From Arabidopsis thaliana (Eukaryota > Streptophyta > Magnoliopsida > Brassicales > Brassicaceae), in NCBI RefSeq assembly GCF_000001735.4, contig NC_003075.7, positions 12,463,001 to 12,527,000 of the forward strand: DNA of 64,000 bases, written 5' to 3'. Each line of letters opens with the position of its first letter. Positions within the stretch are counted from its first letter, which is position 1. Made by a program: the position numbers and the translations under genes. Below the pieces are notes generated by a model. That model searched no databases. It was not told where the DNA came from and saw only the letters and a program-made list of their open reading frames with translations. Of this stretch, positions 1 through 64,000 are shown in pieces.

Positions 1-422
1 TCAACTAGTCACTTTTTTCTTTCTATTTCTAAGTAAATATCATATAAAGAAAATGGTTTGGATTTATATGTTGATTACCATCAACTAATCACGTATAATT
101 AGGTTTAATACATAGGTCAACAGAAATTTACACATAACAGATTAATAGTCACTGTTGTCCTTTAAAGCCTTACGACGTTCTTGTCGACAATCTTAATGGC
201 GTTTTTGTCCTTTACGACCCCAAAAGTTTGTGGGAGACTGTGACATATACCCATGATATTTCCTATTCATTTATTGCAGTACAATCATGACACTTTAATG
301 ATTTCTTCTCCTAAACGATAGGAGTATGTATTAGTTTTCTTAATGACAGCAGAGAAGTCTTTATTTGTTAGAAAGTTTGAAACACCCATGAGAAAAAGAT
401 ATTTAATTGTGTGGTGGAACAG

Positions 423-2471
423 ATGATGTACGAAGACATGAAGAGTAGAGTCGAACATGTGGTCGAGAGCGGAAAAGTTGAGACTGCGTTTATCGCATGC
501 GATCAATTTAGTTGTGTGTTCGATCTGTGGACAGATAAATTCACTCGTCATGACCATCCTACCATTATTATGGTATGTAACTATTTTGTAATGCATGGTA
601 AAAGTTTCGTCACAAATTAATGTTTCTAAAAACTCGTTTTTATCTATTAATTTGTGGTGAAGGTGCTACAACATAACGAAACAGAGATGATGCCAAACCT
701 TATATATGTTTCAAGAGAAAAGAGTAAAGTTTCACCACATCATTTCAAAGCCGGTGCTCTTAATACTTTGGTATCAACTAATCCATATCTCGGTTAAACT
801 GTCATTTCTATATTTGTAATATTTCGTTAACCACAACATGTATTTTCTTTGTAGTTACGTGTATCTGCCGTGATGACAAACTCACCAATCATTCTAACAC
901 TAGATTGTGACATGTACTCAAACAATCCTACAACACCACTTCATGCTCTGTGCTATTTGTCAGACCCTAAAATCAATTTTGATTTAGGATTTGTGCAATT
1001 TCCTCAAAAATTTCAAGGAGTAAACAAAAATGATATTTATGCATCCGAGCTCAAACGCCCATTTGACATCAACACGGTTGGGTTTGATGGACTTATGGGA
1101 CCAGTTCATATGGGAACTGGGTGTTTCTTCAATCGACGGGCGTTTTATGGGCCTCCGACTACTTTGATTTTGCCTGAGATAGAAACATTTGGGCCAAATC
1201 GGATTGCCGATAAGCCCATTAAAGCCCAAGATATTTTGGCGTTGGCACACGATGTAGCAGGATGTAACTACGAGTGCAACACCAATTGGGGATCCAAGGT
1301 AAGATTAAAATGAACTTTAGCTTTCTTTTATGTATGTTGATTTTTTGGTTATGTTTACAGATTTTGTTTCTTTTACATCAACTAGTCTTCTCAAAATCCA
1401 TATTTATAAACATATTAACAAAATTTTTGTGTAATTAACATAAACACAAAACACACATAAAAATGAAAAAAATGAAAAAAAAGTATGTTTGCATTCACAT
1501 GTAAAACAATCGACTCTCCAATCTTGATTTCTGTGACATTGTTTTGTTATTACTTACTAGCCATTTGTCAAACTTTACAGATAGGTTTCAGATATGGGTC
1601 ATTAGTAGAAGACTACTTCACAGGATTTATGCTCCATTGTGAAGGATGGAGATCAATTTTTTGCAGCCCGACAAAAGCTGCATTTTATGGAGACTCCCCA
1701 AAATGCCTAACGGATGTAATAGGCCAACAAATCCGATGGTCCGTTGGACTTCTTGAAGTAGCTTTTTCAAGATACAATCCACTTACCTATGGAATCAAGC
1801 CATTGAGCCTATTAATGAGCTTAGGTTATTGCCACTATGCATTTTGGCCATTTTGGTGTATTCCTCTCGTTGTCTATGGAATTTTACCCCAAGTTGCCCT
1901 CATACATGGAGTTAGCGTCTTTCCCAAGGCATCGGATCCATGGTTTTGGCTTTACATTATCTTGTTTCTCGGTGGGTACGCGCAAGATCTATCAGACTTT
2001 TTATTAGAAGGAGGAACTTATCGGAAATGGTGGAACGATCAAAGAATGTGGATGGTGAGAGGACTCTCTTCTTTCTTCTTTGGTTTTACAGAGTTCACTC
2101 TCAAAACCCTAAACCTCTCCACTCAAGGATATAATGTCACGAGTAAATCCAACGACGATAATGAACAAATGAAGCGGTATGAGCAAGAGATCTTCGATTT
2201 TGGGCCCTCTTCGTCCATGTTCTTGCCCATTACTACGGTCGCCATCATGAATCTGCTAGCTTTTATGCGTGGCCTATATGGTATTTTCACTTGGGGAGAA
2301 GGACCCGTCCTTGAACTGATGCTAGCGAGTTTCGCGGTGGTGAATTGCTTACCGATCTATGAAGCCATGGTGTTGAGGATCGATGACGGAAAATTACCAA
2401 AAAGGATTTGTTTCTTAGCTGGGCTCCTCAGTTTTGTTCTTACCGGGTCAGGCTACTTCTTCCTCAAGTAA
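423..2471 (+). CDS. CSLG2: Cellulose synthase-like G2 (3' part; first exon lies before the window)
   Basis: Membrane glycosyltransferase of family GT2, probably Golgi or ER, thought to make a beta-linked glycan; the exact product of CSLG enzymes is not settled here. Visible coding exons are 423-572, 663-770, 855-1298 and 1581-2471, all phase 0, giving 530 residues. The window opens inside intron 1. The exon at 423 starts at CAG|ATGATG; the homologous upstream position that reads AG|GTGGAACAG in the next gene reads TG|GTGGAACAG here, so only the downstream acceptor works. Catalytic signatures are DCD (the DxD, exon at 855), VED, and QQIRW (QxxRW) in the last exon, followed by a membrane-rich C-terminus ending GYFFLK-stop. 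Together with a first exon of about 192 residues it would reach the roughly 722 aa I recall for CSLG2. It is a head-to-tail tandem duplicate of the next gene, with the same exon layout. Confidence 0.93.
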
Positions 2472-3390
2472 CTTCACCATTAGGCCATTGTAAAAAAAAA
2501 AAAAACACTTCACCATGAGGGTTAATTTTCAACAAGAATGATATGAATTAATGCATCTTGCTCAAGCTGAAGCAAGAGAGAATAATGTAATGAATCCTTC
2601 TTAATATTTACTTTTTTATCTACAATTAGCGCGCGCACACACTATATAACCTATTTGAATCTTGGTTATGATTGGTCACTTCTTGGATTCATATATTTTT
2701 GCTATAAAAGTATACACAAACGTAGTATACATTATACATTTTATCCATATATACGAATGTCTTAATCATACAATCGTGTGGAAGTAATGGTGGTTCATAT
2801 TACTATATCGCTTTAAGTAAATAAATCTCGTTTTCAATGTAATTGGAACATATTGCTATGTGTTAGATTACGACATTATGAGGTAACTATTTGGGTACTA
2901 TTTTAATATTTTTTCATCTCCTCTCTCGCCGACGCCAAGATATGTGAAGACTGAAGACAGTTGCTCTCACAACCCCTATCATCAGCCACGTGTTTTTTTC
3001 TCCTTTTTATTCAACATTTTCTCCTTTTAATTTCTCAACAAATACCATCTTTTAGAAAGAAAAAAACAAGTCAATATATATTTTTATTATTTATATGTAT
3101 GTGTTTAAATTAATTTGCTTTCACACAATTTTACTAATATAACTGACTTTTAATACAAAAATGGTTTAGGTATTTAAAACAAATTTCAGTAATAGTCTAG
3201 TGAAAGAACTAAACCGTAAGCTTAAATTAACCATTCATTTTGTGAAACTGTTGAAAATTGAAATCCTAAAATTGTCTGGGAGAACATATCGACTCTTTTT
3301 GACAACTAAACTATAAATATCATCAATCTAGTAGAGGTAAGTTTACCAGTCTTCTCCAAAACAATTTGTAAAAATAGAGTAACTAAAACG
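2472..3390. other. CSLG2-CSLG1 intergenic region
   Basis: Holds the CSLG2 3' UTR and the CSLG1 promoter. The sequence just after the CSLG2 stop resembles the extended 3' coding end of CSLG1. Near 2632 there is a short alternating GC/AC stretch. No gene seen. Confidence 0.7.
3312..3319 (+). promoter_or_regulatory. Probable TATA box of CSLG1
   Basis: TATAAATA lies 71 bases before the CSLG1 ATG at 3391, a normal distance for a TATA box plus a short leader. Confidence 0.55.
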
Positions 3391-6300
3391 ATGGAGACTC
3401 ATAGAAAGAACTCGGTCGTCGGCAACATCCTCCACACGTGTCATCCTTGCCGGCGCACCATTCCATATAGAATCTACGCCATATTTCACACGTGTGGCAT
3501 CATAGCTCTCATGTATCACCATGTACACTCACTTGTCACAGCAAACAACACTCTTATAACATGTCTTCTTCTCCTCTCCGATATTGTTCTCGCCTTCATG
3601 TGGGCAACCACAACTTCCCTCCGCTTAAACCCGGTTCATCGGACCGAGTGCCCGGAGAAATATGCAGCTAAACCGGAGGACTTTCCAAAGCTGGACGTGT
3701 TTATATGCACGGCTGATCCGTACAAGGAGCCTCCAATGATGGTTGTTAACACCGCTTTATCGGTGATGGCTTACGAGTATCCGTCAGATAAGATCTCGGT
3801 GTATGTATCGGACGATGGAGGATCGTCGTTGACTTTCTTTGCTCTTATTGAAGCTGCTAAGTTCTCTAAGCAGTGGTTGCCCTTTTGCAAGAAGAATAAT
3901 GTTCAAGATCGGTCTCCTGAAGTTTATTTCTCTTCAGAGTCACATTCTCGAAGTGATGAAGCTGAAAACCTTAAGGTATGTATTACTTAGCAGCGATTGT
4001 TCTTTTTTTTTAACTAATTAGGTTTTGTATGTTCGTTTTTCCTTTTTTCTTTTTTTAATCTCGTCAAATGCACATACGTAAGTCAACACAACTAAATAAA
4101 ATGAGTCTTACCGTACTAATTAAATTTAGGAAACTCCCTTAAGACTGTTCACTGGTATTTAAGTTCTTTCCTTTAGTAGTCTTTCGTCGAGGGTAAATTG
4201 TAATTCATGATATAACATCCTTTTTCTAACAGAATAAATTAATGAAGGAAAAAAAAAAGTTGGACGGAGGGACTATAGAGGGAGACAGGGAGTACTTTAT
4301 ATTTATAATGACAAATAAAAATAAAATGTGTAGAAATAGACAAAACTGAATAGGGTAAAACCCTGAGAATGCAAATTCTAAAAGATATTTACAATACAAT
4401 TTCAAAAAATTTAGTATATTTATAAATACCTCAATAATTGTGGGGTGGTTACGAGTCATGACGAGTGAACATTGTTGTGCTTCATATAATTACGTTCTTG
4501 TCGACAATTATGGTGATGATGTGATATGTCCTTTATGACTCCAAGATATTGATATTGCCTAATCATTTGTTAGTGGTTAAACATCCATGACATTTTATCC
4601 TAAACGAGAGGATTATTAGCTGTCTTAATGATAGTATAAGTCAGTAACTAGTAATTAACACTATTTGTTTGAATTTTAAAAAATCCATTAGACAAACATA
4701 TTAAAATGTGAGGTGGAACAGATGATGTACGAAGACATGAAGAGTAGAGTAGAACATGTGGTGGAGAGTGGAAAAGTTGAAACTGCGTTTATCACATGCG
4801 ACCAATTTCGTGGGGTATTCGATTTGTGGACCGACAAATTCAGTCGTCATGACCATCCCACAATTATTCAGGTATTTATAAATATGAATAAAAACATGAA
4901 ATTGCATTTTAAATATCTTTTTCGAAGAATATGCATAAAATTAAGAACAATATAGTTTGCAACATGTGGTTCTTTAATTTGTTATTTCTATGTACCAAAA
5001 TCTCGATTATTTGACGATAGGTGTTGCAAAATAGCGAGACAGATATGGACAATACCAGAAAATATATAATGCCAAACCTAATCTATGTTTCAAGAGAGAA
5101 GAGTAAAGTTTCACCACATCATTTCAAAGCTGGTGCTCTTAATACTTTGGTATCAACTAAACCTAATATTTACATTAGTTCGATTAACTAGCCTATTAGT
5201 AGTTTTGGATAACGTGTTTTCTTTTCATTGTAGCTACGAGTATCAGGGGTGATGACAAATTCACCGATCATTCTAACACTAGACTGTGATATGTATTCGA
5301 ACGACCCGGCAACACTGGTTCGTGCTTTGTGCTATTTAACAGATCCTGAAATCAAATCCGGTTTAGGATATGTGCAGTTTCCTCAGAAATTTCTAGGAAT
5401 AAGCAAAAATGATATATATGCTTGTGAAAACAAACGCCTCTTCATTATTAATATGGTTGGGTTTGATGGTCTAATGGGTCCAACTCATGTGGGAACTGGT
5501 TGTTTCTTTAATCGACGAGCTTTCTATGGACCTCCATATATGTTGATTTTACCGGAGATAAATGAACTAAAGCCTTATCGGATTGCGGATAAGTCTATCA
5601 AAGCCCAAGATGTTTTGTCATTAGCACACAATGTAGCAGGATGTATCTATGAGTACAATACCAATTGGGGATCCAAGGTAAGGAATAAAAAAATCAACTC
5701 TCATAATTACCGCATCTAGTATTGATTTTCATCTGTTATGATTTTAACATATCTTCCGTTTGTTATACACTTATACTATATGCAGATTGGATTCAGATAT
5801 GGGTCATTAGTAGAAGACTACTACACAGGGTTTATGCTCCATTGTGAAGGATGGAGATCAGTATTTTGCAACCCAAAAAAAGCTGCATTTTATGGAGATT
5901 CCCCAAAGTGCCTAGTTGATCTTGTGGGTCAACAAATCCGTTGGGCAGTTGGGCTTTTCGAAATGTCCTTTTCAAAGTATAGCCCAATTACCTATGGAAT
6001 CAAGTCACTGGACCTTTTAATGGGTTTAGGTTATTGCAACTCTCCGTTTAAGCCATTTTGGTCAATTCCTCTGACCGTCTATGGACTTTTACCACAGCTT
6101 GCACTCATTTCTGGAGTTAGTGTCTTCCCCAAGGCATCTGATCCGTGGTTTTGGCTTTACATCATTTTATTCTTTGGGGCTTATGCCCAAGATCTATCAG
6201 ACTTTTTATTGGAAGGAGGAACTTATCGGAAATGGTGGAACGATCAAAGAATGTTGATGATAAAAGGACTCTCTTCATTCTTCTTTGGTTTTATAGAGTT

Positions 6301-6760
6301 CATTCTCAAAACCCTAAACCTCTCCACACCTAAGTTCAACGTCACCAGTAAAGCCAATGATGATGACGAACAGAGGAAGCGGTACGAGCAAGAAATCTTT
6401 GATTTCGGAACCTCTTCGTCCATGTTCTTGCCCTTGACCACGGTTGCCATAGTGAATCTGCTTGCTTTTGTCTGGGGGCTTTATGGTATTCTCTTCTGCG
6501 GAGGAGAACTCTACCTTGAGCTGATGCTGGTGAGCTTCGCGGTGGTGAATTGCTTACCGATCTACGGGGCTATGGTGTTGAGGAAAGATGATGGAAAATT
6601 ATCAAAAAGAACTTGTTTCTTAGCTGGGAACCTCCACGTTGGTTCTTATTGTGTCAAGTTACTTCGTCCTCAAGTAACTTCACCCCTTAGGTTAATTCAC
6701 AACAATAATACGTCTGGCTGGTTCAAGCGGAAGAAACACAATATGAATGAATCTGTGTAA
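3391..6760 (+). CDS. CSLG1: Cellulose synthase-like G1 (complete)
   Basis: GT2 membrane glycosyltransferase. Coding exons 3391-3975, 4722-4871, 5021-5149, 5234-5677 and 5786-6760 are all phase 0 and give 760 residues, the length I recall for CSLG1. Taking exon 2 at the upstream acceptor (4713) would add three residues; the acceptor CAG|ATG at 4722 fits both tandem copies. Two N-terminal membrane segments (about 27-45 and 53-75) precede the catalytic core, with DDGG (D141, D142), DCD (305-307), VED (D447) and QQIRW (485-489), then a cluster of C-terminal membrane helices. The C-terminus is odd. Compared with CSLG2 there is one extra base in the last helix, so the frame runs past the CSLG2-type stop and adds a hydrophilic tail of about 40 residues ending MNESV. 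The CSLG2 frame here would have ended after a hydrophobic segment. Confidence 0.95.
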
Positions 6761-6886
6761 CCAATATATATAATGTGATGGATTACATTTTGATATCTTG
6801 TATCAGCAAAATTAAGATTTACATCTTGTATCGATCTATTCACTAACAAAACTTGTGTATTTGCTTATTTCCTTCGGGGGTTTGAA

Positions 6887-8197
6887 TCAAACCGGTGACG
6901 TTTGAGGAGAATCTGGATGGTCGTTGTCGTCATCAACAGAGGTTTTGGTGGAGGAGATGGAGACAGAGGATCGACAAAGAGGACAAGTGTTGTGAGAATA
7001 AAGCCAAAGGTGAATACAATCGAGATGAAATATGTGTTTACATAAAGGCATTTCCACCAACTCTTCCTTTAACTCGAATTCTCCCAAACAGACGCAACAT
7101 CTGCACCAATTTTCATTATCATACCAAATCAATCAAACTTTCAATCCACCATAACAAACAAAAACCAATGGTCATAGTACCATAAGGACTTGAAAAAGTA
7201 TAATATTCACATTTAGGATATGAAATTCTAGCAGAATTCTAGAGTTTTTCGAGATAGGTATTTTACTATCTAGAATGAGGACAAAAAATCCAGTAAATAA
7301 AAGGTATAAGTTGTCTAAAATCTTGGTTTTGGTCTTATCTGGAATTTACACTTTCCGTCTTTGCTTTTAATATTCCCTAGCTCTAAGCAACGGCCTAAAA
7401 ATACTTGAGCAAAGAGCATCTCAATTCGTATATTTCAAGAGGATAATTCTCACATATCTCAATTGGTATACTGTTAACATAATTCCTTAAAAGCCCAAGG
7501 TCATGAAAACTCACAGATGAATTGGAAGTAAAGGATTTGATAAATTCATTTTGAAAATCAAGACACTGAAAATATTTTAAAAGGTTTTGGTAAAAGTGAG
7601 ATTTTGAATAAAGATGGATTTTTGTGGGGCTTTTAAAACAGTAATTCTATTCAGACATTTCACAAGTTTAAAGCAGGACAAAAAGAAACAGGAGTAACTT
7701 ACAGAGAATCTCTTGTTCCTAGTTCTTCATTGAACAAAACAACATGAAGCTTGTCTTTGAGCTCTACTTTCACATCTAACAAACAAACCTGCAAAAGATA
7801 AAACACAATCAATCTCAACACTACTCTTCATTCAACTTTATAGAACAGTACCGTATAGAAAACAGGACCATATACATTTCTTGATGTGAATGATTCAGTA
7901 TTTTTGCATACATATCTACAAAGACATTTTGTCCAAAAAAAAAAAAATCTACAAAGACAATGAGACACTTACTGAGGGGAGATGCGAAGAAGTCTGGTGG
8001 CTCGAAGAAACAGGAAGAATCATTGGAGAAGGAGAGGAGAGAGAAGAGGCTCTTCTCTTGAGGTAAAAGAGATAGAACAAGAGGAAGAGAATGATGGAGA
8101 ATAAGATAGGAATGGAAAAGATGAAGGCTTGGTAGAGTTTAAGTTGAATTGCTTGTGGGTATAGGTGTGGTGTGATTGGTGATTGAGGATCAACCAT
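6887..8197 (-). CDS. Single-pass membrane RING-H2 finger protein (At4g24015-like)
   Basis: Probable membrane-anchored E3 ubiquitin ligase of the ATL-like type. Reading the minus strand, exons are 8197-7973, 7788-7703 and 7100-6887 (75, 28.7 and 70.3 codons), 174 residues in all. A hydrophobic segment at about residues 25-47 is followed by KRR, then a Ser/Pro-rich linker. The RING-H2 domain is C105-x2-C108-x15-C124-x-H126-x2-H129-x2-C132-x10-C143-x2-C146, with the usual Trp after the sixth ligand. The tail is acidic and Ser-rich. The reading frame extends upstream, but the first ATG in frame is at 8197 and begins MVDPQ. Its 3' end lies only 126 bp from the CSLG1 stop (convergent), so 3' UTRs may overlap. 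The substrate is unknown. Confidence 0.9.
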
Positions 8198-10490
8198 AAC
8201 TTTAAAAATCAATCCCAACAAAAAAAATTGAAATTAAAGGAAACACCCAAATGAGAACTGAGGGTTTTGATGGGAGCTAAGGAGGCACAAGAGAAGGTAT
8301 ATATATAGATATCATGTGTATGTGTACATCTACCAAAAGCAGGTGTGCTGCAACCATATTGGATTTGGACAGAGATTCTATAATGATATAAAATATCTAT
8401 AACTTTCTTTTTAGTAAAATAAAAGTAACTTTTACACTATTGAAATGCATGTTTATATACCAAATTGCAAGTGATTTCACTTGCAAGTTGCAACCAGTTG
8501 TAACCATTTTATTTTGTAGATAAGAGATTTAACTCTACAGATGCAAAAGTTCAACATATATCCTAAGTACGAATTAGATCACATGTCCCATGTGATGTGA
8601 ATACATGGTTATGTACAAAATCAGTAAGGGGAAGTGGTGTTTAAAGAGCCTTTTGGGTATATAAAATATGAAGGTATATATTCCTTATGGCTCTTATAAT
8701 ATAATGGAAAGGTAAGAAGTGAGTAAGCAGGTGATGAGATTCCACTAAACAAGATGAATAGAAACTTTATAATGCTTAAGGATTAGATTCAAGTGTCTCA
8801 ATCCTCATTTATATGGGACCTCTATAATTATTATAACCCATCATTTCATTTCCTGACTCAGGTTGGTTTTCGATTATTTGACACTAGCTAAGCATCAATC
8901 ATAGGCTTCTTCTTTGCCTACCCTTCCCCAGAAAATAATTGAAACAGAAACAAATGTAAAAGTTTTTTCTTTGGCAACTAGGTTTCTACACCAAATTCTA
9001 GAATGTTTTGGTTATCAAGTTTAAGCAAGCAGTAAAAATCGATCACCAAATTCAACCAATAGACCAAAGGCACTACAATACAACCACTGTTACTATGTAC
9101 ATTTTCTATAAGCATTCATTTCTTTTTCTTTTTCTTTGCATTCATTTCTATATTCTTCTATTACTTTTGAAAGTGGTGATTACTTAAATAACGATATACC
9201 TAGGGCCTCTTCATTTGGATTAGGACAAGATTCTCAACTCAAATCTAAGACTTTATTTTAATAAGATTCGAAACAAGTCAATAACCTACCAATACTTGTT
9301 AATTACCGAGATTATATGATTTTAACTTAAGCAAGTATTATCCTGCTAATTTTCCACAATTCATCGAAAAGAAGATTTCCTAGTGAACCACTCAACACAA
9401 ACAAAAATGAACAGTCAACCAGTAACATCATTTCTCAAATCTGTTAACTTTGGGGAAAATAGTGTTTATACGTTTTGAACAATAGTTTTCCACTACCAGC
9501 AAAAGCAGATAAGTTTTTTTTGACATCTTTTAATAGACTGACACATAAACTTACCAAGATGATTGTGCCTAGGACCCCCCAAATAAATATCTTGATTTAG
9601 GATTTGATTTGTGACCCACATTGATCAGTTTTTTCCCTTTACCCTTTAGTGATAGACAGCTTTTTATATTTTCACGTTTGTTTATCAACAACTTGGCCCT
9701 TTTAGTATGGCACATGTATATGTATCTTGCTCATTCTGTTGAAGTCTTCTATCGAATTAGCGAAGACTTCACATATCATTTTCAATTTAAAAACATCTAC
9801 GCACACAGAGACTAAGATAAGCCTACCATGAACATTATCACAAAAAATATATATAATCTCAATATGTTCCATTAACTACATAATAAATATTTATGTATAT
9901 ATCTATCACTGGTGGTAATGGTGGATCCTGAGGGGTGACCTCCCTCGCTCATAGTGGGAATGATGAAAAAGATATCACTAACTTAGATTCTAAATAGATG
10001 AGTTTAGGGATTATAAAACTATATGATAAAGCTTTGCTAAAATACAAAATATAAAGACCCCTGAACTTTTCAAATCGTTTTAAAGATCTTGGTAGGAGCA
10101 GACACAGATGAACTTTTCAAGGTTACAGTTATGTTGTTCTTACGGTTACTGGCTAAAGGGCTGTAATCTCCTATTTTGTCTACACTACATTTTCTTACTA
10201 GCCTCTCAAAGAGAAAGAAACTTTTCTCTCTACTACACATTGGATTAAATCCAATATAACACATATTACTTCATATGTAATCATAACTACATATATTTCA
10301 TCCTAATTCATTCATACGTTCACAGAATTTTCTCTGGATTGGTACACCAAAATATAGACCTGCTATGAATTTTCAAGCAATTCAAAGAAATGCCTAGTCA
10401 CTAAATCTTTAACTTCGATTGATAAGCATCAAGCAATGATTTTGAAAGGCTAAAGTCACAGAAAGAATCAGGTAAAAAGGGAGAATTTAC
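8198..10490. other. Intergenic region upstream of the RING gene
   Basis: AT-rich, without a supported gene. It contains the promoter of the RING-H2 gene (a TATA-like run TATATATAGATA near 8299-8310) and a perfect palindrome at 8465-8486. A few short open frames (9621-9815, 10070-10264) have no recognisable motif and are probably chance. Confidence 0.6.
8465..8486. repeat. Perfect 22-bp palindrome
   Basis: Two 10-base arms (TTGCAAGTGA and TCACTTGCAA) are separated by TT. It lies about 270 bp upstream of the RING gene start and could be a dimeric transcription-factor site or a chance hairpin. Confidence 0.6.
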
Positions 10491-12460
10491 CTTTTTAGGT
10501 GAAAATGTGATGTTGATGTTTGCTTAAATTCCATAGTCAAAACTTGGAGGGTGTTGCAGATGTGTCTTTGAGCCATCATTTGTGCCAGTAAAAGAGCTTT
10601 CTTTGTGCCAGCAAAAGAGCTTTCACGCACCAGAAATTGTTGGGGATAAGCAAAGTGAAAGGTTGGTAGAGGCCAAAGACACGTCACTACAGAACAATAA
10701 GTATATGAAAAGCTGATCTCTAGAACCTGTAAAGAACCTATGATACCTTTATCATGAGTCGAGCAAACATAAGCCAGTCGATATGAGTTATGTACGTTAT
10801 CTATGTGGACCCAATTTTCGTAAAATTGATAAACTCATTTTTAGATGTAAGTTATAACCAAACGAGATACAACTTTTGATCAGGAGATCAGACAATAACT
10901 CAATGGTGTACAGTTGTATATCAGCCTTAAAACAAATTGTACTTTGATTCTATTAAGCTTTTCAATCTACACCAATATAATTCCGTACTCACCTCTTTGA
11001 TGAAACAGAGTCCATTTAGTGGCTTTTACTGGTATCAGATTCTGATGGTGCTTTTGTTGAGGACAGTGCATCTGCGGCTTATTATCAGAACATGTTCTCT
11101 GCCATGCTCAGTCTCTGGAGAATGAAAAGTATTACTGCAAAGAGAAGAGAAAGAAGTCATGTCTGTTCTAGAGAGGTTTCCTGAATTAATAGCATGACGA
11201 AAGCTGAGACATAAAAAGAACAAAAATTTACAGTCAATTAAAGGCGTAGTGTTATATTCCACACACTTTTCTTAACATAAATGTATATATCGATGCATGT
11301 TCAGTGACATGTAGATTATTGTTACTTACTAAAAGTAACAGTTAAAAAAATGTGAACCAGTCCCACAGAATGCTAGAAGAAACTACTGCAGCTCTGTCGT
11401 ATATGTATGAGGTTAAAATATTCTGGATTAGCTGAATACTTTCAGCCAGAAGTGAAAATATACTGCATTTTGCTAGTCACGATCTCCAATGATAACTGTA
11501 GAAACATACCAAAAAAAGGGATAAGAAAGCATGCGCACAACAAGATAAGCATCAAACCTTTTGTTGTTGGATTTACTGTGTCTGGACTGGACTGGACTTA
11601 ATGCTCCGTACTTATGCAATTGCCTCTTTTTGAACACTGAAATCATAAAAGGAAACACATAACAAACTTGAAGTGCTCGCATGTTCAACTTTACATAGCC
11701 AAAACAAAAGCTAGTCAAGAATTCATCATAAGAAGTTTTTGAATAGAAGAGATAAAAGAGTTACAGTTCACAAAACTAATGGCATCACCAGCTAAATTCA
11801 ACTAACGTCTAATCGTTTTCTGAAACTTTCTGCCACAAATTTATTCACCAAATTATACTCTCTTCAGCTAGAAACAGAAGTGAAAATCAGTAAAATAGTC
11901 GATTCCAATACAAAAATTCTCCCCTGAGAAAAAAGAAATTTACTCTGAAACTTGGAAACATATCTCTAGTCTACACAAAAACTAGCCATTAATCAAAAGA
12001 TTGTGCAGAAAACTGAGCCTATTCATTTCAGAATCTCTTTGAAGTCCAAAATCCATATCAAAAGTTCCATTATAAGCTTAAATCTGATTCGATACTAGTC
12101 AAACTCACTTGGAAACCAAAATCAAACTATGAATCGGTTTAACAATTTACCTCACCATTCGAAAACCAGAACGAAGCCCAAAGTCAGCAGTACGAGATTA
12201 ATGCGAGTAGTACGAGACTATTCAGTATTCAACGTAATTAATCATTTACACATCATTCGAAATCCCATCACGATTTCCAAGTGAAGAACGAGATTGAGCT
12301 CTAAATAGACGAATGTTTTATCAGAAATTTCTACTGGATATCTATACGCAAACGAATGTTTACAATAAATGGAAGCAAAACCTTTCTGCTGGAGATCTGC
12401 AACTCTCCAGAGAACTATCGTCGTAGACCTTTCTTTTCTGCTTCATCTCTTCTTCTCCGG
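10491..12460 (-). ncRNA. Putative spliced transcript, probably non-coding or short-peptide
   Basis: No protein is recognised, but the minus strand carries a consistent set of splice signals. Predicted exons are about 12460-12382 (donor GAAAG|GTTTTG), 11636-11558 (acceptor TGATTTCAG, donor AAAAG|GTTTGA), 11134-10993 (acceptor after a long pyrimidine tract ending TTTGCAG, donor AAAGAG|GTGAGT) and 10726-10491 (acceptor TTTACAG, donor AAAAG|GTAAAT). A GGCCCATT site-II-like promoter motif lies just upstream, around 12500. The first exon opens with ATGAAGCAG; joined to the second exon it gives only about 29 codons before a stop. A stop also lies inside the third predicted exon, so a long non-coding RNA or a decayed gene is more likely than a protein. 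The exact 5' and 3' ends are guesses. Confidence 0.35.
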
Positions 12461-12499
12461 CCTTTTTGAATTTTCGATAATGCTATTTTGAATTTCGAT

Positions 12500-12509
12500 A
12501 ATGGGCCGC
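12500..12509 (-). promoter_or_regulatory. Site-II-like element (GGCCCATT on the minus strand)
   Basis: The plus strand reads AATGGGCCGC. GGCCCA motifs are common just upstream of plant transcription starts and are bound by TCP factors. The position fits the minus-strand transcript proposed at 10491-12460. Confidence 0.4.
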
Positions 12510-15500
12510 CAAACTTGAAATTGCACTCTAGGCTTTTTTTCTACTGCGTGAGTGTGTGTCCCAACACTCCCGGAAAAAAAAAAAAAACTTTCTAATTTTG
12601 ACGGTAAAAACTACTAAAAATATTCCCAATATTTTATATACCTTTTTTTAATATTTAGCTTGTTGTTGTTCATAGGTTTTTGAAGTTGTACATTTCACTG
12701 ATGTGGCTAAGATTTCAGTTTTGACTGAATATTTTGGAATTGTAATTTGTATATCATGAATTGGTTGAACATTAACCATTATAGTAAGAAGATGCAATCA
12801 TGTTGGAGGTTTTTATTTAATTTGTTGTTACGGGATATGTTTTGATTTAACATTTCACATTTGAGAAAAAGTCTTTCAGTCATAGTTATCAAAGTATTAA
12901 TTCTTCTAGTGTTAATTAGATAATGTCTTTTGAGGAAGGTTATATCGATAACTTCAAATCGTCGATATCTCAATTCGCTTTCTTCACGTAATTTGGTATT
13001 ACCAAATATACAAGTTGACCCCGTTATCTTGGAATTGTAGGCTACGTTGACATTCTTTTAGATTTATCATTTTTTTATCTCTGTGTTTTTTCTTTTGTCA
13101 ACTAATTATTCAATAGTTACATATTTTTATAATTACTATTATTAGTTTACTTTCTTAATTTGTTCATGTTCATTAACAGGCAGCCGAATTTGAACAAGTT
13201 CCTCTTGCGTCTGATGAATACTAATACAAATTCTTGCGGTGTGATCGCTAGCTCCTATTGGACATTTTCCACATGAATCATTGTTTTTTTTTATTTTGTT
13301 TTTTTGTCACAGAATCATTGTTTTTTTTACTTTGGAAATGTGATGTCTGTTGTTTTTTTTCTTAACAGGACAATTGCTATTTATATTTCGAATGTGATTT
13401 TCTTCATTCAGCTTTTAGTAGTAAGATTCGTTTAAAGGATTTAATAATATATAATGCTCTTTGACGTCGTCAAAACCACTGAATAAAGTGATTTTACTGG
13501 CGACAAAAGACAAACTATTTCATTGTATCTTTGTTATTTTATATAGCCGACCATCCATAATGATTACTCTTAAAATGTTAATTCTTATGTCAGTGACTAT
13601 ACTGCTTGTCGTTTTGTTTTAATACAACAAGGGCTAAAAAAATTAGAATCTACGTTTTAGTCGTATTGGTTTGTCTCCGTATGTTCCATAACATAATTTA
13701 TGACTGTTACTGGGGATACAATTAACTAGAGACACCGACATACCGTTAAAAGCTCGGAGAGATTCTTAACACACAAAAATAAGTTTTTTTCTTAACACAC
13801 AAAAATATTCAAGTGGATTGTATATATCATGGCAATAGATAACTAAAGCTGAAAAGAGTTGAAGGTTTCAGATGATTCATATATAAGGAAGAGTTAGAAC
13901 GTTAATGGCTTTTACGCCGGATAATGAGAAGCTCGAGTAAAGTTTTTGAAAAAACGTTAGAATAGTGATTGACAAATTGTTGAATACTATAATATTGAAG
14001 TTGATCTTTAGGAATTACGTCAATTTAGAAACTGGTCGGTAGCAAATTAAAATGTGTTGTATTGTTGTATACGTTTGGTTACGTGAGACTTGTATAAATT
14101 TACTTAATTGATATAACTAAAAAAAAGGACTTGGTGTGGTCAAATACGTGAGTTAATTGATGTTGCGTTGGGTTCTTTACACCTAAAGTTTAGCCAGCAA
14201 AATCTGTTTAAATTTTTTAAAAAACTTATTAATTTGTAAGTAATCTGTTTCATGGCAGAACGATCATACATATATATATATACGGAAATCTTGAAAGAAA
14301 TCGAGACGATAATTCCAGATCATGTGATGATGGTCTGATGGATCTCATATAACTTCCCGACCACTACTTCTGTATTGATGTATAAACGCCAAAGAGAATG
14401 GTGAGGGTGACATTTCTTGTCTAAAATAATTTAATTGAAATATTTAAACTCGAAATTAAAAGATGACATATTCTACAACTAAAAGTAAATGAGGTTGTGG
14501 GTTTTCTTTACATTTTTAATCATTTTTTATGGTTGAATTTTATGATTATCATAATCATAATACACAAACTATCGAAAGTGGAACCCGTATCACGATTTTT
14601 TTGCCTTTATTTTATTCGTTGCCTATTAAAATTAAAAGGAAGACTAATGATACTATCGCCTGTTCCATTTAGATCCTACACTTCATGCTTTTTTATATTT
14701 CTCCTTTTGGACATCTAACATGTTTATAATTACTATAGCCTTTAACGAAATTTTAAGAAATAAAGCCAGCCTATAAATGAAATACAAAACGGATCATATT
14801 TGAGGAAGACCAATGTACATATGTGTTGTTATTTGAACAAAAATTTGTTTCTAATTTTTTTCGAAATTAATCTTAAAAGAACAAATGATTCTTATCAGAC
14901 TTTCAACAATATTGATCATAGTCGAAACTCAAAATTTCAAGCCAAATTAGAATCTTAAAACCTAACAATGAAAATATATGATCCCTCGTTTACAAAAAAA
15001 TAAAAAATAAAAATAAAATATATAGATATGATCCCTAGTCCTTATTTCCGTACCAATTATGATATTGAGAGATAGTTTTGGGATAACCATTTTCGTTTAC
15101 TCGAGATAAATTCACTCATCAGTTTAAAATAAACCAAAACCATTACCACATAAGATTCTTATCCCAATTTAACTATTATATTTCTGCTAATTAATTGATT
15201 ACATGTTGTGAAGTATAAATTGGGCCAACTATAGAGGAATGGTGTTTGTTTATGTTTTATTTTGGCTGCTAGTGTGGTTTTCTTAACTTGTTAGCAATCA
15301 TTTTACTTTTTGAAAAAATTGTTAGAAAACTATTAATGTGAATAGTTATTTACTCAATAAATCTTATTGTTAACCACTGAGAATTTAAAGCATTTAAACA
15401 TCTGATTATTTTAATTCTATGTTAATTCCAGGCATTAAATTTTAAGCGTAATTTATAGAAGAAGAAAAAAAATCTAGTTACATTCCATCTAAGATAGGGG

Positions 15501-16903
15501 TACAAATCCATACAAGAGTCTATCTTCTGTAATTCTTAGCAAGTTGAACATTTCTTAATTTTTATTTTATTTTATTTTTGGTCAAACGTTTTCTTTAATA
15601 CAAGTGGCAAAGATATTCTATAACAGTTATAATCATTTATAGTTAGGGATTTTTTAATCATTTTGTAGTATTTGTTTTTCTCTTTTTTCCTAACAAAGTT
15701 TTTGGAACTTTTGATCATCTCTCGATTGAAAGCGAACATATAAATAATTTTTACTACTGCAAATTTTTAAAAAGTTAATATTCGACTTTATAAAAGAGAT
15801 GAGAGTCAACAAAACAAAAAGCAACTAATTTTGGACGTACGAAATGCTTTGTAAATACATTGATATCACTTATGTTTATAATATCACTCATCCCAAGTGT
15901 TGGTCAACATTTCTTTGATAAAAATTAAACTATTCAATAGAACGAAAACCACAAAAAAATTATAAAGAATTATTGATAACAACTCTTCATGTTAATCTTA
16001 TATATTTTTTTAAAAATATTTGTTTTTAGGTTTTAATACAAACAACATGATTCTAGTTTATTAAACTAATTAACGCAACTTGATGGATTATAAAAATATA
16101 GCTTAACTAATCCATCAAATTAACAAGTGAATCGCACTATAATTCTAAAAGAATCAGGTAGGTCCAGGATTTGTCTTTTCTCCACTTCTCAATTTCCCAT
16201 TAATAATCCCGAAAAGGCATTACGTAATAATTAATATTTTACGCTGTAGTATTATTTTATGATAAACATTTCCAAATTTTCCAACACTTAATCATAATTT
16301 AAGGATTAAAGGAAATTTGATTGGTGCATTCCCACCACGAGTTTGCTTAACGTGTCGTTAAATGCAGCCGTCGGACTTGACAATGCAAAAATGCTACATA
16401 ATCTAAATAATTAACTCTCGCAATAAGATTCACTAATAATAACATTTTTAACGACGATATATAATTTTACAATAAGAAAAAAAATATGAATCTAATATTT
16501 ATTTAATATTAATTTACTCCATTATCTGAATAATCTAGAATATGTCAAATATCCTTTTATTATTTTGTAGCTGTCGAAACTATGGTGAATAAAATCTCGA
16601 GGAATATATTAGAAAACAAAAAAGATCTAGAGGAATAATAATATTTTAAATATTTGGGGCACAGTTGTATTGTGAAGCAGAGAATCGGTTCTCAATATAT
16701 TATCCGAAAATGTCTTAATTTTAAATTTTGTTTTTTGTTTGATTCTGCGATATTGGAATCACACACTCTGCCAATTTGACCTTTCTCTCTCGCTTCTCTT
16801 TCTCTATCCAATCGGAAAGAGATCAACCAACGATAGAGGAGAAGAAGAACTTGCATACGCAAAAAAACTTTCCCGGGAAAATTCCAGAAACTGCTTTGGA
16901 AAA
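12510..16903. other. Long AT-rich intergenic region and NLP7 5' region
   Basis: About 4.4 kb with no supported gene. The last 160 bases are pyrimidine-rich (CTTTCTCTCTCGCTTCTC type), as expected of the NLP7 leader. The rest is AT-rich with many poly-A and poly-T runs; short open frames there have no motifs. Confidence 0.6.
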
Positions 16904-19900
16904 ATGTGCGAGCCCGATGATAATTCCGCTAGAAACGGCGTCACTACTCAACCTTCGAGGTCAAGGGAGCTTCTAATGGATGTTGACGACTTAGATCTTG
17001 ACGGTTCATGGCCACTAGATCAAATCCCTTACTTATCCTCATCGAATCGCATGATTTCTCCGATTTTTGTCTCCTCTTCCTCTGAGCAGCCTTGCTCGCC
17101 TCTCTGGGCTTTCTCCGACGGTGGAGGAAATGGTTTTCACCACGCAACCTCCGGTGGCGATGATGAGAAGATCAGCTCTGTCTCCGGTGTTCCTTCTTTC
17201 CGTCTCGCCGAGTATCCTCTCTTCCTCCCTTGTTAGTCTCGCCGACCTTTTAAGCCTTTTTTTTTTTAGTTTTATCGGAATTGCGATACATATTGATCGT
17301 ATATTGGATTTTTGAATTTCGTTATGCTAATGGAATGGTTTAAGCTTGGATTTAGGTAGCTGCTTAAGGATTGAACATAGATTTTTGGTTGATTGATTGA
17401 TTGATTGATTCTGCGTTTGACTTTGTTTGTCCCTTCTTAGGAGGTTATGTCAATTACGTTATTTAGGTCTCTTTCCTTAATTTTCTGCGAATTCTGAACC
17501 TAAAGTGTTTGAAATTTCTCGTGTTTATTTATGGTATGGTGATTGAGACTTTATTGTTAGTTCACATCGATATTTCTGGTAAAATCATAAAGTTGCCAAA
17601 AATAGTTAAGTTCTATAAAAGGAGTGGGAAGCAAGTCAAGTTTGGTACTATAGTATCTTGAAGGTGTGAATTTTTTGGTAATTGCAGACTCTTCTCCATC
17701 AGCAGCTGAGAACACAACAGAGAAGCATAACAGTTTCCAGTTTCCGTCTCCATTGATGAGCCTAGTCCCACCAGAGAACACAGACAACTACTGTGTGATC
17801 AAAGAGAGGATGACTCAGGCGCTTCGATACTTCAAAGAATCAACCGAACAACACGTTTTGGCTCAGGTCTGGGCTCCTGTGAGAAAGAATGGTCGTGATT
17901 TGCTGACGACTTTGGGTCAACCTTTTGTTCTTAATCCTAATGGTAATGGGCTTAATCAATACAGGATGATCTCTCTCACATATATGTTTTCTGTGGATAG
18001 TGAAAGTGACGTAGAGCTCGGACTCCCGGGTCGAGTTTTCCGTCAGAAATTGCCTGAATGGACTCCAAATGTTCAGTACTATTCCAGCAAAGAATTCTCG
18101 CGGCTTGATCACGCCTTGCACTACAACGTGCGTGGTACACTGGCCTTGCCTGTCTTTAATCCCTCTGGTCAGTCCTGCATAGGTGTTGTGGAACTTATAA
18201 TGACCTCAGAGAAGATTCACTATGCACCCGAAGTGGACAAAGTTTGCAAAGCCCTTGAGGTCTGGCTCTCTTTTCTCACTACTACACATACTCCACCCTT
18301 TACTCTGTTTATCCTTTCTCTGAATTGTTCCTAGAACTTGGTGTGAATGGATTAGATTTTTGAGTTGCAAGTTTTGCCTTGCCGGTTATATTGAGGAATA
18401 ACCGTTAATAAAAGGTTTCTGCTCATCATTTGGCCTGCTATTTTGAAGCTCTTTCTATTCAAAGCATGGTTTATTCTTTGATAATAACAACAAATTGATA
18501 TCAGTATCTTGTTAGCTTCTATCTTAGTTATAGCTTTTTTTAATATCTTTCATTTTCTTGTATCCAAATAGTTCTGTGTTTTTGTGATTTGCTTGAGCTT
18601 TGAAGTATTTTTTCGTACAGAGGGATATAATTCTAATACCTTATTAATGATAACAAGATTTGGTTATTTTTTTAGGCGGTAAATCTGAAAAGCTCGGAAA
18701 TACTTGATCACCAAACAACACAGGTTAGCTACATGTATCATTTTGTGGATTACCAAGAACCATTTAAGCACTGGTTTCTCACTGTTTTCAGTTAACTTGA
18801 TATCCACAGATATGCAATGAGAGTCGCCAAAACGCGCTTGCTGAGATTCTCGAAGTGCTGACAGTTGTATGTGAGACCCATAACTTGCCTCTCGCTCAGA
18901 CTTGGGTTCCATGTCAGCATGGGAGCGTTCTTGCCAATGGTGGCGGTCTAAAGAAAAACTGCACCAGCTTTGACGGTAGCTGCATGGGTCAAATCTGCAT
19001 GTCTACAACCGACATGGCCTGCTATGTCGTGGATGCTCATGTCTGGGGCTTTAGAGATGCCTGTCTTGAACACCATCTCCAGAAAGGCCAGGGAGTCGCT
19101 GGACGAGCTTTTCTCAATGGTGGCTCATGTTTCTGCAGAGACATCACCAAGTTCTGCAAAACGCAGTACCCACTAGTCCATTATGCGCTCATGTTCAAGT
19201 TGACCACTTGTTTTGCAATATCTCTCCAGAGCTCTTACACGGGCGACGACAGTTACATTCTTGAATTTTTTCTTCCTTCGAGTATAACAGACGACCAAGA
19301 GCAAGATTTGCTGTTGGGTTCTATTTTGGTGACAATGAAAGAACATTTTCAGAGTCTGAGGGTTGCATCTGGGGTTGACTTTGGTGAAGATGACGACAAA
19401 TTGTCTTTCGAGATCATCCAAGCATTACCGGACAAGAAGGTTCATTCAAAAATAGAATCCATTCGAGTTCCCTTTTCTGGTTTTAAGTCAAATGCAACAG
19501 AGACGATGTTGATTCCTCAGCCTGTGGTTCAGTCTTCTGATCCAGTAAATGAGAAAATCAACGTGGCCACTGTTAACGGTGTGGTTAAGGAGAAGAAGAA
19601 AACAGAGAAAAAGCGTGGGAAGACTGAGAAAACAATCAGTCTAGATGTACTTCAGCAGTATTTCACTGGAAGTCTCAAAGACGCTGCAAAGAGCCTAGGA
19701 GGTCTATCCATTTACTTTTCATGTTTTGGTTAGTTACTGGCTAGAGATATTTCATCTGAACTCTATATTGTTCTTGTCACAGTTTGCCCGACGACAATGA
19801 AGCGAATTTGCAGGCAACACGGAATCTCGCGGTGGCCATCGAGGAAGATCAAGAAAGTGAATCGTTCAATCACAAAGCTGAAACGAGTCATCGAATCTGT

Positions 19901-20822
19901 TCAAGGTACTGATGGAGGCCTCGACCTGACTTCCATGGCCGTTAGTTCCATCCCTTGGACACACGGTCAAACATCAGCACAGCCACTAAACTCACCCAAT
20001 GGTTCCAAACCACCTGAGCTACCAAACACCAATAATTCACCTAACCATTGGTCAAGTGATCACAGTCCGAACGAGCCAAATGGTTCGCCTGAGTTACCAC
20101 CAAGCAATGGTCACAAGCGATCACGAACGGTGGATGAGAGCGCTGGGACTCCAACCTCTCATGGCTCATGTGACGGTAACCAATTAGATGAACCGAAAGT
20201 CCCAAATCAAGATCCGCTCTTCACGGTTGGTGGATCACCCGGGCTCCTTTTTCCACCTTATTCTAGAGATCATGATGTATCTGCAGCTTCCTTCGCAATG
20301 CCGAACAGGCTTCTTGGTTCTATAGACCATTTCCGAGGAATGCTCATTGAAGACGCTGGAAGTTCAAAAGATCTGAGAAATCTCTGCCCCACTGCAGCAT
20401 TTGACGATAAGTTTCAAGACACAAACTGGATGAACAATGATAATAATAGCAACAACAACTTATACGCTCCCCCAAAGGAAGAGGCCATTGCAAATGTTGC
20501 ATGCGAACCATCAGGCTCAGAAATGAGAACGGTAACAATCAAAGCAAGTTACAAAGACGACATAATACGGTTCAGAATATCCTCGGGTTCAGGTATAATG
20601 GAATTGAAGGATGAAGTGGCTAAGAGGCTGAAAGTTGATGCAGGAACGTTCGATATCAAGTATCTTGACGATGATAACGAATGGGTTTTAATAGCTTGTG
20701 ATGCTGATCTTCAAGAATGTCTCGAGATCCCTAGATCCTCCCGCACGAAAATCGTAAGGCTCTTAGTTCATGATGTAACGACAAATCTAGGGAGCTCCTG
20801 CGAGAGCACTGGAGAATTGTGA
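16904..20822 (+). CDS. NLP7: NIN-like protein 7, nitrate sensor and RWP-RK transcription factor
   Basis: Master regulator of the primary nitrate response. It binds nitrate directly and is retained in the nucleus when nitrate is present. Exons 16904-17231, 17688-18259, 18676-18723, 18810-19701 and 19783-20822 join in frame to 959 residues, the known length. The N-terminal GAF-like region contains Ser205 in the context RMIS, the calcium-dependent kinase (CPK10/30/32) site. His404, Leu406 and Tyr436, reported as nitrate-contacting residues, are all present. A basic stretch (KEKKKTEKKRGK) precedes the RWP-RK DNA-binding domain (RWPSRK at 630-635). A Ser/Pro/Asn-rich region leads to a C-terminal PB1 domain (about 861-944) with both a basic lysine (IKASYK) and an acidic OPCA-like motif (YLDDDNEW). 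The third exon is only 48 bp. The protein appears intact. Confidence 0.98.
17390..17410. repeat. (GATT)n microsatellite in NLP7 intron 1
   Basis: About five copies of GATT in tandem within the first intron of NLP7. Confidence 0.7.
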
Positions 20823-21299
20823 CCTGATAATTCATTCGAACTCTTTTGTAAATATGTTTTTTGAATTTTATTATTGTTTAGGGTTTCTTTGGACAAATTA
20901 AAGTTGTAAAAGAAACATTTGTTTGTAACTTTTAACTGTAAAAGTGTAAGAGAGAGAGAGGTTAGAAGTAAATTTTAGTTGTAACTTCATACATTTTATT
21001 TTTGAACTTTTTCATATGAAAATTAAAGAAAAAGCTTGTTAGAGAAAAACTTCAGAACCCGAAAAACTAAACCGGAACATACCTTAAATATTAGTATATA
21101 TTATACTTATATATAGAAAATATTCTGATTTTTTTAGATATTTTAATTATTTTTGTTTATTTTTGGATATATTTAAGTAAAATTACATGTGTTGTTTTGG
21201 GAATTTTTTAAAATTTCAAGTAATTTGATAGATTTGCACACAAAATTTTGATATTTTAATATTTAAATAAATCCGAAACCGACCCGAAATCTTAAAATT

Positions 21300-21558
21300 T
21301 ATGGTCATTACTATGCATAACATAAGAAAAACATATGCATATGAAAAAAATTATGTGCATATCACATCATCTTAAACAATCCCAGATAATAGAATTTTTT
21401 TTGCAGATTATCGGTGCAAAGCTTTCTAAAAATTCTATAGTACTACAAGTAAACATGTTCATCGTGGTTTTGTGTTTTAACCATTACTATGCATATTATA
21501 AGTAAAACTTAAGCAAAACATATGCATATGAAAAAACATTATGTGCAAATCACATCAC
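21300..21558. repeat. Diverged direct repeat, two copies about 180 bp apart
   Basis: Copy 1 (about 21300-21373) and copy 2 (about 21479-21558) share CATTACTATGCATA, then AAACATATGCATATGAAAAA, then ATTATGTGCA and ATCACATCA in the same order. They differ by small indels. This is probably transposon-derived or an old local duplication. Confidence 0.6.
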
Positions 21559-22644
21559 CTAATACTTGTTTAGCAATGTAAACATCAAGAAGGAAAACAA
21601 GCTAAGTTTGTTCTTAAAATAGCCGGAAAACCATACATCGGTTTCTTTATTAAAGAACAACCTAAATTTGTTTTAAGTTTATTAAATAAATATTGTTTTC
21701 AATCACATATGAATTAACTAGATTAAAAAGTTTCAAATTTATAAAAATAGTACGTAGAAACAAATTTTGAATACTTAACAACATATCAGTTCTCACACAT
21801 CATCACTATTAGCTTCATGATTTTTATTTTTATTTTATTCAAATGTGGTAGTATATATTATCTGTTTTTTAGGATTTATCTTCAAATATATACATATTAG
21901 TATTTAAATTTAGTTATTGTTATGGAACATTTGAGGAAGAAGCAAATTAAGGGGGAGGGAGGTCAGGTGTTTTATTCTAATAGACTAACTGTTATCCTTA
22001 TAATATGTAGAAATAATCTCTAATAATATGTTTTGTTCGCAGATATCGAATGGAGTTTGCACGTTTATTGGATTAGTCCAAATTGTAATCTATGTGTGGT
22101 ATATAAGAAGTCTAGCGCAAGGATCACCACAGTGGAGAATGCTTAAATACCAAAATACAGTACTTTTAATTTAAGTTTGTAATGTTTTTCTGTTTTATTG
22201 TTACTTTCTATATTTTCTGTGTGTTTTGTTTAATATTGGTATTTCTTATGATGTGAAATAACATACGTTAGTAAGAGTGTGTTTTTCCATAGTTGGTACG
22301 GACGAATATATCTATTTAATGTCACTATCTTATTTATGTCATTCGAATGAGCATTCTTTGTTTAAAAATTTTATGTTTAAAATTTTATAATATTGCTTTA
22401 AATAAAAAAAAATAAAAAAAAAAGTAAACGAGGAAATATGGATCTACAACAGACGGATTAAATCATGTAAATAAAACTTAAAAAAGGGGATCAAAATGGC
22501 TGCCAAAAAAAAAATCGGATCAAAATGACATGGAACTAGGTATGCATGTCAAAACAACTTTTAACAGCATGAAAACTTTGACTTTTGAGGTTAAGAAGGA
22601 TAGAGATACCAAATTTGCTTGCTCAAAGAATATAGTACTACATT

Positions 22645-23065
22645 GTTTAAAACCGAACCGAACCAATAACCCAATATGTTTATTAATTTAATTAACTAAT
22701 TATATTAATAATATTGTAATAACTAAACTAAGTAATTATTATCTACAAAATTCTAACCTTTAAAAATCTAAGGTTCTACTTCTAACTAAATAACTAAACT
22801 AAAGTATTTATTATTTCTAAAACTTTAACTCTTAAAAACCTAAGGTTATACTTCTAACTTCTAAAAAATAAAACTCAAAAAAAAACTTTCGTATTTCATT
22901 TGTTCTTTCGTTTATACGGCTAATTGATTTTTTTGAAGTAAACTAATACCAAACCAAATCCAACCGAACTAAAACTGGTTCAAACACAAACCAAAATAAC
23001 TTCGGTTGAGTATGGTTAGAGTATTACAAAACCCAAATAAACCGAACCCAAAATTAAACCGAAAT
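22645..23065. mobile_element. Probable remnant of a non-autonomous transposable element
   Basis: The left edge reads AAACCGAACCGAACCAATAAC and the right part is rich in AACCGAAC/AAACCGAAATGCACCCC motifs. Such sequence is common in dispersed Brassicaceae elements. Between them sits a 71-bp unit repeated in tandem (22720-22790 and 22791-22861). No coding capacity and no clear target-site duplication were found, so the element class is not assigned. Confidence 0.35.
22720..22861. repeat. 71-bp tandem duplication, two units
   Basis: Both units begin AACTAAACTAA and contain AACCTAAGGTT-like and ACTTCTAACT blocks in the same order. They have diverged by substitutions and small indels. Confidence 0.7.
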
Positions 23066-23201
23066 GCACCCCTGATAAATATTATTACTATATAAAATAT
23101 ATATAACTTTAATAATTACATAATAACACCTAAAAATGACATAAAAAGCAAAAATCCCATAATCATATTTTCTACAAAATTGTAAAACGAAAACCTTTAT
23201 C

Positions 23202-23272
23202 TGCGCATCCAGGGAATCGAACCCTGGTCAGTACCGTGGGAGGGTACTATGATACCACTACACCAGATGCGC
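23202..23272 (-). tRNA. tRNA-Gly, anticodon CCC
   Basis: On the minus strand the 71-nt gene begins GCGCATC and ends GATGCGC plus discriminator A, giving a perfect 7-bp acceptor stem. The anticodon arm is GTACC-CTCCCAC-GGTAC with anticodon CCC. The T arm is CCAGG-GTTCGAT-TCCCTGG-like, carrying box B (GGTTCGATTCC), and box A is TGGTGTAGTGG. No intron or encoded CCA. A TTTT stretch 10-15 bases downstream could end RNA polymerase III transcription. Confidence 0.95.
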
Positions 23273-23414
23273 TATTTCTGACAAACAATAATCGTTTTAT
23301 ATACTTATATTTACATTTTCTCGGTTCAAAATCGTTATTCCTGTAATATATTGATCCATCCCACGATCTTCTTTTCTTGGTCGTCTTCTGAAACGCTAAT
23401 CGGATCCAGAAGCC

Positions 23415-23651
23415 ATGGACAAAAGCATCAGCATCACCTCCAACGTTAGCACGACGACTTCCATGGAAAAGATCGACCACGCCGCTAGCTGGATCAGCGC
23501 AACCGTAATATCCGCTTTCTTCACCTCCCTCGAACGCTGCGCCTGCGTCAATCTCTCCACCTCTCATGACGACGACGACGACGACGACGACGAATCCCAT
23601 CACCGTCCTCTCGCTCTCTCCGCCGCTCCTCATCCAAACGACACCGTTTAG
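23415..23651 (+). CDS. Small unknown protein with poly-Asp run (At4g24026-like)
   Basis: Single-exon frame of 78 codons starting ATGGACAAAAGC with a good start context (GCCATGG). The N-terminal half is Ser/Thr-rich; a central segment (about 24-42, SWISATVISAFFTSLERCA) is amphipathic and could associate with membranes. A run of eight Asp follows (GAC/GAT repeat at 23568-23594), then a His/Pro-rich tail. I do not recognise a domain and assign no function. Conservation would be the test; the coding GC content and start context stand out from the flanking AT-rich DNA. It is divergent from the tRNA gene with about 140 bp between them. Confidence 0.7.
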   Translation: MDKSISITSNVSTTTSMEKIDHAASWISATVISAFFTSLERCACVNLSTSHDDDDDDDDESHHRPLALSAAPHPNDTV

Positions 23652-25241
23652 CTCTGTTTTTTAACCTCTGGTAATTTATAAATTTAATCCCTCGTTTGTT
23701 TCTTTTGATAATCGATTGGTGTGGATTTGTAATTTCTTGATTTGAAAATGTATGTCTACTGTGTGTAAATGTGCATGTCTCAGAATTTGATTGTTTTGCG
23801 TGTATCTGACTTTATATACTTGGGTTTAAAATCAGAATGAATCATCGTTTTTGCATTTACATTGAAAAAATATCAAGAAGAGAATTTGGTAGAGATCATT
23901 TGTTTGTTTTGAAGTTTTCTTTTGTGATCAATGTTTCTCGATTTACCTTTTTCATTTCATTTCTGATCTCTGCGTTCAACTATTAAAACCGGAACAGCAT
24001 CAGTTTCATGTTTTATTTTGTCAATGTGTCAGAGATCCTGTCACTTTAGATTTCATAGTTTCAAAAGTGATTATTTGATCATGTGGGTCCCTGCTGTGAG
24101 AACCAGTGGGCACTGGCCTTTAGTTTGGTTAAAAGCAGGATTCAAAACTTCATACTAGTTTCTTTGTTCTAAAATGTATTTAGCCTTTTTCAAACTCAAG
24201 TTGCACTTGTTGTACAAAAGACACTTTTCTTTTGAATCTAATTTAACATTACATTCAAAAAAAAAAAAAACTTCATACTAAGTAAATGTCGTGTTTGATC
24301 CAAACTTTTCCCAATTTGTTTGCTTAGCAGGGTGCAATCTTGTTTAAATATCTTTGTCATGTATAATGTGATTCCATCTCTTCATCCATATAGAGAAAAT
24401 CTTGTTTAAATGTCTTTTGTCATATGACCATATTCTCACTTGGGTTTCTAGAAAAAGTTTTGGGTTCTTTGAGTTTGTTGAATTGGATCTCCTTATGGCT
24501 TAGACCGTCGTTCCAACTGCTGAAGAAGCAAGTATGTTGACTCAAAACAGTCACGTTATATCTCTGTCTCTTTGATAATTCTTGGCTTTTATGTGTTGGG
24601 TGCCTAGTATCATTTGTTTTAAAGGTTTAGGGAACAAAAGGTCATAAACTATAATAAGAATACTTTTTACAATGTTATTTCCTCAGCAAAAGTAGCACGC
24701 ATTCACATTCTCCAAGTTTCATCATTTGTTATTTATGAACGCAAACAAAAAAACTGTACTATTAACAAGCTTTTGTTAAGAAAAAAGTAAGGAAACCCTC
24801 TTAGGATATGTATGTTTCAACAATAAGCTTATATCTTTACTCATTAAGCCCACTAGACAACTTTGTGAGATAGATCTTATAAGAAGCGTATCACTTTATC
24901 CCCGTGATTACTTCTCAAAACAACGAGTTTTGATTTGTGCTACTTTATTAAATTCACGTTCTGTTTTCAGAAATTTTGTTTTTTCTGATAGGTTCGTATT
25001 GAAATTGACCTCTTTGGAAACTGGATCTTTCATAAGATAGAAAGAGAGGTCCCCATTTCCCAAGTTTATCAAACAAAAAGAAAAAAAAATCTAAATTGTT
25101 CTCATCTTGAGACAACCAATCAGAATGAACCATCTGAGTCAGCCAAAGGGTTTAATAGTCACCATTTGCCAATTGTATTCATACTCTTTCCTTTTTGGTG
25201 CGTTATTCTAAGAGCCCTAGTCAGAATTCAAACATTTGGCA
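23652..25241. other. Intergenic region between the 78-aa gene and TRE1
   Basis: No open frame with a recognisable motif. It probably holds the 3' UTR of the small gene and the TRE1 promoter. A spliced short gene cannot be excluded. Confidence 0.5.
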
Positions 25242-28060
25242 ATGAAATCATACAAACTTAATAACCCTAATTTACTCATCTCCACGCACACACATAATAA
25301 ACTCTTCTTATCCTCTTCTCCATTCAATCTCTTATTCTCTTTTCCTTCCTTCATATACCTTAAACAGCAACGTTCTCTGTTCTTCTTCTTCTTTTTCTTC
25401 CTCTGTTTTTCTTTCACAACTTCCATGTTGGACTCGGACACAGACACGGACTCAGGTCCTGTGGTTGCAACAACCAAACTCGTCACTTTCCTCCAGCGTG
25501 TGCAGCACACGGCACTTCGATCATACCCTAAAAAACAAACGCCTGATCCCAAATCCTACATTGATCTATCTCTCAAACGTCCCTACAGTCTCTCCACCAT
25601 CGAATCAGCCTTCGATGATCTCACGAGCGAGTCACATGACCAGCCAGTGCCAGTGGAGACGCTTGAAAAGTTCGTCAAGGAATATTTTGACGGTGCAGGG
25701 GAGGATCTGCTGCACCACGAACCAGTAGATTTCGTCTCAGATCCCTCCGGCTTCCTCTCCAACGTGGAGAACGAAGAAGTCAGAGAATGGGCGCGTGAGG
25801 TACACGGTCTTTGGAGAAATCTGAGCTGCAGAGTCTCTGACTCAGTAAGAGAGTCTGCCGACCGGCACACGCTTCTACCGTTGCCGGAACCGGTTATCAT
25901 TCCCGGTTCGAGATTCAGAGAAGTCTATTACTGGGATTCTTATTGGGTCATCAAGTAAGTCATTGTTTCCAACTTTTAAATCACAAATCAAATGTTTTTT
26001 GTTTTTTGTTATTAAATTGATTTCCTCTCCTTTCGTGTTGACTACGTAACACAAGCTAACGTGTCAGTATGTCACCGTCTTGTAACACGTGCTTTTGCAC
26101 ATGCAGAGGACTTATGACGAGTCAAATGTTCACTACCGCCAAAGGTTTAGTGACGAATCTGATGTCACTTGTGGAGACTTATGGTTACGCTTTGAACGGT
26201 GCTAGAGCTTATTATACTAACAGAAGGTAACTACAACTCTTTGTCTCTATTTGAGATTTGTCAATAACGGAGAAAATAAAATGTTTATGAGATTTATAAT
26301 GTTTTTATTGTTACAAGCCAACCACCTTTGTTGAGCTCCATGGTCTATGAAATTTATAATGTGACAAAAGATGAAGAACTTGTGAGGAAAGCAATCCCTC
26401 TGCTTCTCAAAGAGTACGAGTTTTGGAACTCAGGTTAGTTATTTAGTTAGATAGTTTAGTAACACTAGTTTGGTTTAATTCTTAGATTGAATATTGTTAT
26501 GTTTTCTTCTTTGTAGGAAAACATAAAGTGGTTATTCGAGACGCTAATGGTTATGATCACGTTTTGAGCCGTTATTATGCTATGTGGAACAAGCCAAGGC
26601 CTGAATCCTCTGTTTTCGTATGTTTCTTGTCTATTTACAAACATGTTTTCTAATTTTATTGCGAGAAAAAATGTTGACTCTTTCTCTTCATGTGTTACCA
26701 CAGGATGAAGAATCTGCTTCAGGGTTCTCGACTATGTTAGAGAAACAACGGTTCCATCGAGATATAGCCACGGCTGCTGAATCAGGATGCGATTTCAGCA
26801 CGCGATGGATGAGGTTCGATTACTTAACAAACTAATCAAGTGTAGTTCATGTTACTACTGTCACTTATACTTAAATTCTCAAAATGATAATGCAGGGATC
26901 CTCCTAATTTCACAACGATGGCTACAACATCAGTGGTTCCTGTTGATCTAAATGTTTTTCTTCTCAAGGTCTCCACTTTTCTTGATCATAATTCTCTTTG
27001 ATTACTGTTCTTGCACATATATTATGTAGATAAACGATGAATGTTATCTGTTTACCGTAGATGGAACTCGATATAGCGTTCATGATGAAGGTTTCTGGAG
27101 ATCAAAATGGTTCAGACCGTTTTGTGAAAGCGTCAAAAGCGAGAGAGAAAGCGTTTCAAACCGTGTTTTGGAACGAGAAAGCAGGGCAATGGCTGGATTA
27201 CTGGCTTTCCTCCAGTGGTGAGGTAAGCTGTTACAGAATCTTTGAATACAATTTCGGATTTCTTGATGAGGAAGCTTTTGAAAACGTGTCTGTGTCTTCA
27301 GGAATCTGAGACATGGAAGGCTGAGAACCAAAACACCAACGTCTTTGCGTCTAACTTTGCACCAATCTGGATTAATTCCATCAATTCAGGTAAAGTATCT
27401 CTACTTGTCTATGTATACACTTTATATGTTGAATTATGTATTTGAACGTTTAATTTTGCAACATGTAGATGAAAATCTTGTCAAGAAAGTTGTGACAGCT
27501 CTTAAGAACTCAGGGCTCATTGCTCCCGCTGGAATCCTAACTTCTTTGACAAACTCAGGACAACAATGGTAAATGAAGCTTGCGGTTCAAGTTTCATTTG
27601 GAATCTTGAAATTTACTTCACTAAGCATATTATCTTGATACATATGTGGTTGCACTGGAACAGGGATTCTCCGAATGGATGGGCACCGCAACAAGAGATG
27701 ATCGTCACAGGGCTCGGAAGATCGAGTGTAAAAGAAGCTAAAGAGATGGCAGAGGATATTGCAAGGAGATGGATCAAAAGCAACTATCTTGTCTACAAGA
27801 AAAGTGGGACTATACATGAGAAGCTCAAAGTTACAGAGCTTGGTGAATATGGTGGTGGAGGAGAATATATGCCACAGGTCAACTTTTCTTCTTCAACTTT
27901 CTTTTGATTTCATGAGTTTTAGGGGTCCAAATAAAAGTTTCTTGTAATGTTGACTTCATGTTTCCAAAAAATGCAGACCGGATTCGGATGGTCAAATGGA
28001 GTTATCTTAGCATTCTTGGAGGAATATGGATGGCCCTCTCATCTTAGCATTGAAGCCTAG
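25242..28060 (+). CDS. TRE1: Trehalase, membrane-anchored (glycoside hydrolase family 37)
   Basis: Hydrolyses trehalose to two glucose molecules; the plant enzyme is a plasma-membrane protein with its catalytic domain outside the cell. Eleven exons (25242-25954, 26107-26226, 26318-26433, 26517-26617, 26704-26813, 26896-26968, 27061-27222, 27302-27389, 27469-27568, 27664-27877, 27977-28060) join in frame to 626 residues, the known length. Near the N-terminus a Phe-rich hydrophobic anchor (run of eight Phe, about 46-60) suits a type II signal anchor. Signature 1 is PGSRFREVYYWDSY (221-234), signature 2 is QWDSPNGWAP (527-536), and the likely catalytic acid is D380 in ESGCDFSTRW. A GGGGEY glycine-rich motif sits near the C-terminus. 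The ATG at 25242 is the first in frame. The gene looks intact. Confidence 0.98.
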
Positions 28061-31000
28061 ATTTACTAAGTTTATTGAAAGTTAAATAACGGAATTAGAC
28101 ATTTTATGTTACAAAAACTTTGGTAGATTTGATCGTAGTGGATTATTTCTTGGGGTTTTCTGTCAGAACGTTTTAGAGTTACAAATGTTTTATGACCAAA
28201 TATTGTATATGCAAATAAAGTTAAATATAATAAGCATCTAATGGTACATGGAAAAACTGGTGGATTCAGTTGGTTAACACTTGTGAATAAGATGACAAAA
28301 AGCTTTAAGATATCTACTTTAAGTCATAATCTCTTCTCTGCCTAAACCACTTGATAGATTCTTTGAATGATGGACACTGGACAGACTAACTTCACTTTTT
28401 GATGTCACAATAGTAAATTTATAAAGTTATCAAATTTCTTTCCTCCAATATAACAGTATAATATTCAAAATAAAAAGTAAATAAGAAGGCCTTTTAACAA
28501 ACAAACAAAAAACTAAATAACAAACCAAAAAATATTATGTACTTATGTAGTACATGAAATAACAATGTTAGAGATTTGCAACTTGTCTATCTAATATATG
28601 TCAAATATATTAGTTAATAAAACAAAATTAAAAGGTTCTCTACAATGAAATACAAATGTAATTAGATTGAAAAGAAAAAGAAAAAGGAAAGGAAGCCTAA
28701 AAAGGCAAGATATATAAGCCAATAGGTCTAAGACAGAACTCTATAAAGGAAATAACAAAAAAAAATAAAGCATAACTAAACCATTGAAATTGCAGTTTAC
28801 ACTCATATATATATATTGAAAAACTTAAATTCATATTCAATAAATAAGAAAACAAAACCAAAAATGTGTAGAGTTTTCTATTTGCAAAACTCTTAATTTG
28901 GTGTAAGGGCGGGCCGAGCAAAAGAGTGACAATCATTGTAGAAGTTGTGTCCTCTTCTTTTCATTTTAAAATATCTTTAAATTGCTTTTCTATAATGTTT
29001 GGTCTGGATATTAATCTATGAGCATGTAATTCCTTCTAGGTTAAAAAATGGTTAAATTTTTTATTTAACAAACTAATTGTTACTCTAGTTAAGAAAAAAA
29101 AACTCAGTGAATATCAATATTATTGGTTGAAAAGCGCATGAAAAAAACCCCATGACAATATAGATCGATCAAAGATTGGTGAAATTCAAAATCTCCTACA
29201 TTTTAATGGGGAATGCCGGAATGCTAAGCTGCAGTTAGGCCCAAGGCTAATCGGCTTACCCACCGAAAGCCATGTTCACATACTAATAAACTGAAATTCA
29301 CATTAAAACTATGGAATCTAACACTCAAATTGGTGTTATTTGAGTTGTTGGCTTGAAATGGGTGAGTGGAAGCTGAATTATTATTCATAGAAGCTACTTA
29401 AATAAGTGATTAATGACTAATGAGTGATCAAAAAGTGGTTTATTAGTCAAATATAGTTGGCAAAAAAAGAAATATATATATCATATTGTGTTATGATTTT
29501 CGTTTAATCAGTAGTTTCATTCGTTTAAGTTAGAAAAGGTTTAGAAGTTGGAAAAAGGTGATCGTAAACAGAATCTCCATTTGGATGAATCAGATTGTAC
29601 CAAACGAATCGTAATAGAAAAATTGCAGCTTGTTTAATTTATAATTTAACTTCTTTTTATTAAAAAATACAAACCTTTTGTTATATATTATCTAGTATAG
29701 TACAACGTTCAGATTTGTGTTGGCATTACATGTTACTAAATTTTAAAACTACCGAAGAAAGTTTAGTAGTCCCACTGTTATATAAACCAACTAGTACTAC
29801 TCCTTAAAGGAATTTTTTTAGTCATCAATATTATAGTTTTCGCTTATTTATTATTATTCATGTTACTTCGTATTATCAACATTTTTAAAAAAACAGTCAA
29901 CCTACTAACTTATCGATGAACTAGACTAGAGCAACTTGAGTTCGAATTTTTTTGACACATTATATTTAGTTATTGTTTTTTATATGTTTTATGATGCTAA
30001 CTGTGATAAAATATGAGTACTAATCTTTAGTTGGTGAAGAAAACTCATATTTTAAACATGATTTGAGCTATATCGAAAATAGTCGGTTGATGTATTAAAA
30101 AACAGGGGATAATTAAGATGGCCGTAAACAATTGTTTGGAATCAGGAATACAAGTTGCAATGATATAAAAACTTTAGTTGTAGACTGTTTAATTGAAATT
30201 AAAAATACAAATAGGGTGGAAAATAATGGTCGATAGTTTAAATTATGCCAACGGATGATGCNTAGAGAATCTTCCGTCCAAGTAGGGATTGGTTTATTGC
30301 TGGTCAAAATTCATTTTCAGTTCCCAAAACCCCATGTGCATTTTCTCATTAGTCAAACTTAAAAATGTTTTACATAAAAGAACCATTTAACTTTATTTTA
30401 TAACCGTTTGCCATTAAATATTTGACTGTTCGATTATTACCATGATGACTGCGTTATTTTGAATTTTGATTATCATTTTCGTTACATTTTAAAAACGTAA
30501 TATCTGTTTATTATATTACTTGAATGTTATAAACGTAACAATGAAACACAAGCAACAAAAAATGTTTTGAGGCTTTGAGCTATTGATTTTGACAATCCTA
30601 ACCATTTGAATCATACTAATAATGTTTTTTTTTTTTCAATTTCAGCCATCCTCTTTTGTGTTAAAAAGTCAATTACCAAAATGAATTTTATAATTTTCTT
30701 CGGTGAAAATACCAATGATCAATGAAAGTAGGAGCTGGACCATGAGTACCATTAGGTGTTGAACATTTGCATTTTAACTGTTTAATTTCGCCGTGTAGAT
30801 ATGAGCCTTCTGATGTACGATTTGATGATTAACTAATCATGTTATTTTCATAATTAATTTATATTAAAGCTCAAATCAGAGGCTCAAATAGTTAATCAAA
30901 TCATTACATAAGAACACATGTAAGTGTAGAGAATGGTACGTAACATCTGTTCTCTCTTTACGGATATTGCGACTATATATATGAAAGTAGATTTCTTAAT

Positions 31001-34000
31001 GTTTTTATTTATTTCCTACTACTAATCAGTATATTTATCTTCTGTCAGCTTTGTGTTATAGTACTATAGTAGATTGATATATGTAAGCCACAAATAGTCC
31101 CATGATACCTTTTCGCTTGATAAGGAGGACGCCATTCCATTCGTTATGATGAGGAACTTTACCTTTTTCTAATTATAACGAAAGAGAAACGCATAATAAT
31201 CCAGAAAAAAATATATATAAAACGTACTTTCAAATTTTGTATATTATTGTCATATTGATAACTATTTCGATAACTACGTATTTAAAAGTATATATCAACA
31301 TCATCATGATTCTAAAGATGTACTTTGGGTTGAATGTTGAAAGTGACGATGGAAAGCATACTCAATAACCAATTTTCAGGAAATAAAATGCAGAGACGAG
31401 TGTATTACTTAAGTAAATAAGGCAGAGATGATTTCATGTGATATATTTTATTTACATAATAAATGTTAATTTTAATACACACTAAATATTGTTAATCGAC
31501 CTTCACAAATACAAATAAAAAGTATTAGTCCAAGGAAGCCGTATGTATGTAGGAAATGAAAATGGGTCCCCATTTTCGTTGGCTAGCCAATACAAGTGCT
31601 CTTAAAAGCTGATTTTCCATTATCTCTATATTTCCAATTTTTCCCTTTGTCTTAAACCGAAAGTGATTTTTACTTTTTAGTTTAAGTGGTTAAGAAAGTA
31701 ACGTTTTCAATCTTTTTTGGACAGATTTTTGCCTTTGGCATATACTCTTTAACATTGCCATGTTGATGAGGCGACAATATCGATATTTTTTTTTTTCACA
31801 AGTGTGATTGGTAATTATATGAGCCACACAACTTTTCTCATTTGGAATTCATAGTCAATCGACAGTGTCAGTTGCATAACAAAATTCATAGTTTGATCCA
31901 ATATTAGGTCATTGAACTGAAGCAAGTTTCTTATATAGAAAAGTCTCTGACAAAACTAGAGTACTCGAAGATACTAGATCAAAAAGAGTACTTTCTACAC
32001 ATTATCTCCAAGAAAAAAAAAGGTGGGTAAGAAAACACTGATTGAGAGTAAGAGTTCAATATTCACTCGAACTCACTTTTGGATAAGCGTAATCGAGCTA
32101 CCAACGTGACAATGAGCTGGAATCTTGTACTCAAGACACAACAAGGACAATACGAAAAAGGCAAGGAGGGAGAGAAGCTTTGCATCCCCAATCATCTATT
32201 GTCGTTTGTATGAAAGGGAACACACATGAAGCTCTCAGATGTGCCAAACAAGAGAGATAAAGAAAGCTTCACATAAGCATCATGGTTTTTGAATGTGTTC
32301 AAAGTTTGTAAAGAATGAGATTTTTTGTGTGAATTTGGGGATATAAACGACATGTGAATATGTGATAAACTGAATATATTAATTTCGTTCTCCTTCTACA
32401 ATTTAACAGAATTTTATTTTTATTATTTTTATCAATTTCATACTTGTAAAACTCTCTGTCCTTCTCTTATTGATATTTGATTTGATTTTTTTGTATAGTA
32501 AATATGTTCATCCGTGAGAGATGCATGTGAGCTTTATATGTTCAACAAAATTTCAAGCATATATAATCATTGGCTGAATCCTTACAAAAACTTATAACAA
32601 TATGACTTAAAAACGGTATTGGATGTTACGGAGACTGAATTATTGAAAAATAATTGATCATTAGCAAATAATAACCAAACTAATTAGTAAACAAATTAAA
32701 TATATTTTTTTGTCTATGACCGTGTTCCAAGGGAGAGGAGAAGCGATCCAGCACGCGGTGAGTAAACCTCACGTGCGTAAACCTTCTCACAAGATTCTTC
32801 TTTAACGTTTCTACGAGACTAATTACTTCCTTATTCATCCACATACCACATTGCCTCTCCTGCCGTTTTCACGTTTACTGCTCTAACTACTCGTTGTCTC
32901 CATGTACTTACTTTATATTGTCTACGGTAGTCCCAAGACCGCGCTTATTCCGAGATTGATATAGGAAATACAAGTATTTAAAAAAAATTAGGATTAGTAA
33001 ATGAGGAAAGAATAATGAGATAATGAGTGACACTAAGTATACAACTAATACGTCACGATTGTATAATTGTCCCCTACAAGTAGTCAAACCTTAGCCCTTT
33101 TGACCGTTAATATCTTGCATTTGACGATAATCTTTTCCGTGTTTTGATCTGTTTCCACTGTACAAAACTAAACGTTAATAAGCTCAGTATTGGGTACGTT
33201 AGTAAAAAATCAATCATAAAATATAAAATAATCTCACTTTAAGCTCCAACCAGAGACTGACAGCTGTTAGTTAGTTTGAATACTCAATAGTAATCAATTA
33301 GGTTTGACCAAAATAGCTTCATAAATTATTCATCAATCCAATAAGTCATTTAAGTGATAATTACCAAAAGGCACATGATAGCTCTCTAAATATAGATATA
33401 CCAAAATCAATCCATACCAAAAGTTGATGATTTCTTTCCCTCTACACCATCGATATGTTGAATAGTTTAGATTTTTTCCAATATTTGTTTAATTATTATT
33501 TATATTGCCTTTATATATCAAAAGTGAAAAAATCCAAACAAAATCTTGTCAAAGAAATTAACACTGGATAAATATTTAGTTATTTTTGGATAACTTGTTT
33601 TGAAATTGAGTTTACCATTCCAAAATCAGCTTAACTTTGTCCAAAAATAAGGAAAAAATCAGTCTATATTTAACACATGTATTCTTTGTAAAGATTAAAT
33701 CTAAAATTCTTTAAGACAAACTTGTGTTTTTTTTTCTGTATACATTGTTTCCCTAGTATTTTATGTTTCATCGTAATGCAGCATCTTTTGCTAACCTCTC
33801 TAGTAGGTTTTAAACAAGAATGAATATTGTTGACAATAATATCATAATAAAAATATTATACTGTATACAACAACTAGACCTACCACTACGAAATGATTTA
33901 AAACAAGAAGAGAGTACAAGAAGAATATGATAAATTTAATTTTAAAAAAATTCACCGATCGTATTGATAAAAAAGTTGTATCTACTTTTCTCTCTTTTTA

Positions 34001-34286
34001 CCTCATCAATTAAAAAGTTGACTATAAATAACACATTACTATTTCTTCTCTCTCGCCAGGCGGCGTTGCCTACAAAAACCTGACAATCGAAACACAGTTT
34101 TTCTGATAATAATATAGACATTTACCATTATGCCCTTCTAACTGAAAACGGCAATTACGTTCCTTGTTATTTGTTTTCTTCCTTCTCCTTCTGTTTCTTT
34201 TTTGTGGCTTTAATTTTTTTCATATTAATTCGGAAAGAGAAAGACTCTTCACTCCCATAACAGTCGCCGGTAACAGAATCACTCCG
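28061..34286. other. Gene-poor 6.2-kb intergenic region
   Basis: AT-rich DNA between TRE1 and the dehydrogenase. It contains an ambiguous base at 30262, a short higher-GC island at about 29205-29275, one candidate secreted micropeptide (32073-32195, minus) and CACGTG near 32771. Other open frames, such as 28697-28936 on the minus strand, have no motif and are not called. Confidence 0.5.
32073..32195 (-). CDS. Candidate small secreted peptide (40 aa, or first exon of a longer one)
   Basis: The minus-strand frame starts MIGDAKLLSLLAFF and has a typical signal-peptide hydrophobic core (LLSLLAFFVLSLLCL), followed by a short tail with two Cys/His positions (AHCHVG). It ends at a TGA that overlaps a strong splice-donor consensus, AA|GTGAGT, at 32075-32077. 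The stop could therefore be intronic and the protein could continue; I could not find the next exon. A TATATCC-type element lies about 150 bp upstream. I assign no family. Confidence 0.3.
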   Translation of the reverse strand: MIGDAKLLSLLAFFVLSLLCLEYKIPAHCHVGSSITLIQK

Positions 34287-36661
34287 ATGATCGAGACTGG
34301 TAAATACCTTCTCGGCGCCGCCGGTGCTAGCGGTTTCGGCTCTAAATCCACCGCCGAGGAAGTTACCGAGAACTGCGACCTTCGTTCCATCACAGCGGTT
34401 ATCACCGGTGAGTTCTTTTCCTCTCTGCTTCGTGTTTTCCGGTGAGTCGAGTCGTCAGGAGATTCTAACTAGTTGATTTGGTGATAGGTGCGACGTCGGG
34501 GATCGGAGCGGAGACGGCGAGAGTTCTGGCGAAACGAGGAGCGAGGTTGATTTTTCCGGCGAGGAATGTGAAAGCAGCGGAGGAAGCAAAAGAGAGAATC
34601 GTTTCTGAGTTTCCGGAGACAGAGATCGTCGTTATGAAGCTTGATCTTAGTTCTATCGCCTCCGTACGAAACTTCGTCGCCGATTTCGAGTCTCTTGATC
34701 TTCCTCTTAACCTTCTCATGTAAGTCTTTAATCTTCTTTTTTTCCTAAGAATCATATGCATGTATATTTACATAACTACGTGTTAATCTAAGTTCTTAAT
34801 TCGGATTAATTTGTTTTAAACATTATTGTTATGTTATGTGATTATTTTATTATTTATGCAATTGTGGAATCAGAAACAACGCAGGCAAGTTAGCACATGA
34901 ACATGCAATATCTGAAGACGGGATCGAGATGACATTTGCTACTAATTATCTAGGTATAGTAGTATTTTCCTAATTATACGATTCCCTTAGTCTATGACAG
35001 ATCTTAATTACCCTATATACTAGTATTACTTTATTGTTAATAGCCTTCTTAATTTTTTAATCCATTCACAATGATCAGGCCATTTTCTCTTGACCAATCT
35101 TTTGCTAAACAAGATGATTCAAACGGCAGAGGAAACAGGAGTTCAAGGACGTATCGTTAACGTTACGTCCGGTATTCACGGATGGTTCTCCGGCGACTTG
35201 ATCGAATATCTCCGACTCATTTCACAACCCAAGTGGTAAGTTTGTGTTATGTTCTGGTTGAGTCATGAGGTATAAATGTTTCATTCCATACTTAATTGTT
35301 ATCTATACATCAAAACTCCAAAGCAGAAGTGTAAATAATGTACCATCTACAATCCTTATATCAACCTAATAGCTAGAAGCCTAGAACTATAAATGAGAGA
35401 GTAGGATTGGTGTTCTTGAGAGGTGAATAAAAACTTGTCGAGGAATTTACTTTTTACCAAAGCAAAAAGCTGCGTAGTTGTTAATGTTTTGATTGATGAG
35501 TGACAGTAACTCGATAGGAGGGTAATAAATGGGAAAAGAGAAGTAAAAAGGTTTTGACTTTTGACCTTTGGAAAATGTAATAAATCTTTCTTTTTGGTTT
35601 TGATCGATTAGTCAATTCGATGCGACACGTGCGTATGCTCTCTCGAAGCTTGCCAACGTTTTGCATACCAAGGAGCTCTCTTCTAGACTCCAGGTCTCTT
35701 TCTCTCCCACACCTATCTCTCTTATTTACTTGCATCCATTTAATTATTCCCCCAAAAGTTAATTATTCCCAAAAAAAACTCTGAAGCATTATGGTAGAAA
35801 TTAATGTGTGTCATAATGGTCAAATTTATTGATTTTTCTTAGTGTAAAAGAAAAGAGTGAAAGGTATGGGAAGGGGACAACAAGAAACCTAGATAACTAG
35901 GAGATTTGTATTCTAACCAAATATATGAAAGTGTTAGTTAAGTCACACACTACAAAGTTTATTTTTGACTATTGACCATAGTTAGGATTTAGGACAATCA
36001 TGTGGGTCATTAGCATAAAGTGATTAAAGTTTAGTATATAAAAATAGAATCTAATTGTAAAAGAAAACAAAATTGCAGAAAATTGGAGCGAATGTTACGG
36101 TAAATTGCGTACACCCAGGAGTTGTTAGAACCCGGTTAACAAGAGACCGAGAAGGTCTATTGACAGGTTGGTTTATTTTTTTTTTTCCTCATTACCTTGT
36201 CATATTATTTTATCATGAATTATATGATCATGATTAAGATTCCAAATTATATCTATATGACTTCCTTTTGTCTTTACCTACTCAGATCTCGTCTTCTTCC
36301 TGGCTTCCAAGCTCGTTAAGACCGTCCCTCAAGTAAATAATTGTTATTTTCGTTAGTTATAAAGTTTGTAACATAATCTGTGGTGGATAAGTTATTCTTT
36401 TTGTTTTTAATCCTGTTTAAGATTATTGGATTTATGTGCTACTTTTTTTTTGTTTTGGCATGGGATTAGGCAGCAGCAACGACGTGTTACGTGGCAACAA
36501 ATCCAAGACTGGTGAACGTATCGGGAAAGTATTTTACGGATTGTAATGAAACGACACCGTCTGGACTCGGAACCAACTCCAGCGAAGCTACCAAATTATG
36601 GGCTGCTTCTGAGATTCTGGTTACTCAACATTCCAAGACCAGTTTCGACCCATGTAGCTAA
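34287..36661 (+). CDS. TIC32-like short-chain dehydrogenase/reductase (At4g24050-like)
   Basis: NAD(P)-binding Rossmann-fold oxidoreductase of the plant TIC32/retinol-dehydrogenase-like SDR group; the substrate is unknown. Eight exons (34287-34407, 34488-34719, 34874-34953, 35079-35235, 35612-35693, 36079-36166, 36286-36332, 36470-36661) join in frame to 332 residues. The cofactor motif is TGATSGIG (40-47), the structural motif NNAG is at 119-122, VTSG supplies the catalytic Ser, and YALSK (Y205, K209) supplies the catalytic Tyr and Lys. HPGVVRT follows in the expected place. The ATG at 34287 gives an N-terminus (MIETGKYLLGAAGASGFG) of the type seen in TIC32 relatives. Membership in the plastid import complex is not implied by this alone. 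Confidence 0.93.
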
Positions 36662-39600
36662 GAAGAAGAAAAAGTAATTATCTTATCTTCATATACCCCC
36701 TTAGGAAAAAAGTTATACTAGTATATCTTAGTAGATGAGAGAAAATATCACAAAAGTTTAGTTGATATATACAAATAGTATCCTGTTTCTATAGTGCGAA
36801 TGCGAAGTTGATGTAGTCTTTGTTTATACTAACGTTATATTAAACAATATGAGAACAATTAATTATATAAGATATATTTGCTGAAGAGTTCAACTTGGAC
36901 TAATATACTAAAGTTTTAGAATAATAAAGTTAAGTAGGAAATCATAATGTCAATCATTAGTTTCGAAGTGCTCGGAAGTTTGATAATTATGTGATTAAAC
37001 TCATTTGGACTGATCTGTGAGAGATCTCTCCCTCTCTCTTATCGTTTTCATTTTTTCTTTCTTTCCAATATAATCGTTTATGACATTGAATATTCATATG
37101 TCCATGTGATACTATTTGGATGTTGATTTTCCTTTAATAATGAGTTTGCACTTTGCATTGATTGGTTACCCTTTTGCTTTAATAGCTAAATCTAAGTCGT
37201 GAAGAATAGAGGAAAATCTGTATGTTTTTAAATGTTGTACTCGAACTAATATTCTGCCTCTATACACATTTTTCATTTTGAAGTAAATTACAGAAATGGT
37301 ATAACGAAACTATTAAAATATGGATAAGAAATCTACAAAGAAAATGAAAGAATAAAAATCATATAATATGAAAAAGGTGAGAAAAAGATAGATAGATGAG
37401 AATCGGTTAGAGATGGGACTTAGGACCATTTAAAATGGCGCATGATAATACTTTTGAGCATGGGTCTCTTTTCTCTATCTTCTCTTTTTCTTTTCTATCA
37501 AAAGGACCCTACTAACATGCGCCAGGGGTTTTCACTTTTCACTTCTGAAAAAGATCTCTCGTGCGCCATCAAACTTGCTCCGTCCTTACGGAATTTCAAT
37601 CATTACATGAAGAAGAAAAGGAAAAAGGTTGGTGCAAAGAAGAGAGCTTAACACTTAAACAAGGAACAATGAACATGCTTTCTTAGTTTTAAGTTTTAAC
37701 AATACTTTATAGAGTAAATCTAGCATTGTAAAACAAAACAGTTCACACGTGACATACATTTGATAAATTAATCTTACAGCTTTAAAAAGTGTTATTCGGT
37801 GATAAAATATTACTTTAGCAATAGCAAGAATTTAGATAGTTGTTTAGGAAAAGTTACGGGCTAATAACTCATAATGGACCTATACCTTATTTGAAGAAGG
37901 CATTAACTATGAAATTAAAAGCCCACATGTATTGAGCCCCCTAGAGTCCTTAATGCGAACTTCATCTTCTCCTTCTTTTTTTTTTGAATTTGCAATGGTT
38001 AGTAAATACTAATAGTAAAACTATGTAGAGCTGCTTATTGGTTGGTCGTCTATGTAGATAATAGCTACTACTATAAAAGTTTTGTTTTGGCTCGTCTTTT
38101 GCCATCAATATTTACAAACGGTGATGTTTTAATACCACCAACTTACATGTGGTGTAATCTATTAAAATTGAAAATAGGGAAGCCAATAAGATAACCAGTT
38201 ATAAGTTAGCCCATTAGTACACATGAAAACTATATTAAAACAATCAATTAATCGAAACATTGAACCCACCCTACACTAAACCAGCCTAACCCCTCCTTTA
38301 AAAGATGAAATGTTACGTACGGTGTCTCCATCTCCAAGGAGTCAGTCAAACTCTCAACCCTTTTGAGTGTAAGTATTTGCCTTGTACGACAATCTTTTGC
38401 TCTTTATAAGAATCGACACTTTAAAAAAGAACTTAAAACCAAAGTTGGGTTGAAAACGAGTCAAATCCATCTATAAATCTATCTGAGTCTTCTAATCTTT
38501 TTTTTTACCTGAAACAAGCTCTTGCATCAGATTTGTTATCTATTCCAAAAGTGTATTCGAGAGGGAAAAAAAAGAAAAGACACACTATTGGTAAAGTGGC
38601 TAAGGTGCAGAGAGAAAGGCAAGTTGTTAATATGGTGCGGGTTTGTCCACACACGCTGACATGGACCGCAACTTCTAAGATGCTATCCACGCACTTCGTC
38701 GGACCCATTACTAAATCCAACGGCTGAGATTCGATGGACTTTTTCTTCGTCGAGAATTATCAGAGAAGGCACGCGCATGAGCAAACGTGGGACCTGAATT
38801 TCACCGGCCACATCAACCCGTAATAACCGTTCATTAGTCGACTCAGTCAACTTAAATTACGACACTTGTCAACATCTCAGTCTTTGATATGTCTCCTATG
38901 ATTACTGCTTCAAGAAAATGAAGATTAATAATAAAGTTTACCAGAGAGATTAATCTTTCTTTATAATGAAATTTGACTATTTCAAATTTTAATTTTAAAA
39001 ACCAAATCGAGTGAATATGATTTATTCGAATGTTTGTGCTGGATATTAGTTTAGAGAAAATGTTATTATATGTGTTTGGTAACAATTTATTGGGTGATAA
39101 GAAGATGACTAAATAAGTAGGGAGCGTGGCATGTGGAGTGAAAGAAATTAGGTGTTCCTGAGCTGTTTTGTACACTAAGTAAGATAGCTCACGTGGCGAT
39201 GACATATATGTCATGTTAAATCTGGGGGCCAGACTAATCAAACACACCACAACGTTATGATGGAGTAGATCATGACCGTCTAAAATGAAATACTATAATT
39301 AAATTCGTGCAATACAGGTAATCATAGCCTAATTGGAATCTTAAGTAACACGTGAAATACGGATAAGTTTTATGAAATAACAGATGATGAGCTTTTTAAT
39401 CTGGTGCATGTGGACCTTTAAGGGAGTCTTTGGCTTTTCTCTTCTTAACATTTGCACATTATACACTTGTACGTGTGACTATGTCCCAAGAAAAACATGT
39501 TAAAGATTAGATGAAATGTATCATTTTGTTGTTATTTGATTTAAGAATATAATAGGTCGACCAAACTAAGAGAGAATATAAGAGGTCAACTCGTCAATGG

Positions 39601-40969
39601 ATGGTCAACTTATTAGGTCGTTGAAGTTTATTCCATCCGTACTAATATGATTCTAAGTATACTTTATATCGTGAAAAAGTTATAGATTATATAGCTTTTG
39701 GAAAAATTTCTTTCATTCTGACAATTATTTTTAAAGATAATCTTTTAACAAGATAGTTTAAAAAGGACATAACTATCACTTTGCATTTGTCTTCAAAAAG
39801 GTAAAGTGTTGATTTTACATTCAATTATGTGATGATGTAGCATACAGCAGTAGTGGTGATGCGTTATACTAGTAAAGTAGTATGCTATATAATGGAATGG
39901 TATTTGTAATAAGCAGTTTTTAATACATGCTATAACATAGGTTAATTGTCTCAATGAATGGTTCACTACATAATCAAACAGTTTAGTTTCAATATTAAAT
40001 TGAATTAAAATATTTTCTAAATACTTATATATCTATTAATTATAGTTTTTACTCAGAATTATCGGAAAACTGTTGCCTGATAACTTTCTAAAAACCATAA
40101 TATATTTAACGAAATATTTGGTTAAAAAGAATCCACTTTCCGTCATTTCACTATGAAAAGAACAGTCGACTTTTGAAACAGAAGAAGAGAACAATCTACT
40201 TTTAAGGTCAGGCATTGAAATCAAACTAGGAAATTTCGATGTACTATATAGTTTAAATTTAAACACAATCGAAAATCCTTGTGGATGTTAAGACTTAAAT
40301 ATCCAATACCTAACTTATTACCAAAAATTCAATCCGACTCGGATTTTCAAATTTGAAAGTTTCCTTGAACTGAAAAACAACAACGTGAATTATAATAAAC
40401 AATTAGGAACTGATAGCTGATGTTGTATCAGATAACACACAAGTCAAAATATTTCCTAAAGCATAACCTTATTTTGCTTGTCGAATAGGATTTTACAAAT
40501 GTACCTTGTTTTAGGAATTAACGCGTTAATAATACAACATACAGGCTACATTTATGATCGTATGATTTACACCTAATTAATTCTTCCGTTAAGTTCTAAA
40601 TATATAGATGGGTGTATATATAAATAGTTATATAAGCCCATACATACATGCTTATATTATATATAGACGCTATTCAAGTATTTGTTTATTTTCAGTACGA
40701 CAAAGATTCCCACTCGGAATGTTTTAATAATCTTTTATCATACAATTTGTTCTCTCTCTCTCTCTCTCTCTCTCTACCATAAAGCAAATGTGATCAGAGA
40801 CAAAGCATACAAAGAAGTTCCTCATTCAAAAAAGATTTCTCAGCCATCAAAATTCTCTTTCTCTTCATCCAACAAAAAAAAAGCATACCTCTTTTTCTTC
40901 CATATAGATAAGTTAATTAAGAAAACGAATTATCAGGTTTTGTTTCGGCTGATCTGAGGAAGTTCATCT
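36662..40969. other. Intergenic region between the dehydrogenase and DOF4.6
   Basis: About 4.3 kb with no supported gene. A G-box-like CACGTGGC lies at about 39191. Two moderately long frames (37442-37651 plus, 38852-39250 minus) show no domain and have AT-driven composition; I do not call them. TATA-like runs near 40615-40660 and the TC repeat below belong to the DOF4.6 promoter and leader. Confidence 0.55.
40750..40775. repeat. (TC)n microsatellite in the DOF4.6 leader region
   Basis: About 13 uninterrupted TC units, roughly 200 bp before the DOF4.6 ATG. Pyrimidine/GAGA-type repeats are frequent in plant 5' UTRs and can bind BPC factors on the opposite strand. Confidence 0.85.
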
Positions 40970-42417
40970 ATGGATACGGCTCAGTGGCCACAGGTACTAT
41001 ACACAAACATTTACATATTTATATATTCGTACAATTCAATATGTATGTGTTGATGTAGTTTAGATCATCTGATTTATCTATCTACTAGATCTTGACTTAG
41101 AATTTTAATGTTTTCGGATCTTCTTCTTTTTGATGTTACTCTTCTCTTCAACAGTTTTTAGATCTTCTCCTTTAATTTTAAATATATGGTTTTTTTTTTC
41201 ACTTTACCCTTTATTAATTTGCTTTTTCTTTTATGTTTTTAGTTAAAGCTTCTCTCAAATATCTCAATTATCATTTTGATCTTGATGAAAATCCATTAAT
41301 TTGTTGATAGACAGTACATATATATGTCAATTATGTCTTCTATACTTGTATATAGGCAAAGGTTTTTGTGCTAACGTTTGGAAGAGATGTATTTTTTTAT
41401 TTTGATGATCAGGAGATTGTAGTGAAGCCCTTGGAAGAAATAGTAACAAACACATGCCCAAAGCCGCAACCGCAACCGCTTCAACCGCAGCAGCCACCGT
41501 CGGTGGGTGGAGAGAGGAAGGCAAGGCCAGAAAAGGATCAAGCTGTAAACTGTCCGAGATGTAACTCAACCAACACAAAGTTTTGTTACTACAACAATTA
41601 TAGTTTGACGCAGCCAAGATACTTCTGCAAAGGTTGTAGAAGGTATTGGACCGAAGGCGGTTCGCTTAGGAACATTCCTGTTGGCGGTGGCTCAAGAAAG
41701 AACAAGAGATCTCACTCTTCTTCTTCTGATATTAGTAACAATCACTCGGATTCTACACAACCAGCTACAAAGAAGCATCTCTCTGATCATCACCACCACC
41801 TCATGAGCATGTCTCAACAAGGTTTGACCGGTCAAAACCCTAAATTCCTTGAGACGACCCAACAAGATCTCAATTTAGGTTTTTCACCACATGGGATGAT
41901 TAGGACCAACTTCACTGACCTCATCCACAACATTGGCAACAACACCAACAAGAGCAACAACAATAACAATCCATTGATTGTTTCTTCATGTTCTGCCATG
42001 GCTACTTCTTCTCTGGATCTCATAAGAAACAATAGTAACAATGGGAATTCTTCAAATTCTTCCTTCATGGGATTTCCAGTTCATAATCAAGATCCAGCAT
42101 CAGGAGGGTTTTCAATGCAAGATCATTACAAGCCTTGCAACACAAACACCACACTGCTAGGGTTTTCATTAGATCATCATCATAATAATGGATTTCATGG
42201 AGGGTTTCAAGGAGGAGAAGAAGGTGGAGAAGGTGGTGATGATGTGAATGGAAGGCACTTGTTTCCTTTTGAGGATTTGAAATTGCCAGTTTCTTCTTCA
42301 TCAGCAACAATTAATGTCGACATTAATGAACATCAGAAGCGAGGAAGCGGTAGTGATGCAGCTGCTACGTCTGGTGGGTATTGGACTGGGATGTTGAGTG
42401 GAGGATCATGGTGCTAA
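40970..42417 (+). CDS. DOF4.6: DOF zinc-finger transcription factor DOF4.6 (VDOF2)
   Basis: Plant-specific DNA-binding protein recognising AAAG cores; I recall this member as expressed in vascular tissue and linked to vascular development. Exon 1 is tiny (40970-40993, MDTAQWPQ); exon 2 is 41413-42417, phase 0, giving 342 residues. The Dof zinc finger has C55-x2-C58-x21-C80-x2-C83 followed by the basic [24 protein letters not shown] stretch, split here only for reference. The remainder is low complexity: His-, Asn-, Ser- and Gly-rich blocks. The C-terminus is SGGSWC. A frame running into exon 2 from upstream would lack the Met-Asp-Thr start and is ruled out by the acceptor GATCAG|GAG. Confidence 0.97.
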
Positions 42418-45400
42418 TTAATTTCTCGGTTTGGTTGATGAAGATAGTACTATTAGTGGTTAATTATTGCTATTTATTTAATTAATCAATATGTTCTTAA
42501 TTTCACTTTGAATTTTCTTATTGGTGGGTTTTTCCTTTTTTTTTGTTAACTTGGATTTTTAAGGATACTATTGGGGGTGCATGCATATTGAATGACTTTA
42601 ATTTGTTATCCCTAACACAGATTATAAATGATACATTGGTTGGTCTTTTGTTGTTCCTTCTCTTGTTCATGTCACATTATGAGAAAAATTAATGCTAAAT
42701 AGGTTGTATAAATAGTGTGTAACTAATTATATGTATATGCAACAGCATAATATGTTTTTGCTCTTTTGGGCACGCAACACATGGATACCATTTTGTTAAA
42801 GAACAGGTACATATTAAACAAAAAAATAAGACACATTAAAATTTTTAAAAGAGACAGGTAAGCCCTGATGACTTTCACATGATCCTCACTAAATACACTA
42901 AACTATTATTTATTGCTAAAGATGGTTTAGCCCTACCATACCTATTAATAAACAAAATCATATTCCATTTAAAATTTCCATCTAAATTTAAATTATTGGA
43001 TTCGTTCCTGACCAAAAAACAATAGTTTGGGTTCGTTTACAATTACAAGGAAAGGTACCTAATTAATTTGATTCATTTTTATTGTATACAGTACTTATTA
43101 ATTAGATATGGCATGGGTAAGTTTGGAAAATGTTGATTTCAGGGATTATTTTGCTTCAGAAAACAATTTGAAATGAAATGAAATGAAGTGTGTTTTGGTT
43201 TTCGATGTGTAAACTGAAGAGGCAATTGAGTTTTTTTAAACATTGAAAATAAAGACAGTGGAGAATAATGTGAGAGACAAGTCACAAGTCTAAGGACTAA
43301 AGAAGGAGGGGCCCACAAAAACATTCTCCTTGAAATCTGTGTGTTTGAAATTATACATCCCACTATGGTTTCAGCTTCATCAATCTAGATCTTGACCCTT
43401 TTTGCCCCTTGAGTTTTTTTTTTAATTCTAAAAATATTACTTGTATAATACTCTCTTCATATCTGCTTAATTACATTGAAACCACGTACAATTACATACT
43501 TTTATTATTGAAAATTAAACTAAATTTACGAACATGAAATATTCTTTGTTCTGCAAATATATCTTTCACAGGGCTATAGAACAAATTATAGTCTGGCTAT
43601 AAAGTTCTGTTAAAAACATCCGCTAAATTTGGAATCTAATTGTAAGACAAAAAAAAAAAAGAATAGAGTCGAACTTTGATGCTACAAAACCACACCGGTC
43701 AAATGGCAGTTGAGAATATTTCTCTCAACTATCAAAACAGGAAACTTATTAGCTGCATATAAAGTAATGTTTTATAAAATATTAGTTCCAAGATATTCAG
43801 ATATCTTCTAATACGTACCACAATTCAAACACAATCCTCCCCTAACTTGGATTAAGTAGTAGGCCAATGATATCCAGAAGATCATTATCTAATCAAAGGC
43901 AATTATACAAGAACAATTTTGATAATCTCGAAGACTCTTAGTTAACGATGTTTTGTGGTATTGGGTTTACCGGTAAAGTATTTTAAATTTTACAAGAAAA
44001 TAAAATAAGTAAAATGTTATTCGTTTTTGAAATCGATTATTTCATTTGAACTAGATATATAGACATCGAGGTCAAAGGACTTAGGTGATGTGTTATGGTG
44101 GCCACCATAAAAAGAAAGAGAAGAAGAATCCGACCAACGTTAAATAATTTTGTCTGAAAGTGACAATGACTCGACCTTAAGAACATACTTATACACTAAG
44201 TTTTAAATTCGGTGTGCTTGTGTTGAAGTATTCAAGTATGGATGTGATCTTACGGATAAGTTCTAGTGGAGAATGGAACATTTAAAAATAAAATTAAATA
44301 GATGTCAGATTAAAAGTTTTCTATCAGATTGTAGCTCAACAACTTCGAATAATAAAACCATGTCCATAAAAATTAGTTGAATCTATATCAAAATCTTTCT
44401 CGAACACTTTTAGTTTCCTCTTTAATATTTTCTTTGTTTTTGTGTAATCAAGTCTAATTCTCTAAAAGTCATATATTCAATGCCACTAGTTCAAAGTTTA
44501 TATTTGCCAATTTAAAAATTTATGTTTTTGAGCATCACTTGTAACTACTAGTAATGCAATCTTTAAGCACATATTCAATTTCTGTCATATTTTGTTTTCT
44601 CTGTGAGAATTGTATTCATGTCACTTACATTTACATATATTTTTGACAATCGTAGGTCGTCGACATATATTTCGAAAGTAGATTCAAGTTGTTCGGCAAG
44701 TGGAGTATAATAATTTATAGGATGATAGGATGGACCATGACATGTTATATGTAGTACATACTACATAAGGCAAACGAATATATGTTAGAATATATTCTTT
44801 TCAGAAGATTAATAGATCTTAACATCATGATATAATAATAGCTAAGCTAGGGGACATTATTTTGTAACTAAATGAATTGATATGATGGAAAAATATTTTG
44901 AATTTCTAAGTAGTAGACTTCTACCTAATTATTCAACTTTTCATTTTGGTTTGGTGAGAAAAAGGGAAAACAAATTAGATTGGGAGGACGACCTTCACAT
45001 GCTGATCAATTAAGTATATAGTAGAATATAAACAAAAAGAATATGAAGTGTAACCGTAAAACTAAGATGTTCGCATGCATGAGAAGGATATTATTCACAT
45101 TTCCAATATTATTTTTGTACAAATATATTTCTATTATGATATTTCATTCGCGTTAGCAAATTTATACTACTAAGTGGGTATTAGTAGGTTTTAGTTAATA
45201 TCAAATTCATACATTAGAATGCAACTCAATAAAATATATTCAATAAAGATTGATCAAGTACACAATTAATGAATCGGATAAAACTTTGATGCTACGTTTA
45301 GGCGTTGACATAAAAAAGAAGAAGATTTGATGCGACCTACGCATAGGTTTTGAAAGGCGTTGGGAAAGGTATGACTCCCGACCGTTTTTTTTTTATTGTG

Positions 45401-45824
45401 AGTGAGTGATATATACGCATATGGTTGTGATCGCATAAATCATTGTGAACGCACCAAACATTCAAATATTGTTCGTAAAATATATGACTTGTAAGCTTCA
45501 ACGCATTGCTAGAACGAAAACAAGATTAATAAAACAGAAATTGAAAAACACATGAAGATCAAAGATGGTCAACTCATATAGAACCGGATCATGTTTTAAT
45601 TTGCAGTCTTTTCATGTCCTTTTAACTAAACCTTCACACTGTCAAGTTTTCCTTGGTCACATACACGGATACAACTAGTTTCAACTTTGCACCTAGGTCT
45701 GAATTATTTGTCTCACCTTGTCTCAAACTAGTTACATTAACACCAACAAATTAGTGATTCATTGTAGATTTACTAAAAAACACGTTATCTCTCTTCGAGA
45801 AAGCCCAAGTCCATCATCACTTAT
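42418..45824. other. Intergenic region after DOF4.6
   Basis: About 3.4 kb of AT-rich DNA without a supported gene or clear repeat family. Confidence 0.55.
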
Positions 45825-46095
45825 TGGGCCGAGAGATCTGAGTGCTAGTTTGGGGTTACTTCACGATCCAGGAAACCCGAAAGTGAAGTCTGTCATGAGG
45901 GTGGCTGAGACGGCGGTTTTGGGATCTGATCCGGCTAACGGCGGAGCTTACTTGGCAGGGATGGCGACGGCACAGGACAAAGCCGTGGATCTAAAGTCAC
46001 GTGGGTATCACATGATACTCGGAGCTACTGATGTGCCTTTGTTTAAGAAGGCGGTGGTTGACGACGTCAAAAGTTTTAAGCTTGGGTCTTCGTAA
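45825..46095 (+). pseudogene. 5'-truncated HpcH/HpaI aldolase-like copy (At4g24070-like)
   Basis: From GPRDLSASLG onward this stretch is closely similar to the last part of ALL1 (corresponding to 49031-49290) and stays open to a stop at 46093-46095, ending KLGSS. Homology begins abruptly near 45825; upstream sequence is unrelated and supplies no in-frame ATG before the internal VMRV methionine. The copy keeps the Asp of GPRDL but lacks the whole N-terminal barrel, including the Arg/His and first metal-ligand Glu regions, so it cannot be an active aldolase alone. Downstream flanks do not match ALL1 either. It may be transcribed and has been annotated as a gene, but a truncated duplicate is the simplest reading. 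Confidence 0.8.
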
Positions 46096-46664
46096 ATTTA
46101 TTATGATATATTTTGACGTAATTATAAGTTTTATATGATGATGAATAAGTTGTTTTTGTCGGAGATGTTTTGTGCCAAGGATATGTATGTAAGAGCAGCC
46201 TCAACGGGAGGTCTAAGTAGGGTACTAAACACAAAAAGATCTAAAAATTAAACCATTTGTTTGTCGTAGACGATATGTAATGAACCATTTGTTTTTCGTA
46301 GAACAATTGAATTTGAAAGCAATTTTACTTGTTCTCTTTGATACGAAAGATGTTTAAACTACCTGTGTCAAAGAAAATCTAGATTGTGAGAATGAGACAA
46401 GAGAAAGCAATTGCTCTTGAGGATGAACCTGACAAGAGACCTGATGTTACACAACTGAGCTCTTTTACAATCTTTTCTTGCCTTTACTTGGTTGATTTTA
46501 GTGCATGGGGTTATCTCCCGGAGATCAATTCCACAAGACAAAAAGTTAGTAGCTCGTAAGAACATTAGGCGTGATTCTTATCTGAATTAGCCTAATTTTG
46601 GTACGATTTTCGAATGGAGAAAGAAAAGGTCGGAGATTTCAAAGCACAACCACGATCAAGACGC

Positions 46665-46900
46665 TCTACGACTATGTTGATTGGCTTGGGATCTTAGAAA
46701 GCAAGAGAGTATAGTTTAATATCAAACTTCCTGAGGACAATGTACGGTAAAGACAAACTCTCGATGTCTCTGAAAGATACATGTCTGCATCCTCAGGCGA
46801 GTCTCTTCATAAGCAAAAACCAGATAATTCTCTTTTGTTTCTTCGTTTTTATGTTTCGTATATGCATGAGAATCTTGAGCGCTTAGGTTAGATATAATGT
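46665..46900. repeat. Diverged duplicated segment, copy A
   Basis: Shares ordered blocks with 47650-47855: GACTATGTTGATT, then GACAATGTAC-GT, AGACAAACTCT-GATGTC, AATTCTCTT and a TTAGGTTAGAT-like end. Copy A stops right at the polylinker match. Neither copy is open in frame. Confidence 0.6.
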
Positions 46901-46901
46901 A

Positions 46902-46926
46902 GGGGATCCTCTAGAGTCGACCTGCA
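46902..46926. other. 25-base match to the pUC/M13 polylinker
   Basis: GGGGATCC (BamHI) is followed directly by TCTAGA (XbaI), GTCGAC (SalI) and CTGCA (most of PstI), in the exact overlapped order of the pUC18/19 and M13mp18/19 multiple cloning site. The match breaks on both sides (A instead of C before, T instead of G after). Chance is very unlikely. The most likely explanation is a residual vector or chimeric-clone artefact in the source assembly. Confidence 0.85.
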
Positions 46927-47171
46927 TTTGGTACTCATGAAAAAAAAAAAATTGGTTGATTATTTTTCCAAACATAAACGATATACTAGTAATCTTGAAT
47001 GCACAACACATCAATATATGAAAAAATCATTAAAATCTCAATTAAATAAAGAGCTACATTATGATTAAACAAAAAAAAACTTCATGGCGAAATACCGATA
47101 AATATAGCAGGAGCGATATGCTATTCTATAGAATTAATTTTCATAATTAGATAGTTCATAATAGAAAATAG

Positions 47172-47291
47172 TTAAGAAGCAGTAGGATGAACCCGATCAT
47201 GATAACCAATACAACCCCATAGAGCAAACGCGATGAGGATGATGACCATAAGGATGGTGGCAACGATTGTTACGATGAACGAAGTATCCAT
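47172..47291 (-). CDS. 39-aa single-helix membrane micropeptide (candidate)
   Basis: The minus-strand ATG at 47291 opens a complete 39-codon frame starting MDTSFIVTIVATILM and ending HDRVHPTAS. Residues 5-27 form one strongly hydrophobic helix; a short hydrophilic C-terminus follows. Its pattern (short Asp/Ser start, single helix, small basic tail) looks like real plant one-helix micropeptides, but no family is recognised. Immediately upstream is a pyrimidine-rich leader on its strand (GTGAAGAAAC on plus), and beyond it lies the 118-bp tandem duplication. Confidence 0.45.
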   Translation of the reverse strand: MDTSFIVTIVATILMVIILIAFALWGCIGYHDRVHPTAS

Positions 47292-48383
47292 ATTGTTTCT
47301 TCACCGCACCAAATTTTTTATTTTTTTCTAACCTTTCCTCGTGTCTTCTTCTTCTTGAAATTACATTTATATTGTAAGTAAATTGGAAATAGTGGAAGTA
47401 ATTTACATTTTGTCATCAAGAAACATACTAGCAAATTTTTTGAAATTTTACATTTAGTCTCTTAAAAATATTACCTAGGAGTAAAAATTTTGTAAGTAAA
47501 TCGGGAAAAGTGGAAGCTTTTACATTTGTCATCAAGAAACATACTAGCAAAATCTGGAAAATTTTACATTTAGTCACTTAAAAATATTAACTAGGAATAT
47601 ATATAATAGAAATTTTACATCTTTTGGTATTTTGTTGGTCGTCAAAGTAAACATGACTATGTTGATTCGCTTGTGCGGTTGTACGAAGACAATGTACTGT
47701 AGAGACAAACTCTTGATGTCGACGCTATCTGGAGACTGCAGTCTTAGATAACCTTTTCATCGAGTTGGAAATAATTAGAGAAACCAAACAAAATGCAAGA
47801 CCAACTTAATTCTCTTCTCTTGTAATTCTGGAGCTTAAGTTAGAGATTGGGTGTTGTCATATTAAATTTGTTAATCATACTGATTACTTTCACTCACATT
47901 TGTTCTTGTTATTGTTTATGTTAAATCGTCACTCACATTGTATGCACATGTCAGATTCAGACCAATGTTAAAAGTGCATTATTTTGTTTGGAAGCGTGTG
48001 AGAAAACAAAAAGTTTATGTACATAACATAAATCCAAAAGTACTACTCGAATAAAGTACAAACTTTATATCTTTTAAACTCCACGTAATAACTCATTTTT
48101 GTTTGTTTTAATCAAAAATTCAAACGTCTAAAATTTCGTCTTAAATAAGAAATGATATTAAGAAAAATATCTTTGGATTAATAACAGATCACCGAAAATT
48201 AGAATATGGTTTTACCAACCCAATTAAATTCTCAAATTAATTGGAAAGAGAATAATGTTGACAACAACAAAAAGGAAATAAATCGCATGCAATGAAAGGA
48301 ATGAATCTTCTTCTTCTTCTTCTCTATTAACGCTTCTTCTTCTTCTCCTTCTTCATCACCCTCCTCCACTTCTCTCAGTCACA
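47292..48383. other. Intergenic region before ALL1
   Basis: Holds the 118-bp tandem duplication, copy B of the duplicated segment (47650-47855) and the ALL1 promoter. CTT-rich DNA at 48308-48360 (CTTCTTCTTCTTCT type) precedes the ATG. Confidence 0.65.
47373..47608. repeat. 118-bp tandem duplication, two units
   Basis: Units start at 47373 and 47491, both TGTAAGTAAAT-CGGAAA-like, and share GTCATCAAGAAACATACTAG, AATTTTACATTTAGTC and CTTAAAAATATTA blocks. They differ by point changes and small indels. Confidence 0.85.
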
Positions 48384-49290
48384 ATGGCGACCAAAAAATC
48401 TCTGAAATCACGTCTCCAAGATGGAGAAAAGCTTCTCGGCCACTTTCTTCTCTCCTTTTCTCCGGAGCTTGCAGAGATCGCTGCAAGAGCTGGATTTGAC
48501 TTCATTGTCGTCTACCTTGAGCACGGTGCCGGCGGGATTCGTGAAGCGCTTCACTGCATTCGAGCAATCGAAGCCGCTGGTTGCTCCACTGTCCTCCGTG
48601 TACCCGACATTAGTCAGGCTTGAGCTAAGAAAGCGTTAGATCTCGGACCCGACGGCATTATGTTCCCAATGGTCGAAACCGGAAGATCTGCATCCGAGGC
48701 GGTCTCGTTTTGCCTGTATCGTCCTGACGGTGTTCGCGGCTGTGCTTACTCCGTTGTGAGAGACTCCAGCTTCGGATTTAACGAAGGGTATTTGGGTAAT
48801 TACGCTGATAAGCTCTTCATTATGTGCCAGGTTCGATCCTCAAATCCCCTTTGATTTTCAATTTTATTGGACGAAATTGTTAAATTGAATTCTAAAATGC
48901 CTACTTGTGAAAAAAATGGAAGTTAGAATTTTTATGCAATTGATATATTTTGTGCAGATTGAATCAGAGGAAGGTATGAAAAATGTGAAGGAGATCATAG
49001 CCGTTGATGGGATGGATTGTGTGATGATGGGGCCGAGAGATCTGAGTGCGAGTTTGGGGTTACTTAACGATCCAGGAAACCCGAAGGTGAAGTCGGTCAT
49101 GAGGGTGGCTGAGACGGCGGTGTTGGCCTCTGATCCGGCGAATGGTGGAGCTTACTTGGCAGGGATGGCCACGGCTCAGGACAAAACCGGTGATCTCAAG
49201 GCACGTGGGTATCACGTGGTGCTCGGGTCAACCGATGTGTCGCTGTACAAGAAGGCTGTGGTTGATGAGGTCAACGCTTTTAAAGCGTAG
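48384..49290 (+). pseudogene. ALL1: HpcH/HpaI aldolase-like gene interrupted by an in-frame TGA (At4g24080)
   Basis: Aldolase-like protein of the HpcH/HpaI (2-keto-3-deoxy-glucarate-type, class II) family. Exon 1 (48384-48830) and exon 2 (48958-49290) are both phase 0, 258 sense or stop-replaced codons plus the final stop. Family features are present: EHGAGG (residues 46-51), RVP, IESEEG (metal-ligand Glu at about 151-154) and GPRDLSAS (Asp177). Codon 80 (48621-48623) is TGA; related plant proteins have Trp there before AKKALDLGP, so this is a one-base TGG-to-TGA change. After it the frame resumes cleanly for the rest of the domain, with a correct intron. It is therefore either a recent pseudogene, a sequencing error, or a gene giving only truncated peptides. 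The nearby truncated copy derives from this family. Confidence 0.88.
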
Positions 49291-49741
49291 TGTCGGAATT
49301 AGATTAGAGTCTGAATAAAACGGGAATTAGAGTGCTTTGTAATAAGTGATGAGTTTATGTACCCCATGATTATCTTCTACTTTGTTAGTTATGTCTACTA
49401 CTTTGTTAGTTTTGACTTTTGAGCAAGTCTTGTTAAGATTCGCATTATCCAAAAGAAAATTTAAAGCCGCATTAACAGTGTTTAGCTCTGGTGTTACTAA
49501 AGAAAAAGTGATTATGCGGGTCAAACACTTCTCAAATAGTTTGCTTTGATTTCTTTGGAGAACTGAAATGCATGCCGTTTCGAAATATTAGAATGCATGT
49601 CGTTTCGTGGATTTCAGTACCAGTAAAGGCTAATGCTGATGCATCGTTGCATTTTAAAAATCGTGTCGTTTTTCATTCCGTTTTAGTGGCCACTCTTCGC
49701 AACCAGATAAGAACTCGAAGATTTTCTTTTTCTTTATCAAA
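49291..49741. other. Intergenic region before At4g24090
   Basis: A short spacer. It has two near-copies of ATGCATG(C/T)CGTTTCG (49567 and 49593) that resemble the CGTTTCGT-type promoter words of plastid genes; nothing else seen. Confidence 0.5.
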
Positions 49742-51467
49742 ATGCAATCTTTATCTCTGCAATCGCTTCCATGGAAACCAAATTCAGTGACTTTACCTGA
49801 AATTAATCTTTTGAATCCCAAGCAATTGACTGCCTCGAGTTCTCAGTATCGTAGAACTCGAAACTGGAGAATTAGAAGTTCGTCGGAAGATAATGTAGCA
49901 ATTTCGAGTGACGGCGGAGATTTGAAGAATTCTCTGTCCGGTATTGTGGGAAATCAAGTGGAGGAGCTATTGAGCAGAGAAGAGAACAAAGGTTTGCTTG
50001 ATGGTCTGGAAAAAGCTTCGTTGAGAGTGGAGATTGCGAAGAGAGAGCTCGAAGATATAGAGAGACAAGAAATTGAGGCGAAATTGCTACAGGATTATAT
50101 TAATCAGCTCGAATCAAGAGCCGCAGAGGTGAGAGCTTGTTCTCGAAATGGTGTTAGATATGAAAATGATTGAACATTTGATTCTTTTGCTCTTTGGAAT
50201 TTGAGGTTTTTGGGAGGTTCTACTATAGAGTATAGATTAAGGTTGCATTGAGAATGATTGGTTTATATTACAATGGACTAGTGAATTTGTGCAGTATATA
50301 TTTATATGCCAGGATAAGCTCAAGTTGTGCATTGTATGCTTAGGATAGGATAGGTAATTCAAAGTATCAATCAATATCAATGGTGTTGCTTTTGTGCTTG
50401 AAACCTGGAAATGGGGTTTCTCTTAGTTTGTGTGAAGGTACTTCATTAGATAAGGTTACTAACTAAATCATGAGTTTGGTTGCATTTTGTGTTTTCTCGT
50501 GTTTTGGAACAAAGTCTCTAGTTTGGTTTTGTATTTGTAGACAGAGCATGTTAATCTTATTCAATATCTGATTCAAGATTGCAGAATGCCAGCAGGAGAT
50601 TGACGCAGCAAGATCAATGGTTGAGGAAGCAGAACGCTCCTTGTCATTAGCAGATAACTCGACAATTGGAAGTTCGGAGAAAGGTTATTCGATTGATAAA
50701 GACAAGGAGAGGTTAGAATCTGCAAAAGCGGCAGTGATCGCAGCTGCGGTTGGGACCATTGCGGAACTCCCATTTGCTCTTTCTCAAGTCGCAAGCATGG
50801 AGCAGCTTGTTCTGCCCCTGGGAATAGCGTTTGCAAGCTGTGCATTGTTTGGAGTCACATTCAGGTATGCAGTCAGAAGAGACTTGGATGATAATCATCT
50901 CAAATCCGGAGCCGTTGCAGCTTTTGGGTTTGTTAAAGGTAACAACACATTTGATTACTGTTTCTATCTAACTTCTTTGAATTGTTCAAAAGCAATTGCG
51001 TTTTGTGATTGAATAAGCTTAACAGAAATGGTAAAAGAAAAAGACTTTCTTTGTCTTTGTCATGTTATATATTGTGTGGAAGTATGAGCTGGCAAAGTTC
51101 CCATCGTTGTCCCGCCCTTTGGTTGTTTTTAAATTATAATCTGCCAGTAATAGATTACTAATCAACGATTTGATTTATTCTAAATAATTGATGAGTTGAT
51201 TATTAGTCTCTGACCTGTATTATTTGGATCTGTCTTTTTTTAAAAACAGATTTATTATAGATTCGATTTTTTTTAATGTGTTATATAGGACTTGGTATGT
51301 TGAGCAGAGGACCGCCATTGGAGCTGAGCTGGGAAAGCTTGTTTTCACATGGGATAGACGGCGCCGTTTTGGTGTCTCAGAGCGTCTTGATATTTGCGTT
51401 TGCGTCCATAGGTTTGGACTTCTGTTTCAAGATGAAGCTCTTAAGACCATTTCCTAGCTCTGACTAG
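49742..51467 (+). CDS. Predicted plastid coiled-coil membrane protein (At4g24090-like)
   Basis: Function unknown. Exons 49742-50128, 50578-50938 and 51289-51467 join in frame to 308 residues. The N-terminus (about 1-45) is Ser/Thr/Arg-rich with no acidic residue except one Glu, typical of a chloroplast transit peptide. Residues about 75-165 are Glu/Lys/Leu-rich (SREENKGLLDGLEKASLRVE and following) and likely form a coiled coil. The second half has hydrophobic segments around AAVIAAAVGTIAELPFAL, LVLPLGIAFASCALFGV and VSQSVLIFAFASIGLDF, suggesting two to four membrane passes. The exon 2 acceptor is TTCAAG|ATT at 50577-50578, the only nearby AG that keeps the frame. No catalytic motif seen. Confidence 0.85.
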
Positions 51468-52222
51468 ATTGAAGAGCAAATTAAAAATGTAGAAATGAAC
51501 AAAATCTTCTTTTGAAGACTTTATTTGTTTTTTTTTATATTATTAATTTTGGTCTAAAATGTAAATGTTTCATCCTAGATTTTTATGATCTTTAACTTGT
51601 CACAAAAAAAGTTACACCTGATTTTAAAAGCATGATCATAAGGAATATTGAATTTAGAATGATGAATCCATACATAATTCAAATTTTGCTATAAAAAATG
51701 AATCAGTTGGGATAATTCTTTCTTTTAACTTTGTATAAAAAGTTATGAGGAATATTTATCTTTGTCAAGTGATGAAGTGATTAGTGACTTGTGAACTTAA
51801 CCAAAGAGGTAGATGGGGTCAAGGCCATTCCTAGCCATTCATTATTTATAGTAAAGCCACGTGTAATAATCTTAGAAGCTTACAGATATACCACGTCAGC
51901 ACAAAACAGTTCTTTTGTCTTTCGATCGCTCTCAAATCGCGTTTTGTCGTGGAGGTCAACTGATCAGAAAAATATAGCAAGCAGAAAGTGAAAAACAGCT
52001 GAATTATTATTTTTCTATACAAAAAATTAAAAAATTAGTATCCAATTTCAATGGGGTTTCGACTTGTTCTCGAGTAAACTACTAGTCTCTATCTCTCTCA
52101 GCTCCAGATTTTGTTTCTTCTTCTTCTGTGTTAAATTCATTTGATTTGTTGTATCTGAAGGCGAAATTACTGGTTTCTGATTTTTGGTGGTATTCAGGGC
52201 GGTTTTAAAGCGACGGAAGAAG
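51468..52222. other. Intergenic region and 5' leader of the kinase gene
   Basis: AT-rich first half; from about 52085 a CT-rich leader (TCTCTATCTCTCTCAG) leads into the kinase start. An intron in the 5' UTR ending TATTCAG at 52198 is possible. No gene. Confidence 0.5.
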
Positions 52223-55200
52223 ATGGTGGGAGGAGGAGGAGGTAGTAGTGGTCGTGGTGGTGGTAGTGGTAGTGGTAGTAGTAAGCAGCAGAGAGGTTTC
52301 TCTATGAATCCTAAAGACTATAAGCTAATGGAAGAAATAGGCCATGGAGCTAGCGCTGTTGTCTATCGAGCGATCTATCTCCCTACTAATGAAGTCGTCG
52401 CCATCAAGTGTTTGGATCTCGATCGCTGCAATAGCAATCTGGTTCGTTTTCCTCCATCTTATTATTGCTTATGAATTAGAGAGGCTTTAGCTTTTGTCGT
52501 AGATCTCTTGTTTTATGAATTTAATGTATTTTTGTTTTTGTTTTGGTTGATAGGATGATATTAGGAGGGAATCTCAGACTATGAGTTTGATAGACCATCC
52601 CAACGTTATAAAGTCGTTTTGTTCATTCTCTGTCGACCATAGTCTTTGGGTTGTTATGCCATTCATGGCTCAAGGTTCGTGTTTGCATCTTATGAAGACT
52701 GCGTATTCAGACGGATTTGAAGAGTCTGCTATATGTTGTGTATTAAAAGAAACTCTTAAAGCTCTTGATTATCTTCATAGACAAGGCCATATCCATCGGG
52801 ATGTTAAGGTTAGTGAAAGTGAAAAAAATTCAGCTTCATGGATCCATGTATGTAATATATTCAAAATTTGTTGTTTCTTTGCAACTTAGGCTGGAAACAT
52901 ACTTCTTGATGACAATGGTGAGATTAAGCTTGGCGATTTTGGTGTCTCTGCTTGCTTGTTTGATAACGGTGATAGGCAACGTGCTAGAAACACATTTGTT
53001 GGTACTCCTTGCTGGTTAGTTATTTAACTTCTTTCTTTTTGTATTTTAACCATCACTCTTAGATTCAATGGTTTACATTTAACCTCTTTGCTTCTGTTTT
53101 GTAGGATGGCACCGGAAGTTTTGCAGCCGGGAAATGGATACAATTCCAAGTGAGTTTACTTTAAGCTCAAATACTAGATAAAACGTTTATATTTTCTGCT
53201 TGTCTAAGATAGAAAGTAGCGTACTTTGGTATGTATGTATGTTAAGACAACTTGTCAAACTACTCTGCCTCTAATCCGAATGTAAACATATTTGCTTGGT
53301 GATGCATATCAGTTATATTTGTACTGTGGAACAAAGAAATGCAATAATTGCTTATTGGTTGGTTGTTCTTCTCATTTCTTAACAGGGCTGATATCTGGTC
53401 ATTTGGTATAACAGCACTTGAATTGGCCCATGGTCATGCACCTTTCTCAAAATATCCTCCCATGAAGGTGCTTAGTATTTCTTTCTCTTTTTCGGCTTAT
53501 GTGTATATTTTGCATCTATTAAAACGGTTCTGATTCTTTTCTTTTTTCCCTGGTTACAGGTGCTCCTAATGACTATTCAAAACGCACCTCCTGGCCTTGA
53601 TTATGACCGTGATAAGAAATTTTCTAAGGTACTCGTGTTCTTTCTAGGTGTATTTCTTATGCTGTTCTAGTTTTGCTAGATTTTCTGTTTTTTCATTTGC
53701 AATAAATTTTTACTAAACTAACTAGAGGACTTTCAGTTGTGCCCAGTCCTTTAAAGAAATGGTTGCAATGTGTTTGGTGAAAGATCAAACAAAAAGGCCA
53801 ACTGCTGAAAAACTGCTGAAGCACTCCTGTTTCAAACACACGAAGCCTCCAGAGCAAACTGTGAAAATTTTATTTTCCGATTTACCACCTCTTTGGACAC
53901 GTGTAAAATCTCTTCAGGTTAGCCATGCTCTTTGTGTTTCAGCTTTTTTGTGGAAGTGATGATGTTCTTACCTTTTGTATCGGGTTGTTATATGACAGGA
54001 TAAGGATGCTCAACAGCTTGCATTAAAGAGAATGGCCACTGCTGACGAGGAAGCTATATCACAGGTGACACACCCCTTATATTGACAACATTACCTAAAT
54101 ACTTAATGAGTCGAATTGCAGAGTGGGCATAAAACAATATTTTTAATGTCAGAGCGAATACCAAAGAGGAGTGAGCGCTTGGAACTTTGACGTCAGAGAC
54201 TTGAAAACACAAGCATCTTTGGTAATTTACTTCTCGCAAGCTATCTGTGATTGCACTATCCTTAAATTTCTGTTCATTGGTTTCATCACATAATCCCTGT
54301 TTTTATATTGTTTGTTTGTGTACTAGTTAATTGATGATGATGATCTAGAAGAGAGTAAGGAAGATGAAGAAATATTATGTGCACAGTTTAATAAGGCGAG
54401 TACTATGTAGATAAAGTTCAGAAAAATGCATCTATAAAATTTCACTTCCTTGGTATGCAAGTTTGGTTGTCTGAACATATCTTAGAAAATCCCTGCAGGT
54501 GAATGACAGAGAGCAAGTATTTGATAGTCTGCAACTATATGAAAACATGAACGGAAAAGAAAAGGTTTCCAATACTGAGGTGGAAGAACCAACCTGCAAA
54601 GAGAAATTCACTTTCGTTACAACTACTTCTTCTTTAGAACGAATGTCACCAAATTCAGAGCATGACATTCCCGAGGCCAAGGTTAAGCCATTAAGACGCC
54701 AAAGTCAGAGTGGACCACTTACAAGCAGGACTGTATTAAGCCACTCGGCTTCAGAGAAAAGTCATATCTTTGAAAGGTTTGACATTTGCTAATTGCTGTT
54801 TGAGACTACACTTTAAATCTGCTTGTCCTATATATAGTACCTTTCAAACAATCCAACTTGTTAATTTTCTATCTGCTAGATCCGAGAGTGAACCGCAGAC
54901 GGCACCAACAGTCCGAAGAGCACCCAGCTTTAGTGGTCCTTTGAATCTTTCAACCCGTGCTTCTTCAAACAGTTTGTCTGCTCCCATCAAATACTCAGGA
55001 GGTGAGCAAGTGATATAGGCAGTCTTCGTCCAGCTTAGTGGTTTTATTGCTTCTCTTGCAGTTGAGTTAAAGGTTTTGTCCATTTCGAATAGGATTCCGT
55101 GATTCTCTGGATGATAAGTCAAAGGCTAATCTGGTTCAGAAAGGACGATTTTCAGTAACATCAGGAAATGTAGATCTTGCGAAGGTTGGTATTTAATTTA

Positions 55201-56336
55201 CTGCTATTAATTTTCCTATTTCTTTGACGGTAACTAACAATACAATCTACTCTAGGATGTTCCATTAAGTATAGTCCCTCGTCGATCTCCACAGGTTGGT
55301 TTCTTGTCTCTGCTTATTACTGTAGACTGGTTCTTCACCTTTGTTAGTTACCTGATAAATTATACATAATTCCAGGCGACCCCCCTGAGAAAATCTGCAA
55401 GTGTGGGTAACTGGATACTTGAGCCCAAAATGGTCAGTTTGCGATCACAAAGTGTCCTTCAAGTCATTCATTTCTGTATCTTAATCTTAGTCTTATTTCT
55501 ATCTTGCAGCCAACAGCTCAGCCTCAGACGATCAAGGAGCATAGTAGCCATCCTACGTCTTCCTCACCCATCATGCCTCAACTTCAACATCTATTCCAGC
55601 AAAACTCAATACAACAGGTGAGGAACATCCATTAAGACATGAGACTTATCTCTTATTAATTAATTAGCAGGATCTTAACTTCTGCAATTGAATGATTTCG
55701 CTGCAGGATCTTATTATGAATTTACTAAATAGCTTACAACCCGTGGAGGCAACAGAAGGTAGTATAGACAATTATACTTCAATCTGCTGTGACTTTATTA
55801 TTGATTGAAGACTATTCAGTAACGGTGCCTTCATCTTTCTTATAGGTTCTCAATCTGGGAAGTTACCACCTTTGCCTCGCTCAGACAGTAATGGAAACGT
55901 AAGTTGATTTTTCATATATGTTCTGAAAACTTTCATAAAGATATTGCTCACAGCTATGTAACTATTACTATGGATAACAGGTTGAACCTGTGGCTTCAGA
56001 GAGGGAGAGGTTACTTCTTAGCAGTATCTCCGACCTCCGTGCTAGGTTAGTCCTCTTCTTCAAGCAAAGCTTTTGTTTCTAAAGAATAATGTAGTTAGTC
56101 TTTCTAAGTGGATCTTCCTGCAAGCTTTAACTGCCAAAATCTTCAGGCTGGACGACTTAACGGAGGAACTCGATATAGAGAAATCAAAATACAGCCAAGT
56201 AAGTTAACACATTTTCAACTCGTTAAAACGCAATAATCTGCTTGTTGTGTTTCGTGTCATCAAGCAAATCTTTCGTTTATGTTTGTGTGTACAGCTGCAA
56301 CAGAAATTGAAAGCATTCACGGGTCGCGAACACTAA
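52223..56336 (+). CDS. STE20-type Ser/Thr protein kinase (At4g24100-like)
   Basis: Plant STE20/SPAK-Fray-related kinase, the group that includes the blue-light stomatal kinase BLUS1; this member's own role is not known to me. Twenty-one coding exons join in frame to 709 residues; the first is 52223-52441 and the last 56295-56336. A Gly/Ser-rich start leads to the kinase domain (about 33-295): GHGASAVVY glycine loop, K62, HRDVK (154-158), DFG (174-176), activation loop [10 protein letters not shown] and MAPE. The C-terminal half is Ser-rich with RRxS-type sites (RRQSQS, RRAPSFS, RKSASVG) and ends in a short coiled coil ([21 protein letters not shown]). One intron, after 54395, appears to use a GC donor (AAG|GCGAGT) because only that keeps phase. 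Other exons are small (39-108 bp) and conventional. Confidence 0.93.
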
Positions 56337-57009
56337 GTGTAACCAGAGGGAAAGCGACACTGGAAACACTGAACTGCACAGAACCTGTAGGAGAAAGAGT
56401 GAAGTCTCTTTTGGTTATAACAGTAATAACCAGACAAGAGCTTAGAGACAGTGAGGCATAGAGCATATCAATTTCTTTAGTTGGGTTCAGTGTAGGTTCC
56501 AGACGATGACAATGACGACTAAAACAAGATACGACCGATGTCTGCTTCTGATGTAAACTACTAGTTGAAGACAACAGAAACGAATACAGAAATAAAAGAA
56601 AAGGAGAAGAAAGTTCCTTTGGGGGGTCTCAACCCCACATATATTTGCTTATATATTTATTATCACACGTTTTGATCATTTTTTGTTTTATTTTGTTTGG
56701 TGTATCATAATTTACTAGTGAGATAAAGGAGAAAGCTCTTCTTTTGGGTTCTTTGTGTATTGTAATTTGTAAATGCAAATTGATTGATGTACTTTTGTGT
56801 TTTCATCACATTCTTAAACATTATCTTCTGGTTTTACCTTATTTTTTCAAGTTGAGAGGATTCAATTGAAAATTTGAAACTAGAAAGTTCATTGCTCTAT
56901 GTTCGAAGAAAAATGAACTCTCGACTATTGTAATCAAAATCATGGTTTTTTTACATTTATGTTCCAACGTTATTGTACAATTACACTGATTGATTGATTA
57001 CACAAGGAA
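56337..57009. other. Convergent 3' region between the kinase and the - strand gene
   Basis: Presumed 3' UTRs of the two convergent genes; AT-rich with poly-A-signal-like words. No gene. Confidence 0.6.
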
Positions 57010-57762
57010 TTAGAAGAAGGTTCTTCTTGTCCTTCTTCTTCTCCCACTTGTCAAGGTTTTGGTAGAGGCTTTAGACACTAAATAGCCCACACCCAAACAC
57101 ATAACCCAAATCCCCAAATCTACGGCCCATCCCATTCCTTCTGTCTCAGACTCCATCTCAGCCGTCCATTCCACCTCTTCCCACTCTCCCTCTCCGTCGT
57201 CAGATTCGCCGCTACACGTGCAAAAACACACGCCGCCGTCAGAATCCCTCCCTTCCTCTCTCTCCTCCGGTATCTCCTCCAAACACTCAAACCCAATCTT
57301 TTGCTTTCTCCTTCTTCTATGTTTCCTCGCCATCGTCGCTGTTGCCACGTGTCCCTCCGCCGCAACAACAACTTCCGCCGCTCCTTCCTCTTCCATCTCA
57401 CACTCGCACTCAAGTTTCCACTTGTCTCCTTCGTCTTTTCTGAAAATACCTTTTATCACCCTCTCCTCACTCATGTACACCTCGAAGCGGATCCCTTCCC
57501 AGACCCGAACACGTTCTCTTGACCCGTAAATCACGTCTCCTCCTTTCACGACTCTGTGAAGCGTCACGAAAGCTGGGGAATCGGGTCGGATCTTGGACCC
57601 ATCAAGCTCGAAAGCAGCTTCGTTGATTCGTGGTGGGTAGAGAAGAGTGAGAGAATCCGGTAAGAATCCTCGGGTGGGTAAACCTGTGAACCGGACGAAG
57701 AAAGCTTTAACCTTTAAGCTCTCTTTCTCGACATAACGCTCGAAATCGGGCGACCTACACAT
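57010..57762 (-). CDS. Tail-anchored unknown protein, hypoxia-associated (At4g24110-like)
   Basis: Single-exon frame of 250 residues. I recall this locus as one of the core low-oxygen-induced genes of Arabidopsis; the biochemical function is unknown. The N-terminal 110 residues (MCRSPDFERYVEKESLKVKAFF) look folded, with mixed strands. Then come an acidic block (CECEMEEEGAAE), a basic block (ARKHRRRRKQK), an acidic linker with a Cys pair (VCFCTC), and a single hydrophobic segment at about 214-232 (VDLGIWVMCLGVGYLVS). It ends with a basic tail RRRRTRRTFF, so it is probably tail-anchored. It starts with Met-Cys, the N-terminus that makes a protein a substrate of the oxygen-dependent N-degron pathway, which is notable for a hypoxia gene. 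Confidence 0.9.
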   Translation of the reverse strand: MCRSPDFERYVEKESLKVKAFFVRFTGLPTRGFLPDSLTLLYPPRINEAAFELDGSKIRPDSPAFVTLHRVVKGGDVIYGSRERVRVWEGIRFEVYMSEERVIKGIFRKDEGDKWKLECECEMEEEGAAEVVVAAEGHVATATMARKHRRRRKQKIGFECLEEIPEEREEGRDSDGGVCFCTCSGESDDGEGEWEEVEWTAEMESETEGMGWAVDLGIWVMCLGVGYLVSKASTKTLTSGRRRRTRRTFF

Positions 57763-60700
57763 TTCTGTATTTTGGGTTCGTTAGAAAACTCTCTGTTTCT
57801 CGTAGACTTTGATCTAAAAACTTGTGAAAGGATCGGCCTTTTTAAGAGGGAAACATCATAGAGAAAGGTGGCGACTTGTGACTTCTGTTTTGTTTGAATC
57901 CTAGGGGTGGTGGCACGCGGTTTGGCTGCTGACGTGGACGTCTCGACGAAATGTCCTAGTTGTTTAAAAATATAAATTCGGGTCAAAATCAGAAATGGCG
58001 TGTGGCTTCATCATCACTTCACGGTTGCATGATTTGCATCGGTGGTCTATAAAATATCAACATGCGAGCAGCAACGTTTAGCATGATTACGAACGTGGTT
58101 TCTCATCTTGAGTTGCACAATTGTCTGCAGACTTTGCTTGTTTGTCTTCTACTTACAACTTGTCTTCTTCCTATATTTCATTTGTCGTTTCTGTTCACTT
58201 TGGTTTAAGAGAATTATATATCACACAATTCACAACCGGACAAGTAATCAATCCCAAGCTAAATTCCAAACTCAAATCTTTTAAAAAGCTAATACTAGCT
58301 ATAATTTAGTAATTTGATAGAACGTAGTTTACAAGCTTGCTCGATTAAATTGCAATTACGACGATTTCCAACAAGAATTTGTAGTTATAGCTTATAAAGT
58401 TAAGTACTTAAATGCAATGCTATAAAGCATTTTTAGTTAAATAATTTCATGATACATGTACATGAATGAATGTTAACTTTTTTTTGTTTTGTTTAGTTTC
58501 TTGGAAGATATTTATTTTTTTGACTGTAATGATTTAGACATGATTTTTATATTATATAAAGGTCCCACATGATCTTGAGCTGCTGGTTTTGGGTTCTCTT
58601 TTCAACTCACACTTCTTCAAAAGCGAATTTGCTTGTAACATGTTAATATAAAATTATTATTAAATCTATAGGATTGTCCTTAATGGGCCGGCCTTTTACG
58701 ATATAAAATTTGGTTCAAATAAATGTCGAATACGTCTTTTCGTTCAGCCCATGAATTGACTAAACAAAGGGGATTAGAATCCAAACAATCAAATTTCTTC
58801 TATAGTTTAGTTTAGAACAAGACCATGACCATGACCAATATTATATATATCGATTATTCGTTTTTATATGTTCTATATGCTTAAACCAAACTTAAAATGT
58901 AAAAGAAAAACACTGTGAATCATTTTCAGAGTTATGATGTATTTTGTTAGGAAACCAAACCCCTGTTAAAAACTAATACTGAAAGTCTGAAACTATGACG
59001 ATATTCACTTTCAATTGGATTTTTTTTTTCTATTTGATTTAAGGAAGTACTTTTGAACCCGAAAACTAACTGAAACTTAACCACACACAAAAAAAAAGGA
59101 TTTGTATCTTATATTGAACACTACAGAATTTCGACATTAGATTTTTTATGATTTTGGTTTTCATAAGAGTTTAAAAATGTGATCATCTGTTTTGGACACT
59201 GCAAATAGAGATTTTAAAACAATAAACCAAGTAGATATAATAGTCCGTATAGTTTGTCCTTATATATAACATTATAGGTGTAAAACACGGACTACATAAA
59301 AGTGGACACATAAATGCAAAATTGTTACTACGAAACTTTACACTGCATGTGACTGATATTTTACGCTCATTACATTTGGATCATTCGTAGTGATAAATTA
59401 ATTCAGGGTAACATGGCAAGTAAGTGAGAACGTGGTCATTAATTTCCCCCAACTAGTTACTAAAATAACTAAGGTAACCTTCGAACAAAAACAAAACTTT
59501 GGTAAACCAAAATACAAAAACTTAGGTAACATGACAATGAAAGTAAAGAATATATAGTACTTGTTGATAAGAATATAGTACTCGTTAATAAAACGCTGTC
59601 GGTAGAAGCGGGTTTGGACGCAATCGCAGGAATTAGATGGAAAACAAACAAAAAAGAAAAAGAAATAGAGTTTTAGCAAAGAGTCAAAAAGAGTCATTTT
59701 CATATATAGTTTGGGGTCAATGTAGGGCTATAGGAGGATAAGTTGTGACTTTAAGAGTGAATGAGATTCTTTCTCAAATGAATGGTGTCAAGGACTAGTA
59801 TTCATTTTTTCTTCTTTCGTCTCCATCCACCTATCAATATCCCCAATCTTTTTTACATTTTTGAAATGTTTTTTGTTTTGTTTTGTTTTCCTCAATTTTA
59901 GATAATAAGTAGACGAATCTAATCCCTACTAGGCCTAATCCCTATATAATACACGCATTTTATGTCATATTAGAAAGCAACATGTTAGTTGAAAAGTTTA
60001 AAGTGTTTTGGTTTCAGCTTTGTACCCACTATTAGATTTTAATTACTAATTTTTTTTTGTAACTGATTTATCGTTTTTAGTATTGATAGATGTTAGGAAC
60101 TTTATATCAAAAATAAGGTGAGACCTAATGTATAAAAGAGAAGCAATCAACACATTACCAATTCAGTTTAAATAGAAAATTTGCTAAACTTAACCCCGCA
60201 TGCCCTTGCGTAAAGCATTCAAAGCACAAGTGAAAATAAACCCACACTTCAGAAGTTATATGTTAGTCAATTGTCTAATTTTGATTGCTATTTTCCTTTT
60301 CTCTTTCTTTATTTTCTTCATCGCCGATGTGGTGTTCCACAATCTATTATTCACGTTTACTTAGGTTTTGTTAATATATATTTTCTTCCCCTCCTACGTG
60401 TTTTCAACATATTTTCATTAATTTTCTCTATTTTCATTCTGGGAATTAGATCTTTAACATCGTCACTACTCATCACTGTCACCAGTAATGAGAAAAAATA
60501 CAAAATAAAACCACACACTCTCAAAGCTGGATTTCTTGTCATTGAACTATCGCTAATTAATACTGTGGAACTCGTAGAATAATCAAGACGAAGGGATTGC
60601 GTAGAAAGAGAAACGAAAAAAAAGAAAGAAGAAAGTGCATTGTCCTTGTCATGACATGTGGAAGTATCGGTCTTATATGGTCCATTGAGCCACACTCATT

Positions 60701-61580
60701 TAGAATCTCACTACTTTTTCACCATTTTCACATCTATACACGATTATAGCATCTATATACATTTACTTTTTCAATTATTCTGCTATTATGGGTTTTGGAT
60801 ATTCATGTCCTAATCATTATAATTCTCTTAAACAAATATCGAATTTCGAATATTTTTTAAGGTTATTGGCTATATGTACTATATTTCTATAGAATAGTTT
60901 TTGTTAATATCATCGATCGATCTTCAGTCTTATTTTGAACTATCTAATATATTCAGTGGCTTTTCATATGGACATAAAACCTAGGCCAGTGTCGAAAGTT
61001 CATAAACTTCGAAGTCAAAACTAGCTATAATGGTTATCTTTGAAAAGTAACTCAAATATAAGGAGAGTAGAAATTCTACACGTAATGCTGTCCGAGACAT
61101 TTAATTATGGACGATGTGATTGCAGAAACAATTTTGTTTTCAAACCCTCTCTTGATCAAAAAGGACATTTAAATCATTGCATCCACTTCAACCACACACA
61201 TTCATTTGGCTGTAATAACATTTCAAAGATTCTTACAAAACAAGTGAAATGTCATTAAATGTCCTTTTAGAACAAGATGCTAACGACAATCTACTTGGCC
61301 ACTTGACTTGTATACCAAATTTCTCCCAACTTTTTGTTCACAGAATTTGCGTTTACAACTTTGGCGTTTGTGTTTTGACGGATTCGTCTAAGTGGGACAA
61401 TGCGCGTGTCGGACATGCGCACTTAAGAGGGTAGAGACAGTGAGTTCTTTAGCTTTCCTTATATTCTCTTTCAAACCAAAAAAGAGACTACTATTTTTTG
61501 TACACTTAGACTAAGGAAAGCAAAGTTTCATATTCCTAAAAATTCTGGTTTTATAAGTATCAAAGACAAATTCAGTCTCC
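57763..61580. other. Intergenic region shared by the hypoxia-associated gene and YSL1
   Basis: About 3.8 kb. The two genes are divergent, so both promoters lie here. Near 57913-57923 the minus strand reads AAACCGCGTGC, one base from part of the hypoxia-responsive promoter element as I remember it. Short open frames at 58121 and 60271 carry no motifs. A TTTTATAAGTA TATA-like word lies about 30 bp upstream of the YSL1 ATG. Confidence 0.5.
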
Positions 61581-64000
61581 ATGGAAATAGAGCAAAGAAG
61601 GATCATGAAGAGAGAAGGAGAAGAAGAAGAAGACAACAATCAACTTTCACTGCAAGAAGAAGAACCAGATACAGAGGAAGAGATGTCTGGGAGGACAATC
61701 GAACCGTGGACGAAGCAGATAACGGTGAGAGGAGTGTTCGTGAGCATAGTGATCGGAGTTGTGTTCAGTGTGATTGCTCAGAAGCTAAATCTCACGACAG
61801 GAATTGTTCCAAATCTCAACAGCTCTGCAGCTTTACTTGCTTTTGTCTTTGTCCAGACTTGGACTAAGATTCTCAAGAAATCAGGATTTGTTGCGAAACC
61901 ATTCACAAGACAAGAGAACACAATGATTCAGACATCTGCTGTTGCTTGTTACGGCATCGCTGTCGGAGGTTAATTTAAGAACATAAATTTGCTTTTATTT
62001 ATTTCTTAATAGTTTATTTTCTTGCGAAACAAGCAAAGATTCAGTGAAAGGATCTGTGAAACAGTTCCAAACATACTAAAATATATTAACTTTTTGAAAA
62101 ACTTTTGGGTTAGTTGAGTCACAAAAAAGGGTTGATATTGCTTTTGCTTTTGGGTATGATATAAAATCTAAGTTGTAAAATTTTGATTTAAAATATTTGA
62201 GTATTTGTTTTTCTTTTTCAGGTGGGTTTGCTTCATATCTTCTGGGGTTAAACCATAAGACATATGTGTTGTCTGGTGTGAACTTGGAAGGTAACTCTCC
62301 AAAGAGTGTGAAAGAACCTGGCCTTGGTTGGATGACTGCTTATCTCTTTGTTGTCTGTTTCATCGGTCTTTTTGTCCTAATCCCTCTCCGAAAGGTTATG
62401 ATTGTTGACCTTAAATTAACATATCCGAGTGGTTTAGCTACTGCGGTTCTCATCAATGGCTTCCACACACAAGGAGATGCACAGGCCAAGTAAGTTCATT
62501 AACCTATTTTACAAAAAGTGATATTGTTACATAAGTTTCCTAATCTTTAATTGGAATCGATTTGCAGGAAACAAGTGCGTGGTTTCATGAAATACTTCTC
62601 ATTTAGTTTCTTGTGGGGTTTCTTCCAGTGGTTTTTCTCTGGTATTGAAGATTGTGGCTTTGCTCAATTCCCAACCTTTGGTTTGAAAGCTTGGAAACAA
62701 ACGTAAGCATTAATTATACAAAAACAAAACAAAAATATTTCAGTGAAACGAGTTCTTGAATCATATAATAACTAAAAACTTTTTTTTGGTAGGTTCTTCT
62801 TTGATTTCAGCATGACATTTGTGGGAGCAGGAATGATTTGTTCACATTTGGTTAACCTTTCTTTGCTTTTAGGAGCTATCCTCTCTTATGGCTTAATGTG
62901 GCCTCTTCTTGATAAACTTAAGGGCTCTTGGTTCCCTGATAATCTCGACGAACACAACATGAAGAGCATTTACGGCTACAAAGTCTTCTTATCCGTAGCT
63001 CTAATCCTCGGCGACGGTCTTTACACTTTCGTTAAGATCCTCTTTGTGACCATTGCCAATGTCAACGCAAGATTGAAGAACAAACCTAATGATCTAGATG
63101 ACGTAGGTCACAAGAAACAACGGAAAGATCTCAAGGAAGATGAGAATTTCCTCAGAGATAAAATCCCAATGTGGTTCGCAGTTTCCGGATATCTTACATT
63201 CGCTGCGGTCTCAACCGTCGTGGTTCCTCTGATATTTCCTCAGCTCAAATGGTATTACGTTATTGTAGCTTACATTTTCGCGCCTTCTCTGGCCTTCTGT
63301 AACGCTTATGGAGCTGGACTTACAGACATTAACATGGCTTATAACTACGGCAAAATTGGTCTTTTTGTCATCGCGGCTGTGACGGGAAGAGAGAACGGAG
63401 TTGTAGCCGGACTCGCCGGTTGTGGACTGATCAAATCCGTTGTTTCGGTTTCTTGTATTTTGATGCAAGATTTCAAGACGGCTCATTACACGATGACGTC
63501 ACCTAAGGCTATGTTTGCTAGCCAAATGATTGGAACGGTCGTTGGATGCATCGTGACGCCGTTAAGTTTCTTTTTGTTCTACAAAGCGTTCGACATTGGA
63601 AACCCTAACGGAGAATTCAAGGCTCCTTACGCTTTGATTTACAGAAATATGGCGATTCTTGGGGTGCAAGGCTTCTCTGCTCTGCCTCTTCACTGTCTCC
63701 AAATGTGTTACGGGTTTTTCGGGTTTGCTGTTTTGGTCAACGTCGTCAGAGATCTTACTCCGGCGAAGATTGGAAGATTCATGCCACTTCCGACGGCGAT
63801 GGCTGTTCCGTTTCTTGTCGGAGCTTATTTCGCAATCGACATGTGTGTTGGGACTTTGATTGTGTTTGTTTGGGAGAAGATGAATCGGAAGAAAGCAGAG
63901 TTTATGGTTCCGGCGGTGGCTTCAGGGCTAATCTGTGGCGAAGGGCTTTGGACTTTACCTGCGGCGGTGCTTGCCCTCGCCGGAGTAAAACCTCCGATAT
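61581..64000 (+). CDS. YSL1: Yellow stripe-like 1, metal-nicotianamine transporter (cut off by window end)
   Basis: Oligopeptide-transporter-family membrane protein moving iron(II)- and other metal-nicotianamine complexes, known for loading seeds with iron. Exons 61581-61968, 62222-62489, 62568-62702 and 62793 to the window end join in frame to 666 codons; I recall 673 residues, so only a few codons and the stop are missing. The N-terminus is strongly acidic ([17 protein letters not shown]). Many hydrophobic helices follow, with OPT/YSL family sequences [31 protein letters not shown] and [16 protein letters not shown] charged cytosolic loop ([20 protein letters not shown]) splits the two halves. 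No frame break. Confidence 0.97.

Follow-up and report, generated by a model that had tools for sequence, protein, structure and literature searches.

Remnants of cloning vector are known from public sequence records. A survey of public ESTs reports such remnants in 575 of 35,363 sequences, and the segments that it describes as left by cross_match were all shorter than 25 bases (PMC2194723), a range just above which lies the 25-base tag analyzed here. This tag was encountered at positions 46902-46926 of a window, by which we mean the whole stretch of 64,000 nucleotides of Arabidopsis thaliana DNA that was studied (C4:12463001-12527000). Its closest described counterpart is the untrimmed vector leader of a Sanger read, as in pUC18/M13mp18 SmaI shotgun and EST libraries. 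The two have in common an exact polylinker sequence, a start at the SmaI cloning cut, a place in the vector close to the forward primer, a short length and occurrence as a single copy, but a leader terminates the record of one read whereas the tag is located inside a finished chromosome. Similarly, the pUC-type lacZ polylinker (GenBank U36911.1) agrees with the tag at 25 of 25 bases, whereas the remaining vector is missing on both sides of it.

Results

On the plus strand, the tag reads GGGGATCCTCTAGAGTCGACCTGCA and is identical over its full length to positions 2001-2025 of U36911.1. Identity is lost at once outside both ends, the adjoining bases being GATATAATGTA on the left and TTTGGTACTC on the right. 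According to computed cut positions, the left end of the tag corresponds to the SmaI cut (CCC^GGG), with half of the SmaI site included, and the right end to the PstI cut (CTGCA^G), and the feature is described as a pUC18/M13mp18-type polylinker bounded by these two cuts. An earlier sequence-only reading had given the match as BamHI-XbaI-SalI-PstI, ending within the PstI site; the end holds and coincides with the PstI cut, while the beginning is refined to the SmaI cut.

When the whole genome (119,662,809 bases in 7 contigs) was searched, the tag was the sole match with at most three mismatches in these 119.66 Mb, and a reversed-pattern control gave none. An extended polylinker pattern that terminates with CTGCAGG had one match in the window, at 46904-46928 with two mismatches, and none in 100 shuffled sequences. 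The number of exact matches expected genome-wide on both strands amounted to 1.3e-8 or 1.4e-8 when calculated from the base frequencies or the dinucleotides of the window, respectively. A chance match was rejected on the basis of the shuffles, the single genomic place and the expectation of about 1e-8. The proposal that the 25 bases match a cloning-vector polylinker is thereby borne out, and the support for a vector origin of the tag is close to the strongest that sequence by itself can give. When a 30-base query beginning with the tag was used, 35 plasmid records and 9 phage records were matched; in 24 and 5 of these, respectively, the match covered at least 80% of the query. The one phage match that was inspected falls within a CDS noted as GFP, and for this reason that phage record appears to be engineered. 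A 23-base core of the polylinker was also found within published papers in a search of the open-licence literature. Among the open reading frames listed for the window, only a minus-strand frame of 42 amino acids (46883-47011) contains the whole tag, and we see no reason to call it a gene.

Other pieces of vector were searched for in the genome. At up to two mismatches, no matches were obtained for the EcoRI-SmaI half of the polylinker, for its PstI-HindIII part or for two pBluescript-type patterns, and a 1.3-kb pUC-type stretch gave no match either. As this last query contained the tag and yet reported nothing, it excludes longer vector pieces only. Widespread vector contamination of the genome was rejected as far as these five other vector queries reach. 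Direct comparison of the window with this 1.3-kb pUC-type stretch yielded no other shared run of more than 14 nt, the longest having 14. Bacterial DNA in the flanks was rejected as well, as a megablast search of 45400-48400 against E. coli genomes gave no match. Patterns from the flanks had no matches in viral and prokaryote contig collections, which was expected and says nothing about the plant.

The sequence-only reading had also questioned whether 46.2-47.8 kb is in its true order. In a search of the genome with 1661 bases spanning the junction, only the segment itself matched at full length and 100% identity, and the four other matches covered 50-212 bases at 75-92% identity (two at chr4:6.64 Mb, of 212 and 82 bases, and one each on C1 and C2, of 50 and 94 bases, respectively). 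Unless it falls into an unassembled gap, no second near-identical home for either flank exists in this assembly. Had a distant locus contributed to a chimera, its own copy would be expected there, gaps excepted, so the missing second copy speaks against such a chimera. In addition, two duplicated families, the HpcH/HpaI aldolase and the UBX pseudogene, are each represented on either side of the tag. Because the flanks have no second home and share these families, a false order is not supported, and this part of the sequence-only reading was not upheld.

Published assembly comparisons speak against a false order as well. In the QUAST comparison reported for the Col-0 long-read assembly Col-XJTU, no misassembly relative to TAIR10.1 was described outside the centromeres, and the same report describes one corrected region of 1816 bp, taken to be on chromosome 5 (PMC9510872). 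The account of a Col-0 nanopore assembly gives a coverage of more than 99% of TAIR10; the discrepancies were confined to the centromeres, and 38 of 46 N-regions were corrected (PMC6338467). Such comparisons inform about gross order only, as they are too coarse for 25 bases or for small local errors. The right flank, when aligned to the relative at chr4:6.64 Mb, did not score above shuffled sequences (88 versus a maximum of 110 in 200 shuffles). Since this relative loses similarity before the tag is reached and the right flank remains unaligned, no paralogue shows the empty site. Twenty-five leftover bases at a correctly placed join explain the observations; some bases may nevertheless have been lost or duplicated there, or the sequence may contain a minor local error. 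That the tag marks a chromosome-4 join at which real bases are missing or the local order is altered, overlooked by the coarse published comparisons, appears rather unlikely to us.

The left flank contains a UBX-domain pseudogene on the plus strand (46379-46843) in two pieces, 46379-46462 and 46598-46843, with 82% and 75% identity to a relative on chromosome 4, respectively. This relative is a minus-strand gene at chr4:6.6407-6.6415 Mb whose peptide matches Pfam UBX (PF00789) with an E value of 1.6e-23, and it is through this relative that the pieces in the window were named UBX. The similarity ends at 46843 in BLAST and at 46847 with looser scoring, more than 50 bases before the tag, so that the tag lies close to where the UBX similarity stops and not on that point. 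The claim that it sits at the end of a duplicated segment is therefore correct as to the neighborhood and not as to the exact position. Further to the left, at 45823-46097 on the plus strand, a 3' fragment of an aldolase copy aligns with 49027-49283 at 86% identity (257 nt) and with the aldolase at chr4:6.62 Mb at 66% (275 positions); its ORF of 66 amino acids had no Pfam match at E 0.001. The aldolase cluster had been called disturbed, and aldolase copies are indeed present on both sides of the tag. Judging from the identities of 86% between aldolase copies and of 75% and 82% between the UBX pieces and the chromosome 4 relative, the disturbance looks like old duplication and decay.

In the right flank, an HpcH/HpaI aldolase gene is located at 48384-49290 on the plus strand, with two ORFs matching Pfam PF03328 (E values of 1.5e-9 and 5e-19). 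It is interrupted by an in-frame TGA at 48621-48623, at a position where the aldolase relative at chr4:6.62 Mb has a tryptophan, and this TGA may be either a nonsense change in the accession or a base error. A second and shorter UBX pseudogene fragment is found on the plus strand at 47653-47720, resting mainly on 36 nt with 89% identity to 46733-46768, a score that was reached by none of 1000 shuffles. The similarity of its first part to the relative at chr4:6.64 Mb is marginal (21 nt), with one of 1000 shuffles reaching the score. With stricter scoring, this right copy obtained 28 versus 16 for shuffles when compared to the first copy and 15 versus 15 when compared to the chromosome 4 relative; with loose gap scoring it was not above shuffles in either case (66 versus 71 and 87 versus 100, respectively). 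Two small features lie between the tag and this fragment. A minus-strand ORF of 39 amino acids at 47172-47291, hydrophobic by eye, occurs at one genomic place at E 0.001, has no Pfam match at E 0.001 and might be a small gene or a chance frame, and at 47369-47604 some 118 bases are duplicated in tandem with 85% identity. The sole ambiguous base (N) of the window is at 30262.

Discussion

We consider it highly probable that the tag is residual sequencing-vector DNA, the untrimmed start of one minus-strand read, and hence a minor error in the sequence with no biological meaning. A sheared shotgun insert would have been cloned at the blunt SmaI cut, and a start of the tag at precisely this cut is what indicates such an insert. 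Sequencing with the universal forward primer would then give a read that passes through HindIII-SphI-PstI-SalI-XbaI-BamHI into the insert, proceeding leftward from 46901 on the minus strand of the window. Its first 16 or so bases may have been unreadable or trimmed, and the next 25 vector bases, TGCAGGTCGACTCTAGAGGATCCCC, retained. With what we take to be the sequence of the M13 universal forward primer, whose site is found in U36911.1, 16 vector bases separate the far end of the tag from the end of the primer, and this is about where a Sanger read turns readable. If the read bordered a contig or lay where coverage was thin, the vector bases could have passed into the consensus, and the neighboring contig, which would begin at the first base after the tag, would have been joined there. 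The scheme builds on the observed vector identity and uniqueness of the tag, on both cut-site boundaries, on the distance to the primer and on flanks that belong to one local cluster, whereas we infer which vector was used, that such a read existed, that coverage was thin and how the contigs were joined. A run of 12 A on the plus strand at 46940-46951, 13 bases to the right of the tag, is a possible cause of poor Sanger coverage, offered as a suggestion only because seven runs of at least 12 A or T, this one included, occur in the window.

The end at the PstI cut would fit a ligation event as well, and given the close spacing of such sites in the polylinker it says little. One might imagine a chimeric subclone in which a SmaI-PstI stuffer of 25 bases had become ligated to two genomic fragments, through a blunt end to the left one and through a TGCA overhang (e.g., from NsiI) to the right one, and the assembly then trusted this subclone. 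The region around the join would in that case be wrong in its order or content. Both ends of the tag do coincide with restriction cuts, and TGCA is followed by a T as from an NsiI end, which happens by chance about one time in four. Also, TAIR10 has local errors, as suggested by a paper that reports looking for a concealed duplication at SEC10 (PMC3984084) and by the 1816-bp correction in Col-XJTU (PMC9510872). Neither flank, however, has a second near-identical genomic copy, and members of the aldolase and UBX families are present on both flanks, so that we regard a chimera as improbable.

A real insertion of vector DNA into the plant stock or into a large-insert clone, as transgene filler or through clone rearrangement, has something in its favor, as the polylinker of the tag also occurs in plant transformation vectors. 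Such an insertion is at odds with the absence from the genome of four other polylinker patterns and of any long piece of the 1.3-kb pUC-type stretch, with which the window shares no other run of more than 14 nt, and the start at the blunt SmaI cut fits shotgun cloning. We therefore give it only a very small chance. For a natural plant sequence that resembles a polylinker by coincidence or shared descent, nothing speaks beyond its presence in the reference, and the expectation of some 1e-8 occurrences genome-wide together with the lack of any other match with up to three mismatches makes it practically negligible. The best reading of the tag is that of an ordinary artefact of about 25 false bases.

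Read as an untrimmed vector leader, the tag is a small and correctable error, some 25 false bases among pseudogene fragments in a reference that is apparently heavily used. All plants that are resequenced and mapped there may seem to share a fixed deletion at the tag, and vector-derived reads could map to it. In the open-licence literature we found no report of vector contamination in TAIR10 and no paper naming the vector used for this clone; the remnant may have been reported elsewhere. For the literature look-up we used At4g24070 and At4g24080 as what we take to be the locus numbers; no paper was found for At4g24070 in the open-licence literature, and At4g24080 appears there in the text of a paper on gene transfer between plants and bacteria.
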